From: Candidatus Latescibacterota bacterium
GTDB taxonomy: Bacteria > JAAXHH01 > JACQVL01
Assembly: GCA_016209865.1 (NCBI GenBank)
Contig: JACQVL010000262.1
Location: 1 to 55,834 of the forward strand
DNA length: 55,834 nt
Direction: 5' to 3'
Positions 1 to 55,834 of the stretch are shown here, in pieces (position 1 is the stretch's first letter; each line of letters begins with the position of its first letter). The notes under the pieces are model-generated. The model ran no database searches. It was not told the origin of the DNA and worked only from the letters and a program-made list of their open reading frames with translations. Made by a program: the position numbers and the translations under genes.

Positions 1-829
1 CCGCTTTGTTGATCGACACGTACGCGTGTCCCCCGATGCGGGTCTGGAGGAGGGCGTCGAGGTGAGCGGTCGTGCGCTCCAGGTCTTCCTTCGCGCGGCC
101 GATCGTGCCGCTGCGGTAGATCGGCCAGGTGAGGTCAGGGCCGAGGTAGGAGAACGACACGACCCGTGCCCCCTCTGCCAGCGCATCCGCGTCTAACAAC
201 GCTTCCGTCCACCGCCGCAGATCGTCTCCGCCCATCACCGCCACCGTTCCCGTGATGTCGTCGTCAGTCGCCGGGGGAATCGTGATGTCCGTGACGGTCT
301 CGGTGTTCAGGTCGATCGTCTTGCTCGTGTAGGGAGCGCCGATCGGTCGCAGGGCCGAGGTCGAGACCGCGCCCGTCTGCGGGTCGGTCCGGCGGGGCGC
401 GGCGACGCTGTAGATGACGACGTCAGCCTGTCCCATCACGGCCTTCAGCCGGAGGATCGTGTCCCGCTTGACCGCGTCGGAGAAGGCATCCCCGTTCAGG
501 TTGAGGGACTGGTGTCCATCCTGTCGTGCCCGCTGGTGGAGGGCGGCGGTGTTGTAGTACCCGGCGGTGCCGGTCTTCGTCCCTTCGCCCGGGCGTTCGT
601 AGAAGACGCCGAACGTCTCCGCGCCGTACAGCCAGGTGGCCGCGACCCGCGCCGCCAGCCCGTAGCCGGTCGACGCGCCGACGACGAGTACCCGGTAGCG
701 TTCTGGGACCGCGCCCCGTTGCGCGCGTGTCACGTCGATCTGCTGTTCCACGTTCCGTGCGCAGCCGACCGTGTGAGCGGTCGTGCAGATAAACCCACGA
801 ATGCGAGGAGACACCACGATGAGTGCCAT
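1..829 (-). CDS. fabV: Trans-2-enoyl-CoA / enoyl-ACP reductase FabV, 3' part cut by window edge
   Basis: This is the NAD(P)H-dependent reductase of the last step of fatty-acid elongation (FabV type, an alternative to FabI). The frame reads from ATG at 829 and is open to base 1, giving about 276 of the usual ~400 residues. Family landmarks seen are an N-terminal RGFICTTAHTVGC block, the dinucleotide-binding GASTGYGL, and near the truncated end the FabV-type catalytic Y-x8-K pattern (YRSGTIGRAK, preceded by LTWPIY). It is divergent from the EamA transporter, with only 46 bases between the two starts. The long open frames on the opposite strand here are GC-driven shadows. The call is firm; the missing C-terminus is only a window effect. 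Confidence 0.93.
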   Translation of the reverse strand, partial: MALIVVSPRIRGFICTTAHTVGCARNVEQQIDVTRAQRGAVPERYRVLVVGASTGYGLAARVAATWLYGAETFGVFYERPGEGTKTGTAGYYNTAALHQRARQDGHQSLNLNGDAFSDAVKRDTILRLKAVMGQADVVIYSVAAPRRTDPQTGAVSTSALRPIGAPYTSKTIDLNTETVTDITIPPATDDDITGTVAVMGGDDLRRWTEALLDADALAEGARVVSFSYLGPDLTWPIYRSGTIGRAKEDLERTTAHLDALLQTRIGGHAYVSINKA

Positions 830-875
830 GCAAACGCTCCTTCGCTGTGTATGCGACGAGGACTAAGGAGGCGAC

Positions 876-1760
876 GTGCCGTTCGGTGAACTGGCCGCCC
901 TCGGCTGTGCGGTCTTCTGGTCGTCGTCGAACGTGGTGATGAAATCCCAGATTCGACGCATCGACGTCATCCCGATCAACGCGCTCCGGTACATGTTCAG
1001 CTTCATCTTCTACGCGGTACTGCTCTGGGTGACCCACCGATGGGGACTCGTGATCAGTTTCCCTCGTCCCGCCCTGGCCTACCTGATGCTCTCGATGGCG
1101 ATCGGTCTCGTCACCGGGGATACCCTCCACTTGAAAGCGATCGAGCTGTTAGGCGTATCACGGGCGACCCCCATCGCCAACGTTTATCCGTTGTTCGCTC
1201 TCCTGCTGGCGGTCGTCTTTCTCGGTGAGCCGATCACCCTGTCGATCGTGCTGGGCGCGATGGCGATCACCGCCAGTCTGTACCTGATCGTCGCCCCACG
1301 TCCACACGAGCCACGCGATGATCCCGCCGAATCGGCCATTCGCAAGAAAGGGACGCTGATCGCCTTGACGGCGGCGATCTGCTGGGCGTGTTCGACGATC
1401 CTCCTCAAACTCGGCCTGCAAGACGTGGATGTCCTCGTCGCCAGCGGCATCCGGATCACCGCCGCCGGGGTGCCCTTAGTGCTGCTGGCTTACGTGCGCA
1501 AGGGGGTGACCTGGTTCAAGCGGGAACGACGCCAGGGGCTGGGGATGATCCTCCTCGCCAGCCTGAGCGGGCCGTGCGTCGGCAGTCTGCTGTTCATGGT
1601 CGCCGTGCAGTACGCCGGAGCGGGCAAAGCCGCGGTGCTGACGGCCACCGCGCCGCTGTATGCCGCGCTGTTTTCCCTGGTCTTCTTGGGGGAGAAACTG
1701 ACCGTCAGGCTCATCGCCGGGATCGTCCTGTCCATCCTCGGCCTGTGGCTCATTCTGTGA
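876..1760 (+). CDS. EamA/DMT-family membrane transporter
   Basis: A 294-residue, very hydrophobic protein with about ten predicted membrane helices in two homologous halves, the arrangement of the drug/metabolite transporter (EamA) family. Each half ends with a similar block (VVFLGEPIT in the first, LVFLGEKLT in the second), the internal duplication typical of the family. The start is GTG at 876, preceded by AAGGAG at 865-870. It faces away from fabV and converges on the PHP phosphatase gene with six bases between stops. The substrate cannot be read from sequence; family members export amino acids, metabolites or drugs. Confidence 0.85.
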   Translation: MPFGELAALGCAVFWSSSNVVMKSQIRRIDVIPINALRYMFSFIFYAVLLWVTHRWGLVISFPRPALAYLMLSMAIGLVTGDTLHLKAIELLGVSRATPIANVYPLFALLLAVVFLGEPITLSIVLGAMAITASLYLIVAPRPHEPRDDPAESAIRKKGTLIALTAAICWACSTILLKLGLQDVDVLVASGIRITAAGVPLVLLAYVRKGVTWFKRERRQGLGMILLASLSGPCVGSLLFMVAVQYAGAGKAAVLTATAPLYAALFSLVFLGEKLTVRLIAGIVLSILGLWLIL

Positions 1761-1766
1761 GACCGG

Positions 1767-2609
1767 CTACAACGGAACGGGCGTCCGCTGCCGCCGGGTG
1801 AACGACATCGCGTCCGTATACTCGCACGCGCGGGCTAATTCCGCCACGCTGTCGAAATCCTTCCCGATGTCCTCCGCGTAATGCGCGTCAGACGCGGTCG
1901 TGATGGCGATGCCACGACGGGCGAACGCCTCGAGGAGCGGGCGCTCCGGGTAGAGCCGGCCGACCGGCTTGCGCAGACCGGCGGAACTGATCTCGACGCA
2001 GAGGCCGGGCTGGCAGGCGACCAACTCCGCCAGTTCCTCGTAAAGAGCCGTCATGTCCATCGTCGGCAGGTAGCCGAACACCTTGATCAGGTCGGGATGG
2101 GACATCGAGTTGAAGCAGCCGGTCTGCACCGCCTGGCCGAGCAGCCTGAAATACTCCCGGTAGACGTCGTTGACATCCCGGCGGTCCCATTCCGGCTTGT
2201 GCTCCGTGAGGTCGAACCCCCATTCTCCGATCCAGTGGACGGAGCCGAGGACGAAATCCCACGGATAGCCGTTCACGACCCGTTCGATGGCCGGTTCCTT
2301 CCCTTCCATGTAGTCCATCTCGATCCCGACCTTCACCGGGAGTCCCTGACGCTGCGCGTCGAGCAGGAGATTCACGTACACATCCATGTCATAGAAACAC
2401 TTATCCCGCGCCCACGGCCTGTCCACGATGTCACTCGCCTGGGTGAAATGGTACACATGCTCGGTGATGGCGATCTCGCTGACCCCTCGCGCCGTGGCGA
2501 CCTCGACGAATCGCCGGATGGTGTCGAGCGGGTCTGACCCCTCAGGCCGGGTGTCGGGCGTCCGCCCGAACGGGTAGTAATTCTCCACGTGCATGTGATA
2601 GTCGAGCAT
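1767..2609 (-). CDS. PHP-domain phosphatase, histidinol-phosphatase (HisJ/HisK) type
   Basis: A 280-residue PHP-family metallophosphoesterase. The signature is HMH at residues 5-7 right after the start, then TEHVYH, the LGSVHW block and TASDAHYAED near the C-terminus, which together supply the metal-binding His/Asp/Glu set. The overall plan matches HisJ-type histidinol-phosphatases, which act in histidine synthesis in the cytoplasm. No other his genes except a distant, exported HisC-like protein lie in the window, so the substrate is inferred from family only. ATG at 2609 follows AAGGAA. The upstream spacer carries heptamer repeats. Confidence 0.8.
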   Translation of the reverse strand: MLDYHMHVENYYPFGRTPDTRPEGSDPLDTIRRFVEVATARGVSEIAITEHVYHFTQASDIVDRPWARDKCFYDMDVYVNLLLDAQRQGLPVKVGIEMDYMEGKEPAIERVVNGYPWDFVLGSVHWIGEWGFDLTEHKPEWDRRDVNDVYREYFRLLGQAVQTGCFNSMSHPDLIKVFGYLPTMDMTALYEELAELVACQPGLCVEISSAGLRKPVGRLYPERPLLEAFARRGIAITTASDAHYAEDIGKDFDSVAELARACEYTDAMSFTRRQRTPVPL

Positions 2610-2620
2610 GAAGGGTTCCT

Positions 2621-2680
2621 TAGTGGTCGGTGGTCAGTGGTCGGTTAAATCAGTGACGAGTGACCAGTGACGAGTAAAAC
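2621..2680. repeat. Heptamer arrays: GGTCGGT words then GTGACGA words
   Basis: Bases 2622-2646 are head-to-tail GGTCGGT/GGTCAGT words and 2652-2677 are GTGACGA/GTGACCA words. The same two families recur in inverted order at 3817-3877, so the two sites form long imperfect inverted repeats around the 118-residue gene and trmB. No coding potential is credited here. Confidence 0.8.
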
Positions 2681-2751
2681 AACCTCTTCTGAAGGAATGA
2701 TATACATCCCGCTCCCGAAAATCAAACGAAATCTCATCAGCCGCGTCCGGC

Positions 2752-2780
2752 TTGACAGTCTGCCAACCCGTCTCTATATT
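2752..2780 (+). promoter_or_regulatory. Sigma70-type promoter for the 118-aa gene and trmB
   Basis: TTGACA at 2752-2757 and TATATT at 2775-2780 are separated by exactly 17 bases, in a locally AT-rich stretch 50 bases upstream of the GTG start at 2832. Confidence 0.75.
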
Positions 2781-2831
2781 GAAATCGCCGTCTTGGTCGT
2801 CCTCTATCCCTTCATGGCCGGAGAATGATCG

Positions 2832-3188
2832 GTGCCCCACGTGATCGTTGATGGACCGTGTTCCGTCGAACAGTATTATACGACATTCCGTCCGACTGGC
2901 TATCAGGATCGAGGGATCGTCTTCAAAACGACGGAGTGTTTTCTTAATTCCAGACGGACGGAAGCGCTAGTCGACAGCGTGGTCGTGGAAGGCGGGCGAC
3001 CTCAGCAGTTCTTCATCTGGCTGATCCAACGGGATGGCGGGGTGATGATCCGGCTGCTCCCGGCCACGGACCCGGAGAAGACGGAGGGGATCAAGCGGCT
3101 GATCGTGCACGTGGCCGCCGCCATTAAGGCTCAGCATCCCGATTGCCGGTACGGAAACACGAACCTGCAAGGGTATGTGAGTGGCTGA
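2832..3188 (+). CDS. Hypothetical protein, 118 aa, upstream of trmB
   Basis: I do not recognise this protein. It is a compact soluble protein with an acidic/hydrophobic mix, no signal peptide and no membrane helix. Notable segments are FFIWLIQRDGG in the middle and a C-terminal amphipathic stretch (RLIVHVAAAIKAQ). Coding is supported by a GTG start with GGAG eight bases upstream, a clean promoter at 2752-2780 and an 8-base overlap of its stop with the trmB start, which implies translational coupling. The role may be linked to tRNA modification, but that rests on position only. Confidence 0.7.
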   Translation: MPHVIVDGPCSVEQYYTTFRPTGYQDRGIVFKTTECFLNSRRTEALVDSVVVEGGRPQQFFIWLIQRDGGVMIRLLPATDPEKTEGIKRLIVHVAAAIKAQHPDCRYGNTNLQGYVSG

Positions 3189-3804
3189 CCTGATGATCCA
3201 GATCAGCGCCCTGGACGGTCCGTTCGACTGGGTCGCCCTGTTCGGGAACGCGAGTCCGGTCGAGGTCGAGATCGGGTGCGGGAAGGGCCGGTTCCTGATC
3301 GCCTCCGCCATGCAGTATCCGGACGTGAACTATGTCGGGATCGAGCGAGCCGTCCGGTATTTCCGCATCGTCAAGGAACGGGTCGCCAGACGCGCCCTGA
3401 CGAACGTCCGGCTGCTCTGTGACGATGCCGGGTATTTCGTCCGGAAGTTCATTCCCGATGGGTCGATCGGGGCGTATCACGTCTACTTCCCGGACCCCTG
3501 GCCGAAGAAGCGGCATCGCAAGCGCCGGCTGTTCCAGGGAGACTTTCCCGCCCATCTTGCGCGGACCCTCTGCGCGGAGGGGACGATCGATCTCGCCACG
3601 GATTATGAGGAATATTTCAGCGAGATCGTCAGTCTGCTCGATGCCTGTCCCGGCCTACGTCGCATGTCCGGCCTGCCCGACCGGGTCCGTCTGCTGGGAA
3701 CCGGCGTGACGAACTTTGAGGTTAAGTATACAGCAGAAGGCCGTTTGATCTACCGGGCGGCGTTCCGGAAGACCGATGATGGATTCCCGCTTGCGCAGGA
3801 ATGA
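3181..3804 (+). CDS. trmB: tRNA (guanine-N7)-methyltransferase
   Basis: TrmB makes m7G46 in the variable loop of tRNAs using S-adenosylmethionine. The 207-residue protein has the SAM site EIGCGKGRF, the YVGIE acidic loop after strand 2, and the family-defining FPDPWPKKRHRKRR motif followed by an LATDYEEY block. GTG at 3181 is the start, overlapping the upstream gene by 8 bases. The last residues (GFPLAQE) and the stop codon are encoded by a dRS3-like repeat at 3781-3805, so the native C-terminus appears to have been replaced or trimmed by repeat insertion. Identification is firm. Confidence 0.93.
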   Translation: MADLMIQISALDGPFDWVALFGNASPVEVEIGCGKGRFLIASAMQYPDVNYVGIERAVRYFRIVKERVARRALTNVRLLCDDAGYFVRKFIPDGSIGAYHVYFPDPWPKKRHRKRRLFQGDFPAHLARTLCAEGTIDLATDYEEYFSEIVSLLDACPGLRRMSGLPDRVRLLGTGVTNFEVKYTAEGRLIYRAAFRKTDDGFPLAQE

Positions 3805-3880
3805 CGACCGTTCTTCTCGTCACTCGTCACTGGTCACTCGTCACTGATTCTTACCGACCACCGATCACCGACCACCGTAC
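3781..3880. repeat. Composite repeat: dRS3-like hairpin, then GTGACGA and GGTCGGT arrays (inverted)
   Basis: Bases 3781-3805 are an ATTCCC-N8-GGGAAT-like hairpin in reverse orientation that overlaps the end of trmB. Bases 3817-3846 are TCGTCAC/TGGTCAC words and 3853-3877 are ACCGACC words, the complement and inverse order of the arrays at 2622-2677. The open frame that runs through it into the ArsA gene is not counted as coding. Confidence 0.8.
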
Positions 3881-3881
3881 G

Positions 3882-5069
3882 ATGACTCCTCGTATCATCC
3901 TATACTCTGGCAAAGGCGGCGTCGGGAAGACGACGATCGCGGCGGCGACCGGCCTCCGGTGCGCGGACCTCGGCTATCGGACGCTCATCCTGTCGCTCGA
4001 CATCGCCCATAGCCTGGCCGACTCGTTCGACCTCGACGTCGGACTGCACGAGAAGAACCGTGGCCAGCCGGTGGCTGTCGGGGAACGGCTGTGGATCCAG
4101 GAGATCGACGTCCAGGAGGACGTGGAACGGTACTGGGGGGATGTATACAAATACCTCGCCCTCCTGCTCAATACCACCGGCTTAGACGAGATCATCGCCG
4201 CTGAGCTGGCGATCATCCCGGGGATGGAGGACGTTATCTGTCTGCTCTACATCAACCAGTACCTGACCGAACGCACCTACGACGTGCTCATCCTGGACTG
4301 CGCACCGACCGGGGAGTCGTTACGGTTTATCAGCATGCCCTCCACCCTCGAATGGTACATGGATAAACTCTTTCAACTGGAGCGCAACCTGGCCCGTGTG
4401 GTCCGGCCGATCGCGCGGGCGGTCACGAACGTCCCCCTGCCGGACGACAGTTACTTCCAGGCGCTCGCCGGCCTCTTCACGAAGCTCGAAGGGGTGGATA
4501 CGGTCTTGTTAGATAAAGAACGGACGTCTGTCCGGCTGGTGACGAACGCGGAGAAGATGGTGCTGCGGGAGACGCAGCGGGCGTTCATGTATTTCTGCCT
4601 GTACGGGATGGCGGTCGATTCGGTCATCGTCAACCGGCTCATTCCGGCCGGCGAGGGCGGGGAGTATTTCCAGAAGTGGATCACGACGCAGGAGCGCTAC
4701 CTGGCTCAACTCGAACAGTATTTCGATCCCGTGCCGATCGCCCGCGTGCAGATGTTCGATGACGAGATCATCGGGCTGGAGCGACTGCGACGGCTGTCGG
4801 AACAGCTCTACGGGACGGACGACCCGAGCCGGGTGTTCTACAGCGAGCGCCCGTACGAGTTCACGAAGACGGACGGCCAGTACGTGCTCTCCCTCAAACT
4901 CCCGTTTGTCACGAAAGAGCACGTCGATCTGTTCAAGGAAGAAGGCCAGCTCATCATCCGGATCGGCAGTTTCAAACGCCATGTCTTCCTGCCCCGTGCG
5001 GTCAGCCGTCACACCCCACGGGACGCACGGTTCGAGGGAGATCGGTTGTGTATCACGTTTGAACGATGA
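3882..5069 (+). CDS. ArsA/GET3-family ATPase with C-terminal HSP20-like domain
   Basis: A 395-residue soluble P-loop ATPase. The deviant Walker A, SGKGGVGKTT, lies at about residues 8-17, followed by the switch I region SLDIAHSLADSF and switch II LDCAPTGESLRF. The last ~85 residues resemble the HSP20-like alpha-crystallin domain found at the end of many bacterial ArsA homologues. No arsenite permease is near, so an arsenic role is not supported; chaperone- or targeting-like functions are known for GET3 relatives. I chose ATG 3882 because the frame upstream (from 3801) consists of heptamer repeats, although no strong ribosome-binding site is visible. Its stop overlaps the next reading frame. 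Confidence 0.85.
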   Translation: MTPRIILYSGKGGVGKTTIAAATGLRCADLGYRTLILSLDIAHSLADSFDLDVGLHEKNRGQPVAVGERLWIQEIDVQEDVERYWGDVYKYLALLLNTTGLDEIIAAELAIIPGMEDVICLLYINQYLTERTYDVLILDCAPTGESLRFISMPSTLEWYMDKLFQLERNLARVVRPIARAVTNVPLPDDSYFQALAGLFTKLEGVDTVLLDKERTSVRLVTNAEKMVLRETQRAFMYFCLYGMAVDSVIVNRLIPAGEGGEYFQKWITTQERYLAQLEQYFDPVPIARVQMFDDEIIGLERLRRLSEQLYGTDDPSRVFYSERPYEFTKTDGQYVLSLKLPFVTKEHVDLFKEEGQLIIRIGSFKRHVFLPRAVSRHTPRDARFEGDRLCITFER

Positions 5070-5083
5070 AGGAGGTGACGACG

Positions 5084-5353
5084 ATGGCTGAGAAGACCGA
5101 GACCACAACGAAGGAGACCGAACAGGCTGAAACCAGCCAGGAGTCGTGCGAGCGGCTCTTCACCCTCTCACAACTGCGCAAGCTGCTCCCGCCGGACGAG
5201 ACGCTCGTCGAGTTCGAGCGGCACATTATCCGGTCCCAGATCGAACTCCTGAGGGGGGTTCGGACGCTCGTGGACAGCTACGTGTCCCGGCTGGAACGCC
5301 GGGAGAAGCAGGAACAGCCGAAGCGGGTGAGCAAGATCGAGATCAAGGAATAG
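5084..5353 (+). CDS. Hypothetical 89-aa protein coupled to the ArsA-type ATPase
   Basis: An unrecognised small, highly charged protein with a low-complexity Thr/Glu-rich first 25 residues, a middle helix (LVEFERHIIRSQIELLRGVR) and a Lys/Glu-rich tail, probably mostly helical or coiled-coil. The start at ATG 5084 is set by a near-perfect Shine-Dalgarno AAGGAGGTGA at 5069-5078, 15 bases after the ATPase stop; an ATG at 5066 lies before that site and is less likely. Tight coupling suggests it works with the ATPase, perhaps as partner or adaptor. No function is claimed. Confidence 0.7.
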   Translation: MAEKTETTTKETEQAETSQESCERLFTLSQLRKLLPPDETLVEFERHIIRSQIELLRGVRTLVDSYVSRLERREKQEQPKRVSKIEIKE

Positions 5354-5354
5354 A

Positions 5355-5424
5355 GAAAGCAAGGACAAAGGACGAAAGGGCCAAAAAGAACTTTTCGTAC
5401 TTCGTCCTTCGCTTTTCGTCCTTA
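5355..5424. repeat. Palindromic GGACGAA-word element between convergent genes
   Basis: The left arm 5359-5380 (AAGGACAAAGGACGAA) and right arm 5392-5423 (TTCGTCCTTCGCTTTTCGTC) pair as an imperfect hairpin. It fills the whole spacer between two convergent stops and could act as a bidirectional terminator. Confidence 0.75.
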
Positions 5425-5426
5425 TT

Positions 5427-6398
5427 TCACGTCCGCACGTACTTCTGCAACACGCACCAATCGGCGGGGGCCCGGCCGCCGGGATAGGACACCGCCACCT
5501 CGCCCACGTACAGGTCGCCCCGCGAATCACACGCAATCCCGTGCGGGCTGAAGTATTGGCCTGCGCCCAACGGGTCGTGCTCCCCCCATTCGGCGAGAAC
5601 TTTCCCGGTCGCATCGCGCACCGTGATCCGCGCGGACGGCCGGCTGAGGTCCGGTTCGCCCATAAACACCCCGCCGACCTCGGCGACGTACAGATGTCCT
5701 TCGGCATCGAGGCACACATCGCACGGCCATCGCACGTCGCGCCACAGGACGATCAACTCACCCTGTGGGCTGAAGACCTGGATGCGGCAGTTCTGACGGT
5801 CACACACGTAGACCAGGCTGTGGCTGTCCACGCAGACATCGTGCGGGGTGACGAACTGGCCGGGACGATCGCCGGGCTCTCCCCACGACAGGACGAGCTG
5901 CCCGTCTGGCGTGAACCGGTGAATCCGGGCGTTGCCGTACCCGTCCGACACGTACAGGTCCCCGCCGGGCGCGACCGCCAACGCGGTCGGGTAATTGAAC
6001 GGCGGGCCGGAGCGGATCACCGACTCTGTCGTGGCGCCGTCATAGCCGGTGTCGGACGGATGATCGGCCGTCTGGATCGTCATCAGCAGCCGGCCGTCGG
6101 TCGTGAACTTGTGGACCGCGTGGCCGCAGTCATCCACGCAGTAGACCGCGTCATCAGGACTGATAAACAGGCCGTGCGGTCGTTTGAAGAACCCTTTGCC
6201 CCATGATCCTAAGAATCGACCCTCACGGTCGAAGACGGTCAGCGGATGCTCGCTCCGGCTGAACACATAGACCCGGTCCCGCGAATCTACCCCGACACCT
6301 GCGACCTCCACGAACGTCCAGCCGGCGGGGAGCTCTCCCCATCCTTTCGCTTCTTCGTAGATGAATGCACCCGATCCAACTCTTCGTGTGTGTGGCAT
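5427..6398 (-). CDS. NHL-repeat beta-propeller protein (peptidylglycine lyase-like)
   Basis: A 323-residue protein made of about six NHL-type blades. Repeated blocks such as GVDSRDRVYVFSR, LFISPDDAVYCVDD, AVAPGGDLYVSDGYGNARIHRF, CVDSHSLVYVCDRQNCRIQVF and GIACDSRGDLYVGEV each end in a Y-V-x-D/E pattern. The architecture resembles peptidyl-alpha-hydroxyglycine amidating lyase-like propellers, but no catalytic claim is made. No signal peptide is seen with the start chosen. ATG 6398 was preferred over an ATG at 6443 because AGGAG lies seven bases upstream and the family N-terminus fits. It is the last gene of a minus-strand group following the AAA-ATPase pair, but a functional link is doubtful. 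Confidence 0.8.
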   Translation of the reverse strand: MPHTRRVGSGAFIYEEAKGWGELPAGWTFVEVAGVGVDSRDRVYVFSRSEHPLTVFDREGRFLGSWGKGFFKRPHGLFISPDDAVYCVDDCGHAVHKFTTDGRLLMTIQTADHPSDTGYDGATTESVIRSGPPFNYPTALAVAPGGDLYVSDGYGNARIHRFTPDGQLVLSWGEPGDRPGQFVTPHDVCVDSHSLVYVCDRQNCRIQVFSPQGELIVLWRDVRWPCDVCLDAEGHLYVAEVGGVFMGEPDLSRPSARITVRDATGKVLAEWGEHDPLGAGQYFSPHGIACDSRGDLYVGEVAVSYPGGRAPADWCVLQKYVRT

Positions 6399-6427
6399 GT
6401 GCGCTCCTGTTGTGCAATTTGGCCTCT

Positions 6428-6775
6428 TTACAACTCGAACCAACGCTGCAAAACGGATTTGAGATGGACGAACGCAGGATCAGTGCAACGTTCAACACTC
6501 TCGTGTTCCAGGTCATCTCGTGATAGGTGATCTTGCCCACACCCTTCACGGTCGCACATCACCAGGGCGTGGGCATATCGGTTGACGAAGGGTCGGAGGA
6601 AATCATGTCCTGCTAACACGCATCCAGGGTCACGAGCGGGATGTATAAAGATGTCATACGTGAATTGACGGATATCAAGCGCTTGGGATCGGGAGAACAA
6701 ACCTTTGACCGCAAACTCCATATTTTTATCGGAGACAAGCACAACGAGATCTTTCTCAAAGTCGTCGTCTTTCAT
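6428..6775 (-). CDS. TOPRIM-like partner of AAA ATPase (DUF4276/RloB-like), shortened
   Basis: A 115-residue protein whose start overlaps the ATPase stop by four bases (ATGA). Blocks VLVSDKNMEFAVKGLFSR and YAHALVMCDREGCGQD look like the Glu-containing and Asp-containing parts of a TOPRIM-type nuclease fold, as in the small partners of OLD-like ATPases. Relatives I remember are about 200 residues and end in a segment much like RCTDPAFVHLKSVLQRW. Here that tail follows directly after LEHESVE, which suggests an in-frame internal deletion of roughly 90-100 residues. The deletion rests on memory of the family and is not proven. Confidence 0.6.
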   Translation of the reverse strand: MKDDDFEKDLVVLVSDKNMEFAVKGLFSRSQALDIRQFTYDIFIHPARDPGCVLAGHDFLRPFVNRYAHALVMCDREGCGQDHLSRDDLEHESVERCTDPAFVHLKSVLQRWFEL

Positions 6776-8030
6776 CCCAAGACGCCCCCGGCAAAAAGCA
6801 CTCCCAAATTTGTCTCGCCGCGCCAGTCCTTGAGGGCTGGGTGTTCACTCCCTACCACGATGTCTGTCGCTCCATCCAGGGTTTTTGCGAAGCACAACAC
6901 CTGATTCGCCTCAGCCACACTCAGAATCACTGGAGAATGAGTGGCTAAGAGGATTTGTGCATGATAGACAGATGAGAGAGACTGAAACATCGTTTCCACG
7001 GCTCGTGGATGAATGCCGTTCTCGGGCTCTTCGATGAGGTAGACACCCTGAAAATCTGACAAATAGGCTGGGAGTGTCAATGCCAGGAGACGGAGGGTCC
7101 CATCTGAGACGACCCAGGAGGGAATCTCCCATCCTCCTTGATACCGGATGACCAGATACCGGTGTCGATCATCCGGTCGCTCGATCGTTCGGATATCTTC
7201 GATGTCAGGAAGAGCAGTCTGCACATGTGCGATCCACTCACGAAAGCGATCAGGAGCCTTTTTCTGGAGATTATCCAACACCCACGGTAGGTTGGAACCA
7301 TCCGGTCTGAATCCTCGCCCCTGTCCCGGTGGGCTGGCTTTCCGGATGAGCGCGCTATTCAGGACGAACTGTTGTACCCCTTCGGTCAGCAGTCCTTTTA
7401 ACCAGGTGGTGACTGGAAACTTAGACTCATCTTCGGGGAGGTTGCCCAGTGCAGATTTACGAGGACCGAGTTTGAACGCGGATGCCCAGCCCTTGCCTGG
7501 GAGGTGATACGCTTCAGAATAGTAGTTATCATTGCCGCCGGGAACCTTATGGACAACCGTGCGTAGTCCCCTGGCATTTTTGCGAGTCAGGATGGTATTC
7601 ACCTGATCGATTGGCATAGGAAACATGACACGTTGGATAGGGGACTGTGATTTCGCTCTCTTGAGCAAAGCTTTTTCAGCGAGAATACTGATCTCATCCG
7701 TTCCAGGAGCGAGTCCGATAGCGACTTCGTAGCGAATCGTATCATAGTGATGTTCTGTTAACAGCTTCCGACGATCCTCAGGGATCTGCGCTTCGATCGC
7801 AAGTTCAAACTTCCGTCCTGCCCGTTTCCAGACCAGATCTTGGAAATTGTGAGTCCGTTCACTCACTGCAACTTCAAGCCCATCGGATACTAACCTCCCA
7901 AGAAACGCCACGACATCCAAGAACGTCGTCTTCCCGCTGGCGTTGGGCCCCACAAGGACATGAAACGGTTCCAAAGGCTGGCGAATATAGTGAAAACACG
8001 GAAGTTCAACGTTTCAATCTGCGCAATCAT
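6772..8030 (-). pseudogene. OLD-like/AAA_21 ABC-type ATPase, frameshifted near its N-terminus
   Basis: An SMC/OLD-type ATPase with Walker A GPNASGKTT, a Walker B-like YLIEEPENGIHP and an H-loop LLATHSPV; such enzymes with TOPRIM-like partners are usually phage-defence or DNA-repair pairs. The intact frame begins only at TTG 7974, just before Walker A. A proper start exists upstream: ATG 8030 with GAAGGGA reads MIAQIETLNFR, the expected first strand, but shifts out of frame at about 7997-7998. Adding one T there restores NFRCFHYIRQPLEPF and joins the two frames. I therefore call a single-base deletion; a sequencing or assembly error cannot be excluded. With its shortened partner the pair looks inactivated. 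Confidence 0.72.
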
Positions 8031-8133
8031 GGTTCATTCCCTTCCTTCGGACAATATCCATGAATTCCATAAGCCACAGGTTCCAATTCATCAGTTTCCT
8101 CTCTGGAATCCAAGTCATCTGACTGCTGTCACG

Positions 8134-9105
8134 TTACCCCGAACTCGGCCAGACCTCCGGGTTGACGAGATGCGGCGGCCGTTCGCCGCGCAGCACCTGT
8201 AGGGCTTGCGTGATCGCCGTCCGCCATATCCGGTCTTTGCTCGCGCCCGTCACCCCCGCGATGTGCGGGGTGGCGACGACGTCGTCGCGGTGCAGAAGCG
8301 GGTGATCCGGGGGTGGAGGTTCCGGGTCGAACACATCCAGCCCGGCCCCTCGCAGATGACCCCGTTCGAGCGCGTCGAGCAACGCCGTCTCATCGACCAG
8401 CCCGCCTCGTGCGGTGTTGATGAGGATCGCGCCAGGCTTCATCCGGGCCAATCGTTCCGCATCGATCAGACGACGGGTCTCGGCCGTGAGCGGGAGGTGG
8501 AGGGACACCACATCCGCCGCGCGTAAGACCTCTTCGAGGGTGGGCGCGAGGTCGATGCCGAGTTCCATCCCTCGATCAGCAGACACATACGGGTCGTACG
8601 CCATGACGGTCATCCCCAGCGCCCGGCCGATCGTGGCGACGTGCCCACCGATCCGGCCGACGCCGATCAGGCCGAGCCGCAGGCCATGTACTTCCAGTCC
8701 GTGGTGCTCGTTGAAATAATCCCTCGTCCCGCCACGCCGGAGTAGCCCTTCGATGCGCTTGATCTGTTTGGCCACGGCGAGCATCAGGGTGACGGCGTGC
8801 TCCGCCGCCGAGATCGTCGGGCCGTCGGGGGCGTTGCATACCGCGATCCTGCGCGCCGTGGCGTCGGGGATGGAGATGTTGTCGACGCCGATGCCCGTGC
8901 GGGAGATGACCCGCAGGCCGGGCGCCTGATCCATCAACGCCCCGTCGTACCGGATGCGGGCTGAGGCGATGATCGCCTGGGCGTCTGGCAGGGCGATCAG
9001 CGGGGTGTCGGGCGTGGCGCTGGCCGGGCCGAGGGCGACGGCGACCCCGTCGAGCAGCGGGACGTACTGAGGGGACAACGCCCGTTCGAACCAGATGCGG
9101 AACAT
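8134..9105 (-). CDS. NAD-dependent D-2-hydroxyacid dehydrogenase (SerA/phosphoglycerate dehydrogenase-like)
   Basis: A 323-residue D-isomer 2-hydroxyacid dehydrogenase. The Rossmann motif GVGRIGGHVATIGRALG binds NAD, the catalytic Arg is in NTARGGLVDE, the Glu in the DVFDPEPP region and the His in TPHIAG. There is no C-terminal ACT domain, so it is the short type; D-3-phosphoglycerate, glyoxylate or a related 2-oxoacid are possible substrates. I start at ATG 9105, with GAGGAGG ten bases upstream; the longer frame from 9150 is made of a GGGCART repeat. It lies downstream of the Cys/Met PLP enzyme on the same strand, but the repeat between them argues against tight coupling. Confidence 0.87.
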   Translation of the reverse strand: MFRIWFERALSPQYVPLLDGVAVALGPASATPDTPLIALPDAQAIIASARIRYDGALMDQAPGLRVISRTGIGVDNISIPDATARRIAVCNAPDGPTISAAEHAVTLMLAVAKQIKRIEGLLRRGGTRDYFNEHHGLEVHGLRLGLIGVGRIGGHVATIGRALGMTVMAYDPYVSADRGMELGIDLAPTLEEVLRAADVVSLHLPLTAETRRLIDAERLARMKPGAILINTARGGLVDETALLDALERGHLRGAGLDVFDPEPPPPDHPLLHRDDVVATPHIAGVTGASKDRIWRTAITQALQVLRGERPPHLVNPEVWPSSG

Positions 9106-9135
9106 GAAACCTCCTCCCTCCTCTCCCTTCCCCAC

Positions 9136-9242
9136 CGGGCAGGTGGGCAATGGGCAGTGGGCAATCGAAGCCGTTCCCTCGTCTACTGCCCATCTGCCTG
9201 GCGGGGTCGGGTGGCTGTGCGGGGACTGCCTACTGCCCGGTG
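9136..9242. repeat. Palindromic GGGCART heptamer element
   Basis: The left arm 9134-9165 (CCACCGGGCAGGTGGGCAAT and further GGGCART words) is complementary to segments at 9183-9199 and 9225-9242 (TGCCTACTGCCCGGTGG). It lies between two codirectional minus-strand genes and has no coding support. Confidence 0.72.
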
Positions 9243-9264
9243 GAGCGGGGAGCGGTGGGGCTCA

Positions 9265-10461
9265 TCACACTGTCTGCAACGCCGCCTCGATGTCCGCCAG
9301 AATGTCCTCCACCCCTTCGATGCCGATGGACATCCGCACTAAGCCGTCCCCGATGCCGATCCGCTGGCGCTGCTCCGGCGCGAGGCTGCGATGGGAGGAG
9401 GTGGCGGGATGGAGGACGAGGGTTTCCACGTCGCCCAGGGTGGTGGCGGCCTGGCACAGCCGCAAGCCGTTGATGAACCGCCAGGCCGTCTCCATCGTCC
9501 CATCGCCGAGGTCGAACGCGACCACTCCCCCGAACCCGGCGCCCCCGAACAGGCGGACGGCCCGGTCGTGGTCGGGGTGGCTCGACAGGCCGGGATAATC
9601 GACCCGTGTCACCTTCGGGTGAGCCTCCAAAAACCGGGCGACGGTCATCGCGTTCTCGCAGTGCTGCCGCATCCGCAATGGGAACGTCTTGATGCCCCGG
9701 AGGAGCAGCCACGCCTCGAACGGGCTGAGCACCCCGCCCAAGTTGCGTCGGAGTTTGTCCACCCGGTCGTGGAACGCCGGAGCGACGGCCACCCCGCAGG
9801 TGATGTCCCCGTGCCCGCCTAAGTACTTCGTCCCGCTGTGCACCACACAGTCCACCCCCCACTCCAGCGGGCGGGCCAGGTAGGGAGTGGCGAACGTGTG
9901 GTCGATGACCACCCGCGCGCCGTAGCGATGGGAGAGTTCGACGATGCGGGGGACGTCGATCACCCGGAGCAACGGGTTGGACATCGTCTCGATGTACGTT
10001 GCGGCGACCGCCCCCTTCGCCAGCGTCGCCTCGACCTGATCGAGGTGGTCCGCTTCGACGAACACCGTCTCCACGCCCAGGCCGGCGAGGTCGTTGACGA
10101 GCAGGGCGTACGTCCCGCCGTACAGGTCGCGCGACGCCATGACCGTCCGGCCTGCGCCCACGCCCACCCCTAACAGTCCGGCCAGGATAGCGGCCATCCC
10201 GGAGCCGAACGCGACGGCGGTCTCCGCGCCCTCTAAGTCGGCGACGACCGCTTCCGCCGCGACGACGGTGGGGTTGGCGTAGCGGCTGTAGACGTAGCCG
10301 GTCTCCTTGCCCTCGAACACCCGGACTGCATCCTCGATACGGTCGTAGGCAAAGCTGGATGTCGGGTAGATCGGCGCTGACGTCGGCTGGTGGGAGAAGC
10401 GTCCGGCGTGTTCGGGCGGATGGATGGCGCGTGTGGTGAGCGTGTACGGGCGAGCAGGCAT
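9265..10461 (-). CDS. Cys/Met-metabolism PLP enzyme (cystathionine gamma-synthase / methionine gamma-lyase family)
   Basis: A 398-residue fold-type I PLP enzyme. The tetramer-type YSRYANPTVVAAE block, the GSGMAAI phosphate-binding segment and the PLP lysine in VVHSGTKYLGGHGD (about residue 205) identify the family, which includes cystathionine gamma-synthase, cystathionine lyases, O-acetylhomoserine sulfhydrylase and methionine gamma-lyase. I cannot separate these by eye. ATG 10461 follows AAGGAG, and a good promoter lies at 10517-10545. The C-terminal segment VRMSIGIEGVEDILADI is typical. The long frame in the neighbouring phase is a GC shadow. Confidence 0.88.
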   Translation of the reverse strand: MPARPYTLTTRAIHPPEHAGRFSHQPTSAPIYPTSSFAYDRIEDAVRVFEGKETGYVYSRYANPTVVAAEAVVADLEGAETAVAFGSGMAAILAGLLGVGVGAGRTVMASRDLYGGTYALLVNDLAGLGVETVFVEADHLDQVEATLAKGAVAATYIETMSNPLLRVIDVPRIVELSHRYGARVVIDHTFATPYLARPLEWGVDCVVHSGTKYLGGHGDITCGVAVAPAFHDRVDKLRRNLGGVLSPFEAWLLLRGIKTFPLRMRQHCENAMTVARFLEAHPKVTRVDYPGLSSHPDHDRAVRLFGGAGFGGVVAFDLGDGTMETAWRFINGLRLCQAATTLGDVETLVLHPATSSHRSLAPEQRQRIGIGDGLVRMSIGIEGVEDILADIEAALQTV

Positions 10462-10476
10462 ACGGGACTCCTTCAG

Positions 10477-10516
10477 AAAGGACGAAGGATAAAGGGCGAA
10501 GGACGAACGAGAAGGA
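10477..10516. repeat. GGACGAA heptamer array, single arm
   Basis: About five degenerate words (AAGGACGAAGGATAAAGGGC and onwards) lie between the promoter and start of the Cys/Met enzyme, so they would be transcribed in its leader. No inverted partner arm is seen nearby. Confidence 0.7.
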
Positions 10517-10545
10517 ATAAAAACGTATTCTCAGGCATTTGTCAA
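10517..10545 (-). promoter_or_regulatory. Sigma70-type promoter for the Cys/Met PLP enzyme
   Basis: Read on the minus strand, TTGACA (10545-10540) is followed after 17 bases by TTTTAT (10522-10517), about 55 bases before the ATG at 10461. Confidence 0.7.
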
Positions 10546-10572
10546 GGGACATGCACGTGAAACGAACATCTC

Positions 10573-10601
10573 TTGCATAAGACCGGGCGATGTATTATTT
10601 T
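10573..10601 (+). promoter_or_regulatory. Possible promoter for the GWxTD gene
   Basis: TTGCAT at 10573-10578 and TATTTT at 10596-10601 with 17-base spacing. The match is only moderate; a transcript from here would carry a ~185-base leader containing the palindrome at 10654-10768. Confidence 0.4.
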
Positions 10602-10653
10602 GAGATAAGAAACTGGCTGAAGAAGTGCCATAAGTTACTGGCATGGCCTCTGC

Positions 10654-10768
10654 GGCCCTCACCCCCGGCCCCTCTCCCACGGCGGGGAGAGGGGAAACGA
10701 GCGTTCTTGTGAAGGACTCCCCCTTTCTCGCCCCTTGTGGGAGAGAAAGGGGGGGGATAGTGAGGGCC
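10654..10768. repeat. Nested palindrome (two hairpins inside an outer stem)
   Basis: Outer arms GGCCCTCA (10654-10661) and TGAGGGCC (10761-10768) pair perfectly. Inside lie two hairpins, CCCCTCTCCC.../...GGGGAGAGGGG around 10669-10694 and CCCCCTTTCTC.../...GAGAAAGGGGG around 10719-10756. This is a cruciform-like element of a type scattered through many GC-rich genomes. Confidence 0.75.
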
Positions 10769-10793
10769 ATCAGGGCGACCCAACCCGGAGGAC

Positions 10794-12266
10794 GTGATGA
10801 TGACAACGTATCGATGGTTTGTGGGACTCATCCTGCTCCTGCCCGTCCTGGCGGTGACACGGACGGCGGGAGCGGAAGAGACGGCATCGCGGGACCCGAA
10901 GCTGCTGCCGGCCTACAGCACGGGCGACATCCAGTTCTCCGTCGATGCCGCCGGGTTCAAAGGGGCCGGCGGGCAGACCTACGAAGAATTGTACCTGCTG
11001 TTACGGCCCAACCAGTTGACACTCGTCGAGAAGGGGAAGAAATTCCAGGGGACGTTCCAGATCGACGGGGTCGTCTACGACGAGAGCGGGGCAGAGAAGA
11101 AACGGTTTTCCGAACAGCGGATGCTCGAGACGGATGAGCCGGTGCTGAAAGACCGCACCGGGAACGAACGGATGATGGTCGATGTCGTGCCAGTCAGCCT
11201 CGACTCCGGGACGTACCGGGTGGATGTGGTCGTCTCGGACCTCAACTCACAGAAGAAGGGGACGTGCATCAAGCAGTTCATGGCCAGCGGGTATGACGAC
11301 GCGACACTGACGATCAGCGATATTCAGTTTTCTACCCTGGCGCAGCCGGACACGACCGCTCATCGATTCACCAAGAACGGGATTCTCGTCGTCCCCAACC
11401 CCGCGCGGTTGTTCGAGAAAAAACCGGATGCCCCGCTCTATGAAGTGGCTGACTCCCCCGTGCGCCCTCCTGAACCGCGTTTGATGTATTTTTACTTCGA
11501 GATCTATAACTTCGCGGTCGATCCATCAGGCGCGCCATCGACGTATGATCTCTCCTTCGCCGTCATCCATGAGGCCGGAGGGGGCCGGCAGACGCTGCCG
11601 GCGCAGAAGAATATCCAGAAACCCGGTTCCAGCAGTGTCAAGGTGTTAAAGCTGGACATCAGTTCGTTCCAGGAGGGAGTCTATACCCTTGAGTTAATGA
11701 TCCACGACAACCTCAGCGGCCAGGATGCCACACGGCGGGCGTTCTTCGAGGTCTTCCAGCCCCCTCCATCGCCAGCGCCGCAGAACGTCCTGACCAAAGC
11801 CCAGGCCGAACGCGGGTACAAAATGCTCAGGTTCATCGCCTCTTCCCGCGACCTGGCGCTGTACAAGAAACTCGACCTGAAAGGGCAGACCGAGTTTCTC
11901 ATCAACTTCTGGAAGGAACGGGATCCCACCCCGGATACCCCGGAGAACGAGTTCTTAGCCGTCCTCAACGAACGCTTTACGTATGCCGAGCGAACCCTGG
12001 GCGGGGCGGACAGCGACCGGGGACGGGTCTGGATGAAGTACGGGGAGCCTGAAGAGATCGAACGGCATCCGTCGGACGCGCGGACGAAGCCTTATGAGAT
12101 CTGGTTCTACACGACGGGTGTCAGGGGCGACGCCTCTCAGTCCACCCAGGGCAGACAGCTCTTCATCTTCGGCGACCGGACGGGGTACGGCAAATACATG
12201 CTCCTCCATTCCTCGGTCGTCGGTGAGACCCACAACCCCAACTGGATCAGCGAATTAGTCGAGTGA
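10794..12266 (+). CDS. GWxTD-domain secreted protein
   Basis: A 490-residue protein with an N-terminal signal peptide (hydrophobic core GLILLLPVLAV, then A-G-A around residue 25), two beta-rich middle regions and a C-terminal GWxTD-type domain (about residues 330-490). Diagnostic stretches are EFLINFWKERDPTP, RFTYAER, DRGRVWMKYGEPEEIERHP and YEIWFY. The eponymous Gly-Trp is replaced by GGADSDRGRV. Function in this family is unknown; it is common in FCB-group and related phyla. Start codons GTG 10794, ATG 10797 and ATG 10800 are all in frame behind CGGAG. The 3' end overlaps the convergent hflX gene by 12 bases. Confidence 0.85.
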   Translation: MMMTTYRWFVGLILLLPVLAVTRTAGAEETASRDPKLLPAYSTGDIQFSVDAAGFKGAGGQTYEELYLLLRPNQLTLVEKGKKFQGTFQIDGVVYDESGAEKKRFSEQRMLETDEPVLKDRTGNERMMVDVVPVSLDSGTYRVDVVVSDLNSQKKGTCIKQFMASGYDDATLTISDIQFSTLAQPDTTAHRFTKNGILVVPNPARLFEKKPDAPLYEVADSPVRPPEPRLMYFYFEIYNFAVDPSGAPSTYDLSFAVIHEAGGGRQTLPAQKNIQKPGSSSVKVLKLDISSFQEGVYTLELMIHDNLSGQDATRRAFFEVFQPPPSPAPQNVLTKAQAERGYKMLRFIASSRDLALYKKLDLKGQTEFLINFWKERDPTPDTPENEFLAVLNERFTYAERTLGGADSDRGRVWMKYGEPEEIERHPSDARTKPYEIWFYTTGVRGDASQSTQGRQLFIFGDRTGYGKYMLLHSSVVGETHNPNWISELVE

Positions 12267-13565
12267 CCCCTGGCTGAAATACCCGGCCAGTCGTTTCTGC
12301 AGCCGTCCCGCCGCCGGGCCTTCGAGCCGGACGGTCACCCGCACCCCGTCTGGCTCATCCTGACGGGCCAGGACTTCCCCGGCTTTGTAGACCTCCCACA
12401 GCACCCGCGCATCCTGATGAGGGATGTACAGCTCCATCTCTGTCCGAGTCCGGTCGATCACGGCCGCGACCGTGCGGCGTACCCGTTCGATATCCGCCGC
12501 GCTCAGGGCCGAGAGCGCGATGCTGTCCGGATGCTCCTGCTGGAGCCGTTTGAGCAGGCCGGCCTCGCTCAGGCGGTCGATCTTGTTGAAGACGAGCATG
12601 ACAGGCGTCTCGATGACGCCTAACTCCTCCAGGACGGTGTTCACTGTGCTGAGCTGTTCCTCGAACCGGGGATGGCTGACGTCCACGACATGGAGGAGGA
12701 GGTCGGCGCTGAACACCTCGGTGAGGGTGCTCCGGAAAGAGGCGACCAGGTGATGCGGCAGCTTACGGATGAACCCGACGGTGTCAGACAGCAGCGCCTT
12801 CTGGCTGTCGGAGACGGCGATCAGCCGGGTCGTGGAGTCGAGGGTGGCGAACAGCCGGTCCTCGACCAGGGTACCCGCGTGGGTGAAGGCATTGAAGAGG
12901 GTAGATTTCCCGGCGTTCGTGTACCCGACGAGAGCGATGCAGAACATCCGGTTTCGCTGTTTCCGCTGGGTCTTATACGCCTGTTCCACATGCTCAAGCT
13001 GCTGGGCGAGGTGATCGATCCGCTCCCGGAGCCGGCGCCGGTCTAACTCCAACTGCGTCTCGCCGGGGCCTCGCACCCCGATCGCCCCGAACGCCCCGAC
13101 TCCGCCCTCCTGGCGAGACAGGTGCTGCCATTGCCGGGTCAGGCGCGGGAGCATGTACTTGAGCTGGGCGAGTTCCACCTGGATCTTCGCCTGCCGGGAT
13201 TTGGCGCGACGGGCGAAGATGTCTAAGATCAGCCCGCTGCGGTCGAGCACCCGCGTCCCGATGACCCGCTCTAAATTCCTGACCTGCGCCGGCGAGAGGT
13301 CGTCGTCAAAGATGACGAGATCGACGCCCTGGTCGGCGCACAGCGCGGCGAGGTCACGCGCTTTCCCTTCGCCGATGAAATACGTCGGGTTGATGGCGTG
13401 GCGATGCTGGACGACCCGCTCCACGATCTCCGCGCCCGCGGTATCGGCGAGCAGCGCCAGCTCATCTAAGGTGTCATCTGTCTCCCAGGGGGTGACGTGG
13501 GATTGGCTGACACCGACGAGCACGGCGCGTTCTCTGGTTCTTTGAACAGTTTCGTGCAGCGGCAT
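12255..13565 (-). CDS. hflX: GTPase HflX
   Basis: A 436-residue ribosome-associated GTPase that splits stalled or hibernating 70S ribosomes. The N-terminal HflX domain carries the YFIGEGKARDL and VIFDDDLSPAQ blocks, then a helical linker with GPGETQLELDRRRLRERI, and the G domain has G1 GYTNAGKST, G3 DTVGF and G4 NKID. Start ATG 13565 follows AAAGGAG and comes seven bases after the stop of the BatA-type gene, so the two are likely cotranscribed. It overlaps the GWxTD gene tail-to-tail. No sign of damage; the call is firm. Confidence 0.94.
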   Translation of the reverse strand: MPLHETVQRTRERAVLVGVSQSHVTPWETDDTLDELALLADTAGAEIVERVVQHRHAINPTYFIGEGKARDLAALCADQGVDLVIFDDDLSPAQVRNLERVIGTRVLDRSGLILDIFARRAKSRQAKIQVELAQLKYMLPRLTRQWQHLSRQEGGVGAFGAIGVRGPGETQLELDRRRLRERIDHLAQQLEHVEQAYKTQRKQRNRMFCIALVGYTNAGKSTLFNAFTHAGTLVEDRLFATLDSTTRLIAVSDSQKALLSDTVGFIRKLPHHLVASFRSTLTEVFSADLLLHVVDVSHPRFEEQLSTVNTVLEELGVIETPVMLVFNKIDRLSEAGLLKRLQQEHPDSIALSALSAADIERVRRTVAAVIDRTRTEMELYIPHQDARVLWEVYKAGEVLARQDEPDGVRVTVRLEGPAAGRLQKRLAGYFSQGSLD

Positions 13566-13572
13566 CTCTCCT

Positions 13573-15675
13573 TTAACTGTCCTCCCGCGCCGGGGTGCGT
13601 GTCAAGAGGCTCTCGACGAGGATGAGCGCCAGCGCTCCCCAGAGGAGGAGTTTCCACACCTCATGCTCCTGCTGGGACTGCAGGATTTCTTCCGCTAAGT
13701 TGGCGTTCGGCTGGACGATCCGCACCGGCGTCCCGTTGAGGAGCCGTCGAACCTCCGCCAGGTCGAGTCGCGCCGGGTCGGATTCTTTCGTGTCCACATT
13801 GACGGCAAACTCGTTCAGCAGGCGGTCGCCCGACTGGATGCGGTAGATCCCGGGCTCGTCCGTATGGGCGACGGTCACGGCCATCCCGCTGTTCGAGGAA
13901 ACGGGTTTCAGGCGTTCTGTCCCGCCGGACGGCAGGACGACCGTGACCGGCTCGTCGGCGTCCGACCAGCTCACCACCCGTTCAGTCGGCGTCCCTACTA
14001 CAATCTCTTTTCCGGATGCATCAAAATCCGTCCCGACGTACCGGACGCCCCGGTGCATCAACGGGACGAACAGGCTCTTGAGGGGAAGATCGCTCCACCG
14101 CATGTTGGGGGCGGAGGGGATGAGCAGGGCGCGGCCTCGCCCGGACTGTCCCTCGACGATCGCCGGAGTCCCGTCACTGAACCGTGCGATCACGCGGGCT
14201 TGCGGGCCGGGGCTGAGCCGGTAGGAGGAGAAGAACCGGGGGGAATCAGCCAGCCAGCCTTGCGCCGGTTTGAAGACCTCGAAGACCGGGTGTTCCTGGT
14301 CGATCCAGCCGACACTCAGGTGCGACTGCTGCTGTCCCGGCGTCCCGATCCGCCCCTGGATGGCGCAAGAGAACAGCGTCGACAACAGGCCGGGGTTGTA
14401 CGAGGCGGCGTTGACCCCGTCGCCGAGGAACAGGATCAGTCCCCCGCCGGAGGCCACGAACCGGTCGAGCGCGGAGAGATGCGCCGGCGAGAGATCCCGC
14501 CCGCCGGTGAGGACGACCACCCGGTACCCGCTCAGCCTGCCCTCGTTGAGCGCATCCACCGGGGCGGTCGTGACGGCCACCGGGGAGGTCATCGCCCCCG
14601 CCGGACTGAGGACGTGCCGGAGAAAATACCCGGATTCCTCATCTGCCACGACGAGCGCGTTGATCTTGTCCGGGATCGTCACCGTGAAATACCGGTGGTT
14701 GTCCGCGTCCAGGTCGTCTTCCTCCAATTCGACGTACCCGGCGTAGTGGCCGGGATCGTCCACTGTCGGACTGAACCGTGCGATGCCCGTCTTGCCCGGC
14801 TCGGCGCTGATTCGCATACTCCCCCGCTTGACCCCGTTGAGGGACAGGCTGACCAGGCGATCCCGGAGCGGCTCCTGGCTTCGATTCGTCACCGTCGCCA
14901 CGATCGATAGGGGCTGCCGGGTCTCGACGAGCCGTCCGCCCAGCGTCACCGCGTCGAGGCTCGCGTTCCGGACCGGGGGAGAGGGCACCGGGAACAGAAA
15001 CAGGTTCACTCTGGGGTCGAGCCGGACGGCCGTCTGCCCCTCCGCTAAGGATCGCCAGTCGTGCTGCTGCACGTCCGTCATTAAGTAGACCTCACGGGTC
15101 AGGGTGCTGGCTTTCGAGAGCAGGGAAGACGCCAGCGTCAACGCCGCTCCGATGTCACCCGGTTTGTTCGACAGGACAGTCTTCTCCAAGGCGGTGCGCA
15201 GCCGGTCGACCCCCTGAACCGGACGGTCGCTCGTCGCGCTCGGTGGCGCGGCCGTCAGGACGAGGACGAGCTCGTCCCCGTCAGACAGGCGGCTGAGAAT
15301 CCGGCGTCCCGTCTCTTTCGCGCGGGCAAACGCCGACTCCTCAGACCCGCCCGCGCCCATGCTGTACGAGTTGTCCAGGACGATGGCGACCGCCGTCTTT
15401 TCGTGCGTCGCCGGACTGAGGACCGAGCCGAACGTGCCCTGTACCGCCGGCCGGGCAAACGCGAACACCGCCAGCGCGATGATCGCCGAACGGACGAGCA
15501 ACAGCAGGATCTGACGAAGCTTGAACGCCCGTGACTGGCGCAGGTGCAGAGGCTTGATGAACGCGATCGAGCTGAAGTCGACCGTGCGGACGCGCTGCCG
15601 GTGGAACAGATGGATGAGGATCGGAATCGCCGCCGCCACGAGGCCGGCTAACATCGCAACATTCAGGAATGTCAT
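13573..15675 (-). CDS. BatA-type membrane protein with von Willebrand factor A domain
   Basis: A 700-residue protein. Residues 1-75 form the BatA N-terminal module (two membrane helices separated by HRQRVRTVDFSSIAFIKPL). A VWA domain follows with a MIDAS-like DNSYSMGAGG near residue 100 and LMTDVQQHDW. Then comes a long periplasmic beta-rich region with a glutamine-amidotransferase-like segment (GYRVVVLTGGRDLSPAHLSA). A C-terminal membrane helix (LLLWGALALILVESLL) closes the protein. Such proteins are common in FCB bacteria, often with MoxR ATPases, but none is adjacent here. ATG 15675 follows AGGGAG, with a promoter at 15698-15727. Confidence 0.87.
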   Translation of the reverse strand: MTFLNVAMLAGLVAAAIPILIHLFHRQRVRTVDFSSIAFIKPLHLRQSRAFKLRQILLLLVRSAIIALAVFAFARPAVQGTFGSVLSPATHEKTAVAIVLDNSYSMGAGGSEESAFARAKETGRRILSRLSDGDELVLVLTAAPPSATSDRPVQGVDRLRTALEKTVLSNKPGDIGAALTLASSLLSKASTLTREVYLMTDVQQHDWRSLAEGQTAVRLDPRVNLFLFPVPSPPVRNASLDAVTLGGRLVETRQPLSIVATVTNRSQEPLRDRLVSLSLNGVKRGSMRISAEPGKTGIARFSPTVDDPGHYAGYVELEEDDLDADNHRYFTVTIPDKINALVVADEESGYFLRHVLSPAGAMTSPVAVTTAPVDALNEGRLSGYRVVVLTGGRDLSPAHLSALDRFVASGGGLILFLGDGVNAASYNPGLLSTLFSCAIQGRIGTPGQQQSHLSVGWIDQEHPVFEVFKPAQGWLADSPRFFSSYRLSPGPQARVIARFSDGTPAIVEGQSGRGRALLIPSAPNMRWSDLPLKSLFVPLMHRGVRYVGTDFDASGKEIVVGTPTERVVSWSDADEPVTVVLPSGGTERLKPVSSNSGMAVTVAHTDEPGIYRIQSGDRLLNEFAVNVDTKESDPARLDLAEVRRLLNGTPVRIVQPNANLAEEILQSQQEHEVWKLLLWGALALILVESLLTRTPAREDS

Positions 15676-15697
15676 CGTTCTATGCTCCCTTTCTATT

Positions 15698-15727
15698 AAT
15701 ATACGGAGATCATCCCCACCTGTGCAA
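15698..15727 (-). promoter_or_regulatory. Sigma70-type promoter for the BatA-like gene and hflX
   Basis: On the minus strand TTGCAC (15727-15722) and TATATT (15703-15698) are 18 bases apart, 22 bases before the ATG at 15675. It lies back to back with the carA promoter. Confidence 0.65.
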
Positions 15728-15761
15728 CGGAAAAGTCAGGACGATTTTTCTCGATTTTTGC

Positions 15762-15790
15762 TTGACAGGACGACGGTTATAAGGTACTAT
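15762..15790 (+). promoter_or_regulatory. Sigma70-type promoter for carA
   Basis: TTGACA at 15762-15767 and TACTAT at 15785-15790, with exactly 17 bases between. The predicted start of transcription is about 20 bases before the ATG, leaving no room for a long attenuator leader. Confidence 0.78.
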
Positions 15791-15817
15791 GGGCAAATAA
15801 CGAAAAGGAGAACGCTG

Positions 15818-16963
15818 ATGGAAGCATGTCTTGTCCTTGAAGACGGCACGATGTATGAAGGGGAAGCCTTCGGGGCCGCCGGGGAGAAGACCGGGGAAGT
15901 CGTCTTTAACACCAGCATGGTCGGCTACCAGGAGATCCTGACCGACCCTTCCTATAAAGGCCAGATCGTCACGATGACCTACCCGTTGATCGGCAACTAC
16001 GGGGTCAACATCGACGATCTGGAGTCGATCCAGCCGCATGTCGAGGGGTTTGTCGTCCGGGAGTGCAGCACCGTTCCCAGCAACTGGCGAGCGACCGATG
16101 CGTTAGACGCGTTCCTGAAGCGCCATCACATCATCGGCATTCAGGGGGTGGACACGCGGGCGTTGACCCGTCGGCTGCGCGGCGAGGGGGTGATGCGCGG
16201 GATCATCTCCACGACCGACCTCGACTCGGACAGCCTGGTGGACAAGGCCCGGCGGTCGCCCGGCCTGATCGGCCGCGACCTCGTCCAGGAGGTCACGACC
16301 GCGGCCCCGTACCGGTGGGAGCATGGTCAGCGCCACCTGATCGACCTGCACACGGACGACCCGGAGCGCGTGTGGAACGCTTTCACCGACCCGTCAGGCG
16401 ACCGGGTGGTCGTGCTGGATTACGGGGCGAAATACAACATCTTGCGTCACTTAAGCGCCCGGCGGTGCCGGGTGCTCGTCGTCCCCGCCTCATTCCCGGC
16501 GGAGGCCATCCTGCGGCTGAACCCGGACGGCGTGATGCTGTCGAACGGGCCGGGCGACCCCGAAGGAGTGGGGTACGCCATCCGTGAGGTGAAGAACCTG
16601 ATCGGCAAGCGGCCGCTCTTCGGGATCTGCTTAGGACACCAGCTCCTCGGTTTAGCCCTGGGCGGCAAGACCTATAAACTGAAATTTGGCCACCGGGGCG
16701 CGAACCAGCCGGTGAAGCATCTCCAGACTGAGAAGGTGGAGATCACTTCCCAGAATCACGGGTTCGCCGTCGCCATCCAATCCCTCGACGAGCGGGAGGT
16801 TGAACTGACCCACATCAACCTGAACGATCAGACGTTAGAAGGCCTCCGGCACCGTCAGTACCCGCTCTTCTCCGTCCAGTACCATCCCGAGGCATCGCCG
16901 GGCCCCCACGACGCCGGGTACCTGTTCGACGAATTCGTGCGACTCATGCAGAACGGCTCATAG
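15818..16963 (+). CDS. carA: Carbamoyl-phosphate synthase small (glutaminase) subunit
   Basis: The 381-residue amidotransferase subunit that releases ammonia from glutamine for carbamoyl phosphate, feeding pyrimidine and arginine synthesis. The N-terminal CPSase domain (EGEAFGAAGEKTGEVVFNTS, GYQEILTDPSY) is followed by a class I glutaminase with nucleophile Cys in FGICLGHQLLGLA and the His-x-Glu pair in YHPEASPGP. I start at ATG 15818, which has AAAGGAG at 15804-15810; the longer frame has no family match before it. The large subunit carB is not adjacent, since the next gene is a radical SAM enzyme 62 bases downstream. Confidence 0.94.
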   Translation: MEACLVLEDGTMYEGEAFGAAGEKTGEVVFNTSMVGYQEILTDPSYKGQIVTMTYPLIGNYGVNIDDLESIQPHVEGFVVRECSTVPSNWRATDALDAFLKRHHIIGIQGVDTRALTRRLRGEGVMRGIISTTDLDSDSLVDKARRSPGLIGRDLVQEVTTAAPYRWEHGQRHLIDLHTDDPERVWNAFTDPSGDRVVVLDYGAKYNILRHLSARRCRVLVVPASFPAEAILRLNPDGVMLSNGPGDPEGVGYAIREVKNLIGKRPLFGICLGHQLLGLALGGKTYKLKFGHRGANQPVKHLQTEKVEITSQNHGFAVAIQSLDEREVELTHINLNDQTLEGLRHRQYPLFSVQYHPEASPGPHDAGYLFDEFVRLMQNGS

Positions 16964-17025
16964 CCCATCCGGCAGTCGAGTCAGGAACTGCGCATCCTCG
17001 ACTCCCTCATACAAGGAGCATCATC

Positions 17026-18807
17026 ATGCGTCTGTCGATCAAGGAGATTATTTTCCTCGAGCCCAAATCCTCCCACCTGCACGTGTACTCGAGCCAATAC
17101 ATCCCACGGATCGGCAGCCTCGTCCTGGCCACGATCCTCCAGAACCAGGGGTATCACGTCCGGGTGATCCTGGAGGAAGTCGAGCCGGTCGACACGGATG
17201 AGTTCGCCGAGGCGGACGTGGTCTGCATCTCGACCCTGACGTCCACCGCGCCCGGGTCGTACCAGTATGCGGACTTCATCCGTAACGTCTATCCCGACAA
17301 GGTCGTCATCATGGGCGGGACGCACCCGACGTTCATGCCGGACGAGGCGCTCGACCATGCTGATTTTATCATCCGTGGCGAAGGGGAGGAAGCGCTCGTC
17401 GAGCTGTTGCAATGCCTCGAGGCAGGAGAGGATTACCGCGGGATCGCCAACCTGTCGTGGAAAGAAGACGGACGCTGCGTCCATAACCCGGAACGGCCGA
17501 AGGCCGATGATCTGGACGTCCTGCCGATCCCTGACTTTGGGCTGATTCCCGGCGGGAAACTCGACATCATGTCCGTCCAGACCCAGCGCGGTTGTCCCTG
17601 GGACTGCAGCTTCTGCACGGTCACGAAGCTGAACGGCCATAGACTCCGCGGCCATTCCGTCGAACGGGTGCTGCAGATGATCGAGCACTACAGGAAGAAC
17701 CCGACGTTTGTCTACCTCTTCTTCGCCGATGACATCTTCAACGTCCCGGTGGAACGCACGATGGCCATCATGCAGGGGATGATCGACCGGAAGCTGACCA
17801 TCCCGTGGGCGGCGCAGATGCGGCATGAGGTCTCGAAGCACCCGGCGTTGCTCCGCAAGATGCGTGAAGCGGGTTGCGACCGGATCATGGTCGGGTTCGA
17901 AAGTGTGGACGAGACCGCGCTCGAGCTGTACGGCAAGAAAGAGACAGCGGCGGACGTGGAACGGGCGATCGATGCCATCCACACGGCCGGGATCGACATC
18001 CACGGGATGTTTATCGCGGGCGCGAGCACGGATACCTCGAACACGATCGTCGATCAGTTCGCGTTCGCCGAGCGCAAGGGCCTGGCCACCACCCAGTGCA
18101 TGATCCTGACGTACCTGCCGGGGTCGGAGGATACGATTCGGTATAACTTACAGAGCGGGGAGTACTTGAGCCGCGATTGGGCAGACTACGACGGCCATCA
18201 TGCCAACCATCCGCATCCGAACATGACCCGGTACGAGCTGGTCAACACGGTGATGACCGGGATGCGCCGATTTTATGGCCCATCCCGGATCGCAAAGAAC
18301 CTGCTGAACGCAGGCGTGAACTTCCTGAAAGGGGAGCGGCGGGAATCCACCCGGCAGTTGAGGAACGCCCTCCTCCGGGTGAACGGCTACTCGATCATCA
18401 AGCAATGGTTCACCGAGCACACCGAGTACCTGCGGGCGCTGCGTGCGGAGAATGTATCCCTGGAACCCGACCGGTATCAGCGAGTCCTGCTCGCCATCCA
18501 CAACGTGGACGTCCGGCGGGTGATCCACCAGTTCTTGTCGGAGATGGGCGTCCGCGTCGAGACGTTCAGCGAGGAGCACTTAGCGGCGCTGAAGGATTCG
18601 GACCTGCTGGTGATGGCTGGGGAGAAGGTGGAGGAGATGAAGGGGCGGGTGAAGAATTTCCACATCTTCCCCATCCACGATAAGAATACCCGGATGGACC
18701 GGACGTTGACGCAATTAGGGATTCTGTTCACCAAGAACGTCGAGAAAGTCCATGCGGCCATCGAGCGCGTCCGGCAGAATAGCCTGGCGTCAATGCCAGA
18801 GGTGTGA
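17026..18807 (+). CDS. B12-binding-domain radical SAM protein (BchE-like family)
   Basis: A 593-residue class B-like radical SAM enzyme. Residues 1-140 match a cobalamin-binding-type Rossmann domain (ADVVCISTLTST, VVIMGGTHPTFMP, FIIRGEGEEAL). The [4Fe-4S] cluster motif C-x3-C-x2-C is CPWDCSFC near residue 190, followed by the TIM-barrel segments FFADDIFN and IMVGFESVDE. Residues from about 470 to the end form an extra domain I do not recognise. No B12-dependent methyl acceptor can be inferred. AAGGAG precedes the ATG by eight bases. It lies downstream of carA on the same strand and converges on ggt. Confidence 0.83.
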   Translation: MRLSIKEIIFLEPKSSHLHVYSSQYIPRIGSLVLATILQNQGYHVRVILEEVEPVDTDEFAEADVVCISTLTSTAPGSYQYADFIRNVYPDKVVIMGGTHPTFMPDEALDHADFIIRGEGEEALVELLQCLEAGEDYRGIANLSWKEDGRCVHNPERPKADDLDVLPIPDFGLIPGGKLDIMSVQTQRGCPWDCSFCTVTKLNGHRLRGHSVERVLQMIEHYRKNPTFVYLFFADDIFNVPVERTMAIMQGMIDRKLTIPWAAQMRHEVSKHPALLRKMREAGCDRIMVGFESVDETALELYGKKETAADVERAIDAIHTAGIDIHGMFIAGASTDTSNTIVDQFAFAERKGLATTQCMILTYLPGSEDTIRYNLQSGEYLSRDWADYDGHHANHPHPNMTRYELVNTVMTGMRRFYGPSRIAKNLLNAGVNFLKGERRESTRQLRNALLRVNGYSIIKQWFTEHTEYLRALRAENVSLEPDRYQRVLLAIHNVDVRRVIHQFLSEMGVRVETFSEEHLAALKDSDLLVMAGEKVEEMKGRVKNFHIFPIHDKNTRMDRTLTQLGILFTKNVEKVHAAIERVRQNSLASMPEV

Positions 18808-18814
18808 TCTCCAC

Positions 18815-18855
18815 TCCCCTGTCGTCCCCCCGCATGCGGGGGGACCAGAGGGGGG
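18815..18855. terminator. G/C hairpin between convergent genes
   Basis: GTCCCCCCGCATGCGGGGGG and the following AC (18824-18845) form a perfect palindrome, flanked by further complementary CCCCT/AGGGG bases. It occupies the entire spacer between the radical SAM and ggt stops. No T-run follows, so terminator function is an inference; it resembles a dispersed repeat. Confidence 0.55.
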
Positions 18856-20499
18856 TCAATACCCGATCGCGCATCCGTCCTTCCGGGGTTCCGAGCCCCC
18901 GTGCAGCAGACCGGTCGCCGGGTCGATCATGATCGCCTGGTACCCGCCGAACCCGCTCACCGCCCGCACGACCCGGTGGCCCTTCTCCGCCAGCGCGCGG
19001 GCGACCGCCTCGTCGATCCACGGTTCTAACGCGACGCGGCCCCCGTCCGCCTCCATCCCCTCTCCGGTCGGCTCCGCCGACCCGCTGTGGTTGAACCGGG
19101 GCGCGTCCCCCGCTTCCTGCACGTCCATCCCGAAATCGATCAGGTTGCAGAGCACCTGCATGTGCCCCTGCGGCTGCATCGCCCCGCCCATCACCCCGAA
19201 CGACAACCACGGCCGGCCGTCTTTCGTCACCATCGCGGGGATGATCGTATGGAACGGGCGTTTGTGCGGCTCTAACCGGTTGCGATGGCCGCGGTCGAGG
19301 GCGAACAGTTGGCCCCGGTTCTGGAGCGGAAACCCCAGCCCGGACGGCACCATGCCCGACCCGAACCCCATGTACAGGCTCTGGATGAACGAGACGGCGT
19401 TCCGGTTTCGGTCGACGACGGTCAGGTAGATGGTATCCCCCCGGTCGAGCGCCGGACTACCCGCCGGGACGTCGCGGGCCGCCCGGTTCGGGTCGATCCG
19501 GCGGCGCTGCCGCTCCGCGTACTCTTTCGAGATGAGCGCCTGGACGGGCACGTCCGCGAACTGCGGGTCGGCGTAGTACATCGCCCGGTCGGCATAGGCG
19601 AGCTTCTTCGCCTCGATCTGCCGATGGAGCGTCTCGGCGGAGTTGTGGCCCAGGGCGGCCAGGTCGTACCCCTCCAGGATGTTGAGCATCTCCAGGACGG
19701 CGATCCCCTGGCCGTTGGGCGGGAGTTCCCAGACGGTGTACCCCCGGTAGGTCGTGCTGACCGGGTCATCCCAGGTGGAGACGTGATCACGCAGGTCTTC
19801 GAGGGTCAGCAGGCCGTCGTTCGCCTTCGAGAACGCCGCGATCCGCCGGGCGATATCGCCGTCGTAAAAGATATCCCGGCCCCCTTCCGTGATCCGGGTG
19901 TACACGTACGCCAGATCGAGGTTCTTGAACCCTTCACCCGGCCGGGGCGCCCGCCCGCCGGGCAGGTACGTCTTCGCCGAGTCCGGCCACTGCCGGAGCA
20001 GCCCTTCGGCGGCGGCCCAGTCGTGCGCGATGATGTCCGACACCGGGAACCCCTGCCGGGCGTACTCGATGGCGGGCGCGAGCACCTGCACGTAGTCCAT
20101 CGACCCGAACCGCTGGCGGAGACAGTCCCACCCATCGACGCACCCCGGCACCGACCAGGGCAGCGGGCCATGCGCCGGGATGGCCGCCAGTCCTCTGCGC
20201 TCGAACCCTTCGATGGCCGCCGCGTACGGGGCGCGGCCGCTCGCGTTCAGCCCGTGCAACTGGCCGGTCGACGCATCGTAGACGATGGCGAACAGGTCAC
20301 CACCGATGCCGCACGACATCGGCTCGACCACGCCCAAGACCGCGTTCGTGGCGATCGCGGCGTCGACCGCATGCCCGCCCGCCTTCAGGATGTCGATCCC
20401 GGCTTGCGCGGCCAACGGCTGGCTCGTCGCCACCATCCCGTACGGCGCCATCACGACCGACCGGCGCGAGCCGCGGTAGGACAACGGATGCCCAGGCAT
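18856..20499 (-). CDS. ggt: Gamma-glutamyltransferase
   Basis: A 547-residue member of the Ntn-hydrolase gamma-glutamyltranspeptidase family, which cleaves or transfers the gamma-glutamyl group of glutathione and similar peptides. Conserved blocks include VVEPMSCGIGGDLFAIVYD, PNGQGIAVLEMLNILEG and the self-cleavage site with nucleophile Thr in DRGDTIYLTVVD (about residue 365), followed by the family-typical FGSGMVPSGLGFPLQNRG. No signal peptide is visible with ATG 20499, unlike the periplasmic E. coli enzyme, so it may be cytoplasmic. The upstream site GGAAGGGG is acceptable. A long frame on the other strand is a shadow. Confidence 0.9.
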   Translation of the reverse strand: MPGHPLSYRGSRRSVVMAPYGMVATSQPLAAQAGIDILKAGGHAVDAAIATNAVLGVVEPMSCGIGGDLFAIVYDASTGQLHGLNASGRAPYAAAIEGFERRGLAAIPAHGPLPWSVPGCVDGWDCLRQRFGSMDYVQVLAPAIEYARQGFPVSDIIAHDWAAAEGLLRQWPDSAKTYLPGGRAPRPGEGFKNLDLAYVYTRITEGGRDIFYDGDIARRIAAFSKANDGLLTLEDLRDHVSTWDDPVSTTYRGYTVWELPPNGQGIAVLEMLNILEGYDLAALGHNSAETLHRQIEAKKLAYADRAMYYADPQFADVPVQALISKEYAERQRRRIDPNRAARDVPAGSPALDRGDTIYLTVVDRNRNAVSFIQSLYMGFGSGMVPSGLGFPLQNRGQLFALDRGHRNRLEPHKRPFHTIIPAMVTKDGRPWLSFGVMGGAMQPQGHMQVLCNLIDFGMDVQEAGDAPRFNHSGSAEPTGEGMEADGGRVALEPWIDEAVARALAEKGHRVVRAVSGFGGYQAIMIDPATGLLHGGSEPRKDGCAIGY

Positions 20500-20544
20500 G
20501 GCTGAACCCCTTCCCCGTGCGGGCGACCCGGTGGGTCATCCCGG

Positions 20545-20919
20545 CTAAAACGAGACCGCTCTGGCTTTCATCCGCCAGTTCCAGGAGGACGGCAGGGTCG
20601 GATAGGGAACCTGACTGTTCGACTCGGAATACACAAAGAACGAGGTGGTCTTGCCCGACACGTCGATGAGCTTTTCCGAGAACGAGAAGAACGTGCTATC
20701 CGTCGGCGGAGCGGTGAGCTCGAGTTTGACCCCGACCTTGACGAGGTACTGGCTCCGGTTCAGAATCCGACCCTGCCAGCCGATCGAGGTCCCGTAGTTA
20801 TAGACCTGCTGGTCGTACAGTTCGACGTCGGCATCGGTGACCGCCGGTGTTGTGGGCAACTTCGTCTCACAGGAGACAGCCAGCATGCACAGCAAGAGCA
20901 CACAAGAGATACGCCTCAT
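20545..20919 (-). CDS. Small hypothetical lipoprotein, 124 aa
   Basis: The start is ATG 20919, chosen because AGGGGAG lies four bases before it and the product then begins with a classic lipoprotein signal (MRRISCVLLLCMLAVSC, cysteine at residue 17). The mature part is a small beta-rich domain (YNYGTSIGWQGRILNRS, LELTAPPTDSTFFSF) that I do not recognise; it may resemble FxLYD-type immunoglobulin-like folds. It follows the arginine-deiminase-family gene by 31 bases on the same strand, so the two are probably cotranscribed. It is probably attached to the inner or outer membrane. Confidence 0.72.
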   Translation of the reverse strand: MRRISCVLLLCMLAVSCETKLPTTPAVTDADVELYDQQVYNYGTSIGWQGRILNRSQYLVKVGVKLELTAPPTDSTFFSFSEKLIDVSGKTTSFFVYSESNSQVPYPTLPSSWNWRMKARAVSF

Positions 20920-20950
20920 CGGACTCCCCTCCATTCTCACGAACGCTGGT

Positions 20951-21886
20951 CTACACGCGTAGTAGCGGACATGTCATACAGTGCGGCCCCGCGTTCCCCC
21001 GGATGAGTTGTTGCCCAGGAACCCCGATCACTCGCCCACCGCGCCGGACGATCTCCGCACTCGTCCGCTCCGCCCAGTCGTACCCGACGACCGTCAACGG
21101 GGCCACGGTCACGTAGTTCACGTGGGCTCGCTCACATTCTGTCCTGTCCACCTCGAAGACCTCGACCCCATGACGCTCTAAGTAATCCGGCAACCAGACG
21201 TACTCAGGCGACCGTCCTTTCCGGAAAATCGTCGAGGGATACAGCTCCAGGGCAGGACGGTAGGCCAGTGCTAAGTTAGGGGCGACGAACATCAGCACCC
21301 CATCAATATGCACGACTCCCTCGGCCACCGCCACCATGACGATCTCGTCCACGTGGTCGCCCAGCAAGAGGTCGCACATCTGATAGATCGCAGACTCGGT
21401 CGTTCGGTCACACAGGGAGACGAGCAATTTTCGTTCCGTGAGAAACATGATCCCGCCCCCTTCGATGAACCCGGGCGGACGAACCTCTCCCACGATAGGG
21501 ATGCCTAACTTCTCCATCGCCAACCGGATGACCCAGGGATCGCCCTTGCGTCCCTTGTGGTACATACTCATCAGAAGGACACCGGCGTCGAGGACGACGG
21601 CCAGGTCGCGGGTGTACGTGATGTTCGGCCGCCGGCTGATGTAGTCGAGCGCGGCGGGCTCATCCTTCAGGACGTCGGTCAGGAGCACCACCTCCACCCC
21701 GAGCGCCGTCAGCCCATCAGCTAAGGCGTCAAATTCGCGCAGGAACTGCGGGAGGTCGACGGGCTGAGAAAAATTGAAGGCGGTGAGCGTCTCCGGGCGG
21801 ACGAATTCCAACTCTGTTCCGGGACGGTGCATCAGGACACGTTTCATCACGCCGTGCTCATGCTGTGCGCCGTACGTGCGGGGCAT
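20951..21886 (-). CDS. Arginine deiminase / amidinotransferase superfamily protein
   Basis: A 311-residue guanidino-group-modifying enzyme fold. Landmarks are YTRDLAVVLD, the FIEGGGIMFL block with the catalytic-site Glu, the VHIDGVLMFV histidine motif and the C-terminal nucleophile Cys in GNAGPHCMTCP. These correspond to arginine deiminase and related dihydrolases, but the protein is shorter than the ~410-residue ArcA deiminases. Hydrolysis of arginine or another guanidino compound is therefore likely but not assignable. ATG 21886 follows AAAGGAG. No ornithine carbamoyltransferase or carbamate kinase is adjacent, so an energy-yielding arginine pathway is not supported. Confidence 0.78.
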   Translation of the reverse strand: MPRTYGAQHEHGVMKRVLMHRPGTELEFVRPETLTAFNFSQPVDLPQFLREFDALADGLTALGVEVVLLTDVLKDEPAALDYISRRPNITYTRDLAVVLDAGVLLMSMYHKGRKGDPWVIRLAMEKLGIPIVGEVRPPGFIEGGGIMFLTERKLLVSLCDRTTESAIYQMCDLLLGDHVDEIVMVAVAEGVVHIDGVLMFVAPNLALAYRPALELYPSTIFRKGRSPEYVWLPDYLERHGVEVFEVDRTECERAHVNYVTVAPLTVVGYDWAERTSAEIVRRGGRVIGVPGQQLIRGNAGPHCMTCPLLRV

Positions 21887-21900
21887 GGGGACTCCTTTGG

Positions 21901-24679
<2,779 letters not shown>

Positions 24680-24691
24680 GCTCGACCGACC

Positions 24692-24862
24692 TCACCGGTT
24701 GATCCGCCGTTCCAGCAGCCATCCGAGGGTGAAGATCGCGCCTCCAATCGCCAGGATCGTCAGTTCACGGGCTTCTGAGAGTTCCCCTGCGATCCCCATG
24801 ACGAGGGCATACGTCACCTCCAGGATGCCCACCAATTCGAGCGTCTTGGCGAGGATGAGCAT
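24692..24862 (-). CDS. Small two-helix membrane protein, 56 aa
   Basis: An unrecognised short gene that begins seven bases after the secDF stop. The product starts MLILAKTLELVGILEVTYAL, has a short polar loop (GELSEARE) and a second hydrophobic stretch (LTILAIGGAIFTLGW) ending in LLERRINR, so two membrane helices with a basic tail. The uninterrupted coupling secDF - this gene - methyltransferase - ligA and the membrane pattern argue that it is real; the ribosome-binding site is weak. It might assist SecDF or simply sit in the operon. Confidence 0.6.
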   Translation of the reverse strand: MLILAKTLELVGILEVTYALVMGIAGELSEARELTILAIGGAIFTLGWLLERRINR

Positions 24863-24869
24863 GAGGGCT

Positions 24870-27506
24870 TTATTTGGTCACCTCGGTCTTCGGCTGATCA
24901 GCTTTCCTGGCGGCCGGCTTCGTGGCGCCGGCCGCAGCCCCGGCCGCACGCTGCTGTCGCTGCTCCTCTTTCCGCTGAGCCTGCCAGCTTTGCCACCAGA
25001 CGACGACCGGACTGGCCACGAAGATCGACGAATACGTCCCAGTCACGACCCCGATCGTCAACGCCAGTGCGAACCCCCAGTTCGTCGTCCCACCCCCGAC
25101 GAGCAGGAGGATGAGGACGAGCAAGATGGTCATCGACGTCATGACCGTCCGGTTCAGCGTCTCGTTGATGCTCCGGTTGACCGTCTCCGCGAACCCTTCA
25201 CGCCGTGTGCGTCCCAGCCCTTCTCGGATCCGGTCGTACACCACGATCGTGTCGTTGATCGAATAGCCGACCACCGTCAGGAGGGCAGCCACCACCCCCA
25301 TCGAGATTTCCTCGTCGATGAGGGAAAAAATCCCGATGACGATCAGGACGTCGTGGATGAGCGAGACCACTCCACCGACCCCGAACCGGAAGCCGCCGAC
25401 CTTCCGGAACCGGAACCCGATGTAGATCAAGATGCCGGCGATCGACCAGAGGACGGCCTGCAGGGCGTCGAGCGTTAATTCTTTCCCGATCTTCGGCCCG
25501 ACGTTGAGTTCTTGACGGCGCCAGTTACTCTCATCTCCCTTCAGGTTATCAGGGAACCGGGCCTTGAGCGCCGTCTTCACGGCGGTGGCCAGTTGCTGCT
25601 CATTCCATGGCCCGGCCGCCCGGACGAGGATGTTGTTCGGGCCGCCGAACTGTTTGATCTCGCTCTCTCTCAGGTCCGCCTTCGTCCCGTTGATCGTCAC
25701 CTCCTGCAGCGCGTCTCGCACCTGCTGCACCGAGACAGGCGGGTTGAACTGAACCTCCAGCAGGGAGCCGCCCTGGAAGTCGATCCCCCACTTCAGGCCA
25801 CGGTGGGCGGCGATCGAGATCAGCCCGATGAAGATGATCGCCCAGGTGATGGCGAACGCATACTTGGCGAACCTGATGAACCCGAAGCTCACCCTCCCGA
25901 ACGGGTTGGCCTGGCCGATGCTGAACGTTTTCAGGTTCCATCGGTCGATCATCCCGTCGTACAACGCCCGGGTCACAGCGATGGCGGTGAACATGCTGAT
26001 GATGATCCCGAACGAGAGGGTGACCGCAAACCCTTTGATCGGCCCCGTCCCGAACTGGTAGAGCGCCAGGGCGGTGATGAGGGTGGTGAGGTTGGAATCG
26101 ATGATCGTGCGCAGGGCGTTGCTGTACCCGTTGTCGATCGCCATCCGGATCGTCTTCCCCGTCTTGAGCTCCTCTTTAATCCGCTCGAAGATCAGGATGT
26201 TCGCATCCACCGCCATCCCCATCGTCAGGATAATCCCGGCGATGCCAGGCAGCGTCAGCGTGGCGTGGAACCCCGCCATCACCGCCAGCAGGAGGATGAG
26301 GTTCAGGCTGAGGCCGAAGTTGGCGATGAGGCCGGAGGCACGGTAGTAGCCGAGCATGAACAGGAGGACGACGACCAGGCCGATGAGGGAGGCCTGGACG
26401 CCCGTCCGGATGGCGTCCGCGCCCAACGACGGGCCGACGACCTGCTTGCTCTGGATCTGGACGGGCGCGGGGAGGGCGCCGGCGCGCAGGACGATGGACA
26501 GGTCTTTAGCCTCTTCGAGCGAGCCGATGCCCGTGATCTCGCCCCGGCCGTTGGGAATCCGGCCCTGGATCGTCGGCGCGGAGTAGACCTTCCCGTCTAA
26601 GATGATGGCCATCCGTTTCCCGATATTCGACCCGGTCACCCGCGAGAAGAGCTGCGCGCCGTCATCGGTCGTCGTGAAGTTCACGACCGCGCGCCCGACG
26701 TTGCTCAGGTCTCTGCCCGTTCCTGCCTCTGCTCGCGCATCGGCCAGGGCCGCCCCGGTCAGCTCCGCCCGCTTGTTCACGTAATACAGGAACTCGACTT
26801 TCTGGCCGCCCCGAGTCTCTGGCCGGACGTCGGCCTGGAATTCGGCATCGTCGGGGATGAGCGCCTGGACCTCTGGCCGCGCCAGGAATGCGTTCACCTG
26901 CTTCACGCTGCTCGCCGGGATGATCAACTCGCCCCCGGAGTGATCGACGAGGGAGGAGAACGGGGTGGTTTCTTGCGGCTCGTTGAACAGCTTCGTCTGA
27001 CTCGTATCCCGCGCGGTGGTCGTGCGTGCGGCCAGCACGCCGTCGATCTTGCCGAGCAACTCCTGCAGCTCAGAGGCCTCGCGCAGCATCTTGAATTCGA
27101 GCTGAGCAGTCTGGCCGATCAGGTCGATCGCCCGGTTGACATCCTTCAGGCCGGGGAGTTCGACGATGATCCGGCGATCCCCTTCGCGCTGGATGGTCGG
27201 CTCGGCGACGCCGAATTGGTTAATCCGGTTGGAGATCACCTGCATCGCCCGGTCGACCGCGTCCTTCGCCTCATCCGCGGAGAGGCGGGAGAGATCGACC
27301 TCCATGACCAGGTGCACCCCGCCTTGCAGGTCGAGGCCGAGTTTGATCGCCCGCTCCCGGAGTTGATTCCGCTCCTCGTCGGTGAGGGGCATCCGGTCGA
27401 ACGGCCAGGAGGTCCAGTACAGCCGGACCGTCGGGTAGACGTACCACAGGGCGGCAAAAAGAGTCGCGACGATGAGGACGATCCGGATACGCTTCCATTG
27501 TCCCAT
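24870..27506 (-). CDS. secDF: SecD-SecF fusion, protein translocase accessory subunit
   Basis: An 878-residue fused SecDF, the proton-driven RND-type partner of SecYEG that pulls exported proteins to the periplasmic side. The SecD half has GLDLQGGVHLVMEVD, the P1 head region and six membrane helices with ILTMGMAVDANILIFERIKEE. The SecF half starts near residue 540 with its own KWGIDFQGGSLLEV and GYSINDTIVVYDRIRE. The tail is Ala/Lys-rich. The start is ATG 27506 with GGGAG upstream; the 32 residues before it in the open frame are derived from a GGTCGGT repeat. No yajC is adjacent. Confidence 0.93.
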   Translation of the reverse strand: MGQWKRIRIVLIVATLFAALWYVYPTVRLYWTSWPFDRMPLTDEERNQLRERAIKLGLDLQGGVHLVMEVDLSRLSADEAKDAVDRAMQVISNRINQFGVAEPTIQREGDRRIIVELPGLKDVNRAIDLIGQTAQLEFKMLREASELQELLGKIDGVLAARTTTARDTSQTKLFNEPQETTPFSSLVDHSGGELIIPASSVKQVNAFLARPEVQALIPDDAEFQADVRPETRGGQKVEFLYYVNKRAELTGAALADARAEAGTGRDLSNVGRAVVNFTTTDDGAQLFSRVTGSNIGKRMAIILDGKVYSAPTIQGRIPNGRGEITGIGSLEEAKDLSIVLRAGALPAPVQIQSKQVVGPSLGADAIRTGVQASLIGLVVVLLFMLGYYRASGLIANFGLSLNLILLLAVMAGFHATLTLPGIAGIILTMGMAVDANILIFERIKEELKTGKTIRMAIDNGYSNALRTIIDSNLTTLITALALYQFGTGPIKGFAVTLSFGIIISMFTAIAVTRALYDGMIDRWNLKTFSIGQANPFGRVSFGFIRFAKYAFAITWAIIFIGLISIAAHRGLKWGIDFQGGSLLEVQFNPPVSVQQVRDALQEVTINGTKADLRESEIKQFGGPNNILVRAAGPWNEQQLATAVKTALKARFPDNLKGDESNWRRQELNVGPKIGKELTLDALQAVLWSIAGILIYIGFRFRKVGGFRFGVGGVVSLIHDVLIVIGIFSLIDEEISMGVVAALLTVVGYSINDTIVVYDRIREGLGRTRREGFAETVNRSINETLNRTVMTSMTILLVLILLLVGGGTTNWGFALALTIGVVTGTYSSIFVASPVVVWWQSWQAQRKEEQRQQRAAGAAAGATKPAARKADQPKTEVTK

Positions 27507-27525
27507 ACGGCCTGCTCCCTCAAGT

Positions 27526-27556
27526 AATCGGTGGTCGGTGGTCGGTAGTCGGTAAA
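27526..27556. repeat. GGTCGGT heptamer array in the secDF leader
   Basis: About four words (ATCGGTGGTCGGTGGTCGGT and onwards) lie between the secDF promoter and ATG. It is a single arm with no local inverted partner. Confidence 0.75.
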
Positions 27557-27573
27557 GACCGCAATAACATGAT

Positions 27574-27602
27574 ATAATGGCGCAGACGATCAGACTTGTC
27601 AA
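27574..27602 (-). promoter_or_regulatory. Sigma70-type promoter for secDF
   Basis: On the minus strand TTGACA (27602-27597) and CATTAT (27579-27574) lie 17 bases apart, about 70 bases before the start codon. Confidence 0.68.
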
Positions 27603-27620
27603 GCGAAAAACCCGGTGGGA

Positions 27621-28781
27621 TCACCGGAGGGCAAACATCACTTTCTGTCCAGCGAAGGTGTCCGATTTGATGATCTTCACGGAAGCGCGTGCCCCGCCCC
27701 CCTCGTAGGAGACGGTAAAATCCTCGCCGGGTCTGAGGGTCGACGGGAAGACATCCACCTGTTTGATTTTTGCCAGGCCCGGAAACGCGCGCGCCTCGAA
27801 CGTCAGCGTCGTGCTCTCCCGGAGGTCGTGCGACCGGGCGAACCGGACGTTCCGCAGCGACCGGACGCGCGGGCTGCCGAACAGGGGGTCGGTGATGATC
27901 CCGTTCTTCTTGAATCGTTCCAGCGTGTCCACTTCGTAGGACACCGAGTTGAGCTGGGTCTCCAGCAGGAGGCGTTGTTTCTCGCTCACCGCTCCCTTCG
28001 CGAGCGCATCTTCTTTTTCTTTGCTCAGCGCCCTGATGTCCGCCTGAAGCCGGCTCTCCTCGCTCCTCAGGAAGAGGATGCGCTCGGCCAGGGCTTCCTG
28101 GATCTCCCGGAGAGAATCCACCTGCGACCGGGCGACATTCCGCTCGCCGGTGAGCGTCTCGATCTTCTTAGCGACGCGCTGCCGTGCCCGGCGCTGCGCT
28201 CTTCCGGGAGAGATCGACGCCGTCCCTTGCGTGACATACGTCCCAAGCTCACCGTCCTTATAGAGCATCCAGATCTTCATCCCGGGCGCCAACTCATCGA
28301 CCAGCGCGGTCTTGTCCACCGCTTCGCGCGCCTCTTGCTCCGACAGCCCGTGATTCTCCATCAGGAAGCGGAGGGACACCTCGTGATGCGAGTCGCCCCG
28401 CTGGACGACGTAGGGAGCGGGAAGCTGGGTCTGGAGCTGGCGCACCTGGTCCTGCAGTTGCTCGATCTGTTTCTGGGTCGTGACGACCTCTGTCAACAGT
28501 CCGCGGTAGGAGACGTCCTTCTCTTCAGTCAGCATCCGGTTCAGGGTTTCCACCTGCGCCTGATCCAGTCCCATGTTCTCGACGCTGGTCGTGTCGATGC
28601 GGTTGCCTTCGGGATGTGTGGCGTTATACTCCCGGATGCTCTGGCGCATCTTCTCCTGACGTTCCCGGATGTCTTTTTCGGTCTTATCGAGCTGTTGTAC
28701 CATTGCCTGGAAGTTGTCCGGCTTGCCCTCACACCCGGCCAAGAGTATGCCCAACATCAACGTGATGAGTAACGGTTTCAT
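27621..28781 (-). CDS. Coiled-coil lipoprotein with LysM-like domain
   Basis: A 386-residue predicted lipoprotein: signal MKPLLITLMLGILLAGC with the lipid-attachment Cys at residue 17. A helical region follows (about 30-110, KTEKDIRERQEKMRQS, EVVTTQKQIEQLQDQVRQLQ). Next is a LysM-like segment beginning YVVQRGDSHHEVS (about 125-190), a second long coiled coil (about 200-290) and a C-terminal beta domain. It probably binds or spans the cell envelope near peptidoglycan. ATG 28781 is preferred because it gives the lipobox and has GAGGAGG upstream. It lies 98 bases downstream of the sigma54 regulator gene on the same strand. Confidence 0.75.
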   Translation of the reverse strand: MKPLLITLMLGILLAGCEGKPDNFQAMVQQLDKTEKDIRERQEKMRQSIREYNATHPEGNRIDTTSVENMGLDQAQVETLNRMLTEEKDVSYRGLLTEVVTTQKQIEQLQDQVRQLQTQLPAPYVVQRGDSHHEVSLRFLMENHGLSEQEAREAVDKTALVDELAPGMKIWMLYKDGELGTYVTQGTASISPGRAQRRARQRVAKKIETLTGERNVARSQVDSLREIQEALAERILFLRSEESRLQADIRALSKEKEDALAKGAVSEKQRLLLETQLNSVSYEVDTLERFKKNGIITDPLFGSPRVRSLRNVRFARSHDLRESTTLTFEARAFPGLAKIKQVDVFPSTLRPGEDFTVSYEGGGARASVKIIKSDTFAGQKVMFALR

Positions 28782-28879
28782 GGGGTGATAGCCTCCTCTA
28801 CAAAAGAAGTGAGAGGAAATGGGAAAAAGAAATTGGGAAATGAGGTGATACTCTCCTCTCCGACAGAGGCGAATTGGCC

Positions 28880-30229
28880 TCACATCAGTCCGTACCGTTT
28901 GCGTTTGCGCCACAACGTCGTCGGGTCGATCTTGAGGATGCTGGCGATCGTGTCCAGGTCGCGCACTTCCTTGAGCAGGTACTCGATGTACTGTTTTTCC
29001 AACTCCTCCAGCGACAGGTGCTGGCGCATCGCCTGCTCAACCGGGCTCTCGTGCCGTTGGAGTTCCTCCGGGAGATGGGTGGGCATGATCTCCCGGCCAG
29101 CCGCGACGAAGAACGCCCGTTCCAGGACGTTCCGCAGTTCGCGGACGTTGCCGGGCCACGGATACTGGACGAGGAGACGCATCACGTCCGGGGAGACTTC
29201 GACGGCTTCCGTCCTGGCGCTCTGGCTCAATGCCCGGAGAAAATGGCGGATGAGTAAGGGGATGTCCTCCTGTCGCTCCCGGAGCGGCAAGAGGGTCATC
29301 CGCACCGCGTTCAGCCGGTAGTAGAGGTCCTCCCGGAACGTGCCGTTCTTCAGCACCTCCTCAAGGTTCCGGTTCGTGGCGGCGATGACGCGGACATCCA
29401 CCTTGATCGTCCGGCTGTCCCCGACCCGCTCGAACTCGCGGCTCTGCAAGAACCGGAGGAGTTTCGCCTGCAAACCGGGCGAGATCTCCGCGATCTCATC
29501 TAAGAAGATCGTGCCCCCATCCGCCAGCTCGAACCGGCCCTGCCGGTCGCGCGTCGCCCCGGTAAACGCACCCTTGACGTGCCCGAAGAGTTCGCTCTCG
29601 AGCAGGTTCTCGGAGAGCGCGACACAGTTCACCTTGACCAGCGGCTTGTCCCGGCGCGCGCTCTGATGGTGGATAAACTGGGCGAAGACTTCTTTCCCCG
29701 TCCCGCTCTCCCCGTTGATGAGCACGCTCAACGGGCTGTCGGCGACTTGGAGGGCGAGGTCGAGCATCGTCTTCATCCGGGCGTTGCCCGTGATGATCGG
29801 CTCTGGGCCGGTCGAAGCCTTGAGCTGGGACTTGAGCGCTTTGACTTCCGCCTGGAGCCGGTGGTGTTCGTACACCTTCTCGATGAAATGACGGAGGTCG
29901 CGCAGGTTGAACGGCTTCTCGATGTAGTCGTACGCCCCTTTCTTGAGCGCGTCGACCGCGGTATCGACTGAGCTGTACGCGGTCATGATGACGACCGTGA
30001 CCTCCGGCGTCCGCCGCTTGATCTCCTCTAACAGCTCGATCCCGCTGATGGGCGCCATCCGCAGGTCGAGGAACGCCATGTCGAACCCGGTCGTCTCGAG
30101 CTGTTCGACCGCCTCGACCGGGTCGGTCAGGGCGCAGACCCCAAAATTCATCCCCTCCAAGCAGATCGAGAGCGTCTTGAGGATATTCTTTTCATCGTCA
30201 ACGATCAGCACCCGTCCCCGCGTGTTCAT
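28880..30229 (-). CDS. Sigma54-dependent response regulator, NtrC family
   Basis: A 449-residue regulator with three domains. The receiver (1-120) has the acidic pair in VDDEKN, phospho-acceptor Asp in FLDLRM and Lys in YIEKPF. The AAA+ domain (about 145-380) has Walker A GESGTGKE, the sigma54-contact loop GAFTGA, Walker B GGTIFLDEI and an arginine-finger region RLNAVRM. The C-terminal Fis-type helix-turn-helix includes DLDTIASILKIDPTTLWRKRK. The kinase gene ends 24 bases upstream, so the two form a classic pair. Targets are unknown; I saw no clear -24/-12 GG-N10-GC promoter that I would defend in this window. Confidence 0.93.
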   Translation of the reverse strand: MNTRGRVLIVDDEKNILKTLSICLEGMNFGVCALTDPVEAVEQLETTGFDMAFLDLRMAPISGIELLEEIKRRTPEVTVVIMTAYSSVDTAVDALKKGAYDYIEKPFNLRDLRHFIEKVYEHHRLQAEVKALKSQLKASTGPEPIITGNARMKTMLDLALQVADSPLSVLINGESGTGKEVFAQFIHHQSARRDKPLVKVNCVALSENLLESELFGHVKGAFTGATRDRQGRFELADGGTIFLDEIAEISPGLQAKLLRFLQSREFERVGDSRTIKVDVRVIAATNRNLEEVLKNGTFREDLYYRLNAVRMTLLPLRERQEDIPLLIRHFLRALSQSARTEAVEVSPDVMRLLVQYPWPGNVRELRNVLERAFFVAAGREIMPTHLPEELQRHESPVEQAMRQHLSLEELEKQYIEYLLKEVRDLDTIASILKIDPTTLWRKRKRYGLM

Positions 30230-30253
30230 GCGACCTGTTTCCTTCTTCGTGCC

Positions 30254-32125
30254 TCACGCCCCACCCTCGACTTCGACCATGCTCGGATCGTGCAGGGGTA
30301 AGGCGAAAGTGAAGCTGCTCCCCTTCCCGACCTCACTCTCCACCCAGATGTCCCCGCCGTGGGCTTTGACGATCTCTTTGGCGATCGCCAGGCCGAGGCC
30401 GACGCTGCCCGGCGTTGAGACGGTGGAATCCCGGACCTGGACAAATTTGTCGAAGATCGTCCGGAGATGCTCCGGCGGAATCCCCCGTCCGGTGTCGGAG
30501 ACGCACACCCTGATGTCCCACTCCGTGGCGGCCGCCCGGATCGTCACCCGGCCGCCCGGGTCGGTATGCCGGAGCGCGTTCCCGGTCAGGTTGCTGACCA
30601 CCCAGGACAGCCGTTCCGCATCCCCGACGACCGTGATCTGCTCGTCGATCGGCTCGATGTCTAAGGTCACCCCTTTCTCCTGGAAGGGCAGCACCAGGGA
30701 CTGGGTCGCCTGCTCGATGACGGCGGCGATCCAGACCGGCTCCCGCTTCATCTCCATCTTGCCCGATTCGAGCCGGGACAGGTCGAGCAGGTCCCGGACG
30801 AGTTTGGTCAATCGGGTGCAGTCTTCGCGGGCTGATTCGACCAGGTCGCGCTGGCGTACGGTCAGGACGCCGAGGATTTCTTCGAGCAACAGGTCGACGC
30901 TCATGCTGATGGAGGTCAATGGAGTGCGGAATTCGTGCGAGACGGTGGCGAGAAACTCCGATTTCATCCGGTCGAGCTCTTTGAACGGGGTGATGTCGTG
31001 CATCAGCGTGACCACCCCTAAGAACCGGCCGGCATCACTGACCATCCGGGCCAGGTGTAGCCGGTAATAGCTCTCCTTCCCGGTCGGGTGTCGGACGGTG
31101 TAATCGCCGGCTTCGGGCGGGTCACCCGCCTGCTGGGCGGCATTCTGGATGATGCTGCACAGTCGTTGATCCTGGAGACACTCCATGATCGGCCGGCCGA
31201 TCGAATCCGCTTCGTTCACGTTGAGGATGTCCTGCGCCGCCCGGTTGATGAGGAGGACGCGACTCTCGTCATCGGTCACGACGATGGCGTCCGAGATGCT
31301 CCGGACGATCACCTCGGATTTCGTCTTCTCGGCGATGATCTGATCGATGTTGAGGGCCTGGTAGTGGCGCAGCCGTTCGGTCATCCGATTGAATTCGCGG
31401 CCGAGTTGTCCGATCTCATCGTTCGTCGAGACCGGGATCGTCAGGTTGAGCTGCCCGTCCCCGATCTCGCGGACGGTCTCAGTCAGATGCCTGGTGGGCT
31501 GGATGATGAGGCGGGACAGCCGCCAACTGAACACGACGCTCAACACGACCGCTCCGACCGATGCCAGCACCAGGCCGAGCGTCGCCCGGCTGGCGCGCTC
31601 GCGCGCGGCGTCATCGGTCATGAGCATCGCCTTCTGGTTGACCGCGAACAGCTGGAAACAGTGCTCCCGGACGCGCTGGAACAGCGGGCGCATCTGCCAG
31701 TACGCGCTCAGACGGGAAGAATACGACCGGCCCTGACTGGAGGTCTCAAACGCCCCGATCGCTTTCGTGTACTCCTCGTAGCTCGTCCGGATGCTGTCCA
31801 GAATGGCCGGCTCGGCCGGCAGAGTGGCGCTCGTCGTCGCGCTGTCGAACCAGGCGTAGAAGAGGTCCCGGTTGGCGAGAAAGAGCTGTCGGCCGTTGTC
31901 GAGGTCCTCTTTGTTGATCATCAGCAACTGCGCGCTGTCCTGCTTCTCCAGGGCGGCGACCATGTTCTCCGCCGCGATCACGCTGCTGTAATTCCGGGCG
32001 ATGATGCGGCTGATGTCCGTGCTCAGCCGGTTCACGCTGTAGACCGCCCACACGCTCACGACCACGGTGACGAAGACGAGGGTGAGAAACCCGGAGGTAA
32101 TCTTGGATCGAAGGCTCGTGAACAT
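30254..32125 (-). CDS. Membrane sensor histidine kinase (HAMP-PAS-HisKA-HATPase)
   Basis: A 623-residue kinase. Two membrane helices (about 10-32 and 180-200) enclose a helical periplasmic sensor domain. After these come a HAMP domain (PTRHLTETVREIGDGQLNLTI), a PAS domain (ISDAIVVTDDESRVLLINRAA), the phospho-acceptor H box in SHEFRTPLTS and the HATPase with N box LTGNALRHTD, G1 DTGRGIPPEH and G2 GLGLAIAKEIV. The plan resembles KinB/NtrB-like kinases that partner sigma54 regulators. ATG 32125 follows GAGGGG and a promoter at 32163-32191. It is cotranscribed with the NtrC-type gene. Confidence 0.92.
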   Translation of the reverse strand: MFTSLRSKITSGFLTLVFVTVVVSVWAVYSVNRLSTDISRIIARNYSSVIAAENMVAALEKQDSAQLLMINKEDLDNGRQLFLANRDLFYAWFDSATTSATLPAEPAILDSIRTSYEEYTKAIGAFETSSQGRSYSSRLSAYWQMRPLFQRVREHCFQLFAVNQKAMLMTDDAARERASRATLGLVLASVGAVVLSVVFSWRLSRLIIQPTRHLTETVREIGDGQLNLTIPVSTNDEIGQLGREFNRMTERLRHYQALNIDQIIAEKTKSEVIVRSISDAIVVTDDESRVLLINRAAQDILNVNEADSIGRPIMECLQDQRLCSIIQNAAQQAGDPPEAGDYTVRHPTGKESYYRLHLARMVSDAGRFLGVVTLMHDITPFKELDRMKSEFLATVSHEFRTPLTSISMSVDLLLEEILGVLTVRQRDLVESAREDCTRLTKLVRDLLDLSRLESGKMEMKREPVWIAAVIEQATQSLVLPFQEKGVTLDIEPIDEQITVVGDAERLSWVVSNLTGNALRHTDPGGRVTIRAAATEWDIRVCVSDTGRGIPPEHLRTIFDKFVQVRDSTVSTPGSVGLGLAIAKEIVKAHGGDIWVESEVGKGSSFTFALPLHDPSMVEVEGGA

Positions 32126-32162
32126 CGGCGCACCCCTCTATGAGATGGGAAAGATTTTTTCC

Positions 32163-32191
32163 AATATACACAAGAATTTTGGCGGGCGCAA
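32163..32191 (-). promoter_or_regulatory. Promoter for the kinase-regulator operon
   Basis: On the minus strand TTGCGC (32191-32186) and TATATT (32168-32163) with a 17-base spacer, 37 bases before the kinase ATG. Confidence 0.6.
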
Positions 32192-32212
32192 GACGGGAGT
32201 ACAGATTCGCGC

Positions 32213-32241
32213 TTGACTTTCCCCGGCTGTGGGTATTATAT
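32213..32241 (+). promoter_or_regulatory. Promoter for murG-mraY
   Basis: TTGACT at 32213-32218 and TTATAT at 32236-32241 (17-base spacing; overlapping TATATA gives 18). It is divergent from the kinase promoter, with starts only about 180 bases apart. Confidence 0.62.
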
Positions 32242-32307
32242 ACGAAAAGACGTAGGGTGACTTCCTTCCTCTCATCACCGACCCTCTCCAGACACGGCGT
32301 GGACGCG

Positions 32308-34401
32308 ATGACCTACCTCTTGACTGGCGGCGGAACGGGCGGGCACGTTTATCCAGGGTTGGCGATCGCGGACGAGATCCGGCGGCGGCAGCCAGATGCC
32401 CGGATCGTCTACGTCGGCGCACGCGGCAAGATCGAGGCGCAACTCGTCCCGCAGCGCGGCTATCCGATCCGCCTCGTCTGGGCGCGCGGCCTGCCGCGAC
32501 AGAAGCGGCCGCTCGCCCTGCTCTCGTTCCTCCTCGTCACCACTCTCGGTGTCCTCCAGAGCGTCGTCATCCTGCTCGCTACCCGTCCCCGCGTCGTCGT
32601 GGCGACGGGCGGCTACGCGAGCGGCCCGGTGATGCTCGCCCTGGCCCTCCTCCGGCGTCTCCATCTCTCTTCCGCCAGGACGTTCATCCACGAGCAGAAC
32701 GTTGTCCCCGGCCTGGTGAACCGTCTGGCGGGCCGGATGGCGGACGTGATCGGCGTCTCATTCAGCGAGAGCATCCGGCGTTTCGACGCCTCGAAGGTCG
32801 TCCGGGTGGGCTACCCGGTGCGCCGGGAGATCGCCTCCGTCACCCGGGACGAGGCCCGGCAGGCGTTAGGTCTCCCTGGCGACGCGCAGGTGGTGTTCGC
32901 GTTCGGCGGCTCGCAGGGCTCCCGCACGATCAACCGGGCGATCGTCGATGCGCTGCCCGCCTTGCTGCCGCGCGAACGGTTGTACCTGATTCATGCGATC
33001 GGTCTGTTTAAGGGCACACAGTACCATGCGGCACACGATACGGCGGCGCGGATGGTAGGCGCCGGCCTTCGTCCGGAGGACCTGCCGCGCTACCGGCAAG
33101 TCGAGTATGTGTACGATATCCAGACGGTCTACGCGGCGAGCGACCTGGTCATCTGTCGAGCGGGCGCGGCGACCCTGAACGAGGTCTGCGCCTGCGGGCT
33201 TCCGTCGATCATCATCCCGATCTCCAACACGCCGGGAGACCATCAGGCGCTGAACGCGAAGACCCTCGAAACCGCCGGAGCGGCGCGTGTCCTCTACGAA
33301 GAAGCGATCCTTGAGGACGGACGCATCGTCGGAGCGGTCAACGGGCGCCGGCTGGCCCAGGCGATCCTGGGGTTGCTCGATGCGCCCGTGCAACTGGCGG
33401 AGATGGCCGCACGGGCACGCACGATGTTCGACCGGGATGTGCTCGACCGGATCATGGCGTGTGTCGATCGTCTGACGGCATCGAGTCCAGGACAGGCTGA
33501 GGCGGGGTACGCACACGGCAAGACCGAGGATGACGGAAAAGCCGCTCTCAATGCCATTCCAGAAGCGCCCGTCCAGCCGTCCCTCGCCGACGTGGAGGAG
33601 ACGGCGCAGTTGTCGCCGTTCCAGATGCTCCAGTTCGTCCAGAAGCATCCGGGCGGCCAGCTCGCGCAGGTGATCGACCTCGACTACCTGAAGTACAAAG
33701 TGGACGGCTATCTGATCGCACCGGCCTGGCAGGTGCGGAACGTCGGGGTCAAGCTCGTCGGCTTGTTAGGCTACCGGGAGAAACTCCCCCTCCTCCTTTT
33801 CATGCTCCAGGACCGCACGCCAGTCCCATGGCTGCACCGGCTGTTCGGCGGGGATTATCAGCAGGTCGGGTTCATCCGCCGGAATATCGTGCAGACGCTC
33901 ATCCAGGTCGGTGAGTACACCCCGGAGGTCCGAACCGCCCTGCTCGCCGGGCTGGCGGACCCTTACTACGAAGTCCGGTCGTGGTCGGCCCGAGCGTTCG
34001 GCCGGCTTTCCCCGCTCGCCGGGCCGGATGACGAGGTCGAGCGGCGGCTGATCGAGCGGCTCCACGACCCGTCGTTCGAGGCGGTCGTCGAAGCCATCGC
34101 GGCGCTGGGCAAAGTCGGAGGAGCCCCAACCCATGCGCTGCTCCGGGAATTCTACGCCGAGGCCAACTCGAAAATCCGTGAAGCCGTCATCCGGACGTTG
34201 ATCGACCTGATGGATCGTGGCCTCATCCCCGACCTCGACGCGCTGGCGGTTGAGGTGCAGGATATGCTGGTCACGTGTGAAGACTTTCAACCGACGTTCC
34301 CCATCAAACGGGCCCTCAACAACCTGGGGACAGCCCTGAAAGAACGCCAGCAGGCGGTGCCATGCTCTACCACCTCAGCACCTATCTCTACCACACCGTA
34401 G
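32308..34401 (+). CDS. murG: MurG glycosyltransferase fused to a C-terminal HEAT-like repeat domain
   Basis: MurG transfers GlcNAc to lipid I to form lipid II at the inner face of the membrane. Residues 1-385 are a complete MurG: GGGTGGH at 7-13, VVATGGYASGP near 100, FGGSQGS near 200, RAGAATLNEVCACGLPSIII near 285 and GDHQALNA. Instead of ending at ~360 residues the same frame continues through a linker into about 240 residues of helical pairs (QVRNVGVKLVGLLGYREKLP, YYEVRSWSARAFGRL, FEAVVEAIAALGKVGG) typical of HEAT/PBS-lyase-like repeats. The total is 697 residues. ATG 32308 is the start. The end overlaps mraY by 40 bases in another frame. Confidence 0.88.
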   Translation: MTYLLTGGGTGGHVYPGLAIADEIRRRQPDARIVYVGARGKIEAQLVPQRGYPIRLVWARGLPRQKRPLALLSFLLVTTLGVLQSVVILLATRPRVVVATGGYASGPVMLALALLRRLHLSSARTFIHEQNVVPGLVNRLAGRMADVIGVSFSESIRRFDASKVVRVGYPVRREIASVTRDEARQALGLPGDAQVVFAFGGSQGSRTINRAIVDALPALLPRERLYLIHAIGLFKGTQYHAAHDTAARMVGAGLRPEDLPRYRQVEYVYDIQTVYAASDLVICRAGAATLNEVCACGLPSIIIPISNTPGDHQALNAKTLETAGAARVLYEEAILEDGRIVGAVNGRRLAQAILGLLDAPVQLAEMAARARTMFDRDVLDRIMACVDRLTASSPGQAEAGYAHGKTEDDGKAALNAIPEAPVQPSLADVEETAQLSPFQMLQFVQKHPGGQLAQVIDLDYLKYKVDGYLIAPAWQVRNVGVKLVGLLGYREKLPLLLFMLQDRTPVPWLHRLFGGDYQQVGFIRRNIVQTLIQVGEYTPEVRTALLAGLADPYYEVRSWSARAFGRLSPLAGPDDEVERRLIERLHDPSFEAVVEAIAALGKVGGAPTHALLREFYAEANSKIREAVIRTLIDLMDRGLIPDLDALAVEVQDMLVTCEDFQPTFPIKRALNNLGTALKERQQAVPCSTTSAPISTTP

Positions 34402-35471
34402 CCGCGCTCTCCTTCCTCCGCCTGTTCGGCTACCTGAGCTTCCGGGCGATCGGGGCGGCACTGACCGCGTTTGCGGTGACCGTCCTGTTCGGGGAGCGGA
34501 TGATTCATTTTCTGTACCTCAAGCGGATTCGGGACGTCCCGCGCGAGTACGTCACGATGTCCGCCGCCGACAAGTCTGGGACGCCCACGATGGGGGGTCT
34601 GCTGATCATCTTCGCCGTCGTAACGAGCATGGCGCTCTGGTGCGACCTGCTCAGCCGGTTCGCGCAGATCGTCTTCTTCGCGTTCGCCTGGTTCACCGTC
34701 TTAGGCGGGATGGACGATTACCTGAAGCTCAAACACGCCCACAGCGACCGGGGGCTGTCCCAGGCGACAAAATTTTTCTGCCAGGTGGCGTTTGGACTGA
34801 TCCTCGGCGCCGTGTTCTTGATGCCCGGCGTATCCCCGGTCGCCCCCACGATCGCGTCCAAGCTGTACCTGCCGTTCATCAAGGCGCCGATCCTCGACTT
34901 AGGCTGGTGGTACTTGCCGTTCATCGCGTTCGTCGTCGTCGCCATCGCCAACTCGGTTAACTTCGCGGATGGCCTCGACGGGTTAGCCATCGTGCCGGTG
35001 TCGTTCACGATCGCCGTCTACGGGGTGTTCGCGTACGTCATCGGGAACACCATCTATTCCAGCTACCTCCAGTTCTTCTACCTCTCCGGCAGCGGGGAGC
35101 TGACGGTCATCTGCGCCGCCATCTTCGGGGCCAGCCTCGGCTTCCTCTGGTACAACGCCTACCCCGCCCAGGTGTTCATGGGGGATGTCGGGTCGCTCAC
35201 CTTAGGCGGCATCATCGGGACGCTCGCCGTGCTCCTCAAGCAGGAATTCCTGTTCCTGATCGTCGGCGGGGTGTTCGTGATCGAAGCGTTCTCCGTCCTC
35301 ATCCAGGAGAAGATCGGAGTCAACTGGCTCGGCCGAAGGATGTTCTACCGCGCGCCCATCCATCAGACGTTCCAGCACCGCGGCCTGGCCGAGACGAAAG
35401 TCGTCGTCCGGTTCTGGATCATCGCCGGGATTCTGGCCCTCATCGGGCTGTCGACGTTGAAGATTCGCTGA
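34362..35471 (+). CDS. mraY: Phospho-MurNAc-pentapeptide transferase
   Basis: The 369-residue integral enzyme that makes lipid I from UDP-MurNAc-pentapeptide and undecaprenyl phosphate. Ten membrane helices are expected. Active-site motifs seen are KSGTPTMGG, the Asp pair in LGGMDDYLKL, NSVNFADGLDGLA and FMGDVGSL. The usual PxHHHFE loop is altered: the sequence reads RAPIHQTFQHRG, keeping the first His but not the next two. The start ATG 34362 lies inside the end of murG, so translation is probably coupled. The gene order murG then mraY, without murD, ftsW, murE or murF, is unlike a standard dcw cluster. Confidence 0.92.
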   Translation: MLYHLSTYLYHTVAALSFLRLFGYLSFRAIGAALTAFAVTVLFGERMIHFLYLKRIRDVPREYVTMSAADKSGTPTMGGLLIIFAVVTSMALWCDLLSRFAQIVFFAFAWFTVLGGMDDYLKLKHAHSDRGLSQATKFFCQVAFGLILGAVFLMPGVSPVAPTIASKLYLPFIKAPILDLGWWYLPFIAFVVVAIANSVNFADGLDGLAIVPVSFTIAVYGVFAYVIGNTIYSSYLQFFYLSGSGELTVICAAIFGASLGFLWYNAYPAQVFMGDVGSLTLGGIIGTLAVLLKQEFLFLIVGGVFVIEAFSVLIQEKIGVNWLGRRMFYRAPIHQTFQHRGLAETKVVVRFWIIAGILALIGLSTLKIR

Positions 35472-35484
35472 CAGGAGACCACGT

Positions 35485-36579
35485 ATGCTGCACTTTGAGT
35501 ACTCCAAATGGGTGCCTGAGCCGGACGAACAGAAGAACAAGCTCGATGAGTTGATGAACATCTTCAGCTACATCCTCATCCAGACGAACGGGAATGTGGA
35601 AGAAGCGTTAGACTGGATGAAATTCTTAGACAACCGGTACGGTATCTTCGGGGACGAGACGAATTTCGAGGAATTCCTGCAGGAACTCGAACGGCAGGGG
35701 TACATCGAACGGCAGAAGACGGTCTACGTCCTGACGGATAAAGGGGGACGGCGGATCCGGGAGGATTCTCTGAAGCACATCTTCAGCTCCCTCAAGAAGG
35801 GCCTCTCCGGGAGTCACGACACCCCGTACGAGGGGGAAGGCGTCGACCGGACGAGCGAGACGAGGCCGTACCGGTTTGGCGACCCGGCGACCAACATCGA
35901 CTTCACGTCAACCCTCAGCAACACCATCCGGCGCGACGGGTTCGACTTGCGGCTTCAGGAAGAAGACTTCGAGGTGTATGAGGTCGAGCACACGACCGCC
36001 TGCGCGACGGTGATGCTGCTCGACATCAGTCACAGCATGATCCTGTACGGGGAGGACCGGATCTCGCCCGCCAAGCGGGTGGCGTTAGCGTTAGCGGAAT
36101 TGATCCTCCGGAAGTACCCGAAGGACCAGCTCGAGCTCGTCCTGTTCGGCGACCAGGCGAAGCGGGTCAACGTCGAGGACCTGCCGTTCGTCTCCGTCGG
36201 CCCGTACCACACGAACACGAAAGCGGCGCTGGGGCTGGCCCGGAACCTCCTCCGCCGGACGAGGAACGTCAACAAGCAGGTCTTCATGATCACAGACGGC
36301 AAGCCGTCCGCCATCTATGAGAAGAACGGCCGCCTGTACCGCAATTCGTTCGGCCTCGACCCGAAGATCGTCAACCGGACGCTCGACGAGGCAGTAGCCT
36401 GCCGGCGGGAAAAGATCACGATCTGCACGTTTATGGTGGCGCAGGACCCGTACTTGATGAGTTTTGTGCAGAAGTTGACGGAGATGAACCGGGGGCGGGC
36501 GTACTTCTCGTCGCTCGACAACTTGGGCGAGTACATCTTGGTCGACTACGTGCGGAACCGGAAGCGGCGGGTGAGTTGA
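35485..36579 (+). CDS. VWA-domain protein with N-terminal helical module
   Basis: A 364-residue cytoplasmic protein. The N-terminal half carries helical segments and a winged-helix-like stretch (FLQELERQGYIERQKTVYVLTDKG). The C-terminal half is a von Willebrand A domain with MIDAS DISHSM (D-x-S-x-S) near residue 180, the supporting Thr region and ITDGKPSA. Relatives usually pair with a MoxR/Mg-chelatase-like AAA+ ATPase and act as a chaperone or insertase adaptor, but no such ATPase is in the window. ATG 35485 follows AGGAG, 13 bases after mraY. It converges on hemQ across a large repeat palindrome. Confidence 0.82.
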   Translation: MLHFEYSKWVPEPDEQKNKLDELMNIFSYILIQTNGNVEEALDWMKFLDNRYGIFGDETNFEEFLQELERQGYIERQKTVYVLTDKGGRRIREDSLKHIFSSLKKGLSGSHDTPYEGEGVDRTSETRPYRFGDPATNIDFTSTLSNTIRRDGFDLRLQEEDFEVYEVEHTTACATVMLLDISHSMILYGEDRISPAKRVALALAELILRKYPKDQLELVLFGDQAKRVNVEDLPFVSVGPYHTNTKAALGLARNLLRRTRNVNKQVFMITDGKPSAIYEKNGRLYRNSFGLDPKIVNRTLDEAVACRREKITICTFMVAQDPYLMSFVQKLTEMNRGRAYFSSLDNLGEYILVDYVRNRKRRVS

Positions 36580-36587
36580 GGGGAAGA

Positions 36588-36810
36588 AATCCGGGGTACG
36601 GGGTTCGGGATTCGGGGAGAAAACATCGGGATACGGGGTACGGGATACGGGGTACGGGAAAGCATACAGAAGGACACCCACAAGGGGTAGCCTTATACTC
36701 ATGCTGTCATTCCCGCGCAAGCGGGAATCCATTTCCCGGACCCCGAATCCCGTACCCCGTCTTGTCTCTTTTCCCGGACCCCGTACCCCGAATCCCGTAC
36801 CCCGGGTTTT
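36588..36810. repeat. Composite palindrome: GGRTWCG arrays around a dRS3-like hairpin
   Basis: Left arm 36592-36660 (GGGTACG, GGGTTCG, GGATTCG, GGATACG words) and right arm 36734-36806 (CGTACCC, CGAATCC words) are inverted and enclose GTCATTCCCGCGCAAGCGGG and AATCC (36706-36732). It fills the 233-base spacer between convergent VWA and hemQ genes; no gene is seen in it. Confidence 0.85.
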
Positions 36811-36812
36811 TC

Positions 36813-37550
36813 TCATCCAACCTGATCGAGGATCGCCCGGAGATCGCGCCGCACGCACGTGAAGATCGGGGTGTCCCGCAGCGTATACCGGCTGCCCTCG
36901 GTCTCCCGCAGCTCCATGACGAGGTCGAGGAAATCATCCGGCTTGTCCGTCTCGAACGCGACGACGAACTCCTGGTCGTCCAGGCCGAACGAGTACGTCG
37001 TGTTGAGCTTGACGGAGGCGTACCGGTGGCCGACCTCGATGTGCTCGTTCATCATCCCCTGGCGGGTGGCTTTCGACAGCCGGTACCAGTCCCGCGTCTT
37101 GACGAACGGGTAGACGAACAGGTACTTGGCCTCTCCGGGGATGATGTGCAGCCGGGTGCCTTCCTGGCCTTCGTGGTGGTGTCTGTCCACGTAGATCGAT
37201 CGTTTCGTCATCGACAGGAGTGAGTACGGGGTGTCCAGGTATTTCCCCAGGCCGGTCCGGAGGAGCTGCGCGGTCATCTCCTGGAACGACTCGATCTCGT
37301 ACCCGATCCGCCAGAGCATGAAATCGGTGTCGGCGCGGAGTCCGACCGTCGAGTACGGCAGGACGATCATCTGCGGGAGAAACTGCTCGACCACGCCCGC
37401 GAATTCCCGCTTCCCCTCGTCCTGCTCGGACGCGGGCAGCCGGCGCCAGGCGGAATCGGCCTTGTAGAACGCGAAATTGACGTACTGCCGCCGCGCCGGC
37501 TCAGCCGGTTCCGTCCCCCGGCCTCGGCCAGATCGTTCATGGCTACTCAT
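36813..37550 (-). CDS. hemQ: HemQ-type coproheme decarboxylase (chlorite dismutase family)
   Basis: A 245-residue heme protein of the chlorite-dismutase superfamily. Features pointing to HemQ are the Tyr in KYLFVYPFVKTRDWYRL, where the catalytic Tyr of coproheme decarboxylation sits, and the proximal His region MMNEHIEVGHRYASV, followed by TTYSFGLDDQEFVVAFE. HemQ converts coproheme III to heme b in the coproporphyrin-dependent pathway. No other heme genes are nearby. The N-terminal 20 residues are a Gly/Arg/Pro-rich tail without a signal peptide. ATG 37550 follows GGAG. True chlorite dismutase is less likely, since it is normally exported and carries a distal Arg I cannot place here. Confidence 0.82.
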   Translation of the reverse strand: MSSHERSGRGRGTEPAEPARRQYVNFAFYKADSAWRRLPASEQDEGKREFAGVVEQFLPQMIVLPYSTVGLRADTDFMLWRIGYEIESFQEMTAQLLRTGLGKYLDTPYSLLSMTKRSIYVDRHHHEGQEGTRLHIIPGEAKYLFVYPFVKTRDWYRLSKATRQGMMNEHIEVGHRYASVKLNTTYSFGLDDQEFVVAFETDKPDDFLDLVMELRETEGSRYTLRDTPIFTCVRRDLRAILDQVG

Positions 37551-37614
37551 CGGATGTCTCCATCTATAGTTTTTCAGAAAAAGAAATAAATCGTCTCAGC
37601 CTTGCACCTCACCC

Positions 37615-38787
37615 CTACGCCCCGGTCTTGGCGTTGAGGACTTCCTTGAGCACCTCCAGAAAGACTTCATTCTCCCGGTGCGTACCGACCGACACCCGGA
37701 TGAAATTGGGCATTCCGAACGCACGACGGATCAAGATTTTTCGGGCTTCCAGTTGATCGACGAGCGGCTTCGTATCGCGTCCGACGTCCGCGATCACGAA
37801 GATCGTCTGCGTCTTCACCGGCTTCAGACCAAGCCGGGCCAGCTCGGTGTACAGGTATTCTTTCTCCGTGCGGACATGCGTTCGCACGCGCTGAACATGC
37901 TCATCATCATCGAACGCGGCGATCGCCGCCGCATCGCCGATGATGGTCCGGCCCAGCCAGCCGAGATAGAACGGTTTGACCCGTTCGATCAGACTCGGAT
38001 GACCGATGCCGTACCCGATGCGCATCCCGCCCAGGCCGTAAGCCTTGGACATCGTTTTGGTGACGAACAGGTTGCGTTTCGTCTTCGTCAGCGGGATGAC
38101 GCTGGGATACTGCTCATCATCCACGAAATCCAGGTACGCTTCATCGACGCAGACGATGATATTCTCCGGCACGCTGTCGATGAATTTCCGCAGTGCGTCC
38201 GCCGGGAGAAGCTGGCCGGTCGGGTTGTTCGGGTTGGTGATGGAGACGATCTTCGTGTCGGACGTGATCGCCTTCCGGACGACGTCGAGGTCGATCTGGA
38301 GGTCTTTCGTCAGTTTCACCCGGACGACCGGTCTGCCGATATCCTCCGCCATTCCTGAAATAGCTCCGTACCCCGGCTCCGGTTCGACGACTCCTCCGCC
38401 GTTGACGATCGCCGTCAGGGTGATGGCGTTCAGGATCTCAGAGGAGCCGACGCCGTTGGCCACCATATCCGCCGTGACCCCGTGGTGCCGGGCGATGGCC
38501 TCGTGCAGCACCGGCTCGCGGGCCGGGTACCGGTTGAGGGCGAACAGTTTTTTGGCCGCCGCTTCGACCGCGTGCGGGGAGGGGCCCAGCGGGTTCTCGT
38601 TGATCGACAGTTGGACGAGCCCAGGGTCTTCCAATCCTGCGCCGTACACCAGTCGCCCTTTCGGGCCGCCGACCATCGCGGCGGCGGTCTTCCACAAGGA
38701 CGCGCTCGCCAGGGTGGTCAGCCCCCCGGCGACGGCGGTCTGGATGAATCGACGACGGGATACCGCGATAGGCGATGGAGTACTCAT
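37615..38787 (-). CDS. Tat-exported HisC-like aminotransferase
   Basis: A 390-residue class I/II PLP aminotransferase most like histidinol-phosphate aminotransferase. Landmarks are INENPLGPSP, NRYPAREP, NPNNPTGQLLP, DEAYLDF and the PLP lysine in TKTMSKAYGLGGMRIGY, with the phosphate-binding Arg in PNFIRVSVG. Unusually it begins with a twin-arginine signal, SRRRFIQTAVAGGLTTLASA, so the folded PLP enzyme should be exported. A histidine-synthesis role is therefore doubtful; an amino-acid or envelope role is possible. ATG 38787 follows AAGGAGG. The upstream spacer carries a composite repeat. Confidence 0.85.
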   Translation of the reverse strand: MSTPSPIAVSRRRFIQTAVAGGLTTLASASLWKTAAAMVGGPKGRLVYGAGLEDPGLVQLSINENPLGPSPHAVEAAAKKLFALNRYPAREPVLHEAIARHHGVTADMVANGVGSSEILNAITLTAIVNGGGVVEPEPGYGAISGMAEDIGRPVVRVKLTKDLQIDLDVVRKAITSDTKIVSITNPNNPTGQLLPADALRKFIDSVPENIIVCVDEAYLDFVDDEQYPSVIPLTKTKRNLFVTKTMSKAYGLGGMRIGYGIGHPSLIERVKPFYLGWLGRTIIGDAAAIAAFDDDEHVQRVRTHVRTEKEYLYTELARLGLKPVKTQTIFVIADVGRDTKPLVDQLEARKILIRRAFGMPNFIRVSVGTHRENEVFLEVLKEVLNAKTGA

Positions 38788-38805
38788 GATGTCCTCCTTG
38801 ATAAA

Positions 38806-38906
38806 GCAAGGATGAAGGGGTAAGGACGAAGGACGAACAGTAAGGATTCATGAAACGTGTCATTCCCACGCAAGCGGGAATCCATCGCTTTGGCCTTCGT
38901 CCTTGT
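38806..38906. repeat. Composite palindrome: GGACGAA arrays around a dRS3-like hairpin, copy 1
   Basis: Left array 38806-38850 (GGATGAA, GGACGAA words), hairpin CATTCCCACGCAAGCGGGAA and TCC (38859-38885), then a short inverted array CTTCGTCCTTG (38894-38906). Confidence 0.8.
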
Positions 38907-38979
38907 AGTGGTGAATGTAATCATACTTGTCGAAATTACAAGGATTTTCTCTTTATAGTACACCGGGCAGACAAATTCC

Positions 38980-39008
38980 TTGACAGAAAGCCGATATTTT
39001 TTTATGAT
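38980..39008 (+). promoter_or_regulatory. Sigma70-type promoter for the small lipoprotein
   Basis: TTGACA at 38980-38985 and TATGAT at 39003-39008 with a 17-base, T-rich spacer. The transcript leader of about 200 bases would contain the whole repeat palindrome at 39062-39193. Confidence 0.75.
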
Positions 39009-39061
39009 AAGAATATTCCAGCCGGTGTATCCATGTTAAACAAGGGACGAAGTCGTTCAGA

Positions 39062-39193
39062 AGTAAGGACGAAGGAGTAAGGACGAAGGACGAAATTGAA
39101 AGGATGAAAGACAACTCTCTTGTTTCTGTCATTCCCGCGCAAGCGGGAATCCATCATCTTTTTCGTCCTTTGTCCTTCATACTTCGTCCTTGC
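39062..39193. repeat. Composite palindrome: GGACGAA arrays around a dRS3-like hairpin, copy 2
   Basis: Left array 39062-39110 (about seven words), hairpin CATTCCCGCGCAAGCGGGAA and TCC (39129-39153) and right array 39159-39193 (TTCGTCC, TTTGTCC words). An open frame crossing it into the lipoprotein gene is not coding. Confidence 0.82.
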
Positions 39194-39214
39194 AGTCATG
39201 AAAGGGGAGAGGTC

Positions 39215-39643
39215 ATGAAGACGCGCGCGCTCGTCGTGGGCCTGATGGGGGTCTGCCTCCTCTGCTCCGGACTCATCGGGTGTTTCTCGTTTTTTCAATC
39301 GACGCCCATAGACCCGTTGGCCCTTCAGGTGAAACAGGAGCAGGCGGACGTCAAACGCCTGCAGACGTCTGCCGACAGTCTGGCTGCCAACCGGAGGCGG
39401 GTGTGGGAGGATATCCAGACGCTGAAAGTGCTACAGACGCTGACGCCCGACCAGATCGCGGCGTTGCCCGGGATGGAAGGGAAAGAAAACCTGATGACGT
39501 CTGCGAGTGCCTCAGATACGAGTCGGCAGTCGTCGTCAGCCATGCAGGCCGAGAAGAAGGGCATCGTCGGCAGCATTACGGGCAGTATTACCGGGTTCTT
39601 CGGGAAGATCGGGAACGGACTGAAGAAGCTCTGGCCGTTTTAA
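39215..39643 (+). CDS. Small lipoprotein with helical domain and Gly-rich tail, 142 aa
   Basis: An unrecognised lipoprotein: signal MKTRALVVGLMGVCLLCSG and then LIGC, giving the lipid Cys at residue 23. The mature part has a helical stretch (QVKQEQADVKRLQTSADSLA) and a C-terminal low-complexity segment with paired short repeats GSITGSITGFFGKIGNGLKK, which could be an amphipathic or membrane-inserting helix. The start is ATG 39215 with AAGGGGAGAGG upstream; the longer frame from 39104 crosses the repeat. A strong terminator follows at 39690-39725. No function is assigned. Confidence 0.72.
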   Translation: MKTRALVVGLMGVCLLCSGLIGCFSFFQSTPIDPLALQVKQEQADVKRLQTSADSLAANRRRVWEDIQTLKVLQTLTPDQIAALPGMEGKENLMTSASASDTSRQSSSAMQAEKKGIVGSITGSITGFFGKIGNGLKKLWPF

Positions 39644-39647
39644 GGCA

Positions 39648-39669
39648 GTGATCGGTGGTCGGTTAAAAA
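39648..39669. repeat. GGTCGGT heptamer remnant
   Basis: ATCGGTGGTCGGTTAAAAAC lies just after the lipoprotein stop; a GTGACGA-family array follows at 39736-39752 on the other side of the terminator, so the order matches the 2622-2677 element. Confidence 0.65.
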
Positions 39670-39689
39670 CCAGACGATTCTCTAAACCA

Positions 39690-39725
39690 AAACAGCATGG
39701 CAAGCCTTCACCCGCCATGCTGTTT
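39690..39725. terminator. Bidirectional intrinsic terminator
   Basis: AAACAGCATGGC (39690-39701) and GCCATGCTGTTT (39714-39725) form a perfect 12-base stem with a 12-base loop, followed by GTGTTTT on the plus strand. It separates the convergent lipoprotein gene and the ribosomal supercluster ending with rplQ. Confidence 0.82.
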
Positions 39726-39735
39726 GTGTTTTACC

Positions 39736-39752
39736 CGTCACTCGTCACTGAT
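39736..39752. repeat. GTGACGA-family array overlapping the rplQ stop
   Basis: CGTCACTCGTCACTGA on the plus strand; on the minus strand it reads CAGTGACGAGTGACG, whose first TGA is the rplQ stop codon. Confidence 0.7.
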
Positions 39753-40179
39753 TTGACTCGCTCTTCTCCCCGGTGCTGTCTGCGGCCTTCTTCCCCTTGC
39801 TCTCGGATTCTTCAGACGCGGCCGCCCGGTCGACCAGCTCCAAGATCGACAACTCCGCCGCATCCCCCTGCCGGTGGCCGACGTGGATGATCCGGGTATA
39901 CCCGCCGTTCCGGTCACGGTACCGGGGCGCGATGGAGGTGAACAGCTTGGACACGACGGCTCGATTCTGCACGACCCGGAGCACCTGTCGCCGCGCATGG
40001 AGGTCGTCTCGTTTGGCGAACGTGATCAGCCGTTCGACGACGCTCCGGGCTTCTTTCGCTTTGGCCGTCGTCGTTTCCACCCGTTCCCGGTCGAGGACCG
40101 ACGTGGCTAAGTTGGCCAGCATCGCCCGGCGGTGACCGACCGTCCGGCCGAGTTTCCGCCCCTGTTTTCGGTGTCGCAT
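39745..40179 (-). CDS. rplQ: 50S ribosomal protein L17
   Basis: The 144-residue large-subunit protein that closes the alpha operon. The canonical N-terminus [20 protein letters not shown] is intact and the core ends near residue 120 ([20 protein letters not shown]). It is followed by an acidic/basic low-complexity tail, with [20 protein letters not shown] running up to the last residues. The stop codon is supplied by a GTGACGA repeat, so part of the tail may be of recent origin. It starts 14 bases after rpoA. Expression is expected as the last gene of the ribosomal transcript, ended by the hairpin at 39690-39725. Confidence 0.95.
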
Positions 40180-40193
40180 CGGTGACTCCTGGT

Positions 40194-41183
40194 TTACTTT
40201 TCTTTCTCGGCCGGAGCACGGTACCTCTCGATCTTCATCCCGAACGAGAGTCCCAGGTCGCTGAGGATTTGATTCAATTCCGTCAACGACTTGCGGCCAA
40301 AGTTCCGGTACTTCAGCATCTCCGCCTCACTCTTCTGCACCAGGTCGGCGAGCGTCTTGATCTCCGCCGCGCGCAGACAGTTGCTCGACCGGACGGACAG
40401 CTCCAGTTCCTCCACGTTCATCCTCAGGAGGTTCCGGATTCGCTCGACTTCCTCATCGACCTCCTCGTCCATCGTCGTGACCGGCTCCTCGTGCGCGCCG
40501 ATGAAGAGTTGAAGATGGTCTTTGAGGATACTGGCGGCGGCGGACAGCGCATCCTTGGGCTGAATGCTTCCGTCTGTCCAGACTTCCAGGACGAGCCGGT
40601 CGTAGTCCGTGCGCTGTCCCACCCGGGTATTCTCGACATGGTAGTTGACTTTCGTCACCGGGGTGAAGATTGAGTCGAGCGGGATCACCCCGATCGGCTG
40701 GCCCGGGTCTTTATTCTGTTCCGCCAGGGCATAACCCCGTCCCCCAGCCACATGAATCTCCATACGGAGTCGCCCCCCCTCGTCGAGGGTGGCGATGTGG
40801 AGGTCGGGGTTGAGGATTTCGACATCCGCATCCGTCTGGATATCGAGGGCGGTCACCTCGCCCTTCCCCTCCGCTTCCAGGAGCAGTACTTTCGGATGAT
40901 CCACGTGCAGGATGAGCCGGATCTCTTTCAGGTTGAGGATGATTTCTGTCACGTCCTCGACGACGTTCGGGATGGTCGTGAACTCATGCGGCACCCCATC
41001 GATGCGGACGGCGGTCACCCCCGCGCCCGGCAGGGAGGAGAGCAGGACCCGCCGCAACGCGTTGCCGACGGTCGTCCCAAACCCGCGTTCCAGCGGCTCG
41101 ACCGCGAACCGTCCATACCGGCTGTTCAACGCCGCGTCATCGACCGTCACACCTTTTGGCATTTGGAAGTTTTTCAATTTCAT
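40194..41183 (-). CDS. rpoA: DNA-directed RNA polymerase subunit alpha
   Basis: A 329-residue alpha subunit. The N-terminal domain (about 1-230) carries the dimerisation block [21 protein letters not shown], and the C-terminal domain (about 245-310) has the DNA- and activator-binding helices [22 protein letters not shown] and [15 protein letters not shown]. The start is ATG 41183 ([12 protein letters not shown]); an in-frame GTG 21 bases earlier is less likely. It sits between rpsD and rplQ, the universal alpha-operon order. Confidence 0.96.
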
Positions 41184-41259
41184 AGCAGCACGTGCCCCCT
41201 GCACACAGGCTCAACTGTCGAGCATGACCCCCAATTCACCGCACAGGCCCACGAACCGG

Positions 41260-41889
41260 CTACTTCGAGTACAATTCGATGATCAACTGCTCCTGAACAG
41301 GCGTCGGAATACTCTCGCGGAGCGGCATCTCCAGGAGCCTGCCGGTCAGGGTGGTTTTGTCCAGGTCGAGCCACGGCACGGACGGCCGCTGGCTGGCGAC
41401 ACGCAACGAGGCATGGATGGTATCGAGCTGCCGGCTGCGTTCCTTCACCCGGACGACATCGCCCACCCGAAGCACCGAGGATGGGACGTCGACGAGCCGG
41501 TCGTTGACCAGGATATGGCGATGGGAGACGAGCTGGCGGGCCGCTTTCCGGGAGGACGCGAACCCGAGACGGTAGACGATGTTGTCCAGCCGGGTCTCGA
41601 GCAGTTGGAGCAGGCGTTGCCCGGTGACTCCATGCTCGCGCGCTGCTTTATCGAAATAATTCCGGAACTGCGTCTCCAAGAGACCGTATGCTTTGCGGGT
41701 CTTCTGCTTCTCACGAAGTCGGACGGCGTATTCGGTCGGCTTCTTCCGGCCGGTCTGGCCGTGCTGACCCGGCGGAAACGCCCGGCGATCCACCGCGCAC
41801 TTCTCCGAGAAGCACCGATCCCCCTTCAGGAAGAGCTTGACCCCTTCACGCCGGCACACCCGACAACTCGCATCCGTATACCGTGACAT
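41260..41889 (-). CDS. rpsD: 30S ribosomal protein S4, zinc-type
   Basis: A 209-residue primary 16S rRNA binder that in many bacteria also represses the alpha operon. It is the zinc-binding form: C-R-V-C near residue 10 and Cys pairs in DRCFSEKCAV. The S4 RNA-binding domain includes ETRLDNIVYRLGFASSRKAARQLV and VNDRLVDVPS. ATG 41889 has TTAGGAG upstream; sixteen extra residues in the longer frame come from a GGACGAA repeat and were left out. It follows rpsK after a repeat-filled spacer and precedes rpoA. Confidence 0.95.
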   Translation of the reverse strand: MSRYTDASCRVCRREGVKLFLKGDRCFSEKCAVDRRAFPPGQHGQTGRKKPTEYAVRLREKQKTRKAYGLLETQFRNYFDKAAREHGVTGQRLLQLLETRLDNIVYRLGFASSRKAARQLVSHRHILVNDRLVDVPSSVLRVGDVVRVKERSRQLDTIHASLRVASQRPSVPWLDLDKTTLTGRLLEMPLRESIPTPVQEQLIIELYSK

Positions 41890-41905
41890 AGAGACTCCTA
41901 AGTAA

Positions 41906-42000
41906 TAAGGACGAAGGATGAAGGACGAAAAGGACAAACTGCCGTTACTTTGTTTCGCCCTTTCTTGTTCGTCCTTCGTACTTTGTACTTCGTCCTTGCT
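41906..42000. repeat. Palindromic GGACGAA element between rpsK and rpsD
   Basis: Left arm 41906-41939 (AAGGACGAAGGATGAAGGAC and onwards) and right arm 41967-42000 (TTCGTCCTTCGTACTTTGTA and onwards) form a long imperfect hairpin in the middle of the alpha operon transcript. Confidence 0.82.
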
Positions 42001-42003
42001 CTT

Positions 42004-42405
42004 TTACACCCTTCGGCGTTTGGGGGGACGGCACCCGTTGTGGGGAATGGGGGTGACATCCCGGATGGCCGCGATCTCCAGACCGGCAGCCTGCAGCGAC
42101 CGGATGGCCGATTCACGCCCCGCGCCCGGGCCTTTGACCCACACCTCGACCCGCCGCAGCCCCAGCTCCATGGCCTCCTTCGCGGCCGCTTCCGCGGCGA
42201 CCTGCGCCGCAAACGGGGTACTCTTCTTCGAGCCTTTAAACGAGCCGCCCTTCCCGCCGCTCGACCAGGAGATCGCACGCCCCTGGGTATCCGTGATCGT
42301 GACGATCGTGTTGTTGAACGTCGCCTGGATATGCGCGATCCCGTTCGAGTCGACCCGGCGCTCTTTCTTGCGTGCCTTGCTCCGTTTCCCTGTTGCCACG
42401 CTCAT
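42004..42405 (-). CDS. rpsK: 30S ribosomal protein S11
   Basis: A small-subunit platform protein of 133 residues with the diagnostic [41 protein letters not shown] and C-terminal [18 protein letters not shown]. The usual start would be ATG 42405, but GGGAGGG touches that codon directly; the GTG two codons later (42399) has ideal spacing and may be the true start. The longer frame upstream overlaps rpsM and is rejected. A GGACGAA palindrome follows its stop. Confidence 0.94.
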
Positions 42406-42418
42406 CCCTCCCGTCACT

Positions 42419-42455
42419 GAACGTGCAAACGTTCTAACGTGCCAACGTGTGAACG
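42419..42455. repeat. AACGTGC-type short-word array between rpsM and rpsK
   Basis: About four 8-base units AACGTGCA/AACGTTCT/AACGTGCC/AACGTGTG fill the spacer just upstream of the rpsK ribosome-binding site. The unit length differs from the heptamer families but the style is the same. Confidence 0.65.
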
Positions 42456-42458
42456 CAT

Positions 42459-42830
42459 CTACTTCGACCGTTTCGCGCCGATCGTCCGCCGGGGACCTTT
42501 CCGCGTACGTGCGTTCGTCCGGGTGCGCTGGCCGTGCATGGGCAGTCCCCGCCGATGGCGCAGCCCACGATAGCATCCGATGTCCATCAGGCGGCGGATG
42601 TTGAAGGCCACATCCCCCCGGAGCGCGCCCTCCGTACGGTGGTTGTTCTCGATCGTCGCCCGGAGTTTCGCGATCTCACTGTCATTCAGGTCCTTGACGC
42701 GGGTATCCGGGTTGACTCCGGCCGCGGCCAGGACGGTTCGAGCGAGGGTCGGACCGATCCCGTAGATGGAGGTGAGCCCGACCTCGATCCGTTTCTCCTT
42801 GGGCAGGTCGACCCCGGCGATTCGTGCCAC
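42459..42830 (-). CDS. rpsM: 30S ribosomal protein S13
   Basis: A 123-residue small-subunit head protein. The N-terminus [20 protein letters not shown], the helix-turn segment [17 protein letters not shown] and the C-terminal [20 protein letters not shown] are all canonical. The start is GTG 42830 with a near-perfect AAGGAGGAG site. An 82-base leader separates it from rpmJ and contains a hairpin (42862-42904), the place where S4 autoregulation acts in other bacteria. Confidence 0.95.
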
Positions 42831-42861
42831 AGACTCCTCCTTGTGATGAGCAGGCGATCCA

Positions 42862-42904
42862 GTGTCCGTCGTCAGTTATCGCGTCGTTCAAGGACGGTGG
42901 ACAC
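42862..42904 (-). promoter_or_regulatory. Hairpin in the rpsM leader, possible S4 autoregulatory site
   Basis: On the minus strand GTGTCCACCGTC pairs with GACGACGGACAC across a 19-base loop, with two internal mismatches. Its location before rpsM matches the alpha-operon leader, but a pseudoknot cannot be shown by eye. Confidence 0.35.
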
Positions 42905-42912
42905 AGAACCGC

Positions 42913-43026
42913 TTACCCCTGGCGCTGTTTATGCCGGGGGTTGCGGCAGATAATTCGTACGACGCCCTTCCGGCGGACTACCTTGCAGTGTTCACAAATC
43001 TTTTTCACCGATGCACGTACTTTCAT
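42913..43026 (-). CDS. rpmJ: 50S ribosomal protein L36, zinc-type
   Basis: A 37-residue protein. The sequence starts [15 protein letters not shown], continues with [18 protein letters not shown] and ends QRQG, with the zinc set C-x2-C-x12-C-x4-H intact, so this is the zinc-containing paralogue. ATG 43026 lies between infA and rpsM, its standard place. Stop at 42913-42915. Confidence 0.94.
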
Positions 43027-43070
43027 CCGACGAGTCCTCTGAATTCCAGGGCGATCACAGAGGGTCGCCC

Positions 43071-43289
43071 CTACTTATACCGGTAGACGATCCGGCCACG
43101 GGTCAGGTCATACGGCGACAATTCCACCATCACTTTATCCCCCGGCAGAATCCGGATGAAATTCATCCGCACCTTCCCGGAGATATGCGCCAGAATCTGA
43201 TGACCGTTCTCCAACTCCACCCGGAACGACGCGTTGGGCAGGGATTCGACCACAGTCCCTTCGACCTGAACCGGCGGTTCTTTCGGCAT
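43071..43289 (-). CDS. infA: Translation initiation factor IF-1
   Basis: The 72-residue OB-fold factor that binds the ribosomal A site during initiation. It shows the canonical [40 protein letters not shown] and C-terminal [11 protein letters not shown]. Full length and intact; located between map and rpmJ, 12 bases after the map stop. Confidence 0.95.
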
Positions 43290-43301
43290 CCAGGCATCCT
43301 C

Positions 43302-44054
43302 TCAGAGCGTGGTCATGATACACGGCCCGTTGTCGGTAATCAGGACGGTATGCTCGAAATGGGCCGACAACGACGCGTCCCGAGTCGCGATCGTCCAATG
43401 ATCCGGCTTCGTATACACCTCAAAACTCCCCATGTTCACCATCGGCTCGATCGCCAGCACCATCCCCCGTTTGAACCGGGGGTTCGGCCGGGGAATCCCG
43501 AAATTCGGCACCTGGGGTTCCTCGTGCATGCTCCGGCCGATCCCATGGCCGACCAGGTCACGGACGACCGAGTACCCCTCGGCTTCCACGTACTGCTGGA
43601 TGGCCTGTGAGAGGTCTGAGAGACGATTCCCGGCCCGGGCCGCCTCGATCCCCCGGTAGAGCGACGCCTCGGTCACGGCCAGAAGCCGCTTCGCCGCTGG
43701 CGGAATCGGCCCGACAGGGAAGGTCATCGCTCCATCCCCGCAGTATCCGCCCTTCTTCACCCCGATGTCGATGCTGACGATCTGTCTGGCTTCGAGCCGG
43801 CGCTTGCCGGGCAGCCCGTGCACGACCTCGTCGTCGATCGACACGCAGATGTTCGCCGGGTACCCCATGAACCCCTTAAACGCCGGGACCCCGCCCCGAG
43901 CCCGGATGAACGTACTGACGATCGCGTCGAGTTCCGCCGTCGTGATGCCGGGCACGACGTACTCGCCGATCATCTCGAACGCTTCCGCCACGATCCGGCT
44001 GCTCTCCCGGATCAGGCCGATCTCTTTCTCGGTCTTCAGCAGGATCATCGGCAC
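43302..44054 (-). CDS. map: Methionine aminopeptidase, type I
   Basis: A 250-residue dinuclear metalloprotease that removes N-terminal Met from nascent proteins. The metal ligands are visible: Asp in SIDIGVKKGG, Asp in YCGDGAMTF, His in GHGIGRSMHEEP, Glu in AIEPMVNMG and Glu in AHFEHTVLI. There is no N-terminal SH3-linker, so this is the short type Ia. The start may be GTG 44054 or ATG 44048. It follows adk after a spacer occupied by a GGACGAA palindrome. Confidence 0.94.
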   Translation of the reverse strand: MPMILLKTEKEIGLIRESSRIVAEAFEMIGEYVVPGITTAELDAIVSTFIRARGGVPAFKGFMGYPANICVSIDDEVVHGLPGKRRLEARQIVSIDIGVKKGGYCGDGAMTFPVGPIPPAAKRLLAVTEASLYRGIEAARAGNRLSDLSQAIQQYVEAEGYSVVRDLVGHGIGRSMHEEPQVPNFGIPRPNPRFKRGMVLAIEPMVNMGSFEVYTKPDHWTIATRDASLSAHFEHTVLITDNGPCIMTTL

Positions 44055-44069
44055 GTCTGGCCATCCTCA

Positions 44070-44146
44070 TAAGGACGAAGGATGAAGGTCGAAAAGAACA
44101 TTCTGTCTTATACTTTTCGTCCTTCGTCCTTACCCCTTCGTCCTTG
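44070..44146. repeat. Palindromic GGACGAA element between adk and map, overlapping the adk stop
   Basis: Left arm 44070-44095 (AAGGACGAAGGATGAAGGTC and onwards) and right arm 44113-44146 (TTCGTCCTTCGTCCTTACCC and onwards). The right arm encodes the last residues and the stop of adk. Confidence 0.82.
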
Positions 44147-44792
44147 CCGTTCCTGGAAGGCTGGCGAGAATCCGTTCTTCGACGACCTGCGGGGACGCAT
44201 TCCCGTCGATACTCCGCAACAACCCGTCGACACGGTAGAACTCTTTCAGCGGCGCGATCTCTCGCAGGTACACGTCGAGCCGGTGCATGACCGTCACGGC
44301 GTCATCATCCAGACGATGCGTCAGACCGCTCCCGCACACGTTACAGACCCCCTGGACGCGCGGCTGATCCGTCTTCTCGTTGTAGTTCCGGTGACACGAC
44401 GGACAGATGAGCCGGTGGGACAGCCGCTCGATGATGACGTCCCGTTCGACCTCGATACTCACGACCGCCTCGATCGGGGTCTGGAGTCGCTCCAGCAGGG
44501 TGTTCAGGTACGACGCCTGGCTGAGCGTCCGCGGAAACCCGTCGAGGATGAACCCGTTCGCGCAATCCGGCTCGCGGAGTCGCTCCTCCAGCACCCGGAT
44601 CATGATGGGATCAGGGACGAGCTCCCCGGCTTCCATGTACGCTTTCGCCTGCAGGCCCACCAGGGTCCCGCGCTGGATGGCGGAACGGAGCAGATCGCCC
44701 GTTGAAATATGCGGGATCTGCAACTGTTCACCGAGCATCCGGGCTTGTGTTCCCTTACCCGCTCCCGGGGCGCCGACCAGAATCAATCGCAT
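44130..44792 (-). CDS. adk: Adenylate kinase with zinc-type LID
   Basis: A 220-residue kinase interconverting ATP + AMP and 2 ADP. The P-loop GAPGAGKGTQA, AMP site ISTGDLLRSAI and DGFPRTLSQA are standard, and the LID carries four cysteines (CPSCHRNYN...CNVCGSGL), the structural zinc form. I start at ATG 44792 (GAAGAGG upstream) rather than the longer frame. The last residues RTKG and the TAA are contributed by a GGACGAA repeat. It lies between secY and map as in many spc operons. Confidence 0.94.
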   Translation of the reverse strand: MRLILVGAPGAGKGTQARMLGEQLQIPHISTGDLLRSAIQRGTLVGLQAKAYMEAGELVPDPIMIRVLEERLREPDCANGFILDGFPRTLSQASYLNTLLERLQTPIEAVVSIEVERDVIIERLSHRLICPSCHRNYNEKTDQPRVQGVCNVCGSGLTHRLDDDAVTVMHRLDVYLREIAPLKEFYRVDGLLRSIDGNASPQVVEERILASLPGTARTKG

Positions 44793-44840
44793 AGCCTCTT
44801 CACCGCGGGGAAGGGAACAGAGCACACGTCCCCGACTCGG

Positions 44841-46151
44841 TCACTGCCGCCCTCGGAGCCGTCCTCGTCGCATGAACCCCTCGTAATGGCGCATGACGAG
44901 ATGAGATTCGACCTGCTGCAGCGTATCCAGTGCCACACCGACCACGATCAGCAACGCCGTCCCCCCGAAGAAAAAGGACACATTCATGCTACGGATGATG
45001 AGGAACGGCAGGATGGCGATCAACGCTAAGAAAATCGCGCCCGGCAGGGTAATGCGCGTCAAGATCCGGTCGAGGTACTCGGCCGTCCGCTTGCCCGGCC
45101 GGATGCCGGGCACAAACCCGCCGACTTTTTTCATGTTATCCGCCACATCGACCGGGTTGAAGATGATCGCCGTGTAAAAGTACGTGAAGAAAATGATCAT
45201 CAGCGCGTACAGGAAATCGTAGATCGGCGCGCCCGGCTGGAACCAGTTGGCGATCGTCTGCATCACCTGGTTGGTGGGGAAGAACGTCGTGATCGTGTTC
45301 GGGGCAAACATGATCGACTGGGCGAAGATGATCGGAATCACCCCGGCGGCGTTGACCCGTAACGGCAGATGCGTACTCTGCCCGCCGTACACTTTGCGCC
45401 CGACGACCCGGCGCGGGTACTGCACCAGGATCCGCCGCTGCGCCTGCGTGATCAGGACGACGGCGGCGACGATGGCGACCATGATGGCCATCAGCGCGAC
45501 CTCGACCAGGACATTCCGGAGGCCGTTCATGACCGCCTCCACCTCGTTCTTGACGGCGATCGGGAACCGGGCGACGATGCCGATAAAGATGATGAGCGAA
45601 ATCCCGTTCCCGATCCCGCGCTCGGTGATCTGCTCCCCTAACCACATGATGAAGATCGTCCCGGTGGTCATCGTGATCATCGTGAGCAGCTTGAACCCGA
45701 TGCCGGGGTCGACGACCGCCGACCGGCCGAGGTCATCCCGCACGCTCTCCAGCCAGACGCTGATCCCGTACGACTGGAGGATCGACAGGATGACCGTGCC
45801 GTACCGGGTGTACTGATTGATCTTCTTCTGCCCTTCCTGTCCCTCCCGCTGCAGCTTCTGCAGGAAGGGGACCATCGACCCGAGGAGCTGGAGAACGATC
45901 GACGCGCTGATGTACGGCATGATGCCGAGGGCGAAGATCGTCGCCCGCTCGAACGCGCCGCCGACGAACATGTCGTACAGCCCGAAGATCGTCCCGCCCA
46001 TGCGGGCGAAGAAGGCGCTGAGCACCACCCGGTCGATCCCGGGCGTGGGCACCTGCCCGCCGATCCGGTAGATGACCAGGATGGCGAACGTGAAGAGGAT
46101 GCGTCGGCGCAGTTCCGGGATCTTGAACGCGTTCTGGAAGCTCTCGATCAT
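44841..46151 (-). CDS. secY: Preprotein translocase channel subunit SecY
   Basis: A 436-residue, ten-helix channel of the general secretion pathway. It begins with [17 protein letters not shown] and VPTPGIDR, with the conserved [15 protein letters not shown] helix 2, [15 protein letters not shown] and the cytoplasmic loop [17 protein letters not shown]. The start overlaps the rplO stop (ATGA), showing tight coupling. The partner SecDF is encoded at 24870-27506. No anomalies. Confidence 0.96.
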
Positions 46152-46594
46152 CGACCGATCACCTCGACGGTCCCTCCCGCCGTCTCGATCTTGCTCCGGG
46201 CCGACTCGCTGAACGCGTGCGCCCTCACGGTGAGCGGTTTATCCAGGATGCCATCGCCGAGGACTTTGACCGGCTGGTCGCTGTGCCGGATGACCCGCCG
46301 GGTCTTCAAGGCGGCAGGGTCGACCACCGCTCCCTGATCCCACGCCCTCAACGCATCGAGGTTGATCACCTGGTAGTCCGTCTTGAAGATGTTCGTGAAC
46401 CCGCGTTTGGGGAGCCGTCGCTCTAAACGCATCTGTCCGCCCTCGAACGACGGTTTGAGTTTCTTGCCCGCCCGGGCTTTCTGGCCTTTCGCCCCACGGC
46501 AGGCCGTCTTGCCGTGACCAGAGCCGGGGCCCCGTCCGACCCGCTTTGGCTTCTTGATCGCGCCCGGCGCGTAATGGAGTGCGACATCAGACAT
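46148..46594 (-). CDS. rplO: 50S ribosomal protein L15
   Basis: A 148-residue large-subunit protein. The basic N-terminal extension [22 protein letters not shown] and [20 protein letters not shown] are diagnostic; the C-terminal part holds [24 protein letters not shown] 46594 is chosen because AGGA precedes it; the ten residues upstream in the longer frame lack a family match. It overlaps secY by four bases. Confidence 0.95.
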
Positions 46595-46664
46595 AGGGTT
46601 CCTGCTTTCGATAAACAGCATCATAAAGGTTAAGAAACCTACCGTCTTTCACTCAACCTTAACC

Positions 46665-46865
46665 TCACCCTGCCTTGTGTTCTTCGATCTTCTCGACCTC
46701 AACAAGATGTTTCACCCGGAAGATCATCCCGCGGATCTGCGGCGTGTCCTCGTGGACCACGCTCTGGTGCATCCGGTGAATGCCCAGGGCGCGCAACGTC
46801 TCGCGTTGCCGTCTCTCACGCCCAATCGCGCTCCGCCGTTGGGTCACCTTCACGCGCACACCCAT
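46665..46865 (-). CDS. rpmD: 50S ribosomal protein L30
   Basis: A 66-residue L30 with RVKVTQRRSAIGRERRQRET and LGIHRMHQSVVHEDTPQIRG; family length is ~60. It starts three bases after the rpsE stop, with AAAGGG covering that stop. The 70-base gap to rplO holds no evident feature. Confidence 0.93.
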   Translation of the reverse strand: MGVRVKVTQRRSAIGRERRQRETLRALGIHRMHQSVVHEDTPQIRGMIFRVKHLVEVEKIEEHKAG

Positions 46866-46868
46866 CGC

Positions 46869-47369
46869 CTACCCTTTCACCGCTTCGACCTCGACCTGCC
46901 GAACCCTCGCCACATCGGACGCCAGTTTGAGCTGCAGGAGGCCGTCGAGCGTGGCCTTCGCCACGTTGTAGGGGTTCGACGACCCTAAGGATTTGGTCAG
47001 GATGTTGTGCACCCCGGCCGACTCTAAGACCGCGCGCGCCGCGTCCCCCGCGATCACTCCCGTGCCCGGGGCGGCTGGCTTGAGGATGATCTCTGACGCA
47101 CTGAACCGTCCGAGCACCCGATGGGGAATCGTGCCATGCACGATCGAGACGGATTGGAGGTGCTTCTTGGCCGCCTCGGTCGCTTTCCGGATGGCTTCGG
47201 AGAGTTCCAGGGCTTTCCCCATCCCCAGGCCGACATGGCCCTTCCCATCCCCGACGGCGATCAGCGCGTTAAAGCTGAACGTCCGGCCCCCTTTGACCAC
47301 TTTGGCGACCCGATTGATGTCCACCAACCGTTCCGTCAGATCGAACTCATCCGCGTTAATCCGTGGCAC
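46869..47369 (-). CDS. rpsE: 30S ribosomal protein S5
   Basis: A 166-residue protein of the decoding region. The dsRBD-like N-terminal part has [28 protein letters not shown] and the C-terminal part [24 protein letters not shown] and [18 protein letters not shown]. The start is GTG 47369, giving [16 protein letters not shown]. It lies between rplR and rpmD in standard order. Confidence 0.95.
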
Positions 47370-47415
47370 TGTGCACTCCCTTTCCCGCGTTCCCGATGAG
47401 ACTCCGCTGGACGGG

Positions 47416-47790
47416 TTAGAACTCGACCCCGCCTTCGCGCACCCCCTCCGCCAGGGCTTTCACCCGGCCGTGGTACCGGTACCCGGCCCGGTCGAACGCC
47501 ACCTTCAGGATCCCCTGCTGGCAGGCTCGCTCCCCCAGGACTTTCCCCACCAACCGGCTCTGCGCGATCTTGTTCATCCCCGATTCGATCTGCTGCCGGA
47601 CGTCCAGGATCGTCGTGGATGACGCGACGAGCGTGGCCCCTGAGGTGTCATCGATGATCTGGGCATAGATGTGTTTCAAGCTCCGGTACACGCACAACCG
47701 GGGACGCTCGGGCGTCCCGTTGATTTTTTGCCTGACCCGCCGATGCCGGCTGGCCCTCATGAGGGCTCGACTGGTTTTCTTCTGTGCCAT
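47416..47790 (-). CDS. rplR: 50S ribosomal protein L18
   Basis: A 124-residue 5S rRNA-binding protein. [28 protein letters not shown] and the C-terminal [28 protein letters not shown] are diagnostic. ATG 47790 follows GGAG. A short GGTCGGT-family remnant lies directly upstream, between it and rplF. Confidence 0.95.
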
Positions 47791-47807
47791 CTCTCTGACT
47801 CCACATA

Positions 47808-47824
47808 CTGACCACCGACCACCG
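47808..47824. repeat. GGTCGGT-family remnant between rplF and rplR
   Basis: TGACCACCGACCACCGC on the plus strand: two complement words of the GGTCGGT family touching the end of rplF (47827). Confidence 0.55.
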
Positions 47825-47826
47825 CC

Positions 47827-48363
47827 TTACACCCCCGTCTTCCCGGCCTTCCGACGAACCTGCTCCCCTTCGTACCGAATCCCTTTGCCTTTATACGGCT
47901 CCGGCTTCTTGAACGACCGGATGATGGCCGCGATCTGGCCGACTAACTGTTTGTCGATCCCCGACACCACGATCCGCGTCTGGTTGATGACCTCGACCTG
48001 AATACCCGGCGGGGTCTGAAGGATGATCGGATGGGAGAAGCCCAGCGCCAGCGTCAGGTTGGGCCCCTGGGCTTCGGCACGGTAGCCGACTCCCTGGATT
48101 TCGAGCACCTTGCTGAACCCGGCCGTGACGCCCTGGATCATGTTGGCGATGAGCGACCGCGTCAGCCCGTGCAGGGACCGCCCGAACTTGGTCTCAGACC
48201 CACGTTCGATGACGACGCTCCCGTCGTCGAGACGGGCGGTGATGGTCGGATGGACGGGGCACGACAACTCCCCTTTCGGGCCGTGGACCGTCACCATCTG
48301 ACCGTCGATCGCGACCGTCACCCCGGCCGGGATGGCGATTGGCCGTTTTCCGATTCTGGACAC
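47827..48363 (-). CDS. rplF: 50S ribosomal protein L6
   Basis: A 178-residue protein with the duplicated L6 fold. SRIGKRPIAIPAGVTV, VHGPKGELSC and the C-terminal rRNA-binding KPEPYKGKGIRYEGEQVRRKAGK are canonical. The start is GTG 48363 with GGGAGGGG upstream. It follows rpsH by 12 bases. Confidence 0.96.
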   Translation of the reverse strand: MSRIGKRPIAIPAGVTVAIDGQMVTVHGPKGELSCPVHPTITARLDDGSVVIERGSETKFGRSLHGLTRSLIANMIQGVTAGFSKVLEIQGVGYRAEAQGPNLTLALGFSHPIILQTPPGIQVEVINQTRIVVSGIDKQLVGQIAAIIRSFKKPEPYKGKGIRYEGEQVRRKAGKTGV

Positions 48364-48375
48364 GATGCCCCTCCC

Positions 48376-48774
48376 TTACCACACGTAACAGAGGACTTCG
48401 CCGCCCGTCCGCAACCGGCGGGCGTCTTGATCCGTCAGAAGCCCCTTCGGGGTCGTCAGGATGGCCACGCCAAGCCCGTTTAAGACCTTTGGGATGTCCT
48501 CCACCCCGACGTACACCCGCCGCCCTGGCTTACTTACCCGCTGCAGGGACGAGATCACCGGCGCTCCGTCGGGGCCGTATTTCAGGTAGATCTTGAGGGT
48601 CCCTTGTTTCTGGTCGTCCACATAGACGAAGCTGTTGATGAATTTCTGTTCGAGCAGAATACGAGCGATCTCGCGCTTGACCTGCGACGCCGGGATTTCC
48701 ACCTTGGCATGGCGCGCCTGACAGGCATTGCGCACCCGGGTCAGCATATCAGCGATCGGGTCGGTCATCGACAT
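48376..48774 (-). CDS. rpsH: 30S ribosomal protein S8
   Basis: A 132-residue 16S rRNA binder that in E. coli also represses the spc operon. It has [36 protein letters not shown] and the C-terminal [30 protein letters not shown] 48774 follows GGGGGA. Confidence 0.96.
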
Positions 48775-48819
48775 CAGTCTTCCCCCTTCGGACGGGACGC
48801 CCTGGGTGCTCGTCTGTCC

Positions 48820-49005
48820 CTACCAACTGGCTTTCGTCACGCCGGGAATCTCCCCCTGGAGCGCCAGTTCCCGAAAACAGATACGACAGAGGCCGAATTG
48901 ACGCAGATACCCACGGGGCCGGCCGCACCGATGACAGCGGTTGTACTGTCGGACCTTGTATTTCTGTGGTCGCTTGGCTTTGGCGATTAACGACTTCTTG
49001 GCCAC
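48820..49005 (-). CDS. rpsN: 30S ribosomal protein S14, zinc-type (type Z)
   Basis: A 61-residue short S14 with two C-x2-C pairs ([10 protein letters not shown] and CRICFRELA), the zinc-binding type. GTG 49005 gives the standard [19 protein letters not shown] start and has GAGGGGG upstream; the six residues before it in the open frame are not part of the protein. Confidence 0.94.
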
Positions 49006-49044
49006 ACATCCCCCTCTCGTCACCGGACGTCCCTGTCGGCGCTC

Positions 49045-49587
49045 CTACGCACGCCGGAACGGCATCCCCAATTGCCGCAGCAGTTCGGCACTCTCTTCAT
49101 CCGACCGGGCAGTCGTGACGATCGTGATGTCCATCCCACGGAGTCGATCCACGCGATCGTAGCTGACTTCCGGGAAGATCGTCTGCTCAGACAATCCCAG
49201 GGTGTAGTTTCCCCGGCCGTCGAATGACTTGGTCGGAATCCCGCGAAAATCACGAATCCTCGGGATGGCGACGTTGATCAGACGGTCGAGGAACTCGTAC
49301 ATCCGGCTGCCCCGGAGGGTCACCCGGCACCCGATCCCCATCCCTTGCCGGAGTTTAAAGTTGGAGATCGATTGCTTCGCCCGGGTCACGACCGCTTTCT
49401 GCCCGGTGATGGCCGCGAGATCAGCCACCGCCGCATCCAGGACGTTCGCGTTCTGGGTCGCATCCCCCACCCCCATGTTCAACACAACCTTCTCGACCCG
49501 GGGCACCTGCATGATATTCCGGTACTGGAACGCCTTCATCAGCGCCGGAACGATTTCCGACCGGTATCGGTCCTTCAAGCGCGCCAT
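49045..49587 (-). CDS. rplE: 50S ribosomal protein L5
   Basis: A 180-residue 5S rRNA-binding protein. [61 protein letters not shown] and [20 protein letters not shown] are canonical. ATG 49587 is used because GGAG lies just before it; an ATG three codons earlier has no room for a ribosome-binding site. Confidence 0.96.
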
Positions 49588-49600
49588 CGTCTCCATCCCT

Positions 49601-49918
49601 CTATGCGGCCGGGATCACTTCCCCACAGCGCTTGCACACCCGCGCCCGCTTCCTGTCGTCCATCAGCCGCCGCTCCACGCGGGTTCCCTGGTTGCAACGC
49701 GGGCACACCACCATGACGTTCGAGATATGGATCGGGGCTTCTTTCTCGACACGCCCCCCCTGCGGGTTGATCTGAGATGGGCGGGTATGCCGGATGATGA
49801 AGTTAATCCCCTCCACGATGAGGCGTCGCTTGTCGGGAATGAGCTTCAACACCCGTCCGGTCTTCCCCCGGTCATCCCCCGCGATGACCATGACGGTGTC
49901 ACCTTTACGTACGTGCAT
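49601..49918 (-). CDS. rplX: 50S ribosomal protein L24
   Basis: A 105-residue assembly-initiator protein with the KOW motif [19 protein letters not shown]. The C-terminal half carries [29 protein letters not shown], two C-x2-C pairs that may bind zinc. It follows rplN by 15 bases. Confidence 0.95.
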
Positions 49919-49933
49919 ACGCAGAGTCCTCTT

Positions 49934-50302
49934 TCACAACACTTCCGGCGCCAATGAGACGATCTTCATGAACTGCTTTTCCCGGAGTTCCCGCGCAACC
50001 GGCCCGAAGATGCGGGTGCCGCGCGGCTCCCCTTCCGCGTCGATCAAGACGGCAGCGTTGTCGTCAAACCGGATGTACGAGCCATCCTTGCGGCGGGCCT
50101 CCTTGCGCACCCGGACGACGACCGCGCGCGCCACCTCCCCTTTCTTCACCGTCCCCCCTGGGATGGCATCCTTGACCGTGACCACGATCGTGTCCCCTAA
50201 ATGCGCGTACCGGCGCTTCGACCCGCCCATGACCTTGATGCACCGGACTTGTCGCGCCCCGGTATTGTCCGCCACGTTCAACCACGTATACTCTTGGATC
50301 AT
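49934..50302 (-). CDS. rplN: 50S ribosomal protein L14
   Basis: A 122-residue protein, exactly the family length when started at ATG 50302 ([20 protein letters not shown]). [22 protein letters not shown] and [26 protein letters not shown] are canonical. AAGGT lies nine bases upstream. Confidence 0.96.
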
Positions 50303-50321
50303 CGCGACCAACCTTCTCTGT

Positions 50322-50585
50322 CTATACCTGTTCTGCGCGTTTCACGACCTCAACGAATCGCCATCGCTTCAGTTTGCTCAGCGGGCGGGTTTCCATCACC
50401 CGGACGACATCCCCGACCTGGCACGTCTGGTCCTCATCGTGGGCCATGAGGGTGGTCGTACGTCTGATGTACCGGCCGTACAGGGGATGGCGCACCTGCC
50501 GATCCACGGCGATAACGACCGTTTTTTTCATCGCATTGCTGACGACCCGTCCGACTCGGACTTTTCGTTGCCCACGCTCGCTCAT
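50322..50585 (-). CDS. rpsQ: 30S ribosomal protein S17
   Basis: An 87-residue OB-fold 16S rRNA binder with [40 protein letters not shown] and [21 protein letters not shown]. The start overlaps the rpmC stop by four bases. Confidence 0.95.
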
Positions 50586-50830
50586 GCCTGCTCTCCTGAC
50601 TCCCCCGACGAACGGGTGTCCGTCCCGACGAGCGACCGAAGTCCTAAGTGGTGTTCGCGAATGATCGTGTGAATCCGGGCAAGATCACGACGGATAGCCC
50701 GGCTCCGGGTCGGGTTGGTCTGCTGTCGGGTCGCTCTCTGAAACTCCAGGTTGTACCGCTCTTCCTCCAATTCCATCACCTGTTGGAGCAGTTCCGCTTC
50801 TGAGAGCTGACGAATCTCATGCGGTTTCAT
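50582..50830 (-). CDS. rpmC: 50S ribosomal protein L29
   Basis: An 82-residue helical protein at the exit tunnel. [31 protein letters not shown] is diagnostic. The family core ends near residue 65; the last ~17 residues ([13 protein letters not shown] region) are an unusual polar tail. It overlaps rplP by 14 bases and rpsQ by 4. Confidence 0.94.
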
Positions 50831-51272
50831 CCGGCTCTCCCTTCCGGCCGGCGGCCTGTGTGAGTTCTTCCCGGACGATGAACCGGGTCTTAATGGGCAG
50901 CTTGTGCGAGGCCAGCCGCATCGCTTCCCGCGCCACCTCGACCGGCACCCCCTTCATCTCGAACAGAATCCGGCCCGGTTTGACCACCGCCACCCAGTAC
51001 TCCGGGTTGCCTTTGCCCTTTCCCATTCGGGTCTCCGCCGGTTTGATGGTCACCGGCTTGTCCGGGAAGACCCGGATCCACATTTTCCCACCCCGCTTGA
51101 CATGGTGGATCATCGCCACACGCGCCGCCTCGATCTGCCGGTTGGTCAGCCAGCCCGGGTCGAGCGCCTGTATGCCGACATCGCCGAACTCCAGGGTCGC
51201 CCCACGGTCCGCCTTCCCAGTCATCCGGCCGCGCTGTTGTTTCCGGTGTTTCACCCGCTTCGGCATCAACAT
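50817..51272 (-). CDS. rplP: 50S ribosomal protein L16
   Basis: A 151-residue protein near the A-site tRNA elbow. [48 protein letters not shown] and [22 protein letters not shown] are canonical. The last ~12 residues ([10 protein letters not shown]) extend beyond the usual end and overlap the start of rpmC. Confidence 0.96.
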
Positions 51273-51305
51273 CGGACGTCGTCTCCCACTCCGTTACTGC
51301 ATCCC

Positions 51306-52001
51306 TCAATTCCTGCGCGCTCGCCCGGTCGCCCGTGTCTCAGGCTCACGCGGCGCCTGCCCCGTGGGCTGTTCCCCCACCAACACATCCCCCTTGCAGA
51401 TCCACACCTTCACCCCGACACACCCGTAGGTGGTATGCGCCGTCGATCTCGCAAAGTCGATATCGGCACGCAGCGTATGCAGCGGCACGCGGCCATCATG
51501 AAAACTCTCCGTCCGGGCCATCTCCGCCCCGCCCAGCCGGCCCCCGCACGTGATCTTAATCCCTTCAGCTCCCATCCGCATCGCGGCCGTGATCGCCTTC
51601 TTCATCGCCCGCCGGAAACTGACCCGCTGCTCCAATTGCCGGGCGACACTCTCCCCGACTATCTGGGCATCCAACTCCGGCCGGCGAATCTCCTGAATGT
51701 TGATGTACACATCCTTCTGGGTGAGATGCTGCAACTCATCCCGGAGTTTATCGACCTCGGCGCCCTTGCGTCCGATCACGATGCCCGGCCGTGCGGTATG
51801 AATCCCGATGGTGACTTTCTTGGGGGCCCGTTCGATCTCCACCCTGGCGATCCCGGCGCGCGACAGACGGCTCTTCACGTACCGGCGGATCATCAGGTCT
51901 TCCTGGATGAGCCCCGCCATGTTTTTATCTGCATACCAATTTGACTGCCAGGTCTTGATGACGCCCAGTCGAAACCCGATCGGATGCGTTTTTTGTCCCA
52001 C
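51306..52001 (-). CDS. rpsC: 30S ribosomal protein S3
   Basis: A 231-residue mRNA-entry-site protein. It begins GTG 52001 with [22 protein letters not shown], has the KH domain motif [17 protein letters not shown] and the C-terminal domain [19 protein letters not shown] and [11 protein letters not shown] basic/acidic tail follows residue 210. Confidence 0.96.
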
Positions 52002-52040
52002 CCTGCACTCTCCTGTCTGGCCGACGCCCGGTCCGCGCGC

Positions 52041-52388
52041 TTACACGGCCGTCTCCGAGACGACAACGGTGATGTGGCTGGTCCGCTTCCTGAGCCGGGA
52101 GGCCATGCCGCGCGGCCCGTAATAGATGCGTTTCTGCATCGGCCCCCCGTCGACGTAGATCGTCTTGATGCGTAAACTCTCGACGTCGACGTTGGCGCTC
52201 CCATCCGCGTTGATCGCGTTCGCCGCGGCCGAGCGGACGGTCTTCTCCAACGGACGGGCCGCCGCCTTCGGCACGAACTGCAGGATGTTCAGCGCCTCCT
52301 GCACCGTCTTGCCACGGATGAGTTCGACGACCTGACGCAACTTGCGGGCAGAGCCGGGAACCTGTCGCGCCACTGCACGGGCTTCCAT
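52041..52388 (-). CDS. rplV: 50S ribosomal protein L22
   Basis: A 115-residue exit-tunnel protein. ARQVPGSARKLRQVVELIRGKTVQEALNIL and the beta-hairpin/C-terminal part RIYYGPRGMASRLRKRTSHITVVV are diagnostic. ATG 52388 follows GAAGGAG. It sits between rpsS and rpsC as usual. Confidence 0.96.
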   Translation of the reverse strand: MEARAVARQVPGSARKLRQVVELIRGKTVQEALNILQFVPKAAARPLEKTVRSAAANAINADGSANVDVESLRIKTIYVDGGPMQKRIYYGPRGMASRLRKRTSHITVVVSETAV

Positions 52389-52404
52389 GGGTGAAACTCC
52401 TTCT

Positions 52405-52692
52405 TCATTTTAACACCGTCGTTCGCTCCGTGATCCGTCCACTATGCCCGCGGAACGTCCGGGTCGGGGCAAACTCCCCCAACTTATGGCCGACCATGTT
52501 CTCCGAGATGTACACCGGCATGAATTTATTCCCGTTATGGATGGCGAGCGTGTGGCCGACAAACTCCGGGGTGATCGTACAATCCCGCGCCCAGGTCCGG
52601 ATCACCCGCTTCTCCCCCGTCCGGTTCATCTCTTCGATCTTCCGGAGCACGCTCGGGTCCACATACGGCCCCTTCTTGATCGACCGAGCCAT
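52405..52692 (-). CDS. rpsS: 30S ribosomal protein S19
   Basis: A 95-residue small-subunit head protein: [45 protein letters not shown] and [15 protein letters not shown] 52692 follows GAGGAGG; the 31 residues preceding it in the open frame are translated GTGACGA repeat and are excluded. Confidence 0.95.
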
Positions 52693-52708
52693 ACAGACCT
52701 CCTCAAGG

Positions 52709-52808
52709 CAGTGACAGGTGACGAGTGACAAGTGACGAATAAGAGCCAAGAAAACCTGTCTGTTCAGAATGTTTTTTCTCGTCACTCGTCACTTACAACT
52801 CGTCACGG
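52709..52808. repeat. Palindromic GTGACGA element between rplB and rpsS
   Basis: Left arm 52709-52739 (CAGTGACAGGTGACGAGTGA and onwards) and right arm 52778-52808 (TCGTCACTCGTCACTTACAA and onwards). It lies inside the S10 operon and would form a long hairpin in the polycistronic mRNA. Confidence 0.82.
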
Positions 52809-52814
52809 CTCTTC

Positions 52815-53636
52815 TCACTTCCGTTTCTTCACGATCAACGTGTTCGGCTTCTTCTTCCGTCGCGTCTTAAACCCTTTGGCAAGCTGGCCCCACGGGCTGC
52901 ACGGATGCCGCCCGCCGGAACTCTTCCCCTCGCCCCCACCCATCGGATGGTCGACCGGGTTCTTCGCCACCCCACGCGAATACGGCCGTTTGCCGAGCCA
53001 CCGGGACCGCCCCGCCTTCCCGATGGAGATGTTCTCGTGCTCCACATTCCCGACCTGGCCGACCGTCGCGGAACAGAGTAACGGAACTCGCCGGATTTCT
53101 CCGGAAGGCAGACGGAGGTGCGCGAACTCCCCTTCCTTCGCCATCAACTGGGCGACAGACCCGGCAGACCGCACGATCTGTCCCCCCCTGCCGGGAGACA
53201 ACTCGATGTTATGCACCATCGTCCCTAACGGGAGCTTCCCCAGCGGGAGATGGTTCCCGTCCCGGATGTCCGCCATCTCCCCGGACATCACCGTCGCGCC
53301 CACGGTGAGGCCCACCGGAGCCAGGATGTACCGCTTCTCGCCGTCGGCGTAATAGAGCAACGCGATGCGGGCAGACCGGTTCGGGTCGTACTCGATCGTT
53401 TTGACGCGCGCCGGGATTCCGATTTTCTCCCGCTTGAAATCGATCATCCGGTACAGCCGTTTATGGCCGTTGCCCCGGTGCCGGCTGGTCATCCGGCCCA
53501 GGTTGTTCCGGCCTCCACTGCTCTTGAATGACTGGAGCAATGAGGGCTCCGGTTTCGTCGCGGTCACTTCCTCAAACGTCGAGACCGTCTTGAACCGCTG
53601 TGACGGCGTGAGGGGTCGAAACGCTCGAACTGGCAT
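52815..53636 (-). CDS. rplB: 50S ribosomal protein L2
   Basis: A 273-residue peptidyl-transferase-centre protein. [29 protein letters not shown], the SH3-like [18 protein letters not shown] and the C-terminal [20 protein letters not shown] (with the conserved His) are canonical. ATG 53636 ([15 protein letters not shown]) is used rather than an upstream in-frame start. GTGACGA palindromes lie on both sides of the gene. Confidence 0.96.
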
Positions 53637-53652
53637 GGTGAGATTCCTCAAC

Positions 53653-53752
53653 AACAGTGACGAGTGGCCAATGACGAGTGACGAGAAAGAGCAAAAATGA
53701 GTGAGAACATGGAGGTATGATGTTTACTTGTCACTCGTCACTTGTCACTGAT
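53653..53752. repeat. Palindromic GTGACGA element between rplW and rplB
   Basis: Left arm 53653-53687 (AACAGTGACGAGTGGCCAAT and onwards) and right arm 53728-53752 (TTGTCACTCGTCACTTGTCA and onwards), spaced by about 40 bases. Confidence 0.82.
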
Positions 53753-53759
53753 TTCAGGC

Positions 53760-54050
53760 TTACACTCCCGCATACAGATCGATCACATCTCCGGAGGCAA
53801 GCGTCACGATCGCCTTCTTCCAATCCGGGCGCTTCCCTTCAAACCGTCCCAACCGTTTGACTTTGCCTTTCATCCGGATCGTCCTGACGGAAACGACATG
53901 CACGTGAAAGATCTCCTCGATCGCCCGTCCGATCTCCAGTTTGTTCGCATCACAATCGACCTCAAAGACGTATTTATTCTCTTTCTCCCGTAAGTCGTTG
54001 TTCTTTTCCGTCAACAACGGCCTGCCGATGATCGACCGCGCGCGCTTCAT
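53760..54050 (-). CDS. rplW: 50S ribosomal protein L23
   Basis: A 96-residue exit-site protein that docks trigger factor and [48 protein letters not shown] and a C-terminal [21 protein letters not shown] are typical. Its start overlaps the rplD stop by four bases. Confidence 0.95.
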
Positions 54051-54676
54051 GCCTTCAACCCCTCCTCCACCTGCTTCAGCCCCTCACGCGTCACCAGCAG
54101 GTACTCGTGATGCAGCATCTCGTGGATGTGCGCCTGGCGGGCAAGGTCGACGAGGACGCCCGGGAGGTTCTGGCAAGATTTGTAGACTGCCGCGTCCGAC
54201 CGGTCCATCAACACCAGGCACTTCTTCGACCCCAGATTCATCGTCTTCAAGAGAGCGGCCATTCGTGCGGTCTTGGGTTCGTCGAACGCCAGGTTCTCGA
54301 TCACCAGCACCGCGTCATTCTTCGCCCGTGTCGACAGGACGGACCGGAGGGCGAGCCGTCGGACTTTCTTCGGGATCTCGTACCGGTACTCCCGCGGCTT
54401 CGGGCCGAACGCGCGTCCCCCTCCGACCCGGCTGGGCGACCGGGCCGACCCCATGCGCGCCCGTCCCAGACCCTTCTGCCGGAACATTTTCTTGCTCGTA
54501 AACTTCACGTCCGATCGGGTCTTCGTCCGGACCGTCCCCTGCCGCTGGTTGGCCAGGTACATCTTCTCCGCCTCGTAGATCGCGTGTTCGTTCGGTTCGA
54601 TCCCGAACACGTCGGGCGCGAGCTCGATCCGGCCCTGCTCGACCCCATCGGTCCCGTATAATCGCGCTGTCGGCAT
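54047..54676 (-). CDS. rplD: 50S ribosomal protein L4
   Basis: A 209-residue protein whose extended loop lines the exit tunnel and which autoregulates the S10 operon in enterobacteria. [39 protein letters not shown] is the tunnel loop, and [21 protein letters not shown] follows. ATG 54676 gives [11 protein letters not shown]; a GTG four codons upstream is possible. Confidence 0.95.
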
Positions 54677-54717
54677 CCTTGTCCTCACCGTGCGGCGTCC
54701 GTCTTCAGGCGGCGCTT

Positions 54718-55338
54718 TTACGCACGCCTGATCATCACATAGCCGTTCGTGTGACCGGGCACCGCTCCCCTGATCAAGAGGAGGTTGCGGTCGCGGTCGA
54801 CCCCGACCACCTGGAGGTTCTTGACCGTCACCCGGTTGTTGCCCATCCGCCCCGCCATCCGGGTTCCTTTGAACACGCGGGACGGGTAGGCGCTCGACCC
54901 GATCGACCCGGGGGCCCGTTCCCGGTCGCTCTGCCCGCGGGTTCGCGGCCCGCCCGCGAACTTATGCCGCCTGACCACTCCCTGGAACCCGCGCCCCTTC
55001 GAAATCCCCGTCACATCGACCAGATCACCGACGGCAAACGTGTCCGCGCCGAACGTCTGACCCGGCTGATACACGCCAGGGTCGTCGACGCGAAACTCCC
55101 GGAGCATCGTCTTGGGGGAGACCCCGGCTTTCGTGAAATGCCCTCTCAACGGCTTCGTCGTCCCCTTCTCCCGGCGATCCCCGAACCCGACCTGAACCGC
55201 GTCGTATCCGTCCGCCTTCCCAGTCTTTACCTGGGTGATGGAACATGGCCCCGCCTCGATCACCGTGACCGGAACGGCATCCCCATCCGGGGTGAACACC
55301 TGAGTCATGCCTAATTTTTTGCCCAACAGACCGTCCAT
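54718..55338 (-). CDS. rplC: 50S ribosomal protein L3
   Basis: A 206-residue early-assembly protein. MDGLLGKKLGMTQVFTPDG, VDVTGISKGRGFQGVVRRHKF, the GSIGSSAYPSRVFKGTRMAGRMGN block with the methylated-Gln region and VKNLQVVGVDRDRNLLLIRGAVPG are canonical. The start follows the rpsJ stop with a GGAG site overlapping it. Confidence 0.96.
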   Translation of the reverse strand: MDGLLGKKLGMTQVFTPDGDAVPVTVIEAGPCSITQVKTGKADGYDAVQVGFGDRREKGTTKPLRGHFTKAGVSPKTMLREFRVDDPGVYQPGQTFGADTFAVGDLVDVTGISKGRGFQGVVRRHKFAGGPRTRGQSDRERAPGSIGSSAYPSRVFKGTRMAGRMGNNRVTVKNLQVVGVDRDRNLLLIRGAVPGHTNGYVMIRRA

Positions 55339-55347
55339 CTCCGGCTC

Positions 55348-55656
55348 CTACACCCTGATCTCGACATCGACGCCCGCCGGCAGGTCGAGCTTCATCAACG
55401 CATCCACCGCCTGGGGGGACGATTCATAGATATCGATCAACCGCTTATGCACACGAATCTCGAATTGTTCTCTCGACTTCTTATCGATGAACGGAGACCG
55501 TAAGACGGTGTAGATCGTCCGTTTCGTCGGCAGGGGGATCGGTCCCAACACCTTGGCGCCGGCCCGCTGGACCGCCTGGGCGATCTCCCGCGCGGACTTA
55601 TCCAGCATCGCATGATCGCACGCTTTTAACCGAATTCGTATCTTCTGACCGGGCAT
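55348..55656 (-). CDS. rpsJ: 30S ribosomal protein S10
   Basis: A 102-residue small-subunit protein, also the NusE antitermination factor. [50 protein letters not shown] and [12 protein letters not shown] are canonical. ATG 55656 follows AAGGAGGGG. It is the first gene of the S10 cluster and follows tuf after 48 bases. Confidence 0.96.
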
Positions 55657-55674
55657 CTGATCCCCTCCTTGACA

Positions 55675-55698
55675 CCTTTGCGTTCTTTGCGGTGAACA
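55675..55698. repeat. TTTGCGTTC-type short-word repeat between tuf and rpsJ
   Basis: CCTTTGCGTTCTTTGCGGTG holds two 9-base words; the same word (AACGCAAAG on the other strand) is a common spacer repeat in uncultured-bacterial genomes as far as I remember. Confidence 0.5.
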
Positions 55699-55704
55699 AA
55701 AGGC

Positions 55705-55834
55705 TTATTCGAGGATATTCGTGACGACGCCGGCGCCGACGGTGCGGCCACCCTCCCGAATCGCAAACCGCAACTCCCGCTCCATCGCAATCGGCTGCAC
55801 CAACGCCACCTCCATCGTCACATTGTCCCCCGGC
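55705..55834 (-). CDS. tuf: Elongation factor Tu, C-terminal end only
   Basis: The last 43 codons of EF-Tu, open to the window edge: [40 protein letters not shown] and LE, then TAA at 55705-55707. This is domain III of the GTPase that carries aminoacyl-tRNA to the ribosome. Its position directly upstream of rpsJ suggests the usual str-S10 arrangement continues beyond the window. Confidence 0.94.

Follow-up and report, generated by a model that had tools for sequence, protein, structure and literature searches.

Short words repeated head to tail have been known for decades as heptamer arrays in the genomes of cyanobacteria, Xanthomonas, Geobacter and Beggiatoa, where they were explained separately, by G-quadruplexes, IHF sites or translational control. 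In a Candidatus Latescibacterota genome (GCA_016209865.1) such arrays form palindromes in intergenic spacers. Do the two arms arise independently by slippage, or is each palindrome gained and copied as one unit? The question was raised by a 55,834-nucleotide stretch of contig JACQVL010000262.1 (hereafter the window), in which a sequence-only reading had singled out one spacer as the clearest copy.

Results

A double-layer inverted unit occupies a spacer between convergent genes

Between the convergent stop codons of two genes, an inverted unit of CGGGRTW words in two layers takes up the whole spacer (Table 1). Its two nested layers span 36592-36805 and enclose a 75-nt core in which ATTCCCGCGCAAGCGGGAAT is present. 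Folded as DNA, the unit reached -79 kcal/mol against -40.5 for shuffles (z -10.3), and folded as RNA it reached -139 (z -11.2). No shuffle folded as well in either form.

The core also carries a palindrome that satisfies the dRS3 pattern (ATTCCC-N8-GGGAAT) at 36709-36728, and a plasmid search with the window element matched this dRS3-like core only. Besides the copy in this unit, dRS3-like palindromes were observed in the window at 21960-21979, 38862-38881 and 39131-39150, and at many other loci; 23 of 64 strict copies (1.44 Mb) lie inside the 8 kb of unit cores. This palindrome is apparently a second repeat, one that favours the units or occurs alongside them. Another palindromic repeat, GTCATTCTGAGCGAAGCGAAGAATC...CCTTCGCTGCGCTCAGGGTGACA, was seen in cores of GTGACGA units (L049 7748-7925, L110 4487-4627).

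At the threshold used, 15 window spacers hold a period-7 array, and the figure comes close to the "about twenty" first proposed when weaker arrays and 8- and 9-base words are counted. All five window pairs have one family in both arms. A further feature of the window is an unusual domain fusion (32140-34401), an ORF in which a MurG-like glycosyltransferase and C-terminal HEAT repeats share one frame.

Table 1 Paired arrays, unit parts and flanking genes in the window. Positions count from the first letter of the window.
Feature	Position	Strand	Remark
Whole spacer, double-layer CGGGRTW inverted unit	36580-36812		between convergent stop codons
Outer left arm, CGGGRTW array	36592-36616	+	G-rich on + strand
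Inner left arm, CGGGRTW array	36627-36659	+	
Core of window unit	36660-36734		72/79 identity to unit core at G000:C119 (L049) 3235-3378
dRS3-like palindrome TGTCATTCCCGCGCAAGCGGGAATCCA within the core	36705-36731	+	BLAST match to Neisseria gonorrhoeae records
Inner right arm, CGGGRTW array	36735-36760	-	C-rich on + strand
Outer right arm, CGGGRTW array	36773-36805	-	
Left flanking gene, VWA-domain protein	35485-36579	+	stop codon 12 nt upstream of outer arm
Right flanking gene, chlorite dismutase-family (PF06778) protein	36813-37550	-	stop codon 7 nt past outer arm
Second unit, CAGGGGT family in both arms	21899-22084		dRS3-type palindrome in core
Unit, AAGGACG family in both arms	41899-41997		
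Unit, AAGGACG family in both arms	44071-44131		
Unit, GTGACGA family in both arms	52711-52793		
Composite left arm, outer CGGTGGT and inner GTGACGA	2623-2675	+	
Composite right arm, inner GTGACGA and outer CGGTGGT	3816-3877	-	
8-base cousin, AACGTGNN array	42420-42455	-	

Heptamer arrays of at least eleven families recur with about four units

We sampled 1.44 Mb (38%) of the 3.75 Mb metagenome-assembled genome, which is 83% complete, with an unbiased subset of 764 kb. The sample contained 485 period-7 arrays of 11 word families, and the main families listed in the sequence-only reading proved real and recurrent genome-wide. In the unbiased subset, 176 period-7 arrays were found against 7 in Markov shuffles; since the shuffles retain N-runs at every period, the 7 are probably N-runs. 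Periods 8 and 9 were mildly enriched there, and other periods stayed near background except multiples of 7 and 8. The 24-base arm pattern AGTGACGAGTGACNAGTGACGAGT occurs in 142 exact copies in the sampled genome, whereas 15 other genomes of its order have no copy. No arrays were found in the stretch examined of L031, the Latescibacterota genome that a single protein places as the nearest named relative.

In the GTGACGA, CGGGRTW, GATTTTG and CAGGGGT families an array typically has about four units and a further, partial one; GTGACGA often has three as well, and AAGGACG has four or two. Arrays of the 8-base family ACGTTNNN are mostly 36-38 nt long (about four and a half units), and its neighbour pairs have a single polarity in 8/8 cases. 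Four runs of at least three Gs are found in the CGGGRTW and CAGGGGT arrays but not in those of GTGACGA, GATTTTG, AAGGACG and CGGTGGT, which make up most arrays. Because most families lack a run of three Gs, G-quadruplexes cannot explain the four units in general, and we rejected them as the common cause; words free of G-runs and the 8-base family with its 36-38 nt arrays show the same preference.

Several further regularities were recorded. In four-unit arrays, the second unit from the outer end most often carries the variant base (GTGACGA 0.72, AAGGACG 0.83, GATTTTG 0.65), and a check of the array words for C-avoidance gave no clear deviation. The genome also holds 8-base arrays of ACGTTNNN, GGCGAAAA and GTATGGGA and 9-base arrays of CACGAAGNN, CGCAAAGAA and CACAAAGAG, several of them as inverted pairs (8- and 9-base loci listed: L062 1556-1634, L142 8290-8423, L124 12156-12224, L082 13768).

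Both arms of a pair mostly use one family and face inward

Neighbouring arrays at most 200 bp apart were treated as pairs. Across the 1.44 Mb, 112 pairs were G-rich on the left and C-rich on the right, against 2 with the reverse order. Both arms belonged to one family in 92 of 112 pairs (permutation null: mean 21.5, maximum 36), and in 59 of 72 on the unbiased contigs. The claim that arms "always" share a family thus held for the window and proved strong but not absolute genome-wide. Mixed-family pairs are often composite layers, whose nesting order is fixed for the commonest ones (CGGTGGT outside GTGACGA, 12/12). For about half of the arrays no partner was detected.

A word-independent check gave the same picture. 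Among 443 spacers of 80-400 bp, 116 had an inverted repeat across their two halves, compared with 11 when halves were swapped and 1 after shuffling, and the strongest of these repeats had a G-rich left arm in 83 cases and a C-rich one in 11.

These counts bear on the possibility that slippage acted independently in low-complexity spacers. Tandem arrays with variants would be the expected product of slippage, but the paired family, the fixed polarity, the narrow unit number and the exact 24-mers at 142 places are not, and none came from shuffles. As the sole cause, slippage is refuted by the concordance and polarity counts, and we regard its chance of being correct as close to nil.

Most arrays run from genes into spacers whatever the gene direction

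Scored against our own gene calls, 351 of 402 arrays had a G-strand that led away from the nearest gene and into the spacer, regardless of gene direction (225 stop-side in sense and 126 start-side in antisense, with 51 exceptions). Paired arms begin a few nucleotides past stop codons and typically about 17 nt ahead of start codons. Commonly, an A-tract stands ahead of the left arm and a T-tract past the right arm. Units per spacer are fewest between divergent genes, yet they are present there.

Such flanks, the strong predicted folding and the low number between divergent genes would suit functional RNA hairpins, namely bidirectional terminators or mRNA-stabilising intercistronic stems in which slippage makes the arrays and selection maintains arm complementarity. 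However, two arms taken from one unit were no more alike or complementary than two taken from separate units of that family (P 0.60-0.97), units also occur between divergent genes, and the hairpin explanation predicts neither G-first polarity on both strands nor unit-limited homology with unrelated flanks. We therefore consider it improbable. Because arms within a unit are not extra alike, there is no sign of selection on pairing, nor of a recent fold-back event in which one arm was copied into the other; as a recent event, such copying was rejected.

Copies of whole units lie at unlinked loci

Units made of arm, core and arm were found repeatedly at loci that are not linked and whose flanks are unrelated. 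Of 280 ends of unit-long homology between loci, 71% lay within 10 nt of an outer arm end, and the copies stood in both orientations relative to each other. Some of the alignments have modest identity and would have arrays in common in any case; the argument therefore rests mainly on the best ones. In the best case, the window unit and the L049 unit have the core identity given in Table 1 and different flanks, and L085/L176, L049/L110/L183 and L184 63/2347 follow the same pattern. Conservation within units varies: between window 36627 and L049 3235 the core (0.91) exceeds the arms (0.85, 0.69), and in L085/L176 the arms are better conserved than the core. A high-identity core is common to a few units only. 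Direct repeats at unit edges equalled the shuffled null, giving no target-site duplication.

Related contigs differ by presence or absence of units

IMG/VR contigs with the same words, some of them syntenic relatives with genes about 80-94% identical, showed a polarity of 71 to 3 and arms of one family in 68% of pairs against a null of 10%. They come from organisms other than the host of the window, and so does the empty-site evidence drawn from them. A GGCAGTA pair in L206 (8562-8676) has nothing in the orthologous spacer of L214; a 9-mer pair in L279 (4992-5106) faces a spacer of only 28 nt in L280, and a pair in L280 (5665-5761) one of only 18 nt in L279. Elsewhere both arms differ between orthologous spacers: a GGCTAAT pair in L206 corresponds to a GTTGCCA pair in L214, and a 9-mer pair of GAGTTAACC in L279 to a GATTTTG 7-mer pair in L280 (9-mers and families in these examples were assigned by eye from alignments). 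Orthologous spacers thus held the whole unit or none, or had exchanged both arms, with at least one changed in a single arm (L263 6257 vs L276).

Multi-family paired heptamer arrays are abundant in the IMG/VR contigs L225, L257, L261, L268, L272, L279 and L280, and a convergent AATGATG pair on an Ignavibacteriae contig (L037 7268-7353) presents the architecture in another phylum.

With concordance above the null, fixed polarity, copies at unlinked loci and joint changes of both arms, the proposal that arrays are paired units and not products of independent slippage was upheld. Judged by sequence comparison, the shared units and their unit-level presence or absence support dispersal as a unit. 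Recombination without transposition offers another account: same-family arms at more than 100 loci would serve as homology or template-switch sites, ectopic gene conversion would copy cores with arms, and dispersal would be a by-product of repair. It accommodates shared cores that end at the arms, both orientations, near-absent transposases, missing target duplications and the higher core than arm identity of the window/L049 pair. But it requires arms already in the recipient, and whole units were seen to be present or absent; other paralogous pairs, such as L085/L176, keep their arms better; and the arms are imperfect and 24-31 nt long, which is near the lower limit for homologous recombination. 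We judge this account unlikely, yet the strongest of the rivals.

Few candidate mobilising enzymes were found

No RAYT/Y1 transposase (PF01797) was matched in the 83%-complete genome, although control genomes gave matches; an origin from RAYT or IS200 elements, among which the sequence-only reading had suggested looking for a transposase, is thus unsupported. The idea that the unit moves in folded form likewise found no support. Transposase matches in this genome were one IS110 and two DDE_Tnp_1 only, and the single-copy IS110 showed no link to units. The few same-family pairs 250-3500 bp apart enclosed no obvious transposase in the partly annotated genes of the sampled 38%. A reverse transcriptase domain was not found in the 83%-complete genome either. 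This weighs on an end-addition origin, in which a broken chromosome would receive short G-rich repeats at both of its 3' ends before these are rejoined, leaving two arms that carry the same word and face inward. Such an origin predicts an inward G-strand irrespective of gene direction, the same word in different variants and a limited unit number, but lacks its enzyme here and predicts neither shared cores nor copies of a unit at unlinked loci; it seems very improbable.

Discussion

Taken as a whole, the elements are probably small and non-autonomous dispersed units, built as inverted repeats with an arm on either side of a core, that are gained, lost and copied whole. Gain would occur by insertion and not by conversion of an existing spacer, and copies may be made by a trans-acting enzyme or by replication template switch. 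A unit would persist only in dispensable spacer DNA, so that it reaches from just past one gene to just ahead of the next ribosome-binding region. Its arms would then drift by slippage and substitution, which would keep the word family while exact variants are not common to the two arms. The absent target duplication, the lack of a Y1 or reverse transcriptase match, the unpaired half of the arrays and the scarcity of high-identity cores count against this dispersed-unit reading.

We propose more tentatively, as a possibility below even chances, a cross-phylum element class defined by architecture: two inward arrays of about four copies of a changeable 7-, 8- or 9-base word, G-rich first, in a unit copied or replaced by neither RAYT nor a known transposase. 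The data point to one common architecture with changeable words and indicate that spacers of an entire genome can be overwritten by one element kind. Since whole units come and go between orthologous spacers, the spreading of such repeats, a question of long standing, can be tested directly.

Among the closest known cases are the GGGAATC/GGGGAYT heptameric repeats of Xanthomonas and Nostoc, whose four units Rehm et al. (2015) linked to G-quadruplexes (PMC4692102). Those repeats have their G-strand in sense near stop codons and in antisense near start codons, differ in position between sister species, and form 70-75 convergent plus/minus pairs per Xanthomonas genome (PMC4692102). The elements described here resemble them in intergenic heptamer arrays, four-unit preference, convergent pairs and inward G-strand. 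In contrast, one G4-forming word was studied per genome there, whereas here no fewer than 11 families occur besides 8- and 9-mers, most of them without three-G runs, together with composite layers, shared-core unit copies and unit presence or absence between relatives. A symmetric unit tolerated only where the gene and ribosome-binding site stay intact would explain both stop- and start-side placement, and the two separate placements of Rehm et al. are then one rule.

In Geobacter metallireducens, Aklujkar et al. (2009, PMC2700814) describe paired sites made of 7-/8-mer arrays, divided into classes 1-3, and a 49-copy heptamer element. These sites likewise comprise several array families per genome, mostly as inverted pairs at variable distance, but are interpreted as IHF/HU binding sites, and the text consulted contains no analysis of polarity, unit number or dispersal. 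Inverted pairs were therefore known in Xanthomonas and Geobacter (PMC4692102, PMC2700814), and the idea of a system not yet described as one survives in a narrower form: our search of mostly open-access literature found no paper uniting these pairs with the TAACTGA repeats and the REP/RAYT systems. Cyanobacterial STRR and TAACTGA repeats (PMC4679880) are also short intergenic tandem heptamers, patchy across phyla, but are described as direct repeats, with a single inverted case in the TAACTGA set. The palindrome in the window-unit core fits Neisseria dRS3, but it is a repeat in its own right, distinct from the arm and found outside units as well.

REPs and RAYTs are treated in PMC3733652. With REPINs the units share two inverted same-family arms, fixed polarity, intergenic dispersal and the absence of target duplication; they differ in that RAYT was not found here, the arms are tandem word arrays instead of single palindromes, and many word families occur per genome. 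The REPIN-type tag GTAG was, by eye, absent from the arm consensus words. Like MITEs, they are short, numerous and non-autonomous, with terminal inverted repeats and a variable core, but target duplication was undetected and no matching autonomous element was found. Similar units in other bacteria suggest that small dispersed elements of this kind are widespread and have scarcely been described, and the element is a variant of REPIN/MITE-like dispersed inverted repeats.
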